NCBI GenBank assembly: GCA_021296215.1
Contig: JAGWBA010000014.1
Location: forward strand, 1-57,144
DNA from: Flavobacteriales bacterium
GTDB lineage: Bacteria > Bacteroidota > Bacteroidia > Flavobacteriales > ECT2AJA-044
DNA length: 57,144 nucleotides
Reading direction: 5' to 3'
In this document: piece by piece, positions 1 to 57,144 of the stretch
Numbering within the stretch: the stretch's first letter is position 1
How the letters are laid out: each line of letters starts with the position of its first letter
The notes under the pieces: model-generated
What the model was told of the DNA's origin: nothing
The model's input: only the letters and a program-made list of their open reading frames with translations
Database searches by the model: none
Translations under genes and position numbers: made by a program

Positions 1-204
1 ATTTTGTAATCGCTGAGTTTGCTATATTTTACAGGCATTACAGAACAAATCTATCCAATTGTTCCGGTCTTATGCCTTTATTATTCTGATTTTGGGGCCA
101 CAAAGTTAACAAACGTTTAGGGGGTTACACCAACGAATTGGCCATTTCTCTCGTGTATTTTGGTACTTTTAACCTTGCCATATGGACCTACGAAAAACCC
201 ATTC

Positions 205-2343
205 ATGAAAAAAACTCTTCTTCTTGTTATTCTTCTCTTTTCTTGGGCCACAGTTCCCGCACAAATTTGGGCGGGATTGGATCAGGTCATATGCGGTTCA
301 GACTCAGTCACTCTGGGTGCTCAAGTTGATCATGTGGCTCCGACCCTCGTTTACGCGAATGGGGCGAATCTAACAGACGATCAATACTCGGACGTTATTG
401 CTTTGGGATTCAATTTTACTTTCTTCGGGAATACGTACGATAAGTTGGTTTTCAGCTCGAACAACTACATCACTTTCGACACTACGGTAGCCACCGGGTA
501 TTCGAACTGGGACATTACGGGTCCAGCACCCACGGCGGGAAACACACCCACCAATGCCATCCTCGGGCCATGGCAAGATGTAAACCCTTCCCCATTTCCT
601 CCTCCACCGGTCTATGCAGTGATGTACGGAATATACGGGCCACCGGGACAGCGGGTATTCGTTGCTGGTTTTTGCGAAACTCCCATGTTCAGCTGTACCG
701 GACTACTCTTTAGTTCTCAAATTAAACTGTTCGAGGCCGACAACCACATCGAAATGCATATTCAGAGCAAACCTCTCTGTACCAATTGGAATTATGGTCA
801 TGCGATACAAGCAGTGACTAATTCAGACTTGTCTTTCACTGTGGTAGTTCCTGGTCGAAATGCGGGTACGGCAACTGCGCCGGTGACCTGGACCGTCAAT
901 CAGGATGGAATGTCCTTTTTCCCAGTAGGGACGTCATATTTTTCATTTCCCATCGCTTTTGCTCCGACAGTCTTCAGTAATATTCCACCCGTCGTTGAGT
1001 GGTTCGATTCAACTGGAACCAGCATAGGTATTGGCGATACCATTCAGGTACTTCCTCCTGGAAATATGACGTACTACGCCAGCGTATTGATCTGCGGAAA
1101 TCAACAGACAATATCGGACACTGTAAACATACAGTTCTCGGGTTTGAACCCACTGTGGGATGTCGACTCAGTCATTTGTAAAGGAGATAGTACGGGAAAC
1201 ATCACCTCATTATCGACCGGAAATGCGGTGCCCCTCAGTTATTTATGGTCCACTGGAGACACCACTGCCGACCTATTGAACATATCAGCCGGCACCTATT
1301 TCGTAACCTTAACTGATCAGGAAGGATGCTGGGTCAGTGATACCGTTGACGTTTTCGAGGCCGACAGCCTGCTTTTTAATCCGGTCGTTGAAGACGATCG
1401 ATGCAACAATGGCGTAGGAAGGGTTATTCCAAACATAGCCGGTGGTGTTCTGCCCTATCAAATTCTGTGGAGTAACGGATCTGTATCGGACACATTGTCA
1501 AATGTTACCGCCGGTGTATATAGTCTTATATGTACGGACGCCTTGGGCTGTGTACATACTGACACCTTCACAGTTGGCAACATGGATTTCGCGGTTGTTA
1601 TTGATTCCATTTTAGGCCTTCCCGAAGCTTGCGGTCGAGCTGATGGGTTCATTGAAGTGGCTGCCTCCGGAGGCACCTCCCCCTATTTATACGAGTGGAG
1701 TGATGGCTCAACGGGCTCCTTAATTTCGGGTTTAATGACTGGCTTCTACGACCTAACAGTGAGCGACCTCAACGGATGTACGGCCTACGGTCAGTACTTT
1801 GTACCCTACCATGAGGCACCGATTCCGGGAATCGTGGGACCCGATTCGGTTGATACTGCAGATCCGTATGCCACATTCTACGATACTACAGATGCCATTG
1901 CGAGCTGGACTTGGCAATTCGGCGATGGGTCAAGCGGAATAGACAGTGTGGTCACGCATGTCTATCAGCAGGACGGAGAATACTTGGTTTCTCTGACCGT
2001 CACTGACAGCATGGGATGCGAAGGCATTACCACAAAAACGCTATTCGTTGTTGAGGAATTCTTTTACTATGTTCCGAATGCCTTTACACCGAATCAGGAC
2101 GGAACCAATGAATTGTTTTTTCCAGTTATCCTAGGAGCGGATCCGACCACCTACTTGTTTCAAATTTACAGTCGAAACGGCCAAATGATCTGGGAATCGA
2201 GTGATCTGAGTACCGGTTGGAACGGTACTGTTGATAACGCCGGAACGGAAGCTAAGCAAGATGTATTCACTTGGCGATTGTATTTCCGAACGTTCAGCGG
2301 ACGCGAGATTGTGGAGAAAGGAACCATTACCCTGATCAGATAA
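205..2343 (+). CDS. T9SS-exported PKD/SprB-repeat surface protein with type B sorting domain
   Basis: Secreted or cell-surface protein of 712 residues. I chose the ATG at 205 because it begins a clear signal peptide (MKKTLLLVILLFSWATVPAQ); the frame stays open 15 codons further upstream without signal-like sequence. The middle (about residues 310-550) has SprB-like repeats of the form SAGTYFVTLTDQEGC with regularly placed Cys and a recurrent LWSTG/EWSDG motif. A PKD domain follows at about 551-607 (WQFGDGSS). The last 95 residues, from NAFTPNQDGTNE, are a gliding-motility type C-terminal domain (T9SS type B sorting signal). By family knowledge it crosses the outer membrane through T9SS and is anchored or released outside; its ligand cannot be predicted. 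It is monocistronic and convergent with gyrB. The 204 bases before it hold no other gene that I can support. Confidence 0.85.
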   Translation: MKKTLLLVILLFSWATVPAQIWAGLDQVICGSDSVTLGAQVDHVAPTLVYANGANLTDDQYSDVIALGFNFTFFGNTYDKLVFSSNNYITFDTTVATGYSNWDITGPAPTAGNTPTNAILGPWQDVNPSPFPPPPVYAVMYGIYGPPGQRVFVAGFCETPMFSCTGLLFSSQIKLFEADNHIEMHIQSKPLCTNWNYGHAIQAVTNSDLSFTVVVPGRNAGTATAPVTWTVNQDGMSFFPVGTSYFSFPIAFAPTVFSNIPPVVEWFDSTGTSIGIGDTIQVLPPGNMTYYASVLICGNQQTISDTVNIQFSGLNPLWDVDSVICKGDSTGNITSLSTGNAVPLSYLWSTGDTTADLLNISAGTYFVTLTDQEGCWVSDTVDVFEADSLLFNPVVEDDRCNNGVGRVIPNIAGGVLPYQILWSNGSVSDTLSNVTAGVYSLICTDALGCVHTDTFTVGNMDFAVVIDSILGLPEACGRADGFIEVAASGGTSPYLYEWSDGSTGSLISGLMTGFYDLTVSDLNGCTAYGQYFVPYHEAPIPGIVGPDSVDTADPYATFYDTTDAIASWTWQFGDGSSGIDSVVTHVYQQDGEYLVSLTVTDSMGCEGITTKTLFVVEEFFYYVPNAFTPNQDGTNELFFPVILGADPTTYLFQIYSRNGQMIWESSDLSTGWNGTVDNAGTEAKQDVFTWRLYFRTFSGREIVEKGTITLIR

Positions 2344-2393
2344 GTCAAACCGTTTGAATCCTGATCTTCCTTCGAAGGGGATAAAAATGAAAA

Positions 2394-2413
2394 TCCCGCC
2401 GTAGGCGGCGGGA
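2394..2413 (-). terminator. Intrinsic terminator between a T9SS substrate gene and gyrB
   Basis: Perfect 8-bp stem TCCCGCCG/CGGCGGGA with loop TAGG lies between two convergent genes. On the minus strand it is followed by T-rich sequence (TTTTCATTTTTATC), so it mainly serves gyrB but may act both ways. Confidence 0.7.
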
Positions 2414-2435
2414 CTTCCAATAAAAACTAACCAAA

Positions 2436-4406
<1,971 letters not shown>

Positions 4407-4428
4407 TCAGGTCTTAATCTTAGGTTAA

Positions 4429-4436
4429 CAAAGATA
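4429..4436 (-). promoter_or_regulatory. gyrB promoter -7 box (TATCTTTG)
   Basis: The minus strand reads TATCTTTG, a perfect match to the Bacteroidota sigma -7 consensus TAnnTTTG, about 44 bases before the gyrB ATG. I see no clear -33 TTTG. Confidence 0.6.
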
Positions 4437-4563
4437 GTAAATTCAACCCCTAAAACCGCGCCGAAACCCGCGTAAACACTGAGTTTTTCAACAATTATAA
4501 TGCAGTTATCAACAGCCTTTGGGATATGGCCCTCGCGGGCCGATGCGGAACTTCCCGTTCCGG

Positions 4564-6237
4564 TCAGAATCGATAGGTAAAGCCACCCAGCACATTGAAT
4601 CGCTGAGCCGGGTAATAGAGCCACAGCTCGTACTTGGACCCCGTCAAGTTGTTTAACCTCAAGAAGGCCGACAAGAGCTCGCTATAGCGATACTCTAGCC
4701 CGAGATTGACATCCACGTACGCAGGCAATACCTCGCGGTCATTGGGTACGCCCGCCAAGTTGGCGGGTAGTACTTGTCGCTCCCCCACTAAAAAGGCCTC
4801 CAAGTCCACATAGATCTTGTCGCCAATGAGATACTTACCCAATGCGGTCAATTGAAGCGATGGAAGGTTCCAAGCCGCCGCAAAGTTCTCCGGGGAGTAA
4901 CTATTGAACGCACCTCGGAGTCCGGCCGTGAATTTATCACCCGTTTGGAAGAACACCTCGCCGGCCACTGTAAATACACCCATTTCATCGTAAATGATCT
5001 TGAATTTGTTGGTGTCGAGATCGCCAACTACCGGACTGTACGGATTATTGTAGAACAATACGTAGTCGCTATACGATGCGAACTGAGCCTTTACATTAAA
5101 GCTCGCCTGTGAACTCAGCGCTCCCTTCAACCCCGCGAAGATGCGCCCCTTCTGAACAGTGATCTCAGGCTGAAAATAATCCGTGATGAAGGGGTTCTGC
5201 TCAGTTAAACTGCGGTAACTGTTCGGCATCAAGCGTCCGTCCCATCCACCATAAGCGATCAGGATATCGTCAACCACATTGTAGGTCACATCGATCTGCG
5301 GAAACAAGTTCGCGCGGGTCGATTCAGCAGTAAGGTCTCCTGTTAAGTAAGCATGTATACCCAGCGTAAAATGTAGATCCCCATACTGACTCTCGATCCG
5401 AGGGCGAATCCCGAATATAAAATAGTCTTGTGCCAAAGTGTCGAAGGCCGTGTTCAAGTACCGCGCATCCACATCGAGCCTAAAAAGTACTTCTCTCACA
5501 GGCGTAGAGATCTCAGCTAAGAATTGCAGATTGTTTTCCGCCCCATCAGCGGCATCAAAGAAGCGCATGTATTTCACTTCCACACAGTCTAAGACCACCT
5601 CATCGCGATCTTTGGAACTCTTGAGCTCGAACTCCGCTCCGACCGTGTGAAAGTCTTGGCGAATACTATCCTTCTCAATATCCTCCGCGACATTTCCGTA
5701 GTAGTGAATACGATCGTGATCGTAGTACAAACGACCGCCCAGGTTAAGGCCGCTGTAGTACCTATGGCCGAACACCCCGACGTTGTTCTGTGCAAACCCG
5801 TTGAAGGCGTAATCCTTGATCCCTCCTTGAGAGCTCAAGTGGCGCACGTAAACTCCGCCCGACCAATTTCGGTTTCTACGGCTCGAATGACTGAAATGCA
5901 CGTACGGTGTCGTGTAATTTCCAAAGCCCACTTCGAGGTAGTTCTTGTACAGTTTATCGAGCTTGGTGCGACTTATGCGCGCAGGAGCTATTGGCTCTGG
6001 TGTAAAACGAGTTTCGTACTCCAAAGGACGAATGCTGTACTGGAGGTTTAGTGGCTCCGGATTCGTGTTCTTCAGCGAAGGGAAATACTGGAGCTTTACA
6101 ACATCCGAAAGCGTTGGATCGTACTCTTTGACCACCGTTATCTCCTCGGTTCCCAGGTCGCCGGGTTGTGCCATCGCGCCGTAGACGCAAATCGTTAATA
6201 TGCTGAGGAAAACCAATCTTTTCATCTTATTCTTCAT
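4564..6237 (-). CDS. Outer-membrane beta-barrel protein, TonB-receptor-like, paired with TPR protein
   Basis: Outer-membrane protein of 557 residues (553 if the second Met, at 6225, is used). A signal peptide (MKRLVFLSILTICVYGAMAQ) precedes a short EEITVVKEYDPTLSD segment resembling a TonB-box or plug leader. The rest is alternating aromatic/polar strands typical of a beta-barrel, ending in Phe (GFTYRF). It is shorter than a standard TonB receptor and shows no full plug domain. Its ATG at 6237 overlaps the 3' end of the upstream TPR gene by 11 bases, while the second Met lies just after that stop, so translation is coupled either way. The pairing suggests a periplasmic TPR/barrel complex. Substrate and exact role are unknown. 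Confidence 0.65.
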   Translation of the reverse strand: MKNKMKRLVFLSILTICVYGAMAQPGDLGTEEITVVKEYDPTLSDVVKLQYFPSLKNTNPEPLNLQYSIRPLEYETRFTPEPIAPARISRTKLDKLYKNYLEVGFGNYTTPYVHFSHSSRRNRNWSGGVYVRHLSSQGGIKDYAFNGFAQNNVGVFGHRYYSGLNLGGRLYYDHDRIHYYGNVAEDIEKDSIRQDFHTVGAEFELKSSKDRDEVVLDCVEVKYMRFFDAADGAENNLQFLAEISTPVREVLFRLDVDARYLNTAFDTLAQDYFIFGIRPRIESQYGDLHFTLGIHAYLTGDLTAESTRANLFPQIDVTYNVVDDILIAYGGWDGRLMPNSYRSLTEQNPFITDYFQPEITVQKGRIFAGLKGALSSQASFNVKAQFASYSDYVLFYNNPYSPVVGDLDTNKFKIIYDEMGVFTVAGEVFFQTGDKFTAGLRGAFNSYSPENFAAAWNLPSLQLTALGKYLIGDKIYVDLEAFLVGERQVLPANLAGVPNDREVLPAYVDVNLGLEYRYSELLSAFLRLNNLTGSKYELWLYYPAQRFNVLGGFTYRF

Positions 6238-9200
6238 TTTCCTGTTCCTCCATATCGTCGGGCATCTCGATCTGTAGGGTGTCGATCACGATGCGCTGTT
6301 TCTCTTCGATCTGACGCTCTTGAGCGCGCACGATAGCTTCTTTCCATCGCTGTGCCTCGGCTAAGATCTCGTCGTTATTGCTTCGCTGTAGAATCTGATC
6401 CAAGGTGAAATTCGCTTGGTACAGATCATCGAGTTTCCAGTAATTACGCGCCAATAAGATCAAGGCTTTGTTCCCCCAGAACTGGTACGATGGCATATTC
6501 TGTAACAGATCGAAAATGCGCTTTTGACTCTCTTCGTAGTTGCCCGCATCGAATTCCAATTCAGCGAGGTAGTACTTTGCCTCTGCGCGGAAGACGTTGG
6601 CCGCTTTGTCTTCGACCCACAGGAACTCGCGTTGGGCCACCTCGCGGTCACCGGACTTAATGGCGCTCTTGGCCAAGATAATGTGCGCTTCCTGCTCCAG
6701 GTCGACATCGAGTTTGTCCATACGCAGTACGCGATTCGCGTATTGAACCGATTGCTCACTCTTTTCGAGCTTGAAATTCGTTCGCATGAGTCCGATCACC
6801 GCGGTACGGCGATTCTCGGGGTAGGCCGCTTGGCGTTCCAGAACAGCGTAACGCTCCAAGGCCATTTCCCAGTTCTTCCGACTGAAGTACAGATAGCTCG
6901 ACTGCAACAAGGACTCTTCAGAGTATTTATTCTTCTTCGCCATGGCCAAGAACTCGTAGTCCTCCAAGGCACCGCTTAGGTCGTCTACCCGGTAGCGACA
7001 TTGCGCACGGTAGTAGTGAACGTCGAGGTGGAAGATCCCACTCGGGTACTTCTGTAGATACTGATTGAGCGCGGGTAAGGTCTTGTTACAATCGCCTTGA
7101 GTGTACTTCAAGTAGGCCGCGTCAAAGCTCAAGCTATCCAATTCGGCATCGGTGATATTGGTAAAGTCGAGTCCCTTGACCCAGTCGGCATAGGCTTCTA
7201 TATTTCCCAGGTCGATGTAGATCTTTTCCGCGACGGAAATGGCTTCGTTCGCCTCCGGAGAATTAGGGTAACGATCGACCACTTCTCTCAGCTTGATCAG
7301 TGCGGCTTCATTCGCCCCGATATTGTAGTGGATCAACCCTTGATTCATGAGTGACTTGCGCCCATAATACGAATCCGGATAATCATCCAATACCCGTTGG
7401 AAAGTTTGAACGGCCAAATCGTTTTGCTCGCTCTGCATGTAGCTTTTCCCTAGCGCGTACAGCGCGTCGTCGATATATTGACTCTCGGACTGCTCTTGGA
7501 TGAGTGACTGCAACTGATTGATCCTGGCCTGGTTGTTACCCAGGAGTCCTTGGCACAGTGCCGCTTGAAAGTAAGCGTAATCTACATCGGGTCCGGCCGT
7601 GGCTGCCGCAGCTTCGTAAAAGCGGTTGGCCGTGAAATACCCTTTGGTAACGAAGTAGCTATCGCCAATGCGAAGTTGAGCGTCGTGTATTAGGCGTTCA
7701 TTTTCATTGTTGGCCTCATCCACGAATTTACGAAATTGAGTGGCGGCGTTATTGTAATCTTTGGATTGGAAGTAAACATAGCCCAGCCCATACCGTGATC
7801 GGTTGAAAAGAGGACTTGTAGTAGCCCCGGGAGTAACGCGAAAATCGGTGTATGCCACTCGTGCTTCATCGTATCGCTTCTGCTGAAAATACCCTTCGGC
7901 CATCCAGTAGTACGACTCCGCTTCCATGGTACGATCGATAGGGTACCGTAAACTCTTACTGAAAAGGTTGATCGCATTTTGCCACATGCGGTTGTTAAAA
8001 AACTCTATACCACGGTTAAAAGCGATCTTTTGATAAGCGCTTTGGAGTTGTCGATTCCTCGGTCCCAATCGCTCCAAGCTCTCCAGAGCACGTCCGTAAT
8101 CCTTGGTCGTTAGGTACGCATTTACCAAGTATGTAGATGCTTCTTCAAAGTATTCCGATTCGGGGTAATCATCAATAAATGCCTGCAATTCACGACCTGG
8201 ATTCTGATATGGATTTCCGACCTCGTAACTCAATTTGGCTACGTTGAATCGAGCAGTTTCTGTAAGGTCGGGATTGAAGTTTAACTTGGCAACAGATTCA
8301 AAGGCGTTCAAGGCCTCACTCTTCTGATCTTTTTTAAGATAGCAATCAGCTAAATGGAAATAGGCATTTTGAGCCAGTGAATCGCGTGCATCGACAATTT
8401 TATTGAAGGCGCCAATAGCTTCATCGTAGGATTCAGTTCGGTAATAAGTATAACCGAGCTGGTAGTAATCCTCATCCTTCATTCTTGGCCCCTCTTCTCT
8501 ATAACGCTGAAGGTATGGAAGTGCTACTTCGTATTCGCCAAGGTGATAATGAGCCTCTCCGATAAGCCTTGCCACTTCCGGGGCGCGTTTCTCGGTAGCC
8601 GACGCTAGGAGTGATTCGCCGCTTGTAGCCAATTCCTCCCATGACTCCAGGTCGTAGTAGATCTGGGTGATATAGTAGGGAACGATGGGTCCAAAATTCG
8701 GATCGCCCCGCAAGCTCTCAAAATACTCGAGGGCGCTGGCGGTCTTCCCTTCGGAGTACGCTATATGGCCGTAGTAATAGATCGCTGAAGAACGATATTC
8801 GCTTTTGGACTCGACAGCCTCCAACAAGTGAGGTTTCGACTCTTCGAACTTCTCGCGCATGAAGTAGCTGTATCCTAATTTAAAGTGATACTCGGGACGC
8901 TCTGCACGAGCCAGAATTCGCGGATCCAACCTTTCGTACCAATCGATAGCGTCATTGTACTTTCGGCGGCCAAAGTAGTGGTTCGCCGTATGCCACGTGA
9001 TCTCATCGACCCTTGGTGAAGCCGGATGTGCTCGAACGAACTCTTCGACTTCGTGCTCTGAATTGCGCTGCTGCAATTCGAGCGCACAAATGGCGTGGTA
9101 ATATTCGGCATCGATTCGAATTTCGGAATGCGGTTCCGGGGATGACTCGATCACCTTGGTGAATTGATTTTTCGCTTGAACGAATTGTCCCTTATCGAAC

Positions 9201-9322
9201 AGCACTCTCGCTCGGTCGTAAGCCTCGTATGGATGTGTGTGTATCTCGGTTTGTTGAGCTTGGCCTTGACCAATGGTCAAGACAACGGCAGCACCCAACA
9301 ATAGCCCTTTTAAGTGTTTCAT
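6227..9322 (-). CDS. Large periplasmic tetratricopeptide-repeat protein
   Basis: 1031-residue exported protein with a signal peptide (MKHLKGLLLGAAVVLTIGQGQAQ). Nearly the whole chain is TPR-like helices: segments such as AYFHLADCYLKK, ALYALGKSYMQ and YYWMAEGYFQQ recur about every 34-37 residues, with Tyr/Ala/Gly at the usual helix A/B positions. The C terminus is acidic (PDDMEEQENEE) and charged. TPR arrays are protein-binding scaffolds; similar YbgF/BamD-like folds work in envelope biogenesis, but I do not recognise a named ortholog. It is the first gene of a two-gene operon with the barrel protein at 4564, so the two probably act together at the outer membrane. Upstream, at 9361-9368, the minus strand reads TACTATTG, one base off the -7 promoter consensus. 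Confidence 0.8.
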   Translation of the reverse strand: MKHLKGLLLGAAVVLTIGQGQAQQTEIHTHPYEAYDRARVLFDKGQFVQAKNQFTKVIESSPEPHSEIRIDAEYYHAICALELQQRNSEHEVEEFVRAHPASPRVDEITWHTANHYFGRRKYNDAIDWYERLDPRILARAERPEYHFKLGYSYFMREKFEESKPHLLEAVESKSEYRSSAIYYYGHIAYSEGKTASALEYFESLRGDPNFGPIVPYYITQIYYDLESWEELATSGESLLASATEKRAPEVARLIGEAHYHLGEYEVALPYLQRYREEGPRMKDEDYYQLGYTYYRTESYDEAIGAFNKIVDARDSLAQNAYFHLADCYLKKDQKSEALNAFESVAKLNFNPDLTETARFNVAKLSYEVGNPYQNPGRELQAFIDDYPESEYFEEASTYLVNAYLTTKDYGRALESLERLGPRNRQLQSAYQKIAFNRGIEFFNNRMWQNAINLFSKSLRYPIDRTMEAESYYWMAEGYFQQKRYDEARVAYTDFRVTPGATTSPLFNRSRYGLGYVYFQSKDYNNAATQFRKFVDEANNENERLIHDAQLRIGDSYFVTKGYFTANRFYEAAAATAGPDVDYAYFQAALCQGLLGNNQARINQLQSLIQEQSESQYIDDALYALGKSYMQSEQNDLAVQTFQRVLDDYPDSYYGRKSLMNQGLIHYNIGANEAALIKLREVVDRYPNSPEANEAISVAEKIYIDLGNIEAYADWVKGLDFTNITDAELDSLSFDAAYLKYTQGDCNKTLPALNQYLQKYPSGIFHLDVHYYRAQCRYRVDDLSGALEDYEFLAMAKKNKYSEESLLQSSYLYFSRKNWEMALERYAVLERQAAYPENRRTAVIGLMRTNFKLEKSEQSVQYANRVLRMDKLDVDLEQEAHIILAKSAIKSGDREVAQREFLWVEDKAANVFRAEAKYYLAELEFDAGNYEESQKRIFDLLQNMPSYQFWGNKALILLARNYWKLDDLYQANFTLDQILQRSNNDEILAEAQRWKEAIVRAQERQIEEKQRIVIDTLQIEMPDDMEEQENEE

Positions 9323-9455
9323 ATCAATCTGCTCGGTACAGTATTGGCGAAGCTAAAGTACAATAGTAACATGCGGAGGGGGCTTGCGGATTGAGATAGT
9401 TATCAAACGCCGTCTGTTTATTATTATTTTAGCCCAAATTTGAATCCAAAGTCAC

Positions 9456-10151
9456 ATGGACGTACTCATTTCCCTAAACCGGGCCTCCATCTACCAACGC
9501 GTAAGCCTCGTACTCAGCGATGTAAACTTCGAAATTGAAAAAGGAGCTTTCGTTTATTTGATCGGAAAGACCGGTAGCGGAAAGTCGTCTCTGCTCAAAA
9601 CTCTTTACGGAGACCTCGAACTCAATCAGGGTCAAGGCGAAGTGGCCGGATTCGATCTATCGACTTTGCGAGAGAAGGACATCCCATTTCTCCGCCGCAA
9701 GATCGGTATCGTATTTCAGGATTTTCAGCTCCTTACCGACCGGAATGTTCATGAAAACCTGCTTTTCGTGACCAAAGCCACGGGTTGGACCGACAAGGCA
9801 AAAGCGGAAGAGCGTATTGAGGATGTTTTGAAAAAGGTGGGCATGGAAACCAAGGGATTCAAAATGCCTTTCCAACTATCGGGAGGTGAACAGCAACGTA
9901 TCGCCATTGCGCGGGCTTTGCTCAACGATCCGGAATTGATCTTGGCAGATGAGCCCACGGGTAATCTAGACCCCATCACATCAGAGGAGATTATGAAACT
10001 CCTTTGGGACATCAGTAAAACGGGACGAGCCATTTTCATGGCAACACACGACTACAGCCTTATTCGCAAATTTCCTTCGCGTATTCTAAAGTGCGAGAGT
10101 GGTCAGGTATCGGATCTTCGAACAGCAGGGGCCAAAGAGAACGAAGCGTAG
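9456..10151 (+). CDS. ftsE: Cell-division ABC transporter ATP-binding protein FtsE
   Basis: 231-residue ABC ATPase of the FtsE/LolD class. It has Walker [10 protein letters not shown] (37-45), a Q-loop in VFQDFQLL (87-94), signature LSGGEQQR (141-148), Walker [14 protein letters not shown] (161-173) and the H-loop in MATHDYSLI. The pattern [15 protein letters not shown] and the short length fit FtsE best; with the membrane partner FtsX it regulates peptidoglycan hydrolases at the septum. No ftsX lies beside it, as is common in Bacteroidota. Its last 92 bases overlap, tail to tail, the 3' end of the glycosyltransferase on the other strand. LolD or another MacB-type ATPase is the main alternative. 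Confidence 0.85.
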
Positions 10152-11247
10152 ACCTATTGCTGAAATTGCGTTCAAGAACTTCTGCCCTCATGGTATCTTG
10201 TTGAGAAGGTTCTTGCATCAGGTCGCGAATCAGTTTCGAGAAGTCACCACAGTCTTGGGCAACATGGCATAATTCCTCGAGCCCAGTACCCTCCACCATT
10301 GGCGTATTCACAACACAATGGCGCCCCAGGTAAAGGGCAGATAATAATTTCAACTTAATTCCCGTGGCTTGAAAGGTAGGAAGCACGTTAATGTGTGCAT
10401 TTCTAATCAAGTCTTCTATGCGTTCCGTAGGCACGTCGTTCTCCAGCCGAATATGATCGTGCTGTTCCACAGCCGCCTTAAGCTCGGGTTGAGCATCGCT
10501 TCCGGCAATGACGAAAGGAATCTTTAGATCGTTGAATACCTCGTCGATCAAGAACATGGCTGCACGGTGGTTTTCGGAAACTCCGAGGTTTCCGTGATAA
10601 AATACGTAGCTTCCTCGTCCTTCCAAGCTTTCTACTGCCTGATGAGCATGAAAAGCTGAAACATGAGCGACCTCCATATTCGGGAATCGTCGACTGAAGT
10701 ACTCCGCATCCGGAGCTGAGATCGCTGCAACAGCAGTTGCGTGCTCCAGTTCCTCCTCAAAACGCTCAAGTTTAGTGGCCTCATTCTGAAAATACAATCT
10801 CTTGAAAAGGTTCGATTCGGCTTCGACCAAATTCAAATAGTATTCGTGCTCGATATTGTGGCTGCGCAGAATGCGGGTGCGATCCGCCAAGTCAGGATGA
10901 GCCAAATAGTAACAGCAGTGAACTCCTTCAAAGATTATTGGATAATCATCTTGGTTCAACCGGTCGATCAATTCGTTTGAATTCCGGCTGACGACGATAT
11001 ACGGACGGCGTTTGAATAAGTTGCTCCGGCCCACTTTCCGTGGATAATAATGCACTTCAGCGCAAAGCAACTCTAGCTTCTCGGAGTGCTTACGACCATA
11101 TTCATAACAGTGTAGATGCACCTGAACTCCTTCGTTGTACAAGGCTTGAACTTTGTAGAATACATCAATGACCCCGCCGTAATTGGCCGGACAAGGAATA
11201 TCGAAGGAAATTAAATGAACGTGCTTGGGCTTAGGCAAAACGGTCAA
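10060..11247 (-). CDS. Glycosyltransferase family 1/4-like protein
   Basis: 395-residue GT-B fold glycosyltransferase. The N-terminal half has the Rossmann-type start HVHLISFDIPCPANYGGV, where the PANYGG loop is typical of family 4 enzymes that act on cell-surface glycans. The C-terminal half contains VFYHGNLGVSENHRA, FVIAGSDAQPEL and a nucleotide-sugar-binding TGIKLKLLSAL region. Its ATG at 11247 overlaps the end of the upstream glycosyltransferase by 17 bases, so the two form an operon. It probably adds a sugar to lipopolysaccharide, capsule or a glycoprotein; donor and acceptor cannot be told. The last 30 codons lie inside the ftsE coding region on the opposite strand. Confidence 0.8.
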   Translation of the reverse strand: MTVLPKPKHVHLISFDIPCPANYGGVIDVFYKVQALYNEGVQVHLHCYEYGRKHSEKLELLCAEVHYYPRKVGRSNLFKRRPYIVVSRNSNELIDRLNQDDYPIIFEGVHCCYYLAHPDLADRTRILRSHNIEHEYYLNLVEAESNLFKRLYFQNEATKLERFEEELEHATAVAAISAPDAEYFSRRFPNMEVAHVSAFHAHQAVESLEGRGSYVFYHGNLGVSENHRAAMFLIDEVFNDLKIPFVIAGSDAQPELKAAVEQHDHIRLENDVPTERIEDLIRNAHINVLPTFQATGIKLKLLSALYLGRHCVVNTPMVEGTGLEELCHVAQDCGDFSKLIRDLMQEPSQQDTMRAEVLERNFSNRSTLRSLWPLLFEDPIPDHSRTLEYAKEICE

Positions 11248-12343
11248 TGATTTGGGTTAGGTTCTTTTTCTCATGATCCCAGTGCAATTCAGTTGCGGCT
11301 TCGCGTGCCTTAGCTTTACAGGCACTAAGGTATTCATGATTGCGCACGAAGCGCTGCATGGCCCAGGCGATGTCCGACGGGTCGTGACTCGGAATAATGG
11401 CCCCCAATTCGTACTTCTCCACTATTCGTTTCACCTCGACCACGCCACTAGCTATGACGGCGATACCGGCTTGCAAGTAATCAAAGAGCTTGTTCGGTAA
11501 ACTGAAGCGATAATTGATATTCGTGTCTTTGTCCAAGGTTAAACCTACATCGCAGATCTGCGTGCACTGCATCATGCGCTCGTATGGCATTCGCGGGTAA
11601 AAATGTACCCGGTCAGACAAGGACAACTCTTCTACTTTCGACTTCAGAATGTCCAGAACGTCGCCCCCGCCAATGATCACCAAATGTGCTGTCTCCACTT
11701 GCGCCATGCCTTCTACGGCTTCTTCCGCGCCTCGGTCCACGTTGATTCCGCTTCCTTGCAAAATGAACACGGTTCCTTCGTCGGGTAGACCCCAGTCTCG
11801 GCGAGAGTTCGCCGTTTTAACGTCGAATCGCGGAGGTATATTTCGCACCACGGTCAAACTTTTTCCATACTCCTCCTCATAAAGGCGTGCAATACTCTGA
11901 TTTACAGTAATTACATGATTCAGGCGTGGGAAAATATTCTTCTCTATTCGCTTCCAAACTGCCTGAACTTTCGGGCGACTCTCGAGCTCCGGAACACAGG
12001 TGAAATATTCGTGGGTGTCGTAAACCAATGGCTCACCTTTGAGCCGGCTCACCCAAAAATTCGGCCAAAGCGTATCCAAGTCGTTACTCCAAAGCAATTG
12101 AGCGCGTCGAATCAAGAGAAAAACGAAGAGTCTAAAGTTGTATTCAGCGTAAAAAGCAAAGCCCTTGTTGAAGAAAAGGCGCATGCGATGCGTCTCGTAA
12201 GGGCGGTCGAGCTCCAGACTGTCGGGCAGCTTTCTCCCTACCAGAAGCACGTCAAATCCTCGCTCGCGCAGTACCATGCACGTCTTGTGCACACGCTGAT
12301 CGGTACTTAAATCATTCGTCACGGATACGATCGCTCGCTTCAC
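11231..12343 (-). CDS. Glycosyltransferase family 4 protein
   Basis: About 370 residues, GT-B fold. The N-terminal RAIVSVTNDLSTDQRVHKTC is a hallmark of Bacteroidota group 1 glycosyltransferases. Later come VYDTHEYF, the VFILQGSGINVDRGAEE loop and the donor site NKLFDYLQAGIAVIAS with its conserved acidic/Pro surroundings. I place the start at the GTG of codon 12343; the longer frame begins with a TTG at 12373 that lies on top of the promoter box TATTTTTG (12361-12368), which would leave no room for a leader. It is the first gene of an operon with the next glycosyltransferase, and is divergent from murB. Confidence 0.82.
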   Translation of the reverse strand: MKRAIVSVTNDLSTDQRVHKTCMVLRERGFDVLLVGRKLPDSLELDRPYETHRMRLFFNKGFAFYAEYNFRLFVFLLIRRAQLLWSNDLDTLWPNFWVSRLKGEPLVYDTHEYFTCVPELESRPKVQAVWKRIEKNIFPRLNHVITVNQSIARLYEEEYGKSLTVVRNIPPRFDVKTANSRRDWGLPDEGTVFILQGSGINVDRGAEEAVEGMAQVETAHLVIIGGGDVLDILKSKVEELSLSDRVHFYPRMPYERMMQCTQICDVGLTLDKDTNINYRFSLPNKLFDYLQAGIAVIASGVVEVKRIVEKYELGAIIPSHDPSDIAWAMQRFVRNHEYLSACKAKAREAATELHWDHEKKNLTQIIDRFA

Positions 12344-12360
12344 TCCCTGCAGTTTGGTCG

Positions 12361-12368
12361 CAAAAATA
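12361..12368 (-). promoter_or_regulatory. -7 box of glycosyltransferase operon (TATTTTTG)
   Basis: The minus strand reads TATTTTTG, matching TAnnTTTG. Transcription would start around 12354, about 11 bases before the GTG at 12343, which supports that start over the upstream TTG. It forms a divergent pair with the murB box. Confidence 0.55.
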
Positions 12369-12416
12369 GGCAATTCTTAACAGTCACTTAATGTATCGCC
12401 CTGGCGGGCGGATGTA

Positions 12417-12424
12417 TATCTTTG
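12417..12424 (+). promoter_or_regulatory. murB promoter -7 box (TATCTTTG)
   Basis: TATCTTTG lies 5 bases before the ATG at 12430, so the expected transcription start nearly coincides with the start codon and the murB mRNA is probably leaderless or almost so. Confidence 0.6.
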
Positions 12425-12429
12425 TCGCC

Positions 12430-13467
12430 ATGAATTGGACACTCAAGGCCGACTTACAAGCGCTCAATACCTTTGGCCTGCGAGCTCAGGCTAAACGTCT
12501 CGGGCGTTTCACCTCTAGGCAGGAACTCCGGCGAGCGCTCGAACAAATCGATTTGCTCAACGAACCGTTGATGATCCTGGGCGGTGGAAGCAATATGCTG
12601 CTGACCACTGATTTCGAGGGTACCCTTTTGCGAAATGAGATCAAGGGAGTAGAGATCGTCGATGAGGACGATGATTCTGCCTTGGTGCAAGTCGGGGGAG
12701 GTGAGGTTTGGCATCAGTTCGTGCTGTGGACCATAGAACGCGGGCTGGGCGGATTAGAAAATCTGAGTCTGATCCCGGGCTCGGTCGGAGCAGCTCCTAT
12801 TCAAAACATCGGCGCATATGGAGTCGAAGTTAAAAGTACTTTCGTGAGCTGTGATGCCCTCGAAATAGCTACTGGCGACCTGCGCACCTTTACTCCCCAA
12901 GAGTGTGCCTTCGACTATCGCTGGAGTGTTTTCAAAGGACCCTTAAAAGGTAAATACGTCATCACATCAGTGACCTTTAAGCTGAGCAAGAATCCTGTTG
13001 TTAATACGCAGTACGGAGCGATTCAGGAGCAACTCAAGGCCATGGGCGTTGAGGGAACACCGACCATCAAAGAAGTCAGCGACGCGGTGATCGCTATACG
13101 TCAGAGCAAATTGCCCGATCCCAAGGAGATAGGGAATAGTGGGAGTTTCTTCAAGAACCCGATAGTGAGCGAGTCCAAATACCGATCCTTAAAGGCCGAT
13201 TTCCCCGAGCTGGTTGCGTATCCTGCCGCAGGCAGTAATTATAAAATAGCGGCGGGTTGGTTGATCGATTTTTTAGGCTGGAAGGGCTATCGTCGGGGCG
13301 ATGCGGGGGTGCATGCTCGCCAAGCGCTCGTACTCGTGAACTACGGAGCAGCCAAAGGCGTTGAAATTGCAGCGTTGGCCCGGGACATCCAAGACGATGT
13401 TCGAGAGAAGTTCGGAGTCGAACTGGAGGCCGAAGTCAACTTCATTGGCCCTCGAGGACCAGTGTAA
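12430..13467 (+). CDS. murB: UDP-N-acetylenolpyruvoylglucosamine reductase
   Basis: FAD enzyme of 345 residues that reduces UDP-GlcNAc-enolpyruvate to UDP-MurNAc with NADPH, the second committed step of peptidoglycan synthesis, in the cytoplasm. Visible motifs are the FAD-binding GGGSNMLL, LSLIPGSVGAAPIQNIGAYGVEV, the catalytic Ser in GNSGSFFKNP, AAGWLID and the C-terminal catalytic Glu region EAEVNFIG. Length and motif order match the E. coli-type (type I) enzyme. I use the ATG at 12430 because the frame's 13 extra upstream codons cover the promoter box. It is divergent from the glycosyltransferases, which fits a shared envelope role but implies no common control. Confidence 0.95.
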   Translation: MNWTLKADLQALNTFGLRAQAKRLGRFTSRQELRRALEQIDLLNEPLMILGGGSNMLLTTDFEGTLLRNEIKGVEIVDEDDDSALVQVGGGEVWHQFVLWTIERGLGGLENLSLIPGSVGAAPIQNIGAYGVEVKSTFVSCDALEIATGDLRTFTPQECAFDYRWSVFKGPLKGKYVITSVTFKLSKNPVVNTQYGAIQEQLKAMGVEGTPTIKEVSDAVIAIRQSKLPDPKEIGNSGSFFKNPIVSESKYRSLKADFPELVAYPAAGSNYKIAAGWLIDFLGWKGYRRGDAGVHARQALVLVNYGAAKGVEIAALARDIQDDVREKFGVELEAEVNFIGPRGPV

Positions 13468-13472
13468 TTTCG

Positions 13473-13480
13473 TATCTTTG
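13473..13480 (+). promoter_or_regulatory. Promoter -7 box (TATCTTTG) of nqrM-like gene
   Basis: TATCTTTG begins 6 bases after the murB stop and ends 23 bases before the ATG at 13504. The small gene therefore has its own promoter despite following murB closely. Confidence 0.6.
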
Positions 13481-13503
13481 TACACTCAAAAATCGAGACG
13501 CTC

Positions 13504-13713
13504 ATGTTGAAGATCATATTACTTGCCGTTGGGCTTTTGGCCCTTGGAATCGCCGGATTGGCGATCAAGATCTGGGGAAAGAAGGATGGAGAGTTCTCGG
13601 GTACATGCGCGAGTAATTCGCCCTTTTTGAACAAGGAAGGTGAGTCGTGCAGTATTTGTGGTGCTGCTCCCGGTCAGCAGTGCCGCAAGGAAGAGGTTGT
13701 CACTGAGGCATAA
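13504..13713 (+). CDS. Small four-cysteine membrane protein, candidate Na+-NQR maturation factor NqrM
   Basis: 69 residues. An N-terminal membrane helix (residues 1-23, LLAVGLLALGIAGLAIKIW) is followed by a soluble tail with four cysteines, Cys35, Cys49, Cys52 and Cys60, in the arrangement SGTC-x13-CSIC-x7-C. NqrM (DUF539) of Vibrio is a protein of about 70 residues with the same plan, one N-terminal helix then CGG...CxICGG...C, and is needed to mature the iron centre shared by NqrD and NqrE. Here the gene lies 25 bases from apbE and about 1.1 kb from nqrF, tail to tail with that operon, and has its own promoter box. The assignment rests on topology, Cys spacing and neighbourhood; an unrelated small membrane protein remains possible. 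Confidence 0.65.
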   Translation: MLKIILLAVGLLALGIAGLAIKIWGKKDGEFSGTCASNSPFLNKEGESCSICGAAPGQQCRKEEVVTEA

Positions 13714-13738
13714 TACCTAATTCCTGTCAGGGCGATTT

Positions 13739-14746
13739 TTATCGGATCAGGTTTTCAAAGCCGGGCGACTGATAAACTTCCCACTTCCCTTTTTCATTAC
13801 TGTAAACGAACATCGCTTCGAGGTCTGTCCGGGTTTCGACCAGTTCGATGGACTTCTTTAGACCCAAGACCATGAAGGCCGTTGCGAAACCGTCGGCTGC
13901 CATAGCTTCATCGGCTACGACGGTTGCACTGAGCAAGTTTTGTTGTACTGTGTATCCCGTAGTCGGGTCAATGGTATGTACATACTTTTGACCCGTGGTT
14001 TCATCGGCCCGAAACTTGCGGTAATTTCCTGAGGTGGCCAATGATTTGCCCTGCAGAGCAACAATGGCCTGAAAAGGATCCTCACCTCGCTCCTTAACGG
14101 GTTTATCGATACCAATTCGCCACACACGCCCTTCGAGATTCACCCCTTTTGCCCGGAGCTCACCTCCTACTTCGACAAGGTAATCGCCTATCCCTTTACT
14201 TTCGAGGAATTCGGCCAACAGGTCAACTGTGTAACCTTGCGCAATAGCATTGAAGTCAAATACGATTCCGACCGGGTCGGTTATAACCTTCCCGTTTTGA
14301 ATGCGCACTTTATCCAGTCCCACGTAATTCATCATACTATCGACCTGGGCGCTATCGAGCCGCGAAGGGCCTTTAGGACCGAAACCATAGGCGTTTACCA
14401 ATGCTCCGACCGTTATATCGAATCGTCCATCCGTGGCCTTATGGATCGCCTTCGAGGCTTCAAAGACTTCGATAAAAAGCTCGTCAACTCGAACCGCGGT
14501 GTCTCCTTCGTTCAGTCGGCTGATGAGTGATGCACCGTACCAAGGGTTCATGCTTTGATCGACCGCTTTGAAAATAGAATCGATCTCGCTCTCGAACGAT
14601 GTTTCCGGATCGCTGACTACTGTAGTAATCTGATAGGTGGTGCCTTGGGCATCGCCTTGGTAGCGTACAAGTTGACCTTCGGGTCGAACGGTACAGGCTA
14701 CGAGCCCCAAGAGGCCGATCAATACAACGTGCAATAGACTTTTCAT
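13739..14746 (-). CDS. apbE: FAD:protein FMN transferase (flavinylates Na+-NQR)
   Basis: 335-residue periplasmic lipoprotein: signal peptide with lipobox LVAC (residues 15-18). It matches ApbE, which attaches FMN covalently to a Thr in NqrB and NqrC using FAD and Mg2+. Motifs include GTTYQITT, ALVNAYGFGPKGP, DFNAIAQGYTVD, VEVGGELRAKG, the TGYTVQQNL segment and the metal-binding DEAMAADGFATAF near the C terminus. It is the gene after nqrF on the same strand. A GC-rich terminator stands in the 50-base gap between them, so apbE is probably expressed by read-through or a weak promoter of its own. The target motifs in NqrB and NqrC are present in this window. Confidence 0.95.
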   Translation of the reverse strand: MKSLLHVVLIGLLGLVACTVRPEGQLVRYQGDAQGTTYQITTVVSDPETSFESEIDSIFKAVDQSMNPWYGASLISRLNEGDTAVRVDELFIEVFEASKAIHKATDGRFDITVGALVNAYGFGPKGPSRLDSAQVDSMMNYVGLDKVRIQNGKVITDPVGIVFDFNAIAQGYTVDLLAEFLESKGIGDYLVEVGGELRAKGVNLEGRVWRIGIDKPVKERGEDPFQAIVALQGKSLATSGNYRKFRADETTGQKYVHTIDPTTGYTVQQNLLSATVVADEAMAADGFATAFMVLGLKKSIELVETRTDLEAMFVYSNEKGKWEVYQSPGFENLIR

Positions 14747-14768
14747 GACGGTAAAGTTCGCAAATAAG

Positions 14769-14790
14769 AAAAGGGGCCGAGGCCCCTTTT
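14769..14790 (-). terminator. Terminator after nqrF
   Basis: AAAAGGGGC / GCCCCTTTT stem with loop CGAG, A-tract on one side and T-tract on the other. It lies directly after the nqrF stop and before apbE, so it can end or attenuate the nqr transcript. Confidence 0.7.
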
Positions 14791-14796
14791 TGTTCT

Positions 14797-16053
14797 TTAG
14801 CCCCCGAAGTCGTCGAAGGCGATGTTCTCATCCGGCACACCCAGATCGTCGAGCATCTTGAAGACCGCCGCGTTCATCATCGGTGGTCCACAGAGATAAA
14901 ACTCAATCTCTTCTGGTTCCGGGTGGTGTTTCAAGTAGTTTTCGAGTACCACGTTGTGAATGAAGCCTGTGTAACCGTCCCAATTGTCTTCGGGCATTGG
15001 CTCACTCAATGCGATGTGGTAGCTAAAGTTGTCGAATTCCTTCTCGATCTGACGGAAGTCTTCCGTATAGAAGAGTTCGCGTTTAGAACGACCACCGTAC
15101 CAGTACGACACCTTGCGATTACGGGTCTTTTCGGTGTGGAACAAATGGAAGATGTGCGAACGCAATGGAGCCATTCCGGCACCACCTCCGATGTACAACA
15201 TCTCTTTCTTAGTGTCCTTGATGTGGAATTCACCGTAAGGACCAGAAATGGTCACCTTATCACCCGGATTTCGAGAGAATACGTACGAAGAACAAATTCC
15301 GGGATTTACATCCATCCACTTATTCTTGGCGCGATCCCAAGGCGGAGTGGCGATACGGATATTCAACATCACGATGTTTCCCTCAGCTGGGTGATTCGCC
15401 ATGGAGTAAGCGCGGAAGATCTCCTCGTCGTTCTTCATCATGAGATCCCAGATACCGAATTTATCGTAGTCAGACTTATACTCTTCCCCGATATTGTAGA
15501 GGTCTTTACTGAAGTCTACTTCGATAGGCGGCACGTCTACTTGGATATAACCTCCTGATTGGAAATCCAGTGTTTCCCCCTCGGGCAACTTTACAACGAA
15601 CTCCTTAATGAAGGTGGCTACGTTATCATTTGAAATGACTTCGCATTCCCATTTCTTTATACCGAAGATCTCTTCAGGAACTTTGATCTTCATATCGTTC
15701 TTCACCTTCACCTGGCAGCCCAAGCGCCAGTTCTCCTGAATTTCTTTACGAGTGAAGTACGGCTTTTCGGTAGGGAGGATTTCTCCCCCTCCTTCGAGCA
15801 CCTGGCATTTGCACATAGCACAGGTACCACCACCTCCACACGCCGACGGCAAAAAGATCTTGTTGTTACCCAATGTGCTGAGCAAAGTACTTCCCGACTC
15901 TACTTCAACTTCTTTTTCTCCGTTGATACTCAACTTTACCGGTCCGGAAGGAGCCAGTTTTGCTTTGGCCGTCAAAAGCACCGACACCAACAACATGATG
16001 ATGATGGCGAAAGCGACAACGGTCGATACTATGGTGAGTGTACTTAAAAGCAT
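14797..16053 (-). CDS. nqrF: Na+-translocating NADH:quinone reductase subunit F
   Basis: 418 residues. NADH-oxidising input subunit of the sodium pump. An N-terminal membrane helix (about 4-27) anchors a plant-type [2Fe-2S] domain with ligands in [11 protein letters not shown] plus the Cys in WRLGCQVKV. Next come an FAD domain (RAYSMANHP) and an NADH domain ([14 protein letters not shown], and the C-terminal [10 protein letters not shown]). The chain ends in DFGG, typical of the family. It passes electrons from NADH through FAD and the 2Fe-2S centre to the NqrD/E iron and on to NqrC, B and ubiquinone or menaquinone. It is the last gene of nqrABCDEF, 20 bases after nqrE. Confidence 0.97.
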
Positions 16054-16073
16054 CCTTTAAGAGGTCTGATGAT

Positions 16074-16691
16074 TTACAATTCGATTCCCATAAAACTCAT
16101 GAAGGCAATACCCATCAATCCAGTGATGATGAAGGTAATACCCAATCCGCGAAGAGGTGCAGGCACATTGCTGTAGCGAATCTTTTCTCGGATAGCAGCA
16201 ATGGCCACGATGGCCAAGAACCAGCCCACTCCAGAGCCCAAGCCAAAAGCAGTTGCCTCGATGATGGTGGGATAATCACGCTCTTGCATAAATAGTGCTC
16301 CCCCGAGGATAGAACAGTTTACGGCGATAAGTGGCAAAAAGATCCCCAATGCACCGTATAGTTCAGGAGCGAACTTTTCAACGACCATCTCCACCAGCTG
16401 AACCATAGAGGCGATTACGGCGATGAACATGATGAAGGAGAGGAAGCTCAAGTCAACGGTTGCAAACTCTGGTCCGAGCCATTTTAAGGCTCCTTCTTTC
16501 AAAATATAGTTTTCGAGTAACCAGTTGATCGGAACGGTGATCCCCAAAACGAAGATCACGGCAGCACCCAATCCAACACCGGTTTTTACCGTCTTCGATA
16601 CAGCCAGGTACGAACACATACCCAAGAAGTAGGCGAAGATCATATTGTCTTCAAAGATCGACTTGACGAATATGTTAACGAGTTCTTGCAT
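16074..16691 (-). CDS. nqrE: Na+-translocating NADH:quinone reductase subunit E
   Basis: 205-residue membrane subunit with six hydrophobic helices. NqrE and NqrD are inverted homologues that together hold an iron or [2Fe-2S] centre in the membrane. Here the two candidate ligand cysteines are in [10 protein letters not shown] (about residue 26) and [11 protein letters not shown] (about residue 120), the positions expected for the family. It lies 10 bases after nqrD. The '[12 protein letters not shown]' segment and the C-terminal helix match NqrE rather than RnfA; the presence of all Nqr genes confirms it. Confidence 0.95.
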
Positions 16692-16701
16692 GGTCGTAAT
16701 C

Positions 16702-17415
16702 TTAGTTTTCTTCGATCAGTTGGCGATTGCGGGCGCGCTGCACCCAAATGATGATTCCCACGGTGATCAGAGCCATGGGCGGCAACAACATGAGTCCGTT
16801 GTTTACGTATCCCATGGTATAAAGGCCTGATTCACTACCTGCAGTGGCATTTCCGAAAATATTGATCTCGAACAACTGACCGCTTCCAAATAGTTCGCGG
16901 AAGAAGGCGACTGTGATCAATATCCAGGCATAACCTGCGGCGTTACCTACTCCATCGAGGAATGAGCGCCACGGGTTGTTACCCAGAGCAAAGGCTTCGA
17001 AACGTCCCATGATGATACAGTTGGTAATGATCAACCCAACAAAAACTGATAGCTGTTTGCTTACGTCGTAAACGAAGGCCTTCAATACTTGGTCAACCAA
17101 GATCACCAAGCTGGCCACTACGACCAACTGAACAATGATTCGAATTCGGTTCGGAATCAAGTTCCGAAGCATCGAGATCACCACGTTACCAACGCCCAAA
17201 ACGAAGAATACGGAGAGCGACATTACGATCGCAGGCTCTAGTTTCACCGTTATGGCAAGCGCTGAACAAATTCCCAATACCTGCACGGTGATCGGATTGT
17301 CGTCGTTCAACGGCGTGGTGAGGAGTTTTCTATTTTTCTTGGAGAAGAGGCCTTCCTTTTCGGTCACCTTGGTTTCGGTGGTCTCTTCAGCGACTTCTTT
17401 CACTTCTGTGCTCAT
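16702..17415 (-). CDS. nqrD: Na+-translocating NADH:quinone reductase subunit D
   Basis: 237-residue membrane subunit, homologous to NqrE. The ligand cysteines are visible in [11 protein letters not shown] and [11 protein letters not shown]. Compared with the usual length of about 210 residues it has an extra hydrophilic N-terminal tail of about 25 residues rich in Glu, Lys and Thr ([17 protein letters not shown]) before [14 protein letters not shown], where the family similarity starts. The tail is likely real, since the ATG is only 5 bases from the nqrC stop, but an internal start cannot be excluded. It forms the intramembrane iron centre with NqrE. Confidence 0.94.
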
Positions 17416-17420
17416 AGTCG

Positions 17421-18152
17421 TTATTCTTGTGCGTTCATCGTCATTTGCCCACCTTCAATCTTATCGAAGTAAGGCAAGTAAAAAGAGATACAGTCTTCGA
17501 GCATGTTGTCCACACCATTACTGGTGATGGTTCCGCCCGAAATTCCATCAACTTCGTATTGTCCAGAGGCGCCGCCTTTAACGACCGCTACACTCACGAA
17601 TTCTCCGTTATCGAAGATCTTTTTTCCAACGAATTGATCTTGGAAAAAGCCTTTGTTGATCTCGGCACCGAGACCCGGAGTTTCTGTTTTGTGGTCGAAG
17701 CTAGCACCGTAAATGGTGTTGAGATCATCTTCCAAAGAGATATAGCCCCAGATAGGACCCCACAAACCTTTACCTCGCAAAGGAACGACGTAGAAGGTCT
17801 TTCCATCTTTCTCGGCGATGTACAACGGCCAAGTTTGCTCTTCGCGAGGCAGTTTAACTTGCTTAGCGAGATTGATCTTAAAGGCCTCACCTTCCACTTC
17901 CTCTCCACTCACGTTCAACACGATCTGGCGCTTTACGAACTCGGGGAAGATCTCCGCAGCCTTCTCGCGAGAAGTCTCACCTTTATCGAAACCGATGGTG
18001 GAGAGAATATCTTGTTTCTTTTCATTCTCAATGTTCTTATCCTGCATGGGCTTCAAGCTGATCGCCGCTGCGGAGAGAATGACTCCTACGACCACCACCA
18101 TCGCAGTTGCGAAGATGAAGGTGTAACTATTCTTATTAACGTCTACTGCCAT
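17421..18152 (-). CDS. nqrC: Na+-translocating NADH:quinone reductase subunit C
   Basis: 243 residues: one N-terminal membrane helix (about 10-32, TFIFATAMVVVVGVILSAAAI) and a periplasmic FMN-binding domain. The covalent FMN site is the Thr in DGISGGTITSNGV, the S-G-x-T-x-T/S motif that ApbE modifies. GLWGPIWGYISLEDD and ETPGLGAEI are standard NqrC/RnfG segments. It takes electrons from the NqrD/E iron and gives them to the FMN of NqrB. It lies 4 bases after nqrB, so the two are probably translationally linked. Confidence 0.96.
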   Translation of the reverse strand: MAVDVNKNSYTFIFATAMVVVVGVILSAAAISLKPMQDKNIENEKKQDILSTIGFDKGETSREKAAEIFPEFVKRQIVLNVSGEEVEGEAFKINLAKQVKLPREEQTWPLYIAEKDGKTFYVVPLRGKGLWGPIWGYISLEDDLNTIYGASFDHKTETPGLGAEINKGFFQDQFVGKKIFDNGEFVSVAVVKGGASGQYEVDGISGGTITSNGVDNMLEDCISFYLPYFDKIEGGQMTMNAQE

Positions 18153-18156
18153 GGTC

Positions 18157-19341
18157 TTAAGCTTTTGCAGTGTTCATTCGTTTCATGCGCTTTTTAACAT
18201 TGGCTTGAACCACGTAGTGGTCGATGAGCGGCGCAAAGACGTTCATCAATAAAATGGCCAACATAATTCCTTCGGGATAAGCAGGGTTGAATACGCGAAT
18301 CATGATTGCGAAGAATCCTACCAAGAATCCGTAGATCCACTTTCCTTTGGTGGTTTGTGCAGCAGAAACCGGATCAGTGGCCATAAAAACCAATCCGAAT
18401 GCGAAACCACCGATCACCAAGTGCTCGTACCACGGTGTGGCCATGAGCAAGTTCACCGAGAACGCATTGAAGATGAGTCCCATAAGAGATGCTCCCAACA
18501 ATCCGCTCAACATGATTCTCCAGCTTCCGATTCCAGTCCAAAGCAAGAATGCCGCACCGAGTATAATGGCCAAGGTGCTCGTTTCACCAACTGAACCCGG
18601 GATAAGTCCAAGAAACGCCTCCATTGGGGTCCAGCTGTCATAGCCAGTCCCGGCGGCGGCCTGAGACAAAACTTCCTTTGCGGCCGCGAGGCCGCCCAAA
18701 ATAGTCTCACCCGAAATCGCATCCACAGTACCGGCATCGGCCACCCATACCGCGTTTCCGGACATGTACGTCGGGTAGGCGAAAAACAGAAATGCACGCG
18801 CGGTCAGTGCGGGGTTCAAGATGTTCATACCGGTTCCACCGAAAACCTCTTTACCGATGATCACGGCAAATACGACGGCGACGGCCAACATCCACAAGGG
18901 CAAGTCAACCGGCATGATCAAGGGAATCAACATTCCCGTTACGAGGTACCCTTCATTGACCTGGTGGCCGCGAATAATGGCGAACAAGAACTCGATTCCA
19001 AGACCTACTCCATAGGAGATTACGATCATGGGGAGTACTTTCCACAGACCGAACAAGAATGCACTCATCAAAGTGAATTCTTCACCGAGTTGAGAGTAAT
19101 GCTGGAATCCAATGTTGTACATTCCGAACAACAACGACGGTACGAGCGCTATGATCACGAAGAACATCGTTCTCTTCAGATCGATTCCGTCGCGAATGTG
19201 AGCACCGCTGTGGGTCGTTTCGCCCGGAACAAAAACGAACGTTTCGAATGCATCGAGTGCCGGGTGGAACTTCTCGAATTTTCCGCCCTTCTCGAAGTTG
19301 GGCTTTATACCGTCAAAGAAATTGCGCAATAGCTTCTTCAT
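18157..19341 (-). CDS. nqrB: Na+-translocating NADH:quinone reductase subunit B
   Basis: 394 residues, with about ten membrane helices; the sodium channel subunit. Covalent FMN is expected on the Thr in PGSVGETSTLA, the S-G-x-T-like motif recognised by ApbE, and riboflavin also binds here. HIRDGIDLKRTM and GGTGMNILNPALTARAF are diagnostic of NqrB. I start at the ATG of 19341 (MKKLLRNFFDGIKPNFEKGG), 13 bases after nqrA; the frame extends 35 codons upstream into nqrA, which lacks similarity and would overlap it. The conserved GHQVNEGYLVTG segment is intact. Confidence 0.95.
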   Translation of the reverse strand: MKKLLRNFFDGIKPNFEKGGKFEKFHPALDAFETFVFVPGETTHSGAHIRDGIDLKRTMFFVIIALVPSLLFGMYNIGFQHYSQLGEEFTLMSAFLFGLWKVLPMIVISYGVGLGIEFLFAIIRGHQVNEGYLVTGMLIPLIMPVDLPLWMLAVAVVFAVIIGKEVFGGTGMNILNPALTARAFLFFAYPTYMSGNAVWVADAGTVDAISGETILGGLAAAKEVLSQAAAGTGYDSWTPMEAFLGLIPGSVGETSTLAIILGAAFLLWTGIGSWRIMLSGLLGASLMGLIFNAFSVNLLMATPWYEHLVIGGFAFGLVFMATDPVSAAQTTKGKWIYGFLVGFFAIMIRVFNPAYPEGIMLAILLMNVFAPLIDHYVVQANVKKRMKRMNTAKA

Positions 19342-19354
19342 CGTCCTTATTTCT

Positions 19355-20707
19355 TTATGACATTTCGTGTTTGATGGTGTCCAAACCTTCGCGAATGGTC
19401 TTCTGTAGATCCATTTTCGAAGTACAAACCACTTCGCAGAGCGCAAAGTCTTCTGGACTCACTTCGTAAATACCCAACTGCTCCATCGCTTCTACATCGC
19501 CGACCATGATCGACTTGAGAAGCTGCTGCGGATAAATATCCATCGGTAATACTCTTTCGTACTCCCCGGTTACCACGAATGCGCGTTTTTCACCGTGCAT
19601 GTTGGTATCGAGCGCATACTTCTTACCCGGCATCATCCACGAGGGGAAGGCACGAGAAATACTGAATTTATCGAATCCAGGGGCGATCCAACCAAACAAT
19701 TCGGGTTCATCCCCTTCCGGTATAGCAGTGACTACATGATCGTAAAAACCGAGATATCCATCTGCACCCACCTTGGAACCGGTCAGGACATTACCCGAGA
19801 TCACGCGAATATTTCCTTCTTTCAGATTTCCTTCGAGCATCCTAGACAACTGTACTCCCGTTACAACCTTGAAGTAACGCGCTTGGTTCACCTCGGATCC
19901 GGCGACGGCGATCGTGCGAGATGCATCGTATTTTCCTTCCGCGAAGAATCGTCCGATTGTAGCGACATCCTGAGGATTCACATACCATACGACCTCACCT
20001 TTATTGATAGGGTCTATGTGGTGGATCTGGATTCCGACGTTTCCTGCCGGGTGAGGACCCGTTACATTGTGTCGCTCAACGCCTTTAGCTTCAGTAAACA
20101 CTTTGGCAGGAGCACTTTTACCGCGAACCGAAAGGTGAATTTTCCCTTCGGTCAAACAGCTCAAAGCATCGATACCGGCCTGAAAATCGGTTTCGCGACC
20201 TTCGAGCATGAAGTCGTAATCGGGAGCCAATGGGGCGCTATCGAATGCCGAAATAAAAATCGCTTTGGGAGCATCATCCGGATTTGCGGTTACGTCGTAG
20301 GGACGCTGGCGCAACATGGGCCACAATCCTGCATCGAGCATCAACCCGGTCACCTTCTCTTTGCTGAGATCGGCCTGAGCTCCGGTTTCGAACTGCTTAT
20401 AGCGAACTTCTTTATCGGCCAAAATCTTGACCTCTAAAATCTTTCGCTTATTACCGCGTTTGATTTCTGCGATCTCGCCACTCACGGGAGCGGTAAAACG
20501 CACGCGTTCCTCGTCTTTACTGTAGAATAGTTGATCTCCGGCAAGCACCTCATCGCCCTCAGCTACGAGGAGTTTCGGAACGACACCATGAAAATCAGTG
20601 GGCTTGATCACGTAGGTTTCTGAAGGAGACACATCGCCGTACACTTTGTCGGCTGCTCCAACGAGCTTGATGTCGACCCCACGCTTAATCTTAATGTCTT
20701 TAGACAT
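19355..20707 (-). CDS. nqrA: Na+-translocating NADH:quinone reductase subunit A
   Basis: 450 residues, cytoplasmic quinone-associated subunit and first gene of the nqrABCDEF operon. It starts MSKDIKIKRGVDIKLVG, the usual NqrA N terminus, followed by a biotinyl-lipoyl-like beta fold (FHGVVPKLLVAEGDEVLAGD) and an SLBB-like region. HVTGPHPAGNVGIQIHHIDP is a strong family signature. No signal peptide is seen, as expected. All following genes are on the same strand with gaps of 4-20 bases, so the six subunits are almost certainly one transcript, driven by the TAATTTTG box at 20743. Confidence 0.96.
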   Translation of the reverse strand: MSKDIKIKRGVDIKLVGAADKVYGDVSPSETYVIKPTDFHGVVPKLLVAEGDEVLAGDQLFYSKDEERVRFTAPVSGEIAEIKRGNKRKILEVKILADKEVRYKQFETGAQADLSKEKVTGLMLDAGLWPMLRQRPYDVTANPDDAPKAIFISAFDSAPLAPDYDFMLEGRETDFQAGIDALSCLTEGKIHLSVRGKSAPAKVFTEAKGVERHNVTGPHPAGNVGIQIHHIDPINKGEVVWYVNPQDVATIGRFFAEGKYDASRTIAVAGSEVNQARYFKVVTGVQLSRMLEGNLKEGNIRVISGNVLTGSKVGADGYLGFYDHVVTAIPEGDEPELFGWIAPGFDKFSISRAFPSWMMPGKKYALDTNMHGEKRAFVVTGEYERVLPMDIYPQQLLKSIMVGDVEAMEQLGIYEVSPEDFALCEVVCTSKMDLQKTIREGLDTIKHEMS

Positions 20708-20742
20708 TGAAATATGGAATTAATTCGCTCTAAAAGGGACGG

Positions 20743-20750
20743 CAAAATTA
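20743..20750 (-). promoter_or_regulatory. nqr operon promoter -7 box (TAATTTTG)
   Basis: The minus strand reads TAATTTTG, matching TAnnTTTG, 35 bases before the nqrA ATG. It sits in the AT-rich divergent gap shared with the Plug gene. Confidence 0.55.
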
Positions 20751-20825
20751 TTAAAAAAGGCCAATGTTTTTAACTTTTACCACTATTTTGTGCGCCGCGT
20801 CACACAGCGCCTAATTAAAACGTTT

Positions 20826-22124
20826 ATGAAGCGACTGCTGTCTCTGCTTTTAGTGAGCTTTACCTTTTTTTCCTGGGCCTCTCGGCCCGATGCATATCCC
20901 GCGTTCAATGACGACCAAGAGATGCGCTATGATGACTTCGTTTACCAGGAGTACATCGAAACGGTGCTTTTGTACAACGTTAAGGATAGTTTGGGCTTCC
21001 CAATGATGCGTCTGGGCCAAGGAGGTCGAATGAGGTTACATTTCGATGACTTGGTGGGAGACTTTCAGCGCTATTCGTATACCTTTATACATTGTAATTT
21101 CGACTGGACCCCCTCTCAATTGTCCAAACAAGAATACCTCGTTGGTTTTGGCGACAACTTTATCGACAATTACGCCTTTTCCTTTAACACGATCGTCCCA
21201 TACACACACTATCAACTCGAATTCCCGAATAGCAATGTTCGCTTTCTTAAATCGGGTAATTACCTACTCAAAGTGTACGCGAACAACGACCCGAATCAGG
21301 TGGTCCTTACCCGTCGATTCATCATCTGGGAACCTATTGTGTCTGTCCCCATGCAAGTGCGCCGACCAACCGTGGTCGAATACCGGGACGAATATCAAGA
21401 GGTCGACTTCGAATTGAATCACAGAGGATACAACATCCCCTATCCTTTTCAAGATCTACACGTGGTGCTCGTTCAAAACCGTCGCTGGGATAATGCCATA
21501 TACAACCTTCAACCGCTATTCGTTCGCGATGGATCGCTATCGTACAACTACGAATACGAAAACCTCTTCTTAGGCGGAAACGAATACAGGTACTTCGACA
21601 CCAAAGACCTCATTACCTTTCAATCGAGAGTGAGCCAAATAAAATTCGACACCCTTTTTCAGGTACTGGTCACGCCCGATCAACCCAGGCGATTCAAGAC
21701 CTACAGCTTTTGGCCAGATGTCAATGGTCAAAGGGTGATCCGAAATGTTCGCGACCGTAATCCGCACATCGATGCCGATTACGCCATGACGCATTTTAGG
21801 CTTTTCATGCCCGAACCAACCGACGAAGGCAATATTTATGTGTACGGAGGACTAAGCGATTGGCGAATAGACCCAAAGTACATGATGCGCTACAATTACC
21901 GTCGCGGGGCCTATGAAGCTCAAATCCTGCTGAAGCAAGGCTACTACAACTACGAATACGTGCTGGTTCGCGACGGTAATGCCAAGGTCGATCCCTCCTT
22001 TATTGAAGGAACTCATTACGAGACCGAGAACCAGTACTCCGTGTTGGTCTATCACCGCGAAATGGGCCAGCGGTACGATAGACTCGTTGGTTTCTCGTCG
22101 GTAAATGCTACGGAGTTTTATTGA
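20826..22124 (+). CDS. Type IX secretion system Plug protein (DUF5103)
   Basis: 432-residue periplasmic protein with signal peptide (MKRLLSLLLVSFTFFSWA); the ATG at 20826 was chosen because the 12 upstream codons are not signal-like. The body matches DUF5103: YIETVLLYNVKDSLGFPMMRLG, then YSYTFIHCNFDW, FGDNFIDNYAFSFNT and an LLKVYANNDPNQVVLTRRF immunoglobulin-like strand set; a second domain has YVYGGLSDWRIDP and YYNYEYVLVRDG. In Flavobacterium johnsoniae the DUF5103 Plug protein closes the periplasmic end of the SprA channel when no substrate passes. It stands divergent from nqrA. A weak promoter-like CTATTTTG lies upstream. A type B sorting-signal substrate is encoded at the start of the window. 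Confidence 0.82.
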   Translation: MKRLLSLLLVSFTFFSWASRPDAYPAFNDDQEMRYDDFVYQEYIETVLLYNVKDSLGFPMMRLGQGGRMRLHFDDLVGDFQRYSYTFIHCNFDWTPSQLSKQEYLVGFGDNFIDNYAFSFNTIVPYTHYQLEFPNSNVRFLKSGNYLLKVYANNDPNQVVLTRRFIIWEPIVSVPMQVRRPTVVEYRDEYQEVDFELNHRGYNIPYPFQDLHVVLVQNRRWDNAIYNLQPLFVRDGSLSYNYEYENLFLGGNEYRYFDTKDLITFQSRVSQIKFDTLFQVLVTPDQPRRFKTYSFWPDVNGQRVIRNVRDRNPHIDADYAMTHFRLFMPEPTDEGNIYVYGGLSDWRIDPKYMMRYNYRRGAYEAQILLKQGYYNYEYVLVRDGNAKVDPSFIEGTHYETENQYSVLVYHREMGQRYDRLVGFSSVNATEFY

Positions 22125-22146
22125 ACCGAATGTTTATCTTCGGTAG

Positions 22147-23405
22147 GTGGCAAAGAAGAACGAAGAACTCACGATTTTACCGGATAACCGGCCCGCTCTC
22201 AAAGGTGAGGAGTGCCTGAATTGCGGTACACCCCTCGAATACAAAGAGAACTATTGCCATTATTGCGGTCAACGGAACAACCAGCGCCGGCTGAGTTTTT
22301 GGGATGTCATTTCCGAGAGCTTTAAAAGCTACTTCTCAGTAGATAACCGGGCCATTCATTCCCTTATCCCGCTTCTCACAAAACCGGGAAAACTAACGCG
22401 CGAGTTCGTCGAGGGAAAACGACAACAGTACGTTCACCCGATTAGGATATACCTAACCATTTCAATCGTTTATTTCTCGCTCATTAGTTTGAGTAACCTC
22501 TTGGGCCGACCCGAGCTAGGCCTGGTGCGTATCAATGAAAACAACAAAACCACCATTCGGTTCGATAGCTCCGACCAAAACTTCATCATCAACGATTAGG
22601 ATGCAGAAAAAAACTTGAAAAGGATCTTGAGAATACTCAAAATCAGGCCGTATTCGCTCCTATTTCCCTAAGCCGGTCAGAAGTTGCCGATACGGCTAAA
22701 ACAGAAAGCTCTTCAACCTCGAAACCGGGCTTTGGCACTAGCGAATGAACCAACGATGCATTGGATTCAGCACAGGCTCAACTGGATGAAGAACTGAAGT
22801 CCATTAAGCCCACTTGGGACACCATCCCCAATGATGGACCCTACTTACATCCCAAGGGCTACTACCTTGAGGAAGACGAGACCTTGGGGCGAATCAACCG
22901 ATTCATTGAAGATCACGATACGGTCGATGTTATCACAGGACTAGATTACCTAGAACTTGAGAACAGTCGCTGGAATCGTCTGATGTATATCGAGCTTCAA
23001 AAAGGACGAACTCTGGAATGGAACAAGTTCCTGAACTATTTCGTGGGCAAGTTGCCCATCATCATTTTCCTTTTTCTTCCGCTTTTTGCGCTCTCCTTCT
23101 GGGCCGTGTACATACGGCGCGACTATTTTTACATTGAGCATCTCATCTTCCCGGTCCACGTTCAGACCGTTTTCTTCATCATGTTGATCTTGCAGTGGTT
23201 GATCAATTTTAGTTGGCCCGAATTAGATTTGAATGGCCCCATAATGCTCCTTTTCATCGTGTAAGCTTTATTAGCGATGAAGCGATTCTACAAACAAGGA
23301 TGGATCAAAACCGCGTTGAAGTTCGTACTCGTGAACTTGGGCTTTTTGGTTTTCGGTACGGTGTTTTTCTTACTTGCCTTCGGAGTCGTTTTTCTCCTTT
23401 ACTGA
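22147..23405 (+). pseudogene. Decayed DUF3667 membrane protein gene
   Basis: Remains of a DUF3667 protein of about 420 codons. The first part (GTG start at 22147) has a zinc ribbon CLNCGTPLEYKENYCHYCG and the family segment HSLIPLLTKPGKLTREFVEGKRQQYVHP, then stops at TAG 22597. A run of seven A (22607-22613) marks a shift to another frame that continues LEKDLENTQNQA..., is stopped by TGA (22743-22745), continues through NYFVGKLPIIIFLFLPLFAL and two membrane helices, and meets TAA (23262-23264). The last 47 codons (ALLAMKRFYKQGWIKTALKF, hydrophobic tail) stay in that frame to TGA at 23403. Three different stops plus a frameshift mean a pseudogene rather than recoding. The intact protein would be a membrane protein of unknown function. 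Confidence 0.8.
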
Positions 23406-23424
23406 TAATTGCTATACTTGATTC

Positions 23425-23811
23425 GTGGTAACGCGAATTACATCGGGAATCAAGATCTCTGTAGAGACCCAATACAAAGGCCGCTTCGTGAGCTCGGACG
23501 GGCCCCTTTGGGTGTTTCATTACCACGTTACCATTACCAACCAAGGAGATCGTGCAGTGAAGTTGCTTCGCCGACAATGGAACATCTGGGACAGTGGTGC
23601 GGCACCGACCGAAGTGGAAGGCGACGGAGTTATTGGACTTCAGCCCGAGATGTCCCCGGGCGAGTCGCACAGTTATCAAAGTGGATGTCACTTGCGATCG
23701 GGAATTGGCTACATGCGCGGAGCCTATCGAATGAGAGATCTGGTGACCGGAAATTTTTTCGAAGTGGCCATCCCCCTCTTTCAACTGATCGCACCACAAC
23801 GAATGAACTGA
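23425..23811 (+). CDS. apaG: ApaG domain protein
   Basis: 128 residues, the standard length of ApaG (CorD). The fold is a fibronectin-III-like beta sandwich: GIKISVETQYKGRFVS, FHYHVTITNQGDRAVKLLRRQW, VEGDGVIGLQPEMSPGESHSY and GYMRGAYRM, all close to family consensus. ApaG was linked genetically to Co2+/Mg2+ tolerance, but its biochemical role is not settled. The start is a GTG at 23425; the family usually begins MVTxIT, as here. It lies just after the DUF3667 remnant and is intact. A TATACTTG sequence a few bases upstream resembles the -7 consensus. Confidence 0.9.
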   Translation: MVTRITSGIKISVETQYKGRFVSSDGPLWVFHYHVTITNQGDRAVKLLRRQWNIWDSGAAPTEVEGDGVIGLQPEMSPGESHSYQSGCHLRSGIGYMRGAYRMRDLVTGNFFEVAIPLFQLIAPQRMN

Positions 23812-23844
23812 CCTCAGGCGACCGATTTTGACCCTGATGTTTCA

Positions 23845-23852
23845 TAAGTTTG
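23845..23852 (+). promoter_or_regulatory. pruA operon promoter -7 box (TAAGTTTG)
   Basis: TAAGTTTG matches TAnnTTTG and ends 34 bases before the pruA ATG. It probably starts a transcript that can run through pruA into the DivIC/mutAB/meaB genes. Confidence 0.5.
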
Positions 23853-23886
23853 TGGCTCATTACACTGCGAACTTAAAAATCATATC

Positions 23887-25512
23887 ATGCTTAAAGGATT
23901 TTTCAATGTGCCGGTCGCGACCAACGAACCGGTATTATCCTATGCTCCCGGCACTTCAGAGCGAGCAGAATTAGAAGCCGAATTGAAACGTCAAATGTCG
24001 GAGATAGCCGATATACCTATGGTCATTGGAGGTAAGGAGGTCCGCACTTCCGACGAGGTCGATATTCGTCCGCCTCACGATCATGCCAAGGTAGTTGGGA
24101 AGTATTCCCGAGCCGAAAAAAAACATGTAGAACAAGCTATTGAAGCGGCCTTGGCCGCGCGTAAGCAATGGGCCGAATTGAGCTGGGAGCATCGCGCTTC
24201 CATTTTCTTGAAAGCCGCCGATCTATTGGCCGGTCCGCACCGCGCCAAGATCAATGCCGCGACGATGATCGGTCAAAGTAAGAACGCGTTCCAGGCGGAG
24301 ATCGACGCAGCCTGTGAGTTGGTCGACTTCTTCAAATTCAACGTGGAGTACATGGCTCAGATCTACTCAGACCAGCCCGACTCGGCTCCGGGAATGTGGA
24401 ACCGCATGGAGTATCGTCCACTCGAAGGTTTCGTTTACTCTATCACTCCTTTTAACTTCACTTCAATTGCGGCGAATCTTCCGGCATCTGCAGCCCTGAT
24501 GGGTAATGTGAACATCTGGAAACCATCGGATAGTCAAGTATACAGCACGCGGATCATTCTCGATCTCTTCAAAGAGGCCGGGGTTCCGGACGGAGTCATT
24601 AACGTAGTATACGGAGACCCTGCCATGATCACAGAAACCCTGCTAAGTCATCCCGATTTCGCAGGAATTCACTTTACGGGATCGACTTCGGTGTTCAAAG
24701 GCCTTTGGAAGCAGATCGGTGGAAACATAGACACGTACCGCAGCTATCCGCGTATCGTGGGTGAAACCGGCGGAAAAGACTTCATCGTGGCCCACCCGAG
24801 TGCTGATGCGACCGAAGTGGCTACTGCGATGGCTCGCGGAGCATTCGAGTTCCAAGGTCAAAAGTGTTCAGCGGCGTCACGCGCTTACCTACCCGCTTCA
24901 AAAGCTCCACAAATGCTGGAGATCCTGAAGGAGCAGGTCGACAGCTTTGACATGGGATCACCACTCGATTTCAAGAATTTCGTCAATGCGGTCATTCACG
25001 AAGGTGCGTTCGACAAGCTCGCAGGTTATATTGATCGCGCCAAGGAAGATTCCGACGCCGAAGTGATCATCGGTGGAGGCCACGACAAAAGCGTGGGCTA
25101 CTTTATTGAGCCTACCGTCATTTTGACGCCCAACCCAAAGTACACGACCATGGAAACGGAACTCTTTGGTCCGGTTTTGACCGTTTACGTGTACGAAGAT
25201 GCGGAATGGAACGATATGCTGAAGCTGGTCAACGAGACCTCTCCCTATGCCTTAACGGGAGCTATTTTCAGCAACAACCGCTACGCTGCCGAAGAGGCGA
25301 CCAATGCATTGGTCGATTGTGCGGGTAACTTCTATATCAACGACAAACCCACCGGTGCCGTAGTAGGTCAGCAGCCCTTTGGTGGTGCTCGCGGATCGGG
25401 AACCAACGACAAGGCGGGGTTAATGATGAACCTCATGCGTTGGGTCAGTGCTCGTACGATCAAGGAGACCTTTGTTCCACCTACCGATTACCGTTACCCC
25501 TTCATGGGATAG
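23887..25512 (+). CDS. pruA: L-glutamate gamma-semialdehyde dehydrogenase (P5C dehydrogenase)
   Basis: 541 residues, aldehyde dehydrogenase superfamily. It oxidises glutamate semialdehyde (from proline via P5C) to glutamate with NAD+. The catalytic Cys lies in FQGQKCSAASRAYLP, the general base Glu in RIVGETGGKDF, and the NAD site in GIHFTGSTSVFKGLW. PFNFTSIAANLPASAALMGN and the C-terminal GQQPFGGARGSGTNDKAG are the eukaryote/Bacteroidota P5CDH signature. No proline dehydrogenase domain is fused, so PutA activity must come from a separate gene outside this window. A divIC-like gene follows after only 3 bases. Confidence 0.95.
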   Translation: MLKGFFNVPVATNEPVLSYAPGTSERAELEAELKRQMSEIADIPMVIGGKEVRTSDEVDIRPPHDHAKVVGKYSRAEKKHVEQAIEAALAARKQWAELSWEHRASIFLKAADLLAGPHRAKINAATMIGQSKNAFQAEIDAACELVDFFKFNVEYMAQIYSDQPDSAPGMWNRMEYRPLEGFVYSITPFNFTSIAANLPASAALMGNVNIWKPSDSQVYSTRIILDLFKEAGVPDGVINVVYGDPAMITETLLSHPDFAGIHFTGSTSVFKGLWKQIGGNIDTYRSYPRIVGETGGKDFIVAHPSADATEVATAMARGAFEFQGQKCSAASRAYLPASKAPQMLEILKEQVDSFDMGSPLDFKNFVNAVIHEGAFDKLAGYIDRAKEDSDAEVIIGGGHDKSVGYFIEPTVILTPNPKYTTMETELFGPVLTVYVYEDAEWNDMLKLVNETSPYALTGAIFSNNRYAAEEATNALVDCAGNFYINDKPTGAVVGQQPFGGARGSGTNDKAGLMMNLMRWVSARTIKETFVPPTDYRYPFMG

Positions 25513-25515
25513 ATC

Positions 25516-25830
25516 ATGAAGAAGTGGTTCGATCGCATACCATCCTGGCTGAAAAACCGCTACCTTCTGGTAGGAGCGGTTTTTCTGGTCTGGATGCTGT
25601 TCATCGACACCAATTCATGGTGGTTTCACCGCGAGCTCAACCAAGAGATCGACGAGCTCGAAGAAGCCATGGACTATTACCGCGAGGAGATCGATCGCGA
25701 TAGCACGCTTTTACACGAACTCGACAGCAGTCCGGAGGCTTTGGAGCGCTATGCACGAGAGCGCTATCGCATGAAAAAAGAAAACGAAGATTTATTCATC
25801 ATTTCCGAACCAAAGGAAGAAGACAAATAA
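25516..25830 (+). CDS. Septum formation initiator family protein (FtsB/DivIC-like)
   Basis: 104 residues: a short cytoplasmic tail, one membrane helix (about 19-35, YLLVGAVFLVWMLFI) and a periplasmic coiled coil (ELNQEIDELEEAMDYYREEID), then the conserved ALERYARERYRMKKENEDLF box. This is the FtsB/DivIC family, which joins FtsL and FtsQ/DivIB in the division complex. In flavobacteria the gene commonly lies before the methylmalonyl-CoA mutase genes, as here. Its TAA overlaps the next ATG (TAATG). Confidence 0.88.
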   Translation: MKKWFDRIPSWLKNRYLLVGAVFLVWMLFIDTNSWWFHRELNQEIDELEEAMDYYREEIDRDSTLLHELDSSPEALERYARERYRMKKENEDLFIISEPKEEDK

Positions 25831-26381
25831 TGGATACAGAAAATGTTGGCGTTGGCTCCCGGGTGGAGCACGAGCGATATGGCGAAGGCGTTATTAGCGC
25901 CGTAAACCTGAGCACCTACGAGATCTTTTTTGAGCGTGGGGGCAAAATGGAGATCAGCAAACACAACGACGAATTAGAGATTACCGATGTGGTGAATAAC
26001 GACGGAGGTGGCCATCGTGCCGCAGGCACTGGAATTCGTTTAGAAGACCTGAGACAAGTCATTGTTGACACCCTCGATCAATTCGGACATTTGCAGGAAG
26101 TCGTAGAACTCGGCGATCGCTGGCACGGTGGCACCATGATCCTGAAGCCTGCCAACGAAGAGCTACAAAGCAAAGAGGTGCCCATTGAAACGTTCTTTCA
26201 CAAGATCGTGATGATGCGGGATCGAATGCGGGTTCTAGAACAACACATAAATGCAAACAAGAACATGAGCGATGAGGAAAAAGTGGATCTGCAACAGTAC
26301 ATCACGCGATGCTACGGCAGTTTCACGACCTTCAATATTCTGTTCAAAGACAAAGATCAACAGTTTTCGAGTAAAGGATAA
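25830..26381 (+). CDS. Conserved unknown protein with UvrD/PcrA-like tudor motif
   Basis: 183 residues, cytoplasmic, not recognised as a named family. The first 50 residues, GSRVEHERYGEGVISAVNLSTYEIFFERGG, resemble the small tudor-like domain at the C terminus of UvrD/PcrA helicases and of some RNA-polymerase-binding proteins (pattern VxHxxFGxGxV...). The rest is acidic and helical: IRLEDLRQVIVDTLDQFG, then TMILKPANEELQSKEVPIETFFHKIVMMRDR and LEQHINAN. No catalytic site is obvious. It lies between the division gene and the mutase genes in one dense operon, beginning at a TAATG overlap and ending 3 bases before the mutase small subunit. Confidence 0.7.
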   Translation: MDTENVGVGSRVEHERYGEGVISAVNLSTYEIFFERGGKMEISKHNDELEITDVVNNDGGGHRAAGTGIRLEDLRQVIVDTLDQFGHLQEVVELGDRWHGGTMILKPANEELQSKEVPIETFFHKIVMMRDRMRVLEQHINANKNMSDEEKVDLQQYITRCYGSFTTFNILFKDKDQQFSSKG

Positions 26382-26384
26382 ATC

Positions 26385-27779
26385 ATGAGTGACAGCGGGC
26401 TATTTTCGGAGTTTCAGGGGACCTCCCGGTCCGATTGGCAAGCGAAGGCCGAGAAAAATCTTCGCGGCGTGCCGTTGAGCGATTTGGAACACATTGACGA
26501 AGATGGCATCACCATTCGACCGTATTACACCGAAGAAGATCGTCCGCCCGTAGCACTGAGAAAACGCCCGGGACGTGGCACGGCTAACATTCAGGAAATG
26601 CCGGTTCTCGATGAAGGTGAAGCCAATAGTGCCGCCCTCGACTATTTGAATAGAGGGGCGACCGGCCTTCTCTTCTACCTTTTGCCAGAGGTAGACCTCA
26701 CGAAGCTCTTGGCGGAAATCCATCCGGAACACTGCGAACTCCATTTCGTACAGGAGGGTAATGGCGCTCTACTAGCAGAAGCGCTCGGGTCGTATTACGA
26801 GTCACAAGGCTACGACCACACCAAATGTCGGGGGTCCATTAACGTTGACATTCTCGAGAATTTAGCCAGAACCGGAGATTGGTTCAAAAGCGAAGATGAA
26901 GATTGGATCAATTTGACCGCCCTCGTCGATCGGGTAGATTTTGCTCCATGGAAGACCTTGTGCGTGAATGCCAACCTATTCAATAACGCCGGTGCCACAC
27001 CGGCTACCCAGGTCGGTATCGCATTGAGCATGTTGCACGAATACTTGGTTCGATTTGGAGAGATTGCTGCAGAAGCGCACTGGCTCAATATGGCGGTCGG
27101 AACGGATTATTTTCACGACATCGCAAAGCTGAGGTCGGTTCGCCAGTTGTGGTGGTTCTTACTGGAGCAATACGAGTTTGATGCGGTTTCGTACCCGTTA
27201 CACCTCCATGTAGAAACGGGATTGCGCGATAAGACCATTTACGATCCGTACAACAACATGCTGCGAAATACATCGGCCAGTATGGCGGCCATGGTTGCCG
27301 GGGCCGATAGCATCAGTGTAAAGCCTCACGATGTGGCCTTTAAAGACCCTACCGAATTCAGTGAGCGCATTGCGCGGAATATCCCGTTGATATTGGAGCA
27401 CGAAAGCTACTTCGGCGAATTTTCGGATCCGGCAGCGGGCTCTTATTTCATCGAAAATTTAACTGCCGAGATCTCGAAGAAGGCATGGAGTGTTTTCAAG
27501 GCTATCGAAAGTAAAGGCGGATTCGTTGAAGCTTTGAAAATCGGTTGGCTGCAGGGTCTGATTCACGATCAGGCCGCCGCCGAAAACGATCGCGTTTCAT
27601 CTTCTGATAAAAAGGTGCTCGGGGTCAACCTATATCCGAAAGACGACGAGAAGATGTCCGAACAAGTGGACCGCGCAATGTTCTGTAGCGAACCGCAACA
27701 AGATACTGAGGTCGAACCGATTCGAATGCAACGCTGGAGCGAAGCATTGGAAGCCAAAAGATTGAACGATGAAGCGTAA
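26385..27779 (+). CDS. mutA: Methylmalonyl-CoA mutase small (beta) subunit
   Basis: 464 residues. Homologous to the catalytic subunit barrel but without the cobalamin-binding domain, so it is the structural partner of MutB. Segments such as [66 protein letters not shown] and [13 protein letters not shown] are family signatures. The dimer interconverts succinyl-CoA and R-methylmalonyl-CoA, used in propionate and odd-chain or branched amino acid metabolism. It is 3 bases after the previous gene and overlaps mutB by 11 bases, consistent with tight stoichiometric coupling. Confidence 0.93.
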
Positions 27780-29832
27780 GGAGTTCAGCGAGATAGAATA
27801 TCGACCCGGAGCCGCGAAGGAACCCATCGCGCCGCAGGCGCATGAAGGCTTTGCCGCAGGATTGCCTCCCTATTTGCGCGGCCCGTACACCACTATGTAC
27901 GCCAGCCGCCCGTGGACCATTCGCCAGTACGCGGGCTTTTCGACCGCCGAAGAGTCCAATGCCTTTTATCGACGCAACCTCACGGCAGGGCAAAAAGGTC
28001 TTTCAGTGGCCTTCGACCTGGCCACCCACCGCGGGTACGACAGCGACCACGACCGAGTAGTTGGCGATGTGGGAAAGGCGGGTGTAGCGATCGACAGCGT
28101 GCTCGATATGAAGATTCTCTTCGATAAGATCCCGCTCGATAAGATGTCGGTTTCGATGACCATGAACGGTGCGGTAATACCGATCATGGCCTTTTTTATC
28201 GTAACGGCCGAGGAGCAAGGTGTATCGCGCGAACAGCTTAGCGGCACTATTCAGAACGACATTTTGAAGGAGTTCATGGTGCGGAATACCTATATATATC
28301 CGCCTCAGCCGAGCATGCGTATCATTGCAGATATCTTCGCGTACACGGCGGAGCACATGCCGCGATTCAACAGTATATCGATCTCGGGTTATCACATGCA
28401 AGAGGCCGGTGCCACGCCGGAGATCGAGTTGGCTTACACGCTGGCCGACGGACTCGAGTATTTGCGCACGGGACTTGCCGCGGGTTTAGAGATCGATGTC
28501 TTTGCGCCTCGGTTGAGCTTTTTCTGGGCCATCGGAATGGACCATTTTACTGAGATAGCCAAAATGCGTGCGGCTCGCATGTTGTGGGCCAAACTCGTGA
28601 AACGGTTCGATCCGAAGAACACAAAGTCAATGGCGCTGCGGACTCATTGCCAAACGAGCGGGTGGAGTTTGACCGAGCAAGACCCGTACAATAACGTGGC
28701 CCGAACCGCCATTGAGGCCATGGCTGCCGCTTTTGGTGGCACCCAGTCGCTGCACACGAACGCACTCGACGAGGCCATTGCGCTTCCGACCGACTTTAGT
28801 GCTCGAATTGCACGGAATACCCAAATTTACCTTCAGGAAGAAACCGGGATCACCAACGTCGTTGACCCTTGGGCCGGAAGCGATTTCGTAGAGCGAAAGG
28901 CCGCAGAGATCGCCGAATCGGCTTGGGCGCTGATCGAGGAGGTGGAAGAACTTGGAGGAATGGCCAAGGCCATTGAGAATGGCTTGCCCAAGATGCGCAT
29001 CGAAGAAGCAGCTGCCAAGAAGCAGGCGCGCATTGACGGCGGTAAGGATATATTGGTAGGAGTGAATCGCTACCGCACCAATACCCATAACCCCATGGAT
29101 ATCTTGGATGTGGACAATTCCGCGGTTCGCGAATCGCAGATCAAGCGATTGAATTCCATGCGCGCCGAGCGCGATGAAAAAGCCGTTCAGACTGCCCTGA
29201 AAGCCTTGACGGAATGCGCTCGAAGCGGTGAGGGCAATCTGCTCGACAAGGCCGTCGACGCCGCTCGCTTAAGAGCAAGCCTCGGCGAAATCAGCGATGC
29301 CATGGAAGAAGTATTTGGCCGGTATACGGCAAAAATTCAAAGCATAAGCGGCGTGTACAGTAAAGAGATCGATCAAGACGACAGATTCAAGAACGCTCAG
29401 AAATTGGCCGATGACTTCGCCGAGAAAGAAGGTCGGCGCCCTCGCATCATGATCGCAAAGATGGGTCAGGACGGGCACGATCGCGGAGCAAAGGTGGTGG
29501 CCACGAGTTTTGCCGACCTCGGCTTCGACGTCGATGTTGGACCACTTTTCCAAACCCCAATGGAAGCCGCCAAGCAAGCCGTAGAGAACGACGTACATAT
29601 TTTGGGTGTGTCGAGTTTAGCGGCCGGACACAAAACCTTGGTGCCTCAAGTGATCGCAACTTTGAAAAAGCTCGGCCGCGAGGATATTCTCGTGATCGCA
29701 GGAGGCGTTATTCCACAGCAGGATTACGACTACTTGTTCAAAGCCGGCGTTTCCGGTGTATTTGGTCCCGGTACGGTGATCGCCGAGGCAGCTGCCGATA
29801 TTCTCACTAAATTGATCGAAACTATCGATTAA
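27769..29832 (+). CDS. mutB: Methylmalonyl-CoA mutase large (alpha) subunit, B12-dependent
   Basis: 687 residues. The TIM barrel carries AQxA-type substrate segments ([68 protein letters not shown]). The C-terminal cobalamin domain starts near residue 560 with [12 protein letters not shown]: the D-x-H-x-x-G motif whose His replaces the lower axial ligand of adenosylcobalamin. [15 protein letters not shown] and [13 protein letters not shown] complete that domain. It is slightly shorter than the 710-730 residues often seen but has all regions. MeaB, its reactivating GTPase, is encoded two genes downstream. Confidence 0.96.
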
Positions 29833-29844
29833 TTGAGTGAAACC

Positions 29845-30066
29845 ATGGCGAAAGAACTAACGCACCCGAACTACAAATGTCCTAAGTGCAATAACCGCAA
29901 GTATACTTCGGAGTCAATAAGCACCACCGGAAGCGGATGGTCACGCATTTTCGACATGCAGAACAAGAAGTTCACCGCTGTCAGTTGTAACTACTGTGGA
30001 TTCACGGAACTCTACAAGGGCAAGCACAGTAATTTGAGCAACATTTTCGACTTTTTCACGAGCTAA
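29845..30066 (+). CDS. Small zinc-ribbon protein (DUF2082-like)
   Basis: 73 residues from the ATG at 29845; the frame extends 4 codons upstream to a TTG that directly follows mutB. Two CxxC pairs, KCPKCNNRK and CNYCGF, should bind one zinc. The stretch TTGSGWSRIFDMQNKKFTAVSC is close to the DUF2082 'nucleic-acid-binding Zn-ribbon' family; its function is not known. It sits between mutB and meaB, and its TAA overlaps the meaB ATG (TAATG), so it is expressed with the mutase genes. Whether it works on the mutase or is a passenger is unclear. Confidence 0.72.
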   Translation: MAKELTHPNYKCPKCNNRKYTSESISTTGSGWSRIFDMQNKKFTAVSCNYCGFTELYKGKHSNLSNIFDFFTS

Positions 30067-31076
30067 TGAGCGGCCGATCAGACCAGCTTCCCAAGCGCAA
30101 ACTACCGAGCAACGAGGCTTTCATTGAAGGCCTCCTCTCGGGCGATCGTACCCTGCTGAGTAGGGCGATAACATTGGTGGAAAGCACCCGTTCGGATCAT
30201 CAGGAAAAAGCCCAATCCATCATCGAAGCCTGTCTCCCCCACTCCGGAAACAGCTTTAGGGTCGGGATCACGGGTGTACCGGGAGTCGGAAAATCGACCT
30301 TTATCGAGGCCCTCGGCAAGAGCCTGATCGACAAGGGGCATCGCCTGGCCGTGTTGGCCATCGACCCGAGTTCGAGCCGCAGTCGAGGAAGTATTCTGGG
30401 CGATAAGACCCGCATGGAAAAACTGAGTACCGACGAGCGGGCATTCATACGACCCAGCGCGGCCGGTAATTCGCTCGGAGGGGTTGCACGTAAAACGCGA
30501 GAGAGCATCATCCTCTGTGAGGCGGCCGGATTCGACATGATCTTCGTAGAGACCGTCGGAGTAGGCCAAAGCGAAACGGCCGTACACAGCATGGTCGATT
30601 TCTTTTTACTGCTGATGCCGGCAGGCGCGGGCGATGAGTTACAAGGGATCAAGCGCGGCATCATGGAAATGGCAGAGGGCATGGTCATCAACAAGGCCGA
30701 CGGCGACAACTTGAGTCACGCGCGAAGGGCACGGGCCGATTATCAGCGCGTTTTGCACCTCTTTTCGGCGCATCCCGGCGGCTGGACCCCCCAAGTGCGG
30801 CATTGTAGCTCATTGACCGGTGATGGAATCGAAGAGTTCTGGAACGAGGTCGTAATGGAATATCAGAAGTCGTGCAGCGAAAATGGCTATTTGCGCCTAC
30901 GGCGCGATGAACAAGCCGGGTACTGGTTTCGCGAACATCTCGAAGATCGACTCCACCGAACGTTCTACGAGCATCCGGCCGTTAAGGCCGAAATCGGAAT
31001 TATGGAGAAAAAGGTACTCGACTCCGAACTGAGTCCGTTCAAAGCGGCAGAACTACTCTTCGCCTTGGTCCAATGA
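30066..31076 (+). CDS. meaB: Methylmalonyl-CoA mutase-associated GTPase MeaB
   Basis: 336 residues, G3E-type P-loop GTPase that loads and protects adenosylcobalamin in methylmalonyl-CoA mutase. Walker A is GITGVPGVGKST (67-78); downstream are VLAIDPSSSRSRGSILGDKTRM, RPSAAGNSLGGVARKTRE, the Mg-site VETVGVGQSE, LMPAGAGDELQGIKRGIMEMA and the base-specific NKADGDN motif. The C-terminal helical arm for dimerisation is present. Its 3' end overlaps by 24 bases the convergent gene at 31053. Operon context with mutA and mutB confirms the assignment over ArgK homologs. Confidence 0.95.
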   Translation: MSGRSDQLPKRKLPSNEAFIEGLLSGDRTLLSRAITLVESTRSDHQEKAQSIIEACLPHSGNSFRVGITGVPGVGKSTFIEALGKSLIDKGHRLAVLAIDPSSSRSRGSILGDKTRMEKLSTDERAFIRPSAAGNSLGGVARKTRESIILCEAAGFDMIFVETVGVGQSETAVHSMVDFFLLLMPAGAGDELQGIKRGIMEMAEGMVINKADGDNLSHARRARADYQRVLHLFSAHPGGWTPQVRHCSSLTGDGIEEFWNEVVMEYQKSCSENGYLRLRRDEQAGYWFREHLEDRLHRTFYEHPAVKAEIGIMEKKVLDSELSPFKAAELLFALVQ

Positions 31077-31499
31077 CCGATTCTCGAGAACGAGGTCCAC
31101 AAAGAGCTTTTGATCTTCGACGAACGCCTGCTGCCACTCGAGCACATCGTCCGCTGTAATGCAGCCCGATCGCAAGTGGCTCGATAAAACGACATCGCCT
31201 TCCTTATCGATATACGACTTTGAAAAGCGCACTTCGTTCCAGCGGTGAATGAGCGCATCGCTGCATGCACCCTCCATCCCCCAGGCCAACATGAGGTCGC
31301 CCCCGAGGTCGTTGTACAAGTTCACGGCCACTTTGCCGTAGTATAAAATGAAACGCCCCTCCTCTACTTCAACGATCGAATCGGTTCCCGTACTCGCAAA
31401 GAGCCGCTGAAGCTCACGGTCGCTGAAACTCTCGACGTACTGAGCCGAAGCGATCGAACCAATGAAGAATGTAATGATGATGAGTAAGGTTCGTTTCAT
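31053..31499 (-). CDS. Exported YbjN-like protein
   Basis: 148 residues with a signal peptide (MKRTLLIIITFFIGSIASAQ). The mature part resembles the YbjN fold (type III secretion chaperone-like): FILYYGKVAVNLYNDLGGDLML, RWNEVRFSKSYIDKEGDVVLSSHL, GCITADDVLEWQQAF. Intracellular YbjN proteins affect stress and motility in enterobacteria; an exported version has no assigned job. It is convergent with meaB and shares its last 24 bases with it. Upstream, 176 bases (31500-31675) are AT-rich and include two minus-strand matches to TAnnTTTG, at 31622-31629 and 31662-31669. Confidence 0.6.
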   Translation of the reverse strand: MKRTLLIIITFFIGSIASAQYVESFSDRELQRLFASTGTDSIVEVEEGRFILYYGKVAVNLYNDLGGDLMLAWGMEGACSDALIHRWNEVRFSKSYIDKEGDVVLSSHLRSGCITADDVLEWQQAFVEDQKLFVDLVLENRSLDQGEE

Positions 31500-31675
31500 G
31501 AGAGTTCTTATATTCTTAGTTTTTTGGTTCTTCGTTTCATCAGACCGCGAGTATTAATCTCACATATTCTCAAACCCTATTAGATTTAACAGGGCTCGTT
31601 AAATTATTACTTGACTTAGGTCAAATTTACTCAGGCAAAGCCCGAATTCACTTTGCACCGGCAAAAGTAAATTCG

Positions 31676-32197
31676 TTATAATTCCGCGCCTACTTCGTTC
31701 TTAATGAACTCCAGGGCTCGATCGCTGGGACTCCGTTCTTTGGCCGTCAGGATCTGAAGCACCAATTCCCGAAGATCCTCGGCCGACGCATCCGGATTGA
31801 GGTTTTTTGCGGCTTGATTGATCAAATTCACCGTCGCATCCTTGGCGCCTTTGATCATGCTCCAAGCGTCGTTGCTCACATAAATTTGTTGAGAGAGATT
31901 GTACTCGTACTCTGTTCTTATGGTCTGCAACAAGATCGCCTGATACCCCGAAACGTTCATCCGATTGGTCTTGATCCGAACCATGAGGTTCGCCGGTTGA
32001 ATACGCTCCAAAAACAGGGCCAAACGTTCATAGGCTTGCAAACGAATGGGCAAACTGTTGCGTCGGCTATCGAGTTTGACCTCGTACATGCGACGTTTTT
32101 CTTCGTTCCCCATGAACATGCTCAACATGATGTAGGTGATAATGAGCACAATGATAGCGGGCAAAATGTACCGGATGACTTCGAGTCCGACTTCCAT
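31676..32197 (-). CDS. Conserved hypothetical membrane protein
   Basis: 173 residues from the ATG at 32197; the longer frame begins at a TTG (32221) lying inside the TAGGTTTG promoter box, so I reject it. One N-terminal membrane helix (IRYILPAIIVLIITYIMLSMF) is followed by a soluble helical tail: NEEKRRMYEVKLDSRRNSLPIRLQAYERLALFLERI, then TIRTEYEYNLSQQIYVSNDAW. The 'LRLQAYERL' and 'EYEYNLSQQIYVS' blocks recur in a conserved Bacteroidota protein family that I know only as hypothetical. No catalytic motif is visible. It is divergent from the aminotransferase operon. Confidence 0.72.
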   Translation of the reverse strand: MEVGLEVIRYILPAIIVLIITYIMLSMFMGNEEKRRMYEVKLDSRRNSLPIRLQAYERLALFLERIQPANLMVRIKTNRMNVSGYQAILLQTIRTEYEYNLSQQIYVSNDAWSMIKGAKDATVNLINQAAKNLNPDASAEDLRELVLQILTAKERSPSDRALEFIKNEVGAEL

Positions 32198-32218
32198 AAT
32201 TTCAGAGTTAGGGGTTAA

Positions 32219-32226
32219 CAAACCTA
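32219..32226 (-). promoter_or_regulatory. -7 box (TAGGTTTG) of hypothetical membrane gene
   Basis: The minus strand reads TAGGTTTG. Its position fixes the likely start of the downstream gene at 32197 (about 22 bases away). Confidence 0.5.
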
Positions 32227-32248
32227 CACAATAGAACGCAACTATTTC

Positions 32249-32256
32249 TATCTTTG
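32249..32256 (+). promoter_or_regulatory. Aminotransferase promoter -7 box (TATCTTTG)
   Basis: TATCTTTG ends 24 bases before the ATG at 32281. It is only 22 bases from the opposite-strand box at 32219-32226, so the two divergent promoters overlap in their upstream elements. Confidence 0.6.
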
Positions 32257-32280
32257 GTTTCCTTCAAATCCTAGTATTTC

Positions 32281-33480
32281 ATGAGCCATCCGATATCAGA
32301 CCGATTAAACCGACTAAGCGAATCGCAAACCATCGCCATGGCGCGCAAGTCGAGGGAATTGCGCAGTTGTGGTATCGATGTGATCAGTTTGAGTCTGGGA
32401 GAACCGGATTTCAACACACCCGATTTCATCAAAGAAGCCGCCAAGAAGGCCATCGACGATAACTTTTCGTCCTACACCGCCGTAGCCGGCTATCAAGAAC
32501 TTCGCGAAGCCATTTGCCTCAAACTAAAACGCGACAATGGGCTGGATTATACACCCGACCAAATCGTCACCAGCACGGGAGCTAAGCAGAGCTTGGCCAA
32601 TGTGCTGCTTGCACTCATTGATCCAGGTGATGAAGTACTGCTTTTGGCACCGTATTGGGTGAGCTACAAGGAGATGGTGAAGCTCGCCGAAGGAACTCCG
32701 GTTGAAGTACTCGCAGGAGTTGAGCAGGAATACAAGGTGAGCGCAGAGCAAATTGATACGGCTATAACCCCCAAGACCAAAATGGTCATGTTCAATTCAC
32801 CCAGTAATCCGACCGGATCGGTTTATTCGAAAAAAGAGGTAGACGCCATTGTCAAGGTCTTCGAAAAGCATCCGCACGTGTACATCATGAGCGATGAAAT
32901 CTACGAACACATCAACTTCACCGAAGAAGGTCAAGTGAGTTTGGCAGCATACCCGAGCATTTACGATCGCGTGATCACGGTAAATGGATTATCGAAGGGA
33001 TTCGCCATGACCGGATGGCGCTTTGGATACATTGCCGCGGCCAAATGGATCGCTGAAGCCTGCGATAAAATGCAAGGTCAGATGACCAGCGCAACCTGCT
33101 CCATTACGCAAAAAGCTGCTGAGACGGCCATGCGTGCCGACGCTTCAGTAACTCATGAAATGCGCGATGCCTTCAAGGCACGGCGCGATAAAATGATACC
33201 GCCCTTCAACGAGATCCCCGGTTTCAAAACGCCCGTCCCCAAAGGAGCCTTTTACTTTTTCCCCGATGTTCGAGGAGTGTTCGGCAAAAGAAAAGGCGAC
33301 CGAGTCATAGAAGACGCCAATGGCCTGAGTATGTACCTGCTCGACGAAGCACATGTAGCAACCGTACCGGGCGAGGCTTTTGGTGCTCCGGGATGTTTGC
33401 GACTGAGCTACGCGGCGGCCGAAGACGTTTTGATCGAGGCCATTCAACGCATCAAAAAGGCCATCGAAGAGCTATCCTAA
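32281..33480 (+). CDS. aspC: Pyridoxal-phosphate aspartate aminotransferase, class I
   Basis: 399 residues, subgroup I-beta aspartate aminotransferase (the Bacillus/Thermus type). SLGEPDFNTPDFI is the substrate-binding start, MFNSPSNPTGSVY holds the PLP-contacting Asn, MSDEIYEHI follows, and the Schiff-base Lys is at about residue 239 in NGLSKGFAMTGWRFGYIA. PGEAFGAPGCLRLSYA carries the Arg that binds the substrate carboxylate. It converts aspartate and 2-oxoglutarate to oxaloacetate and glutamate; some relatives also take prephenate. Its stop overlaps the next start (TAATG), making an operon with the heptose kinase and the potassium channel gene. Confidence 0.9.
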   Translation: MSHPISDRLNRLSESQTIAMARKSRELRSCGIDVISLSLGEPDFNTPDFIKEAAKKAIDDNFSSYTAVAGYQELREAICLKLKRDNGLDYTPDQIVTSTGAKQSLANVLLALIDPGDEVLLLAPYWVSYKEMVKLAEGTPVEVLAGVEQEYKVSAEQIDTAITPKTKMVMFNSPSNPTGSVYSKKEVDAIVKVFEKHPHVYIMSDEIYEHINFTEEGQVSLAAYPSIYDRVITVNGLSKGFAMTGWRFGYIAAAKWIAEACDKMQGQMTSATCSITQKAAETAMRADASVTHEMRDAFKARRDKMIPPFNEIPGFKTPVPKGAFYFFPDVRGVFGKRKGDRVIEDANGLSMYLLDEAHVATVPGEAFGAPGCLRLSYAAAEDVLIEAIQRIKKAIEELS

Positions 33481-34475
33481 TGACGGAGAAGCAAATAAAA
33501 AACATTATAAAAGGCTTTAAGAACCAAAACGTGCTCGTGATCGGCGATGCCATGATCGATTCTTACATGTGGGGACACATCGAGCGCATGTCGCCCGAGG
33601 CCCCCGTTCCTGTGGTGTCTGTCGATTCGCGCGAAGAGTGCCTCGGGGGAGCTGCGAATGTGGCTCTCAATGTACAATCGCTCGGTGCCACTCCCTTTTT
33701 GTGCAGCGTGGTTGGTGAGGACATTCGAGGCGATCTCTTTGTCCAACTGATGCAGCAACGAGGGCTGAATACGGAAGGAATCGTACCGCTGAACGATCGC
33801 CCGACCACGGTAAAGACCCGCATCATCAGCGGCGATCAGCACGTTCTTCGGGTCGATCAGGAGAGCACCGAAGACGTTCCCGTAAGCCTGGTACTCAAAC
33901 GCATTCAAAAGATCTTTAAGCAGCACGATATCCAAGTCATGATCTTCGAAGACTACAACAAGGGACTCCTGACACCGGACCTCATCAATGCGGTGGTCGA
34001 ACTGGCACACCAACATCAAATACCGGTGGCCGTGGATCCCAAAAAGAACAATTATTGGGCCTATAAAAACGTCGATCTGTTCAAGCCCAATTGGAAGGAG
34101 TTGATCGAAGGACTCGAAGATGCGCATCCGGCCGCAGCGGCAGCGCAGGCCGAAATCAGAAAAAAAACCATTTCAGAAACGCGTATGCGCCTCTCGGCGC
34201 GATGTGTTCTGTGCACCCTTTCCGAACACGGCGTTCACATTCAGAACGATAGCGAAGATTTGCACTTTCCGGTGTACAAACGCAAGATCGTGGATGTTTC
34301 CGGGGCCGGCGATTCGGTCATCAGTACAGCGGCTCTCGTGTACGCTCAAGGGGTCGGAATCCGCGATGTCGCCCGATTTGCTAACTTAGCGGGTGGACTC
34401 GTTTGTGAGCACGTGGGCGTGGTGCCCATCGATCGTTCGGAACTGCGCGAAGAAGCACTTCGACACCTTACCTGA
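33480..34475 (+). CDS. rfaE1: D-glycero-beta-D-manno-heptose 7-phosphate kinase (PfkB family, RfaE1-like)
   Basis: 331 residues from the ATG at 33480, which shares its A with the previous TAA (the frame extends 29 codons into the aminotransferase gene). PfkB/ribokinase fold: VLVIGDAMIDSYMWG, RMSPEAPVPVV, LGGAANVALNVQSLGA, then TVKTRIISGDQHVLRVDQE and the catalytic DVSGAGDSVIS near the C terminus. These are the marks of the kinase half of HldE (RfaE1), which makes heptose-1,7-bisphosphate for ADP-heptose. No cytidylyltransferase half is fused, so the adenylyltransferase must be separate. The ADP-heptose would feed lipopolysaccharide. Confidence 0.85.
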   Translation: MTEKQIKNIIKGFKNQNVLVIGDAMIDSYMWGHIERMSPEAPVPVVSVDSREECLGGAANVALNVQSLGATPFLCSVVGEDIRGDLFVQLMQQRGLNTEGIVPLNDRPTTVKTRIISGDQHVLRVDQESTEDVPVSLVLKRIQKIFKQHDIQVMIFEDYNKGLLTPDLINAVVELAHQHQIPVAVDPKKNNYWAYKNVDLFKPNWKELIEGLEDAHPAAAAAQAEIRKKTISETRMRLSARCVLCTLSEHGVHIQNDSEDLHFPVYKRKIVDVSGAGDSVISTAALVYAQGVGIRDVARFANLAGGLVCEHVGVVPIDRSELREEALRHLT

Positions 34476-34481
34476 GACGCT

Positions 34482-36293
34482 ATGTCATTAAGATCTTTCC
34501 GAGAGCGCGTCAATATTTTTCTTTTCGACAGCAGGGAACAAGTGCTGGGGGCACTGAGCTACGTCAGTTTGGCCGTTTCAATTTTCGCTATCGGCGTACT
34601 CGTTTACTATTTTGGGTACCCGCAAGATGACTCGTCCCGATCGTTCGTGGTGATGGTCATCCGAGGCAGTTTCGGGTTTTACTTTGTCAAGTACCTCCTC
34701 GGATTCATCTACAGTTTTCAGCCGAGCGATTACCTGCGTGAAACGTGGTTCGAAGGGGTACTCATGGCCTTGATCTTCATAAACTCCATTTCGCTCTTCG
34801 CCTTCGATTTTCAGCTCGTTCGGTGGATCGGAACGGAAGTCGGCTTCGAAAATCTTACCAGTTTTTACGTGCTGTTCATTCAGGTCTATTTCCTGTTCAT
34901 CGTTGGCATCGAACTTACCAAAGCCACTACGGTTTTTAACGCCATTCGGCTTCGTCCGCCCACCATGCTGCTCATGAGCTTTTTGGTGTTGATCACTTTG
35001 GGCTGCGCTATATTGAGCCTCCCCGAAATGAATGTCACCGGAAAATCCATGCCTTTTATCGATGCGCTCTTTACATCCATTAGCGCGAGTTGCGTTACGG
35101 GGCTGATCGTCGTTGATACTGCGACTTTTTTTACCACCAAAGGTCAAATCATCATCATGTTCTTGATACAGCTGGGCGGACTGAACATCATTTCCTTTGC
35201 CACCTTCATCGCCCTCTTTTCAAGAAAGGGCATCGGACTTCGCCACCGGAGTATGTTCCAAGATTCGGTGTCCGCGGACGGGCTCACGGAAGGACGTGGA
35301 TTACTTAGGCAGATCTTTCTCTTCAGTTTTACGGCAGAACTCGTTGGTAGCTTTTTGATCTTTATGTTGTGGAGCCCAAAAATGGAATTCACCCATTTTG
35401 GCGATCGATTCTTTTATAGCGTTTTCCATTCAATTTCAGCATTCAATAATGCCGGATTCAGCCTCATGTCAAATGGCTTGTACGAAGAAATGGTGCGGAA
35501 CGGATATTTACTGCACATCGTAATTGCCATTCTCGTGTTTTTCGGTGGACTCGGATTTCCCGTCATTCGCGACATTTGGGGCCTGCGACGTATGCAGGAA
35601 AGAGTACGGCAGCCCTGGAAAACCTATTCCATTGCCACAAAGATCGCCATTTACAGCTCTATTGCATTGATCGCAGTCGGAGCGGTGGGTTTCTTTATTC
35701 TCGAAAGAAATGGCACCCTCGAGGCGATGAATTTCGGCGAACGCGTCATCTCGTCGGTATTTCAAAGTGTGACTACTCGTACTGCAGGTTTTAATACCGT
35801 AGACATAGGACAACTCGCCGTTCCAACGCTGATCCTATTCATTTTCTTGATGTTCATTGGGGCGTCGAGCGGATCTACCGGTGGAGGTATCAAAACCTCC
35901 ACTTTTGCTGCGATATTCTTGGCGGCATGGGCCACGATCCGCGGTAAAAAGAACGTAGATGTATTCAAACACACCATTCATCAGGAAACCTTGAGCAAGG
36001 CATATTCCATATTCCTATTTTCGGCAACGTTCGTATTCCTGTGCGTTTTCGCGTTGTCGATAGCCGAACCCGACCACAGTATCTTAGCTTTGGTCTTTGA
36101 AGAGGTGAGCGCATTTGCCACGGTTGGACTCTCAACCGGGTTAACAGCGGACCTCGGCACGGCCGGTAAAGCAATCGTAATGATCTCTATGTTCGTCGGA
36201 AGGGTCGGTACCTTGACCTTGGCTTTTGCCTTGAGTTCCCGCGTGGGTTCAACTGAATACAAATACCCTAATGCCAATTTGATCGTCGGATAA
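34482..36293 (+). CDS. TrkH/KtrB-type potassium uptake channel subunit
   Basis: 603-residue integral membrane protein. An N-terminal segment with several extra helices (residues 1-150) precedes the TrkH/Ktr core of four M1-P-M2 repeats. The four selectivity-filter loops are visible: SASCVTGL, SAFNNAGFS, VTTRTAGFNTVD and SAFATVGLST, each with the key Gly. SSGSTGGGIKTSTFA is the conserved M2/loop. The partner TrkA/KtrA (RCK) gene is not beside it in this window. The gene follows the heptose kinase by 6 bases and its TAA overlaps the ATG of the broken permease (TAATG). KtrB and TrkH cannot be separated from sequence inspection alone. Confidence 0.88.
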   Translation: MSLRSFRERVNIFLFDSREQVLGALSYVSLAVSIFAIGVLVYYFGYPQDDSSRSFVVMVIRGSFGFYFVKYLLGFIYSFQPSDYLRETWFEGVLMALIFINSISLFAFDFQLVRWIGTEVGFENLTSFYVLFIQVYFLFIVGIELTKATTVFNAIRLRPPTMLLMSFLVLITLGCAILSLPEMNVTGKSMPFIDALFTSISASCVTGLIVVDTATFFTTKGQIIIMFLIQLGGLNIISFATFIALFSRKGIGLRHRSMFQDSVSADGLTEGRGLLRQIFLFSFTAELVGSFLIFMLWSPKMEFTHFGDRFFYSVFHSISAFNNAGFSLMSNGLYEEMVRNGYLLHIVIAILVFFGGLGFPVIRDIWGLRRMQERVRQPWKTYSIATKIAIYSSIALIAVGAVGFFILERNGTLEAMNFGERVISSVFQSVTTRTAGFNTVDIGQLAVPTLILFIFLMFIGASSGSTGGGIKTSTFAAIFLAAWATIRGKKNVDVFKHTIHQETLSKAYSIFLFSATFVFLCVFALSIAEPDHSILALVFEEVSAFATVGLSTGLTADLGTAGKAIVMISMFVGRVGTLTLAFALSSRVGSTEYKYPNANLIVG

Positions 36294-38505
36294 TGAGTAA
36301 CTCGCTCCGCACAACAGGAAGCTTGGAACCCTACCCGTTTTTTTAACGGCGATATCGACGATTCTCGGAGCCATCCTATTCCTGAGGTTCGGCTATGCCG
36401 TAGGTCATACAGGTTTCATCGGGACCATTGCGATCATCGTGATCGGACATATCGTAACCCTCCCTACCGCTTTGGCCGTTGCCGAGACAGCCACCAACAT
36501 CAAGGTCGAAGGTGGCGGTGCGTACTATATCATTAGTCGAAGCTTCGGACTCAATATCGGTGCCGCGATCGGAATCGCTTTATTTTTGAGTCAGGCCATT
36601 AGCGTTGCTTTTTACGTAATTGCCTTCGTAGAATCACTAGAGCCCCTCGCGAATTTCCTATCGCAGGAATACGGCAATACGTGGTGGATCGAAATCATGC
36701 ACAACAAGTCGGCCCTCGGATTTGCCAGTATGACACTTCCGACCTTGTTGATGCTGACCAAAGGCGCGAATATCGGTATCAAAGCCCTGTATATCGCGGT
36801 TGCTGTATTGTTTACTTCATTGGTGATGTTCTTTGCCGGTACTACCGATATGCCCTTCGAAGAAGTCGATTTCCTGGCCAAAACTGATAATCCGAACGCG
36901 TTCTTTTACGTATTCACCATCATTTTCCCTGCATTTACGGGGATTGCGGCCGGGCTCGGCCTTTCGGGAGATCTAAAGGATCCCAAGAAAGCCATTCCAA
37001 AAGGAACGCTTTGGGCAACATTCGTAGGAATTGCGATCTACATCGCCGTTGCCTTCAAACTGGTGATTTCCGTACCGCTAGATGACTTGGCGAACGATCA
37101 ACTCATTATGTCGCAAATTGCCATATGGGGACCGATAATACCGATCGGACTGGCTTGTGCGGCTATATCCTCGGCTTTAGGGTCGATCATGGTAGCACCG
37201 CGAACTCTTCAGGCCTTGGGCTTGGATGGAATTTTCCCCGGAAACAGGGCCAATCGCTGGACCGCCAAAGGAAAAAAGAAGGATAACGAGCCCATCAACG
37301 GCAGCATCATTACCTGCCTGATCGCCTTTATATTTGTGAGCGTGGGCGATATAAATTTCGTGGCCGAGGTGATCTCTATGTTCTTTATGGTGACCTACGG
37401 GGCCATCAGCTTTCTCGAGCTTCTTCTCCTTGGTAAACGTTCTTCTCTTTGACATAATCTTCTAAATTTAAGTCTCCTAAACTGTTTTAGACATGTTCAA
37501 AATGAATGCCCCATATGCCTTATTGTCTCTAGCGCTTATGGGCGTCATTTACCTCTATATATCGAGGTACAACAGCACCCGGGGGGGCTTGTGAAGTTGT
37601 TTCGCGGAGTAATCTTTCAGTGGAGTAGAGGGCTCCGGGTCTACGTTCAAAAAAAGGACTACAACAATCCCGATGCCTACTGGCGACCCATCGCTGTGGT
37701 GATCTCAGATCAAACCTTTGAAAGACGCGATGCCTTTGACCTCCTGCGTTGGTGGTCCTTGAAATACGGATTCGGAACCTATATCCACTATGTCAAGGGG
37801 TATTTGTCGGCGGAAACTCACCAAAAGACTCAAGAGGTCATGAGAAAACTCCTTCATTTGGCCGAAGGAAATAAAAGTAGGGTAGTCATGGACACCATCG
37901 TAAGTCCGAGCTACACCAGTGCCCTAGCCCAGGTAATCCAGCTCAACGGAATTTCAGGTAAAGGCCACAACCTCATCCTCTTTGAATTTCCGCGAAATAA
38001 TGAAGAGCAGGTAAACCAGATCGTGAACAACTACGGCATGCTCAAGGCCACCGAGTTCGATGTGGCACTACTGGCAACGAATTATAGAGGCTTCGGAAGC
38101 CGGAAGAAGATCCACCTGTGGGCCGGGTTCCGGGATTACGACAACGCTACGCTTATGATTCTGTTGGCGTACATCACTTTGGGGCACCCCGATTGGAAAG
38201 ATGGCGAAATAGAGATCTACACCCTATACGAACCGGGCAAACGGAACGAAACGGCCGAGCACCTCCAGAATAACATTCGCGAAGGTCAATTACCGGTATC
38301 GCCTTCGAACGTTCGACTCATTGAAAAAGACAGCGATCGCCCGGTGAAGGATTTCATCAATGAGCACTCGGCCAAAGCCGATTTGACCATGATCGGATAC
38401 CAAAGCAGGCACCTCATGAACCTCGGCACACAGGTGTTCGACGGATACGATGACCTCGGAAACATCCTGTTCGTGAACAGTTTGCTAGAGAAAGACCTTG
38501 AATAG
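36293..38505 (+). pseudogene. Frameshifted cation-chloride/amino-acid permease (NKCC-like APC family)
   Basis: About 735 codons of one original gene. ATG 36293 reads MSNSLRTTG... and stops at TAA after 17 codons, but another frame reads NRKLGTLPVFLTAISTILGA, the family N terminus, implying one lost base before about 36330. The main frame continues through GNILFLRFGYAVGHTGFIG-like helices, VEGGGAYYIISRSFGLNIGAAIG, FPAFTGIAAGLGLSGDLKDP and ISMFFMVTYGAISFLEL, and stops at 37452. The segment MFKMNAPYALLSLALMGVIY (37494 on) is in a shifted frame that returns to the first one at the G7 run (37581-37587); the rest, KLFRGVIFQWSRGLRVYVQKKD to 38505, is a soluble C-terminal domain. At least three indels make it non-functional. 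A GTG at 37591 could give a 304-residue fragment. Confidence 0.78.
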
Positions 38506-38525
38506 TTCGTACTTTGCACGCGAAA

Positions 38526-39260
38526 ATGGAGAAGCTCGAACAAGTAACACCGTACGGAGCCACCGACAAGTCGAAAAAGGAGCAAGTCGCCGAGATGTTC
38601 AACAACATTTCCAAGCGGTACGATTTCCTGAATCACTTTTTGTCGTTGGGCATCGACAAAGGCTGGCGACGCAATGTCGTAAAGCTCGCAAAAGCCGAGC
38701 AACCTGAACGTATTCTGGACCTTGCGACCGGAACGGCCGACCAGGTCATTGCCCTGCGCGCGACTCAACCCACAGAGATCGTGGGAATGGACATCTCGGA
38801 AGGAATGCTGGCACAGGGCCGAGCAAAGGTGGCCAAGAAAGGCCTCGAAGAACTCATTACCTTGAGCTTGGGCGATTCAGAGAATCTACCTTTCGACGAC
38901 GATCACTTTGATGTACTCACCGTGAGTTTCGGCGTGCGCAACTACGAAAACCTGGAAAAAGGACTGGCCGAAATGCTTCGAGTCACCAAACCGGGTGGCA
39001 AGGTCATCATTCTGGAGTTTAGCCAACCCGAAAAGTTCCCCATGAAGCAGCTGTTCGGCTTTTACAGCAAACGCATACTTCCGGCCGTAGGCCGCATTGT
39101 CAGTAAAGATTCGCGCGCGTACACTTACTTGCCCGACTCGGTCGAGGCATTTCCGTACGGCACCGACTTCACCGATGTACTAGATCGCCTCGGCTACCGC
39201 GAAACATCGGTATGGCCACAAACCTTCGGGATCGCGAGTATTTACACAGGCACAAAATAA
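38526..39260 (+). CDS. ubiE: Demethylmenaquinone methyltransferase
   Basis: 244 residues from the ATG at 38526 (the frame starts 4 codons earlier at a TTG). SAM-dependent methyltransferase of the UbiE/MenG family: KSKKEQVAEMFNNISKRYDFLNHFLSLGID is the family start, LDLATGTADQ is motif I for SAM, and VSFGVRNYENLEKGLAEMLRV with PGGKVIILEFSQP completes it. It methylates demethylmenaquinone in the last step of menaquinone synthesis, the quinone expected to accept electrons from Na+-NQR in this group. The next gene is porT, as in other flavobacteria. A GTACTTTG sequence just before the start is one base off the -7 consensus. Confidence 0.94.
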   Translation: MEKLEQVTPYGATDKSKKEQVAEMFNNISKRYDFLNHFLSLGIDKGWRRNVVKLAKAEQPERILDLATGTADQVIALRATQPTEIVGMDISEGMLAQGRAKVAKKGLEELITLSLGDSENLPFDDDHFDVLTVSFGVRNYENLEKGLAEMLRVTKPGGKVIILEFSQPEKFPMKQLFGFYSKRILPAVGRIVSKDSRAYTYLPDSVEAFPYGTDFTDVLDRLGYRETSVWPQTFGIASIYTGTK

Positions 39261-39286
39261 AAGAGAAAAATAGGTCGTTGACCCAC

Positions 39287-40024
39287 ATGATGCTACGCTT
39301 TCGACATACAATCCTTTTATTGGTTCTCACCCTAGCGGGTGGATGGGCGACTGCGCAGGAATTATACAACTACGAGACCCGCCAGTTGCGCTCTCCGAAA
39401 TACGACTTCAAGACCATTCACTTCGGTTTCGAGTTAGGCATCAATTATTACGATTTTCACATCGATCCGGCCGAGACCTTGCAGAACATTCAGGACAATC
39501 AAAATACACTGTACAGTATTGATTGTATAGCAACACCCGGATTTACCTTGTTACTGATCTCGGACCTTCGGCTGACCAATTGGCTCAATCTGCGTTTTAC
39601 CCCGGGCATCAGCTATACCCAGCGCGACATGGTCTTTGACGTATTCAACGACCAATTGGGCGATTTTTACCAACCCAAGAGGTCGGTAGAGTCGACCTTC
39701 ATCGAGTTTCCACTATATCTCAAGGTGCGTGGAAAGCGAGTCGGAAATGCTCGTCCCTATCTTATGGGAGGTGCTAAGTACATGATCGACATGGCGAGTC
39801 AGGAATTGGTTGAGGATCCGAGGTTGTTTCGCATTAAGCGTTTCGATCTGGCCTACGAATTCGGTTTTGGGATCGATATCTATTTCGATTTCTTCAAGTT
39901 TAGTCCGCAGATCAAAGCCGTTACGGGAATGCGGAATATGGTGGTTCCCGACGACACCATCTATACTGAGGGTGTGGTCGATTTGACCACGCGCTGTGTC
40001 CTCATAAGCTTTCAGTTCGAGTAA
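39287..40024 (+). CDS. porT: T9SS/gliding protein PorT (SprT)
   Basis: 245 residues. The ATG at 39287 begins a clean signal peptide (MMLRFRHTILLLVLTLAGGWATAQ); an upstream extension of the frame lies inside ubiE. The mature chain is an eight-stranded outer-membrane beta-barrel: FGFELGINYYDFHI, LNLRFTPGISYTQRDMVF, STFIEFPLYLKVRGKRVGNARPY, YEFGFGIDIYFDFFKFSPQIK. Position directly after ubiE and the YxLxxGGxYM-like patterns match PorT/SprT, needed for T9SS assembly and gliding. It is coupled to the next gene by TAATG at 40022. Confidence 0.8.
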   Translation: MMLRFRHTILLLVLTLAGGWATAQELYNYETRQLRSPKYDFKTIHFGFELGINYYDFHIDPAETLQNIQDNQNTLYSIDCIATPGFTLLLISDLRLTNWLNLRFTPGISYTQRDMVFDVFNDQLGDFYQPKRSVESTFIEFPLYLKVRGKRVGNARPYLMGGAKYMIDMASQELVEDPRLFRIKRFDLAYEFGFGIDIYFDFFKFSPQIKAVTGMRNMVVPDDTIYTEGVVDLTTRCVLISFQFE

Positions 40025-40899
40025 TGAGACCATTGGCCCTAATACTGGCGGTGTTGTTCATCGTACCGCAGGCACAGGCCCAAATCGACTGGAATACGGA
40101 AGAAGAAGATGCGCAGCAGCAAGAGCGCGAACCGCAACAGGGCGAGGTTCCGCTTTCGCATCTGGGCATGAGCTACGCGTTGAACATTGGGGTATACTTT
40201 GCCAATCCGGCCACGGCCAACTACTACAACGGGAGTCCGAACGAGCCCAATTCCATCATGAACTTGTACAACAATCCGAATACCTATGCGGAAATTCGGG
40301 ATCAGTATAATGGGAACGACTGGTACCTCGACGGAAACAGTTTGCCGCTCGATATGCGGTACGATCGGCCTATGATGTTCGGTGTAAACCTGCAGTATTT
40401 CTGGACCGAGACCATGGGTGTTTTTCTGGACTTCAATACGGCTCAGCTGGTATCGGGCGGTTACGTGGCCGTGCAGGTGGAAGATTTTACGGGGCCGGTC
40501 ATGGAACAGCGCATTGAGCCGGAGGAGATCTGGGGAGAGGAAAGCCGGGTTCACGCTGATCTGGGATTCGCGTATGTCGTGAAGAATTCGAGTGCTGTGC
40601 AGCCATTCGTGAGCGCGGGTATCGACTTTCTCTACACCGAAGTAAAAACGAACAAAGTGAAATTCGGTAACCGCACCTACACTATATTCAATCAGGGTTT
40701 AAACGAGAACGTGAACATGCCTCAAGGTGGAATGGGCCTAGGGTGGATGTTTACCCCGGGGGTGAAATTGCGGTTGAATGCGGCCTTTTCGGCCGACATC
40801 GGATGGAACGTGTACAATACCCAAGTTCGATTGGGCGATTACAAAGAGCGCAACATGAACAGTGCCCTCTATCTTCGGTTGGTCTACTATGACTTCTAA
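40024..40899 (+). CDS. Outer-membrane beta-barrel protein of unknown function
   Basis: 291 residues with a signal peptide (MRPLALILAVLFIVPQAQA). A Gln/Glu-rich linker (EEEDAQQQEREPQQGE) precedes a small barrel: GMSYALNIGVYFANPATANYYNG, FGVNLQYFWTETMGVFLDFN, FVSAGIDFLYTEVK, MGLGWMFTPGVKLRLNAAF, ending NSALYLRLVYYDF with a terminal Phe. The N-terminal Asn/Tyr-rich insert is unusual. I do not recognise the family. Its start shares the last base of porT, so it is co-expressed with a T9SS component, and its end overlaps the start of the broken EamA gene by 11 bases. Confidence 0.7.
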   Translation: MRPLALILAVLFIVPQAQAQIDWNTEEEDAQQQEREPQQGEVPLSHLGMSYALNIGVYFANPATANYYNGSPNEPNSIMNLYNNPNTYAEIRDQYNGNDWYLDGNSLPLDMRYDRPMMFGVNLQYFWTETMGVFLDFNTAQLVSGGYVAVQVEDFTGPVMEQRIEPEEIWGEESRVHADLGFAYVVKNSSAVQPFVSAGIDFLYTEVKTNKVKFGNRTYTIFNQGLNENVNMPQGGMGLGWMFTPGVKLRLNAAFSADIGWNVYNTQVRLGDYKERNMNSALYLRLVYYDF

Positions 40900-41728
40900 A
40901 GGTATTCGCTACATGCTGCTCAGCACCTTTGCGTTCAGTCTGATGCAGCTGTGCGTAAAGTTCCTTCCCCACTTACCGGCCACTGAGCTCGTACTTTTCA
41001 GAAGTCTTATTTCGTTGGTCCTTTCCTTGGTTTACCTTCAGAGAATTGGAGTATCGCCCTGGGGAAACAATAAAAAATGGTTGGTACTGCGCGGGCTATT
41101 CGGTATCACCGCCTTGAGCATGTTCTTCTAAACTTTACAAAACATGCCGTTGGCCTCGGCAGTAACGATTCAGTACTTGTCGCCCCTGTTCACCTCGATC
41201 TTCGCCATTTTCATTTTGAAGGAACGCATGGCCAGTATTCAATGGCTGTTCTTCGGCCTGTCGATCGCCGGTGTCGTGGTATTAAAGCGTTTCGACCCCG
41301 GAATCAACTTGTTGTACATGATGTTGGGCTTGGGAAGCGCCTTTTTCGCCGGATTGGCCTACAATGCCATTCGCAAGGTTCGAGGGACGGATCATCCCGT
41401 TGTGGTGGTGTTTTACTTTCCCTTGATCGCCACGCCCATCATGGCGGTATTGAGCATTTTCAACTGAGTGACGCCGACTGGCTGGGATTGGCTCATTCTG
41501 TTGGGCATGGGAGTCTTTACTCAAATCGGGCAGGTGAATACGACCAAGGCCTTGCAGGCCGATGCTGCGAATAAGGTGACCTCGTTGAAATACCTGGGAG
41601 CGATCTACGCTTTGCTCTACGGCTTCTTCATTTTCGGCGAAACCTACACCCGGCAATCCATTTTCGGAATTATCTTGATCTTGTCGGGAGTACTGGCCAA
41701 CGTCTTGACCAAGAAAAAGACCGTTTAA
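40889..41728 (+). pseudogene. EamA-family exporter with two in-frame stop codons
   Basis: A 279-codon reading frame that would encode a 10-helix EamA/RhaT-type transporter, beginning MTSKGIRYMLLSTFAFSLMQ and ending LSGVLANVLTKKKTV. It stays in one frame throughout but is cut by TAA at 41129-41131 (between SMFF and TLQNMPLAS, where Tyr is expected) and TGA at 41465-41467 (between LSIFN and VTPTGWDW, where Trp would fit). Each could arise by one base change. Everything else is conserved, including IQYLSPLFTSIFAIFILKERM and GQVNTTKALQADAANK, so inactivation looks recent. It overlaps the upstream barrel gene by 11 bases and the convergent methyltransferase by 4. Confidence 0.8.
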
Positions 41729-42453
41729 CGGGTCAAATGCGAGAGCAGGATTCCGGCCGCAACCCCGACATTCAGGCTGTCGATCGGTGCATTCGGATCA
41801 ACCTTTGGAATCTTAACTCGGTGCGATACGCGTGTTTGCACATCGGGCCGTAGGCCGTGAGATTCTGAACCCATCACCAACACCGTGTGATCCGGCACGG
41901 TGAACTGCGCCACTTTTGCGCCGTCCATTTCGGCGCCAACGGTCGCAAAAGAACGAGCCTTGGCTTCATCGAGGAAATCGGGTATTGCTCGCTCGATAAG
42001 TTGCATGCGGAAGAGGCTGCCCATTGCGCTTTGCACCACCTTGGGGTTCCACGGCTCAGCACAATCGGAGCTCAGGATCACCTGTCGCAAACCAAACCAT
42101 TCGGCCAGTCGTAAAATGGTGCCAAGATTTCCCGGATCGCGCACCCCGTCAAGCGCGAGGATCATGGGGACGTTCCATTCGATTTCCGCCTGCGGCGGGA
42201 TTTGCACCACCGCGAGAACTTGATTCGGCACTTTGAGTCCGCTGATCATTTCGAGGTCTTTGTCAGAAACGAGCGTTGCGGCCTGCTTTTTGAGTTCGTA
42301 ACTAGTGAGAGCAAAGATTTCGTCAATCCGAAGTGGAGAATTCATTAGCTCTTCCACGACCTTGGGTGTTTCGGCGACGAATTTTCCGAACCGCTGCCTG
42401 AATTTCTTTAGTTGCAGGGAACGCAGGTATTTCTTTTGAGCGCGTGTGAGCAT
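41725..42453 (-). CDS. TrmH/SpoU-family RNA 2'-O-methyltransferase
   Basis: 242 residues, SPOUT class. The N-terminal substrate domain (KKYLRSLQLKKFRQRFGKFVAETPKVVEELM) matches RlmB/TrmH-type rRNA methyltransferases. The knotted catalytic domain has motif 1 ILALDGVRDPGNLGTILRLAEWFG, motif 2 LVMGSESHGL and motif 3 IPKVDPNAPIDSLNVGVAAGILLSH. It likely 2'-O-methylates a ribose in 23S rRNA or tRNA; the exact site is not predictable. It is divergent from tamL, the common arrangement in Bacteroidota. Confidence 0.9.
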   Translation of the reverse strand: MLTRAQKKYLRSLQLKKFRQRFGKFVAETPKVVEELMNSPLRIDEIFALTSYELKKQAATLVSDKDLEMISGLKVPNQVLAVVQIPPQAEIEWNVPMILALDGVRDPGNLGTILRLAEWFGLRQVILSSDCAEPWNPKVVQSAMGSLFRMQLIERAIPDFLDEAKARSFATVGAEMDGAKVAQFTVPDHTVLVMGSESHGLRPDVQTRVSHRVKIPKVDPNAPIDSLNVGVAAGILLSHLTR

Positions 42454-42467
42454 GCAGCGAAGAATGA

Positions 42468-42475
42468 TAATTTTG
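42468..42475 (+). promoter_or_regulatory. tamL promoter -7 box (TAATTTTG)
   Basis: TAATTTTG ends 21 bases before the tamL GTG start and lies in the 43-base gap to the divergent methyltransferase gene. Confidence 0.55.
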
Positions 42476-42496
42476 CGAAGTTAGCAAATAGAAACC

Positions 42497-44767
42497 GTGC
42501 ACTTGAACAAGCTCTTTCGACTCGTATGCCTCTTGATTGGGAGCACCCTTGTACTTTCGTCGTGCAAGGTGACCAAGTACGTCGATGACGATGAGCACAT
42601 GCTCATGACGAATGAGGTAACGGTCGACAGCACGCGATTGAGAAGTGGAAAAGAATACAGCTATTTGCGTATTACGCCGAATCGCCGATTGCTGGGTGTT
42701 CCTTTGTACTTGTTGCTGTACAATGCGGGGGATCCCGAAGCGGAAAAGGGCTTTGGCCATTGGGTTTCTGGCCTTGGTGACGGTCCGGCCGTGATCGACT
42801 CCACCAACCTGAGAAAAAGTTCAGAGCAGCTCAGTCGCTACTATTTTAACAAGGGGTATTTCGATGCCGTAGCCGATTACAAGGTCGAGTGCAATGATCG
42901 GAAGCGGGCCAAGGTGTACTTCACCGTGAAGAAAAAGAAACCTTACTTCATACGGAATATCGATTATCAAATGAATTCGCCCGAGCTCGAAGAGGTCGTT
43001 ACGGCGCAAATGAATCAACTGGGCTTTAAGTCCTGGGATCAATACAATGCCAAAGTGCTGGATCAGGAGCGCGGCAGATTAACCGAACTTTTTCGCGAGC
43101 GAGGCTTTTACGATTTTTCCAAAGAGTTCATCTATTTCGAGATCGATAGTGCACTCCCCGGTAACTTCGTGGACATCACCATGGGCATTGAGAACAAGCC
43201 CGTTCAGGAGGGCGACTCCATTCGTTATTTCGAACACACTCGATTTAACCTTCGCGATGTCAACATAGTTTATCGCTACGACCCCAATAAAGACTTTGGC
43301 GACACCTTGTCTACGTATTTGGGTTACCGTTTCTTCTTCAACGATGAATTGAGTTTTAGGCCCCGATTAGCTACCGATGCGATACTGATAGAACCGGGTG
43401 ATCGATACAAGCAATCGGACGTTACACGCAGTTATCACCACCTGATCAACCTCAAGGTCTTTGCCGGTGTGAATGTGGATTTTGTTCCCGTTGAGGGTGA
43501 TAGTGCGAGTCACTGGCTCGACGCCTATGTACTCCTGAGTCCATTCAAGAAACAATCGCTCGGTCTCGAACTCGAGGGAACACATACTTCTGGAAACTTT
43601 GGTGCGGGTGGATCCATCTTCTATCGCAATCGAAACATTTTTCACGGAGGCCAAATCCTCGAAGTGAGGTTGAACGGTGCTTTGGAAGCACAGCAGGTGA
43701 GCTCTGATGCCAGTGGGGTATTCAATACCATCCAATACGGAGTAGGTACAACCTTGCACCTTCCCTACTTCTTGCTCCCTTTCGACACTGAGGGTTGGAT
43801 GCCCAAGCGCTATCAGCCTCAAACCGATATCAACGCCAGTTACAATCAGCAAATACGGGTCGATTTCAATCGCTCCATTTTGAATTTTGGCTTACACTAC
43901 ACCTTTGATGAGAGTGTGGCCAAGCGTCATAAATTCGAATTGGCGGATTTTAATTTCGTAAAACTGACTGAGATCCGGGATTCCAGTAACATCGATGGAA
44001 ACCGGATCAGAACAGGTTTCCAAGACGCCTTTATTCCGACCATTGGTTACACCTTCCTGTACAACGACCAAAGCCTAACAGCTCCTAGGCGCGATTATCA
44101 ATTTTTCAGAGGTCATATTGAATTGGCCGGAAACATATTCAATGGTATAGCCCGGGCGTCGTCATGGACACCAAATGAGGATGGGCAGTACGAATTATTC
44201 GGAAACCCCTTTGCTCAATACGTAAAAGTGGACCTCGATTTTCGGCATTATCAACCCGTATTGGATTCGCGGCGATTCGAGTTCAGGATCAATGGTGGCA
44301 TTGCCCTGCCATATGGCAACAGCAGCGTGGTTCCTTTCGAGAAACAGTTCTTTGCGGGTGGTGCCAACGACAACCGCGGATGGGTGGCGTATACACTTGG
44401 ACCCGGAGGCGATACAACGGGGTTCGATGTGAACACCGGAGATATCAAGATCATGGCGACCTACGAATATCGCTTTTCGATTCTGGGAGATTTAAATGGG
44501 GCGCTTTTTGCCGACGTAGGAAACATATGGACCTTGGATCCCATCGAAGACCGGTATAACACCGCATTCCGATTCGATCGATTCTACGAGGAGCTCGCCA
44601 TTGGTGCGGGAGCGGGATTGCGGTACGATTTTGGGTTTTTCGTTTTTCGATTGGACGCCGGATTCAAGATCGGGCAGCCCTCACGGCCGAATGGCAACTA
44701 CTGGACCTGGGATCAGCTTCGATTCGGCAGAGCTGTTTGGAACTTCGGAATCGGATACCCCTTCTAA
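42497..44767 (+). CDS. tamL: TamL-type BamA-family outer-membrane lipoprotein
   Basis: 756 residues from a GTG. The signal peptide ends in the lipobox LSSC (residues 20-23; N terminus MHLNKLFRLVCLLIG), so it is lipid-anchored, unlike BamA itself. Three POTRA-like repeats follow (ITPNRRLLGVPLYLLLYN; SRYYFNKGYFDAVADYKVE; LFRERGFYDFSKEFIYFEID), then an Omp85 barrel with GLELEGTHTSGNFGAGGSIFYRNRNIFHGG. The lid-lock segment FFAGGANDNRGWV matches the VRGY/F element of Omp85 barrels, and the protein ends FGIGYPF with the usual terminal Phe. It probably folds or exports outer-membrane or surface proteins. A TamB (DUF490) gene, normally next door, is absent; a class I aldolase follows instead. Confidence 0.82.
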   Translation: MHLNKLFRLVCLLIGSTLVLSSCKVTKYVDDDEHMLMTNEVTVDSTRLRSGKEYSYLRITPNRRLLGVPLYLLLYNAGDPEAEKGFGHWVSGLGDGPAVIDSTNLRKSSEQLSRYYFNKGYFDAVADYKVECNDRKRAKVYFTVKKKKPYFIRNIDYQMNSPELEEVVTAQMNQLGFKSWDQYNAKVLDQERGRLTELFRERGFYDFSKEFIYFEIDSALPGNFVDITMGIENKPVQEGDSIRYFEHTRFNLRDVNIVYRYDPNKDFGDTLSTYLGYRFFFNDELSFRPRLATDAILIEPGDRYKQSDVTRSYHHLINLKVFAGVNVDFVPVEGDSASHWLDAYVLLSPFKKQSLGLELEGTHTSGNFGAGGSIFYRNRNIFHGGQILEVRLNGALEAQQVSSDASGVFNTIQYGVGTTLHLPYFLLPFDTEGWMPKRYQPQTDINASYNQQIRVDFNRSILNFGLHYTFDESVAKRHKFELADFNFVKLTEIRDSSNIDGNRIRTGFQDAFIPTIGYTFLYNDQSLTAPRRDYQFFRGHIELAGNIFNGIARASSWTPNEDGQYELFGNPFAQYVKVDLDFRHYQPVLDSRRFEFRINGGIALPYGNSSVVPFEKQFFAGGANDNRGWVAYTLGPGGDTTGFDVNTGDIKIMATYEYRFSILGDLNGALFADVGNIWTLDPIEDRYNTAFRFDRFYEELAIGAGAGLRYDFGFFVFRLDAGFKIGQPSRPNGNYWTWDQLRFGRAVWNFGIGYPF

Positions 44768-44834
44768 AAAGCCTCCAATTGCTATATTGCGTACCATTGG
44801 AACAACCTGACGAACGAACTTAAACCTTCATAAA

Positions 44835-45890
44835 ATGGCTTTCGATAACATTGCCTCTATCTTGGCCGATCAAGCCGATTATTTGCTTGAGCACGAGTCC
44901 AAAACTATCTCCAAAGACCACTTACACCAACCGGGAGCGGATTTTGTCGACCGAATTTTCACGAGTGGAAATCGCTCGAATCAGACCATGCGAAGTCTTC
45001 AATCACTGTACGATCACGGTAGACTTGGCGGCAGCGGATATTTGAGTATTCTGCCCGTAGATCAAGGAATTGAGCATTCTGCCGGTGCATCGTTCGCACC
45101 TAACCCCATTTACTTCGATCCTGAGAACATTGTAAAACTGGCCATTGAAGCCGGCTGTAACGGTGTGGCATCAACTTTTGGAGTCTTGGCGAGCGTTTCT
45201 CGAAAGTATGCCCACAAAATTCCATTCATCGTAAAGATCAACCACAACGAGTTATTGAGCTATCCGAACACCACGGATCAAATCATGTACGGTAGTGTCG
45301 AAGAAGCCTGGAACATGGGTGCCGTTGCTGTTGGTGCAACCATTTACTTCGGTGCTCCGGAAATGGACCGGCAGCTTCAAGAAGTGGCAGCTGCCTTTGA
45401 ACGCGTACATGATTTAGGAATGGCCACTATTCTCTGGTGTTATACGAGAAACGCCGCCTTTAAAACGGCAGATGAAGATTATCATACTGCGGCTGACCTA
45501 CAAAGTCAGGCCAACCACATTGGAGTGACCATTCAAGCCGATATCATCAAGCAAAAGCTCCCCACCACCAATGGAGGTTTCAATGCCGTGAAGTTCGGTA
45601 AGACTCATCCAAAGGTATACTCGGAGCTAACCTCTGATCACCCGATCGACCTTACGCGCTATCAAGTGGCCAATTGCTACATGGGGCGTCAAGGTCTCAT
45701 CAATTCGGGCGGAGGCTCTGGCAGCAATGACATGCAAGACGCTGTGGTGACCGCTGTAATTAACAAACGCGCCGGCGGTCAGGGACTAATTTTGGGCCGT
45801 AAAGCATTCCAACGTCCGATGGACGAAGGAGTGAAACTTTTGAACACGGTTCAGGATGTTTACCTTGCCAACGAAATCACCATCGCTTAA
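44835..45890 (+). CDS. fbaB: Class I fructose-bisphosphate aldolase (FbaB/DhnA type)
   Basis: 351 residues. [43 protein letters not shown], and [23 protein letters not shown] identify the DhnA-type class I aldolase, which forms a Schiff base on a Lys rather than using zinc. [19 protein letters not shown] and the C-terminal [17 protein letters not shown] phosphate-binding site agree. It splits fructose-1,6-bisphosphate into two triose phosphates in glycolysis or works in reverse in gluconeogenesis. AccD follows after 10 bases. The sequence GCTATATTGCG upstream is a poor match to the -7 box. Confidence 0.92.
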
Positions 45891-45900
45891 ACCCTAGTTT

Positions 45901-46743
45901 ATGACTTGGTTTCAAAGGAAAGAAAAGGGAATCACCACCCCGACCCAAGAAAAGAAGGACACGCCCAAAGGCTTGTGGTACAAGACTCCAAGTGGCAAGA
46001 TCATCGACACGGATGAACTAAAGGCCAACTTGTATGTGTCGCCCGAAGACGGGTACCACGTACGGATTGGATCGAACGAGTATTTTCAAATACTCTTTGA
46101 CGAGGGCAATTACGAAGAGCTGGATAAAGACATGAAGTCTGCCGATCCATTGAGTTTCGTAGATACAAAGAAGTACAAGGATCGACTCAAGGCCACCATC
46201 GAAAAGACCAAACTCAACGATGCCGTAAGGATCGCAGTTGGGAAGCTCGATGGACACGATATCGTGATCGGCTCTATGGACTTTAGCTTTATTGGCGGAT
46301 CAATGGGATCAGTAGTGGGTGAGAAGATCGCCAAGGCTATCGACCACAGCATTAAAAACGAGATCCCGTTCCTGATGATCAGCAAATCGGGCGGAGCCCG
46401 AATGATGGAAGCGGCGTTCTCGCTCATGCAGTTGGCCAAGACTTCTGCGAAGCTAGCCGAACTCGACGAGGCCGGTGTTCCTTACATTAGCCTTTTGACC
46501 GATCCAACGACGGGTGGAGTAACCGCATCGTACGCTATGCTTGGTGATATCAACATAGCGGAGCCCGGTGCTTTGATCGGATTTGCAGGCCCACGCATTG
46601 TACGTGAAACCATCGGAAAAGATTTGCCGGATGGGTTCCAAACCTCAGAATTCGTATTGGAACACGGATTTTTAGACTTCATTGTTAACCGTAAAGAGCT
46701 GAAAAAGAAGCTTTCACAATTCTTAAAGCTGTTAGCCAACTAA
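45901..46743 (+). CDS. accD: Acetyl-CoA carboxylase carboxyltransferase subunit beta
   Basis: 280 residues. Carboxyltransferase beta subunit, which with AccA moves CO2 from carboxybiotin to acetyl-CoA to form malonyl-CoA. [25 protein letters not shown] is the place of the usual four-Cys zinc ribbon, but the cysteines are missing (TPSG and SPEDGYH instead of CxxC pairs). The crotonase-fold core is normal: [55 protein letters not shown] and [18 protein letters not shown]. The loss of zinc ligands is, to my knowledge, typical of Bacteroidota AccD. A terminator follows. Confidence 0.94.
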
Positions 46744-46767
46744 TTAAGGCACAGTTCTTGAAACCAA

Positions 46768-46798
46768 CCTGGAGTCCGCTAAAGACTCCGGTTTTTTT
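46768..46798 (+). terminator. Terminator after accD
   Basis: GGAGTC (46771-46776) pairs with GACTCC (46784-46789); outer CC/GG extend the stem with one bulged T, and seven T follow. Placed 27 bases after the accD stop. Confidence 0.75.
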
Positions 46799-46884
46799 GT
46801 GGCTAACCACAACGAACTCCTACACGTATAGTAAGAAAGAAGCGGACTCAGCGTTATGAAACTTACATAAAGTCGAGCATATAA

Positions 46885-49212
46885 ATGAAACACTAAGCTC
46901 TATCGATCGCTTTGATCCTCTTTTCGATCGCGTCGATCGCTCAACAGCGATTCACGATCAGCGGAACCGTTACTGACTCCTATAGCGGGGAGACCATGAT
47001 AGGCGCCGGTGTTTTTGAGCCCGGCCTCGAAAAAGGCACCACAACCAATACTTATGGGTTTTACAGCCTTTCCCTTCCGGCGGGAATATACGAGATCGTG
47101 TACTCCTTTGTAGGCTACGAGCCCTATGCAGTGGAGGTAGAATTGAATAAGGATGTCCGCATCGATGTTTCACTCAAGGGCATGGAGCTCATGGAGGTGG
47201 AGTTGGTCGAGAAAGTAACGACGCAGATTCAAGAGCAGACCCAAATGAGCACGATCGACCTACCGATGGAGGCCGTAAACAAGCTTCCGGTATTCATGGG
47301 AGAACGGGACATATTGAAAACGGCTCAATTGCTTCCCGGAATTCAGAGCGGTAATGAAGGTACCGGCGGACTTTTTGTGCGCGGGGGAAGCCCCGATCAG
47401 AACTTGATCTTGTTGGACGGAGTTCCCGTGTACAACGCCAACCACCTCTTTGGATTCTTCAGCGTGTTCAATCCGGATGCTATCAGCAACGTGTCGATCA
47501 TGAAGAGCGGTTTCCCTGCCCGATACGGAGGACGGCTGTCTTCGGTGATCGATGTGCGAATGAAAGAGGGAAACATGCGCGAATTTGAAGGAGACCTGAG
47601 CGTTGGATTCATTGCAACGAAGATCGCAGTGCAAGGCCCGATCAAGCGAGATACAACGTCATACATGATCTCTGCACGCCGGACTTACATCGATGCTTTG
47701 ATCCAGCCCGTACTCATTGCGGTAGAAGATGTTTCGGCCGGATACTTTTTTCACGATGTAAACGCGAAGGTGAACCACAAGATCGATCGGGAAAACCGCA
47801 TCTTCGCCGGTGTCTATTTTGGAAAAGATCGGGCCTACAACAACCAAAATGATGGCGACGGCGACATCTTTAAAGCCGGACTTCAATGGGGCAACCTCAC
47901 TAGCGCCCTTCGATGGAACTGGCAAGTCACCGACCGCCTTTTTTCTAATGTTACCCTCACCTACTCCAATTACGAAATGGCTGTTGGCTATGAGGAAAAA
48001 TGGACCGACGATGGCGAGCAATTCGAATACGCCTACGAATACTCTTCGGGCATTCGGGACTGGGCGGCGAAGTACGATCTCGATTTCATCCCGAATACGA
48101 ATCACTACATACGCGTTGGGGCCGACTTCAAATACCACGCTTTTAATCCGGGCGTAAACCTTTTTCAAGCCAAGGAAGGATCCGAGAAACAAAGCGTGGA
48201 AACCGGCGGCAACAGCATCTTTGCGAATGAGTATTTCCTGTACGCCGAGGATGACCGGGAACTATCGAAAAGACTCAAGGCAAATGTCGGATTGCACTTC
48301 TCCGGTTTCACGACCCAAGGAGAGCATTACACGAGTTTGCAACCGCGAATATCGGGTCGATATCTGATCACCGATGCCCTTTCTTTCAAGGCCAGTTACG
48401 CTCAAATGGCACAGTATATCCACTTGCTCAGTAATGCCGGCATAGGGTTGCCGACCGATCTTTGGCTACCCTCGACCGAGCGGGTAAAGCCCCGGTTCAG
48501 TCAGCAGTTTGCCGCTGGTTTCGCCTATACCTTCAACAATGAATTCGAGGTTTCCCTCGAAGGATATTACAAAGAGATGCAGAACGTCATTGAGTACAAG
48601 GACGGCGCAAGTTTTGCCTCCGGTGCCGATTGGGAGGAGCAGATCGAAGTCGGAGACGGTACGGCCTATGGAGTAGAGCTCTTTATCCAAAGGAAATTCG
48701 GCAAGTTCACAGGATGGCTGGGCTACACTTTGAGCTGGAGCTGGAGACAGTTCGACAACCTCAACGGCGGCGATCCCTTCCCCTGTCGATTCGACCGTCG
48801 ACACGATATCAGTTTTGCCGGAACCTATGAATTCAACGAACTCAAGGACATCGGATTGGTCTGGGTCTACGGAACAGGAAACGCCGTTAGTTTACCCATT
48901 GCCACATTCGGTTCGCCCGATGAACCGTTCGACAATAACCCCTACGGATACCGGGGCGACCTCAACTTCTACGACGAGCGCAACGGCTTCCGAATGCCCG
49001 CCTATCACCGGCTCGACATCAGCTACAACACCAGAAAGTACTACGACAATGGCGCCTTGCGCACTTAAAGCTTCGGCGTGTATAACCTTTACAACCGACA
49101 AAATCCATTCTATCTCTACTTTGCCGATAAAAACAACGACGACACCAACGAACTGTACCAGGTCAGCCTGTTCCCGCTCATGCCGTACGTCAGTTACAAC
49201 CTGAAATTCTGA
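46885..49212 (+). pseudogene. TonB-dependent receptor with two in-frame stop codons
   Basis: A 775-codon frame for a carboxypeptidase-regulatory-like domain (RFTISGTVTDSYSGETMIGA, about residues 20-110), a TonB plug (LPVFMGERDILKTAQLLPG; GLFVRGGSPDQNLILLDG) and a 22-strand-type barrel. It starts ATG AAA CAC TAA, so the fourth codon is a stop inside an otherwise perfect signal peptide (ALSIALILFSIASIAQ), and a second TAA at 49066-49068 precedes the last 47 codons (SFGVYNLYNRQNPFYLYF to the final VSYNLKF). The frame never shifts. An internal start such as 46912 would lack a complete signal peptide. The DUF4249 partner 3 bases downstream is intact, so this uptake pair is recently broken or the sequence has point errors. 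Confidence 0.75.
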
Positions 49213-49215
49213 CCC

Positions 49216-50106
49216 ATGAAAAAGATCACTTACCTTCTCATTCTTCTGATTGCGGCCTCAACGGCCGGATGTGAAAAAGAAATCCCTTTTGATCCTGAGA
49301 ATGCGCGTACGCGCATCGTCATGTACTCCTTTTTATACCCGGGCGAGCTTCTACAGGTGGAGTTGACGAAAAGCCAGAACATCCTCATAAATACGAACGG
49401 AGGTGACTATCCGCCCGTTGAGGGCGCAACCATTAAAGTGTATAAGGACGGAGTTTTTGCCGGAGAAATGCAGGAGGACCTGGTGAATAACAATGGGAAT
49501 TACTACCTATTCGAGACGGTCGAGGCGGGAGCATCGTACCGTTTCGAAGTGGAGCATCCGGAGCTCGAGGGGGTTCGATCATTCACTCGGATGCCGGAAA
49601 GCGAGCCCACTTTCACGGCGACACTGGTCGATACTTCGAGCATTGAATGGATATTGGAGATCGAAGTACAGGACGATCCCGGTGAAGATTACTTCGTGCT
49701 GGATCTCATTTGGGAATCGCAGGCCGGCGGAACTTCTCCGGAGCCCATTTGGTTCGCGTCGACTGATCCATTTTTACAAACGCCCGAATCGTACTACGAC
49801 CCCACCGATCCGAATGAGTATTTCGACGGGGAGGCGTATTTCACGGACGAGCATTTTGCAGATGGCACGTATCGGTTCCGTGTCAAGATGTATGCCGACT
49901 GGTGGACCGTTCAAGACAAAACGCATATCCGCGTACGGCTCAAGTCGCTTACTCGTGACTACTATTTGTTCCGCTACAGCAGCTTGCTTCAGCAATGGAA
50001 CAACGGTGATCCGTTTGCGCAACCCGTTCTAATTCATAACAATGTGGAAAACGGAATGGGCTGCGTAGGTAGCCTGAATCCCGGTATGCAACGCGTGGAG
50101 ATTTAA
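49216..50106 (+). CDS. DUF4249 lipoprotein, partner of TonB receptor
   Basis: 296 residues, exported lipoprotein: signal peptide with lipobox STAGC (Cys at residue 19). Similarity to DUF4249: CEKEIPFDPENARTRIVMYSFLYPGE, then VEGATIKVYKDGVFAGEM, FETVEAGASYRFEVEHPELEGV and LKSLTRDYYLFRYSSLLQQWNNGDPFAQPV near the C terminus. In Bacteroidota these proteins are commonly encoded right after a TonB receptor of this type and are thought to sit at the cell surface with it; the ligand is unknown. Here the receptor gene just before it is interrupted. Confidence 0.82.
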   Translation: MKKITYLLILLIAASTAGCEKEIPFDPENARTRIVMYSFLYPGELLQVELTKSQNILINTNGGDYPPVEGATIKVYKDGVFAGEMQEDLVNNNGNYYLFETVEAGASYRFEVEHPELEGVRSFTRMPESEPTFTATLVDTSSIEWILEIEVQDDPGEDYFVLDLIWESQAGGTSPEPIWFASTDPFLQTPESYYDPTDPNEYFDGEAYFTDEHFADGTYRFRVKMYADWWTVQDKTHIRVRLKSLTRDYYLFRYSSLLQQWNNGDPFAQPVLIHNNVENGMGCVGSLNPGMQRVEI

Positions 50107-50147
50107 AGAATTGGGCACGGTATTACCGATTTATGAAATTTAGTTTG

Positions 50148-50155
50148 TACATTTG
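50148..50155 (+). promoter_or_regulatory. rpsO promoter -7 box (TACATTTG)
   Basis: TACATTTG matches TAnnTTTG and ends 48 bases before the rpsO ATG, leaving room for a short AT-rich leader. Confidence 0.5.
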
Positions 50156-50203
50156 CGGCTTGAAATAGAAGTATAGTAAAAAAAACTCTATCTCTGTAGT
50201 TTT

Positions 50204-50473
50204 ATGACGATTACGCCGGAAGAAAAGAAAGAAATTTACGCCAAATACGGTAAGGGCGAAGGTGACACAGGAAACACCGAAGCACAGATTGCCGTGTTCA
50301 CGAAGCGCATTAGTGCCTTGACGGAGCATTTGAAAAGCAACCGCAAGGACTACAATACACAACGTTCACTGATCATTATGGTAGGTAAGCGACGCAAGTT
50401 GTTGAACTACTTGAAGCAGATCGATATCGAGCGTTACCGCGCCATCGTTAAGGATCTCGGTTTACGTAAGTAA
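50204..50473 (+). CDS. rpsO: 30S ribosomal protein S15
   Basis: 89 residues, the normal S15 length. GDTGNTEAQIAVFTKRISALTEHLK and DYNTQRSLIIMVGKRRKLLNYLKQIDIERYRAIVKDLGLR are the universal S15 helices that bind the three-way junction of 16S rRNA. No Shine-Dalgarno sequence is visible before the ATG (leader CTATCTCTGTAGTTTT). It heads the rpsO-pnp-rpoD-rpe block, a common order in this phylum. Its start is fixed by the family N terminus. Confidence 0.97.
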   Translation: MTITPEEKKEIYAKYGKGEGDTGNTEAQIAVFTKRISALTEHLKSNRKDYNTQRSLIIMVGKRRKLLNYLKQIDIERYRAIVKDLGLRK

Positions 50474-50486
50474 GCACAGGAAAATA

Positions 50487-50530
50487 ACGCGAAAGAAAAA
50501 GGCAATTTTACACGAATTGTCTTTTCGCGT
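50487..50530 (+). other. Imperfect hairpin between rpsO and pnp
   Basis: ACGCGAAA (50487-50494) pairs with TTTCGCGT (50523-50530); inside, CAATT (50503-50507) pairs with AATTG (50515-50519), leaving an internal A-rich loop. It lies just after rpsO and about 110 bases before pnp. It may be a weak terminator, or a processing site like the RNase III hairpin before pnp of enterobacteria; the sequence does not decide. Confidence 0.4.
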
Positions 50531-50642
50531 ATATAGCTGTATCTTCCCGGCACTTTTGGGGTTTCGGTAGAAAAAGCTAATCGGCCCGGGACCTTTATTC
50601 ACGCGCATACACATACATTTTTACACACATACATTTACACAC

Positions 50643-52799
50643 ATGAGACCTGAAGGAATCAAACAATCCATCACACTTCCCGACGGAAGGGAAATCACCA
50701 TCGAGACCGGAGTGCTCGCCAAGCAAGCCCACGGATCTGTTGTGGTACGCATGGGCGACACCATGTTGCTCGCAACTGCTGTATCGAACTACGAACAAGC
50801 GGACGTAGACTTTTTGCCGCTGACGGTAGATTACCGTGAAAAATTTGCGGCCGCAGGTCGCGTACCTGGCGGATTCTTCAAACGCGAAGGACGTCCGTCA
50901 GATGAAGAAATTTTGATCATGCGACTGGTCGATCGCGCCTTGCGCCCACTCTTCCCGAAAGATTACCACGCGGAGACGCAGGTAATGATCCAGTTGATGT
51001 CACACGATAGCGAAGTTCAGCCCGACGCATTGGCCGGACTTGCAGCTGGAGCGGCGATCGCCGTATCTGATATTCCCATGGAAGGACCAATGTCTGAGGT
51101 GCGCGTAGCGCGTATCGACGACGAATTCGTGATCAATCCATCCAAGGAGGAGACCGAGAAAGCCGACATCGACCTCATGGTAGGTGGTACTAAAGACAGT
51201 ATCGTCATGGTCGAAGGTGAAATGAAAGAGGTTTCGGAAGAAGAAATGGCCGATGCCATCATGTTTGCACACAAGACCATCATCAACATGTGTGAGGCTA
51301 TGGACGAACTTGCCGGAAAGGTTGGAACTACCGAAAAACGCGAGTACGAGCCGGAAACTGAGGACGAAGATCTTCGCAAGAAAGTAGCTGATTTCTGCTA
51401 CGACAAAGTTTACGCAATCGCAAAACAGGCATTGCCTAAGCACGATCGTTCGGTCGGATTCGGTGAAATCAAAGACGAGCTAAAAGCACAGTTCAGCGAA
51501 GAGGAGCTTGAAGAGAAAGGAGCATTGATCGGTAAGTACTGGAAAGAGACCGAAAAGAAAGCCGTTCGCGACATGGTCTTGAACGAAGGCATTCGTTTGG
51601 ACGGTCGAAAGACCACAGAAGTTCGCCCTATCTGGACAGAGATCGATTACTTGCCAAGCGCACACGGGTCCGCTCTTTTCACTCGCGGTGAAACTCAGTC
51701 TTTGACCACGGCGACATTGGGAACCAAACTCGATGAAAATCGAATCGATAACGTAACCTTCCAAGGTTCTGAGCGTTTTTACCTGCACTACAACTTCCCT
51801 CCGTTTAGTACCGGAGAGGCGCGTCCGATTCGCGGATCAAGCCGTCGTGAAGTAGGTCACGGTAACTTAGCTCAACGGGCGTTGGAACCAATGATTCCGG
51901 CCGATAACCCATATACGGTTCGTTTGGTATCTGAGATTCTCGAATCGAACGGATCGAGCTCTATGGCTACCGTTTGTGCGGGAACCATGGCCCTTATGGA
52001 TGCCGGTATCAAGATTACTAGACCTGTTAGCGGTATTGCAATGGGATTGATCACCGATCAAGAAAGCGCTAAGTACGCAGTACTGAGCGACATTTTGGGT
52101 GATGAGGATTTCCTCGGTGATATGGACTTCAAAGTAACCGGAACTACCGAAGGTATTACGGCCTGTCAGATGGACATCAAGATCAAAGGCCTGGATGCCG
52201 AGATCTTGGTTAAAGCTTTGCACCAAGCTAAGGATGGTCGCGCACACATCTTGAACAAGATGATGGAAACCATTTCTGAGCCACGCACCGAGCTGAAGCC
52301 AAATGCACCGAAGATCGTTATCCTCGAGATCAACAAAGATTACATCGGTGGCGTGATCGGACCAGGTGGAAAAATCATCCAAGGAATGCAAGAAGAGACA
52401 GGTACTACGATCACCATCGAGGAGGTCGACAACAAAGGTATCGTGGAGATCCTCGGTATCGACCAAGCCGGAATCGACGAAGCGGTTTCACGAATCAAGA
52501 GCATTTGTTGGGAACCCGTTGTCGGTGAGATCTACATGGGTACCGTTAAAGCTATTCAGCCTTACGGAGCATTCGTTGAGATCGGGCCTAAAACGGACGG
52601 ACTCCTCCACATTTCTGAGATCGACTGGAAACGTATCGATAACGTAGAAGACGTATTGAAAGAAGGTGACCAAGTGAAAGTGAAGTTGCTCGAGATCGAT
52701 GATCGCGGCAAAATGCGCCTTTCTCGCAAGGTATTGTTCCCTAAGCCAGAGCGTAACGAAAGCTACGGCGGAGAACAAAAAGCTGAGCAGGAAGGATAA
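50643..52799 (+). CDS. pnp: Polyribonucleotide nucleotidyltransferase
   Basis: 718 residues. 3'-5' phosphorolytic RNA-degrading enzyme. Domains: first RNase PH-like fold (starting [21 protein letters not shown]), an all-helix linker domain at about 240-310, second RNase PH fold with the catalytic region ([20 protein letters not shown] and [20 protein letters not shown]), a KH domain with [13 protein letters not shown] (about 563-575) and an S1 domain ([21 protein letters not shown], about 629-690). All are complete. It has no Shine-Dalgarno sequence; the leader is a run of ACACATACAT repeats. A strong terminator follows. Confidence 0.97.
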
Positions 52800-52820
52800 T
52801 TTTTTTGCAATAATGTAACC

Positions 52821-52853
52821 CTACGCCTCCTTTTCTCGTATAAGGAGGCGTAG
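52821..52853 (+). terminator. Terminator after pnp
   Basis: Perfect 12-bp stem CTACGCCTCCTT/AAGGAGGCGTAG with a 9-base loop, 21 bases after the pnp stop, followed by a T-rich stretch. It separates pnp from rpoD, which therefore needs its own promoter or read-through. Confidence 0.8.
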
Positions 52854-52869
52854 TTCGTTTTAAACAAAC

Positions 52870-52875
52870 GGAGGA
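52870..52875 (+). promoter_or_regulatory. Unusual strong Shine-Dalgarno sequence before rpoD
   Basis: GGAGGA, ending 7 bases before the rpoD ATG, is a full complement to the 16S anti-Shine-Dalgarno core. The other starts I inspected in the window (gyrB, nqrA, pruA, rpsO, pnp, murB) have no such sequence, as usual for Bacteroidota. Confidence 0.7.
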
Positions 52876-52882
52876 ATAGCGT

Positions 52883-53746
52883 ATGAGACAGCTAAAGATC
52901 ACCAAGCAGGTAACCAACAGAGAGACGGCGTCGTTAGACAAATACCTGCAAGAGATCGGAAAAGTAGATTTGATCACGGCGGAAGAAGAAGTAGAACTCG
53001 CCAGAAAGATCAAGCAAGGTGATCAACGAGCCCTCGAAAAACTGACCAAAGCCAACCTGCGATTTGTCGTATCGGTGGCAAAACAATACCAAAACCAAGG
53101 TCTTACCCTACCCGATTTGATCAACGAAGGAAACTTAGGTTTGATCAAAGCGGCGCAGCGTTTCGACGAAACTCGTGGATTTAAATTCATTTCCTACGCC
53201 GTATGGTGGATCCGTCAATCGATCCTTCAAGCATTGGCCGAGCAGAGCCGTATCGTTCGCTTGCCATTGAACAAGATCGGTTCCATCAACAAGATCAACA
53301 AGGCGTATGCCCAGCTCGAGCAAGAGCACGAGCGCCAACCCAGTGCCGAGGAGATCGGGAACATGCTCGAAATGAGTGAAAACGACGTTAAGGAGAGCAT
53401 GCGTAACAGTGGCCGTCACGTTTCTATGGACGCACCGTTGGTCGATGGTGAAGATAGCAACTTGTACGACGTATTGCGAAGCGCAGAGAGCCCGAATCCG
53501 GACGCTGACTTGTTGAACGAGTCGCTCCGCACGGAGATCGAGCGTTCTTTAACAACGCTTACACCCCGTGAGGCCGATGTTATTCGCCTTTACTTCGGGT
53601 TGAGCGGTCAGCACCCGATGACCTTGGAAGAGATCGGAGAAACCTTTGACCTTACGCGCGAGCGGGTTCGTCAGATCAAAGAAAAAGCGATTCGTCGCTT
53701 GAAACACACCAGCAGATCCAAAATCCTAAAAACGTATCTGGGGTAA
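52883..53746 (+). CDS. rpoD: Primary RNA polymerase sigma factor
   Basis: 287 residues, much shorter than the proteobacterial RpoD because it lacks region 1.1 and the non-conserved insert; this is the standard Bacteroidota SigA. Region 1.2/2 includes [62 protein letters not shown] and [15 protein letters not shown], the -7 contact. Region 3 follows, and region 4 has [15 protein letters not shown] and the helix-turn-helix [27 protein letters not shown]. It should read the TAnnTTTG promoters listed for this window. A strong Shine-Dalgarno sequence precedes the ATG. Confidence 0.97.
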
Positions 53747-53811
53747 TCCTCAGCTAAAACAATGACGAAGCGTCGACCCACCGGTCGGCGCTTTTCTTTT
53801 TTTAAGAAGCT

Positions 53812-53819
53812 TATCTTTG
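53812..53819 (+). promoter_or_regulatory. rpe promoter -7 box (TATCTTTG)
   Basis: TATCTTTG ends 23 bases before the rpe ATG at 53843. It supports that ATG over the earlier in-frame ATG at 53762, which lies upstream of the box. Confidence 0.6.
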
Positions 53820-53842
53820 CCCCACGATCAATACCTACCGAT

Positions 53843-54490
53843 ATGCCCATTGTTGCTTCTTCAATTTTAGCAGCTGATTTTGCCAATTTGCAGCGCGACT
53901 GCGAACTGGTGAATAACAGCAAAGCCGACTGGTTCCACCTCGATGTGATGGACGGGGTATTTGTACCGAACATCAGCTTTGGCCTCCCGGTAATTGCCGC
54001 TATTCACGAGCACGCTCAAAAGCCGCTCGACGTTCATTTGATGATCGTTCAGCCCGAGCGCTATATCGAGGACTTCAAAAAAGTAGGTGCCGGAATTTTA
54101 ACCGTGCACTACGAAGCAAGTACTCACCTACACCGCACACTACAAGCGATTAAAAACGCCGGAATGCAAGCGGGTGTCGCCTTGAGCCCGCACACCCCGG
54201 TCAGTGTATTGGAGGATACGATCGAAGACATCGACTTGGTTTGTATGATGAGTGTGAATCCGGGTTTCGGAGGACAAAAATTCATTGAACGGACCTACGA
54301 CAAGGTGCGATCACTCAAGGCGATGATCAACGAGCGAAACGCCCCTAGCCTGATCGAAATCGACGGTGGAGTTACCGTCGAAAATGCTCCGAAGTTGATC
54401 GCTGCAGGTGCTGATGTTCTCGTTGCCGGATCAACGGTATTCAAGTCGAGTGATCCGATCAGCACCATTGAACAACTGAAGAATCCTTAG
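53843..54490 (+). CDS. rpe: Ribulose-phosphate 3-epimerase
   Basis: 215 residues. TIM-barrel epimerase interconverting ribulose-5-phosphate and xylulose-5-phosphate in the pentose phosphate pathway. SILAADFANLQRDCELVNNS, the metal-binding HLDVMDGVFVPNISFG, LDVHLMIVQPERY, SVNPGFGGQKFI with its phosphate loop, and EIDGGVTVENAPKLIAAGADVLVAGS are all present. I chose the ATG at 53843: MPIVASSILAADF is the family start, and the 27 extra residues in the longer frame are basic and unlike the family. Tail to tail with the dehydrogenase at 54662. Confidence 0.96.
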   Translation: MPIVASSILAADFANLQRDCELVNNSKADWFHLDVMDGVFVPNISFGLPVIAAIHEHAQKPLDVHLMIVQPERYIEDFKKVGAGILTVHYEASTHLHRTLQAIKNAGMQAGVALSPHTPVSVLEDTIEDIDLVCMMSVNPGFGGQKFIERTYDKVRSLKAMINERNAPSLIEIDGGVTVENAPKLIAAGADVLVAGSTVFKSSDPISTIEQLKNP

Positions 54491-54580
54491 TTCTTAGTTT
54501 TGAGAGTGAGCGTCAGAACAATGGGCTGAGGGGCGATGAGCTACAGGGCATATGATCAACACTATCTCGTGCAACCAACT

Positions 54581-54652
54581 GACTCGCTGAAAGCGAACCG
54601 ACTCGTGAAACGAATAGACTCGCCGAAGGCGAATAACCAGTGCCTACGGCAC
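54581..54652. repeat. Array of four tandem mini-hairpins with three-base loops
   Basis: Four consecutive units of about 18-20 bases, each a tiny hairpin: TCGCT-GAA-AGCGA (54584-54596), TCGT-GAA-ACGA (54603-54613), TCGCC-GAA-GGCGA (54620-54632) and GTGCC-TAC-GGCAC (54640-54652). The first three share the flank GACTCG...CGAA. Stem bases differ between units but stay paired (T/A to C/G changes on both sides), so the structure rather than the sequence is kept. The array fills the gap between two convergent genes and may act as a combined terminator or RNA-stability element. Confidence 0.6.
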
Positions 54653-54661
54653 GAATAACAT

Positions 54662-55882
54662 CTACTCGCTGCCTAAGACGTAATCTTCCAAGTAACTGAA
54701 CTCTTCGGTCAAGTTTCCTTTGAGGTCCGTTTCGGATGCACGGCCAATGATATTGGTAGGATCTTCCTCGAATAAAGCCGGAACTACATTCTTTATGAGT
54801 TCACTTCCGAAGTCCTCGGAGGCATCCTTTGGAAGCTCGCAAGGCAGGTTATCCACGGCCATCACTCCGACTGCATTATTGGCCATGAAGTCTACTTCAC
54901 GCTCCAGATAAGGGTCGTAGCCGTACAGGGGATCGGCAATAGTGGAAGGACGTAAAGTGGTTGCGACAGGCCCATCGATATCACAGCTGATGTCTGCTAC
55001 TACTCTAATATTAAAGATAGGGTTGCGGGCATCGTCTCGGGTAAATATGAACGGCACTTGACTGTCCCAATAGTGACAGGCTACATACACGTCCATTCGA
55101 CCCGCGTAATTCATGAAATTTGATTCGAAGTCGGCTGGATTCTCGTAGAACTCCTTATTATTAAAGGACTTTCCATCTTTGCGTTTCACGTAGTCTTGAA
55201 CGAGGAGTTGAGTGAATACCGGGTCGTCGAATTTTCCCTCTATAAATTCTTGTGACGCGACTTGCCGGATTCCGGCCGCCTTCAATACTTCAATGCCTCC
55301 GCCGGCGACTCTTCCACCGCCGGTCATGGCCAGTCGAAAGTGTTTGGGTAGCGATATTTTGGAAAGTTCCCCTTCCATTTCGCGGCGGTCAGCGCAAGCG
55401 TGAGCGGGTTCAAGAGCGTATCGATTGGTCTTTTTGCCGTAGGCAAGTAATGCATTATAAGCGCCCACGACTCCGGCGTATCGCCCGAATCCGACCAAGC
55501 GTTTACCACTCGCTGCCGTGAGCACTTCGTAGTCTACAAGCCGTATCTTTTTTTCGAGAATGGCGCGGAGGAGATCGCGGTTATACGATTGTTTTTTAAA
55601 GGTGTGTGAGAAGAAGAAATACGTTTTGTTCGGGATCAACATATCGACAGGAACTTCCTTTACGCCGAACAAGTACTCGCAATCAGACAAGTCCTCATCG
55701 ACCCGAATACCTTTGATCTCGTACTCTTCATCGTGGAAGCACCGAATCTTGCTAGGTTGAACGGTGATATCGAGCTGTGGATATTGGTCTTTTAGTGCGC
55801 GGCATTGCGCCGGTGTGAAAGGTACGCGTTTGTCGGGCGGATTCTTGCCTTCACGGATGATGCCGATCTTAATCTTCTCCAT
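54662..55882 (-). CDS. Saccharopine/alanine dehydrogenase-family NAD(P)-dependent oxidoreductase
   Basis: 406 residues from the ATG at 55882; the frame runs 61 codons further but into tmRNA sequence, so that part is not coding. The N-terminal domain has GIIREGKNPPDKRVPFTPAQC, the alanine dehydrogenase/PNT start with its substrate-binding Arg and Lys; then DCEYLFGVKEVPVDML, YFFFSHTFKKQ and LVDYEVLTAASGKRLVGFGRYAG. A Rossmann NAD site is in MTGGGRVAGGGIEVLKAAGI. This order matches lysine-forming saccharopine dehydrogenase (LYS1) and related enzymes; Bacteroidota members are usually annotated only as alanine dehydrogenase or saccharopine dehydrogenase. The true substrate is uncertain. Confidence 0.82.
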   Translation of the reverse strand: MEKIKIGIIREGKNPPDKRVPFTPAQCRALKDQYPQLDITVQPSKIRCFHDEEYEIKGIRVDEDLSDCEYLFGVKEVPVDMLIPNKTYFFFSHTFKKQSYNRDLLRAILEKKIRLVDYEVLTAASGKRLVGFGRYAGVVGAYNALLAYGKKTNRYALEPAHACADRREMEGELSKISLPKHFRLAMTGGGRVAGGGIEVLKAAGIRQVASQEFIEGKFDDPVFTQLLVQDYVKRKDGKSFNNKEFYENPADFESNFMNYAGRMDVYVACHYWDSQVPFIFTRDDARNPIFNIRVVADISCDIDGPVATTLRPSTIADPLYGYDPYLEREVDFMANNAVGVMAVDNLPCELPKDASEDFGSELIKNVVPALFEEDPTNIIGRASETDLKGNLTEEFSYLEDYVLGSE

Positions 55883-55901
55883 GGTCTGAACAATAAGGCC
55901 G

Positions 55902-55909
55902 CAAAGATA
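55902..55909 (-). promoter_or_regulatory. Dehydrogenase promoter -7 box (TATCTTTG)
   Basis: The minus strand reads TATCTTTG about 20 bases before the ATG at 55882. It shares a short spacer with the tmRNA promoter on the other strand. Confidence 0.6.
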
Positions 55910-55917
55910 TTGACTAC

Positions 55918-55948
55918 TTGAGCGTCTTCCTAATAAGGTGTATCTTTG
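55918..55948 (+). promoter_or_regulatory. tmRNA promoter (-33 TTG, -7 TATCTTTG)
   Basis: TTG (55918-55920), a 20-base spacer and TATCTTTG (55941-55948) give the most complete Bacteroidota-type promoter in the window. Expected transcription start is near 55955, about 25 bases before the mature 5' end of tmRNA, so RNase P trimming is implied. Confidence 0.7.
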
Positions 55949-55979
55949 CGGGCCGACTTTTAACGATCTTTGACTTAAT

Positions 55980-56351
55980 GGGGCTGATTTGGTTTTGACA
56001 GCAAGATAGTGGTCATGTAAGCACGCCGAGCATTGGGTATTTGGCTCGTAAATATCAAGACTCAACTTTTGTAATTGGCGAGACTAATTACGCTTTGGCA
56101 GCCTAATACTAGGTATTAGATGTCTTTGATCCAGGGGCTTACGTTCGCACCGTACGCGGACCCCACCGGATCATCATAACAAACGGTGATAGAGAAGTGT
56201 AGTCGTTTCGGACACGGATCGAAAATTTAGAGACTAAGGAATGTGTTGGTCGTCGGGTTTCCGGCACATTCTCAAAAATCAAACGCGACTAAGCGCGTAG
56301 AAAGCATGTCTGTTACTTGTTTGGACGCGGGTTCGAGCCCCGCCAGCTCCA
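55980..56351 (+). ncRNA. ssrA: Transfer-messenger RNA (one-piece tmRNA)
   Basis: The tRNA-like ends pair: GGGGCTG (55980-55986) with CAGCTCC (56344-56350), including one G-U, and the T-arm GGGTTCGAGCCCC is present at the 3' side (about 56329-56341). CCA is not encoded. The 5' part GGGGCTGATTTGGTTTTGACAG is a strong family signature. The tag frame begins after GTAATT with GGC at 56077 and reads GETNYALAA then TAA (56104-56106), the proteolysis tag I recall for Bacteroides-type tmRNA. It frees stalled ribosomes and tags the unfinished protein. The RNA is about 372 bases. Its 3' end is repeated 171 bases downstream (see the repeat entry). Confidence 0.95.
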
Positions 56352-56523
56352 CAGAACAAAATGGAACCCGTTTACCGAAGAGGTAAGCGGGTTTTTCATT
56401 TGACCTGAGCCAAGCTCTGCTTGATGGGGCGCAGCCCCGAAACGGGTTCCATTTTGATTTGTCGCGCCCCCACGACCACGCCCGAGGAGCGCAGCGACAA
56501 AGCGCTAGCCCCGCCGGCTCCAC
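56336..56523 (+). repeat. ssrA 3'-end direct repeat, attachment-site-like, with an inverted repeat between
   Basis: The 17 bases AGCCCCGCCAGCTCCAC at the tmRNA 3' end (56336-56352) recur, with one change, as AGCCCCGCCGGCTCCAC at 56507-56523. Between them a perfect 17-bp inverted repeat links CAAAATGGAACCCGTTT (56357-56373) to AAACGGGTTCCATTTTG (56440-56456). Genes for tmRNA are frequent targets of phage and island integrases, which duplicate the 3' end of the gene. This is the pattern expected of an attachment site or its remnant; it could also be an old local duplication. Confidence 0.5.
56365..56396 (+). terminator. tmRNA terminator
   Basis: AACCCGTTTACC (56365-56376) pairs with GGTAAGCGGGTT (56382-56393) over 12 bp (one G-U), loop GAAGA, followed by TTT. 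It is 14 bases after the mature tmRNA 3' end. Confidence 0.85.
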
Positions 56524-56731
56524 TTTCGTACCGAGGTACGAAAATATACCAAAACTTAAAAACCATGCCCAACGGCTTGTTTTTAAGGGAATTATAAAAA
56601 GAGGCAAATTTGTATTTGCCTCTTTTCTTATGAATTTTAATCTTTTTTGGAAAAGACCCAATAGAGTTCGAACCTCATAAAATACTTATAATCAACACCT
56701 TGCGTTTTCAATAAAATATGAAATGCGTCTA
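56397..56731. other. Gene-free gap after tmRNA
   Basis: 335 bases without a supported gene. The first 130 are GC-rich (CGCGCCCCCACGACC, CCCGAGGAGCGCAGCG) and hold one arm of the inverted repeat and the second ssrA 3'-end copy; a short hairpin TTTCGTACC/GGTACGAAA lies at 56524-56543. From about 56545 the sequence turns clearly AT-rich and stays so to the window end, a composition change suggesting transferred DNA. A strong terminator lies at 56597. The small frame at 56272-56661 crosses tmRNA and is not a gene. Confidence 0.6.
56597..56626 (-). terminator. Bidirectional terminator in the AT-rich edge region
   Basis: AAAAGAGGCAAAT (56597-56609) pairs perfectly with ATTTGCCTCTTTT (56614-56626), loop TTGT. 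A-tract and T-tract flank it, so it may work on both strands; it lies 105 bases past the end of the minus-strand gene at 56732. Confidence 0.65.
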
Positions 56732-57094
56732 TTAAGTCACTAAACGGTAAAAATCCCGCAAAAAAGCTATAATTCGTACCAATTGCTCGGAATCGAGTAA
56801 ACGTCCATCTGCTTTTTCTGCTGACCAGATTTTCTTAAAATTCGGATCTTCAAGATTCTCGATTTTAGAGGAAGAATCTTTTGTTACAGGTTCCAGATTG
56901 AAAATGATTTTTGTAGGAGTACTAGCGGCATAATGGAAGTGATACGGCTCTAAAACAGCCTTGTCTTTAAGTAGTAATGAAATCAATTTCTGTCTGGTAT
57001 AAAAGTCAGCTTTTGTGTAAAGCTTGCCTAGATGAGATAGCCAACGTGCAATCTTTTTGGATTTCTTTTGAGTCTGTTCAGAAAAGTGTGTCAC
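56732..57094 (-). CDS. Small AT-rich ORF, possible C-terminal remnant of a serine recombinase
   Basis: 120 residues from a GTG at 57094; an in-frame TAA lies directly upstream, so it cannot extend. The sequence is basic at the start (EQTQKKSKKIARW) and then LSHLGKLYTKADFYTRQKLI, KDKAVLEPYHFHYA, TPTKIIFNLEP. That pattern (a helix with 'LY...AD...RQKLIS', a strand, and a hydrophobic end) resembles the C-terminal region of large serine recombinases of Bacteroidota, in which case this is a fragment. The resemblance is weak and judged by eye, and no catalytic domain is present. It sits at the putative ssrA-linked island edge, 13 bases from the divergent gene at 57108. Confidence 0.4.
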   Translation of the reverse strand: MTHFSEQTQKKSKKIARWLSHLGKLYTKADFYTRQKLISLLLKDKAVLEPYHFHYAASTPTKIIFNLEPVTKDSSSKIENLEDPNFKKIWSAEKADGRLLDSEQLVRIIAFLRDFYRLVT

Positions 57095-57107
57095 TTAACT
57101 TAGTGAT

Positions 57108-57144
57108 ATGAAAAAGCAAGAAATATCGAAAGCCGGCTTACAAG
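57108..57144 (+). CDS. Start of a gene running off the window
   Basis: ATG at 57108 opens the frame MKKQEISKAGLQ and continues past the window end without a stop. Twelve codons are too few to identify it. It is divergent from the small gene at 56732, with starts only 13 bases apart. Confidence 0.35.
   Translation, partial: MKKQEISKAGLQ

Follow-up and report, generated by a model that had tools for sequence, protein, structure and literature searches.

A four-cysteine, single-helix protein beside the nqr-apbE cluster as a candidate counterpart of NqrM in Bacteroidota

The locus and its genes

The window, a stretch of 57,144 nucleotides from a Flavobacteriales bacterium, carries the genes nqrA to nqrF and apbE on the minus strand and, converging with apbE, a small gene on the plus strand whose product is here called form A. 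The open reading frame at 13504-13713 has an ATG start and codes for 69 residues (MLKIILLAVGLLALGIAGLAIKIWGKKDGEFSGTCASNSPFLNKEGESCSICGAAPGQQCRKEEVVTEA), among them Cys35, Cys49, Cys52 and Cys60, the middle pair being arranged as CSIC. It ends at 13713 and apbE ends at 13739 on the opposite strand, leaving a gap of 25 nt between the two tail-to-tail genes. Length, strand, cysteines and spacing are as the initial annotation had described them. The features of the region are the following.

12391..13467, plus strand: murB-like gene upstream of form A, named from its sequence
13473..13480, plus strand: TATCTTTG, Bacteroidota-type -7 element (TAnnTTTG), 31 nt before the form A ATG
13504..13713, plus strand: form A, four-cysteine single-TM protein of 69 aa, candidate NqrM counterpart (open reading frame and survey)
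13507..13578, plus strand: N-terminal TM helix, residues 2-25, then KK (predicted model)
13606..13608, plus strand: Cys35 of GTCAS, at the position equivalent to NqrM Cys33 (alignment)
13648..13659, plus strand: Cys49-Ser-Ile-Cys52, CxxC (sequence)
13681..13683, plus strand: Cys60 (sequence)
13739..14746, minus strand: apbE, FAD:protein FMN transferase lipoprotein, convergent neighbour (PF02424, 1.2e-77)
14797..16053, minus strand: nqrF (tblastn query, matches nqr operons)
16074..16691, minus strand: nqrE; membrane iron-centre cysteines Cys26 and Cys126 (sequence)
16702..17415, minus strand: nqrD; membrane iron-centre cysteines Cys50 and Cys133 (sequence)
17421..18152, minus strand: nqrC (ORF list, tblastn)
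18157..19341, minus strand: nqrB (the listed ORF reaches 19446 from an upstream TTG)
19355..20707, minus strand: nqrA (TIGR01936, 493.6 bits)

All four iron-site cysteines of NqrD and NqrE are intact in the window. The first one in NqrD is residue 50, so this ORF has an N-terminal stretch in comparison with the Vibrio numbering, in which the residue presumably lies at about position 29.

In the predicted model of form A, residues 2-25 form a helix (pLDDT 93-95 over residues 1-20) and the cysteine tail is of low confidence (pLDDT 51-74; pTM 0.41). The KK that follows the helix suggests a cytoplasmic tail. A Foldseek search of the PDB with this model gave no match, and a search of PDB chains revealed none related to the window protein.

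Conservation of form A

A search of 60 relative genomes found form A in 38 of them, with invariant G-T-C-A-S, P, G-E, C..C-G and C; therefore, the gene is not a chance reading frame. The invariant positions of this first alignment include G33, T34, C35, A36, S37, P40, G46, E47, C49, C52, G53 and C60, and F31, G33, C35, C49, C52 and G53 are still conserved in a broader one. The pattern of the family is one TM helix followed by GTCAS..P..GE.C..CG...C. No model in Pfam or NCBIfam names the window protein, and none in Pfam names any of 23 members. At least 589 relatives were detected in a scan of named genomes; the record titles of the best 80 belong to Flavobacteriales, other Bacteroidetes and Balneolaceae. 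Matches to zinc ribbons (Phage_zn_bind_8, IFT122) were below cutoff and confined to the cysteine part, and this identity was rejected.

The gene had also been credited with a promoter of its own, which is borne out by the element upstream of the ATG and by its recurrence: of 88 loci (a few of them loci of form B, described below), 74 have TAnnTTTG in the 120 nt that precede the gene, versus 10 of 88 reverse-complement controls.

With respect to its genomic position, form A lies beside or after the apbE of the nqr cluster in part of the family and is unlinked in many Flavobacteriaceae. Form A and apbE converge in 22 loci, and in two lineages (L168, L228) form A shares the strand of apbE and follows it at a distance of 55-56 bp. 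In most Flavobacteriaceae the gene and nqr are apart; there it comes after murB and has a lipA-like gene close by. A murB-like gene lies at most 3 kb upstream of form A in 50 loci besides the window; to our knowledge, murB is nearly universal. In L140, L149, L163 and other Flavobacteriaceae, form A is part of a conserved block with murB, a sigma factor, an anti-sigma-like gene and a lipA-like gene.

Co-occurrence with NQR

The gene nqrA was called present above the curated cut-off of TIGR01936. On this basis 39 of the 60 relatives, the order sample, possess nqrA and 21 do not; form A is present in 37/39 of the former versus 1/21 of the latter (Fisher 1e-12, a value that ignores relatedness). 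Three genomes depart from the pattern: G034 and two that are incomplete (68% and 74% complete), the latter of these two being the single carrier without nqrA.

In a sample of the whole phylum, nqrA is present in 67 of 395 Bacteroidota genomes and absent from 328. The form A profile matches 55 of the 395, one match (G441) being a decayed copy, and intact form A or its offshoot R (see below) is found in 54 of the 67 genomes with nqrA versus none of the 328 without it. Thus, the initial expectation that the gene would accompany nqr across the phylum and be missing from NQR-free genomes was confirmed. Twenty-four genomes that only have sub-cutoff nqrA matches, probably RnfC, contain no intact copy, indicating that form A goes with NQR and not with RNF. 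Genus g3 contains genomes with and without nqr side by side, and form A follows nqr among them. Since form A tracks nqr even in most Flavobacteriaceae, where the two are far apart, linkage alone is an insufficient explanation. As a control, FixS showed no association with nqr (15/39 relatives with nqr versus 16/21 without).

Among the 13 genomes with nqrA that lack form A and R, 12 belong to a single family, f31, which appears to be Bacteroidaceae-like. In G317 (L095), which is the thirteenth, and in G034 (L101), which belongs to the order sample, the nqrA-F genes have no apbE in their vicinity, and neither form A, form B or R nor a PF04400 gene was found. Contamination or a further factor may be the cause.

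The R offshoot and a decayed copy

Genomes of families f25 and f26 that possess NQR carry the pattern GRFPNxHVSGN...GC, called R, encoded between pepD-like and ompH-like genes. The cysteine of GTCAS is replaced by His, only one cysteine is conserved, and R consequently departs from the four-cysteine, G[ST]C plan of form A; it seems, from the sequences, to have lost the key cysteine. That R could be an unrelated gene was ruled out by profile comparison, which groups it with form A (hhalign 97.4%; 0/60 shuffles as high). In the one R genome inspected, the NqrD and NqrE cysteines are kept although R has no equivalent of Cys35. The G441 genome, which has no nqrA, holds its decayed copy between the same pepD-like and ompH-like neighbours as the intact R copies; because of the decay, its match (E 8e-5) was not accepted as a carrier. 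The R offshoot and this decayed copy are represented by loci L088-L091 and L117.

A different protein, form B, in family f31

Form A is not the only small cysteine protein of its kind in Bacteroidota, as family f31 shows. In the five nqr regions of this family that were inspected, the gene that comes after nqrA-F and apbE encodes another one-TM protein, form B, which has a CCGGGxC motif:

L092 3149-3361, minus strand: form B, one-TM CCGGG cysteine protein after apbE in an f31 nqr operon
L093 3534-3740, minus strand: form B, same setting
L094 14728-14940, plus strand: form B, same setting
L096 14804-15058, plus strand: form B, same setting
L097 14238-14486, plus strand: form B, same setting

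Form B therefore occupies the slot of Vibrio nqrM, right after apbE. A survey with a form B profile covered 66 of the 395 genomes. The profile matched 12/12 f31 genomes with NQR, always on the nqrA strand and 5 to 8 kb downstream, and had no match in the 5/5 NQR-free f31 genomes tested; among the other genomes of the 66 it gave nothing better than E 0.03.

Relation of form A and form B to NqrM

A passage of PMC12174285 describes NqrM as a small membrane protein that is seemingly required for insertion of the iron-sulphur centre of NQR, and another, in PMC6209661, assigns it the predicted function of delivering Fe to NqrD and NqrE. Form A had initially been proposed to be the Bacteroidota form of NqrM (DUF539, PF04400). 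The part of this proposal that stands is the tracking of NQR; membership in DUF539 is a possibility with a remote profile similarity behind it, which comes from the helix and the G[ST]C position. With the membership threshold of PF04400 set above 22 bits, the profile search called for by the initial annotation yielded no match to the window protein even at E<=10, to any of 23 form A members or to any of the 395 Bacteroidota genomes, so a direct match was rejected. The same search found NqrM in four proteobacterial records. No PF04400 gene was found elsewhere in the genome of the window by this search, which had been checked on known carriers.

Form A shares the plan of NqrM: a single TM helix at the N-terminus, then four conserved cysteines, the first of them in G[ST]C. 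A true NqrM set, taken from annotated or tblastn-located records of a plasmid collection, was compared with form A by hhalign, which gave 95.8% with Cys35 aligned on Cys33. The latter residue is reportedly essential in Vibrio NqrM. Shuffles of the NqrM tail kept a median of 93% against form A (3/60 as high as the real one), and the tail-only comparison gave 0.2%; these two results weaken the 95.8% as a proof of homology. When helix and tail were shuffled separately, no shuffle was as high as the form A-NqrM value. In comparisons with FixS, form A reached 79% and NqrM 6.5%.

An HMM built from 11 real NqrM proteins gave medians of 6.6 bits for form A, 10.6 for form B and -0.8 for 163 further small ORFs with one TM helix from the same loci, many of them perhaps spurious. 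The best of these 163 scored 5.1 bits and the window protein itself 4.9, while a form A protein (L072) reached 17.7 bits (E 5e-5, Z 400) and a form B protein (L092) 20.8. Among all the non-NqrM ORFs that were ranked, the 46 best are form A or B without exception. These scores are suggestive of a distant homology, short of proof, and the remote signal stems from the TM helix and the position of G[ST]C, not from the cysteine tail.

Form A might thus be a true, very diverged DUF539/NqrM homologue, so that all three proteins, NqrM and forms A and B, would make up a single family, a reading of its descent that is compatible with an assembly role and towards which we lean slightly. The bit scores of L072 and L092, the ranking of the ORFs, the nearly equal distance of G[ST]C from the N-terminus and the CxxC common to form A and alphaproteobacterial NqrM argue for it, but the failure of the tails to align by themselves, the low score of the window protein, the lack of PF04400 matches in 395 genomes and the 79% of FixS speak against it.

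Proposed role

Our main reading, to which we assign a probability of roughly 0.77, is that form A is an NQR-specific assembly factor, the counterpart of NqrM function in this part of the Bacteroidota. On this view, form A would be held in the membrane by its N-terminal helix and its cysteine tail would face the cytoplasm. Cys35, which lies shortly beyond the helix, would bind iron or an iron-sulphur precursor together with Cys49, Cys52 and Cys60, and form A would then hand it to the four NqrD/NqrE cysteines within the membrane; ApbE would attach FMN to NqrB and NqrC. The assembly role is favoured because the association with nqr, the TM and cysteine plan and the gene slot fit NqrM. It is also favoured by form B, which fills the post-apbE slot in f31 genomes with NQR and is absent from those without it, by the intact iron-site cysteines of NqrD and NqrE in a genome where no PF04400 gene was found, by the decay of the copy in G441 and by the NqrM HMM, which on average ranks forms A and B above the other small ORFs. 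It is weakened by the lack of PF04400 matches, by the shuffled and tail-only profile comparisons, by the low confidence of the tail in the predicted model, by the loss of the Cys35 equivalent in R and by G317 and G034, which have nqr but none of forms A, B or R. As judged from sequence comparisons, an NqrM-like role appears well supported.

Co-occurrence and gene neighbourhood would fit equally well if form A were a structural or regulatory subunit retained in the mature NQR of Bacteroidota, and the PDB search yielded no related structure to exclude a subunit. This is unlikely, since core subunits less commonly have a promoter of their own or lie apart from the operon as often as form A does. 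Moreover, form A matches NqrM, a maturation factor, in size, in TM and cysteine plan and in the post-apbE slot, and form B substitutes for form A with a quite different tail. It is very improbable that form A works in some other context (that of murB or lipA, or general iron or redox functions) and owes its tie with nqr to lifestyle or neighbourhood, because, in spite of the conservation of murB and lipA-like genes next to it in Flavobacteriaceae and the resemblance of the CxxC part to Pfam zinc ribbons, 54/54 intact carriers have nqrA, none of the 328 genomes without nqrA is a carrier, and FixS, also a small TM maturation gene, has no such association.

Beyond the assembly role of form A itself, it is rather probable that iron-centre assembly in NqrD/NqrE depends on lineage-specific small TM proteins (NqrM in Proteobacteria, form A and the Cys-poor R in most Bacteroidota, form B in Bacteroidaceae-like genomes), which could be either one extremely diverged family or unrelated cysteine proteins that were repeatedly recruited to the same slot.

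Many marine and gut Bacteroidota use NQR as a main pump for Na+, and NqrM was defined from Proteobacteria. The literature searched, consisting of titles, abstracts and a few passages, contained no Bacteroidota counterpart of NqrM. Naming forms A and B would close this gap and give annotators families for genes that lack a model. The two forms also provide two very different natural variants for testing iron delivery to NQR, R being a third one.

Comparison with known systems

NqrM and form A are both proteins of about 70-80 aa with an N-terminal TM helix, shortly followed by G[ST]C, and four cysteines; their genes occur with nqr/apbE and are restricted to NQR genomes. In the case of nqrM, this restriction to NQR bacteria is said to have been noted in its original description. 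However, form A has GTCAS where NqrM has GSCGG, and the residues between its cysteines number 13-2-7, versus 11-1-3 in the NqrM of gamma- and betaproteobacteria. Alphaproteobacterial NqrM resembles form A in the CxxC but has a long last gap. A form A protein of one genome (L081, G343) has GTCAG and a CxC-x4-C tail, a spacing nearer to that of gammaproteobacterial NqrM. Unlike NqrM, form A is usually convergent with apbE or unlinked to it.

Form B resembles form A in its single TM helix and cysteine tail, and occurs only with NQR in the genomes tested, but its tail, GCCGGGxC, is unlike that of form A (hhalign 24%). It also weakly resembles the FeoB-associated Cys-rich membrane protein PF12669 (E 0.06). 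The latter, like form A, combines a single TM helix and a cysteine tail with an iron context; it gave no match for the window protein and weak sub-cutoff matches for some form A relatives, whose gene context is nqr/apbE or murB, unlike that of PF12669. FixS/CcoS (PF03597), which acts in cbb3 oxidase maturation, is also a small single-TM maturation protein with some helix similarity to form A (E 0.19), the window protein scoring 11.9 bits versus a threshold of 23.1; a genuine FixS is encoded at G000:C39. Unlike form A, FixS/CcoS has no conserved cysteine tail and does not track nqr.
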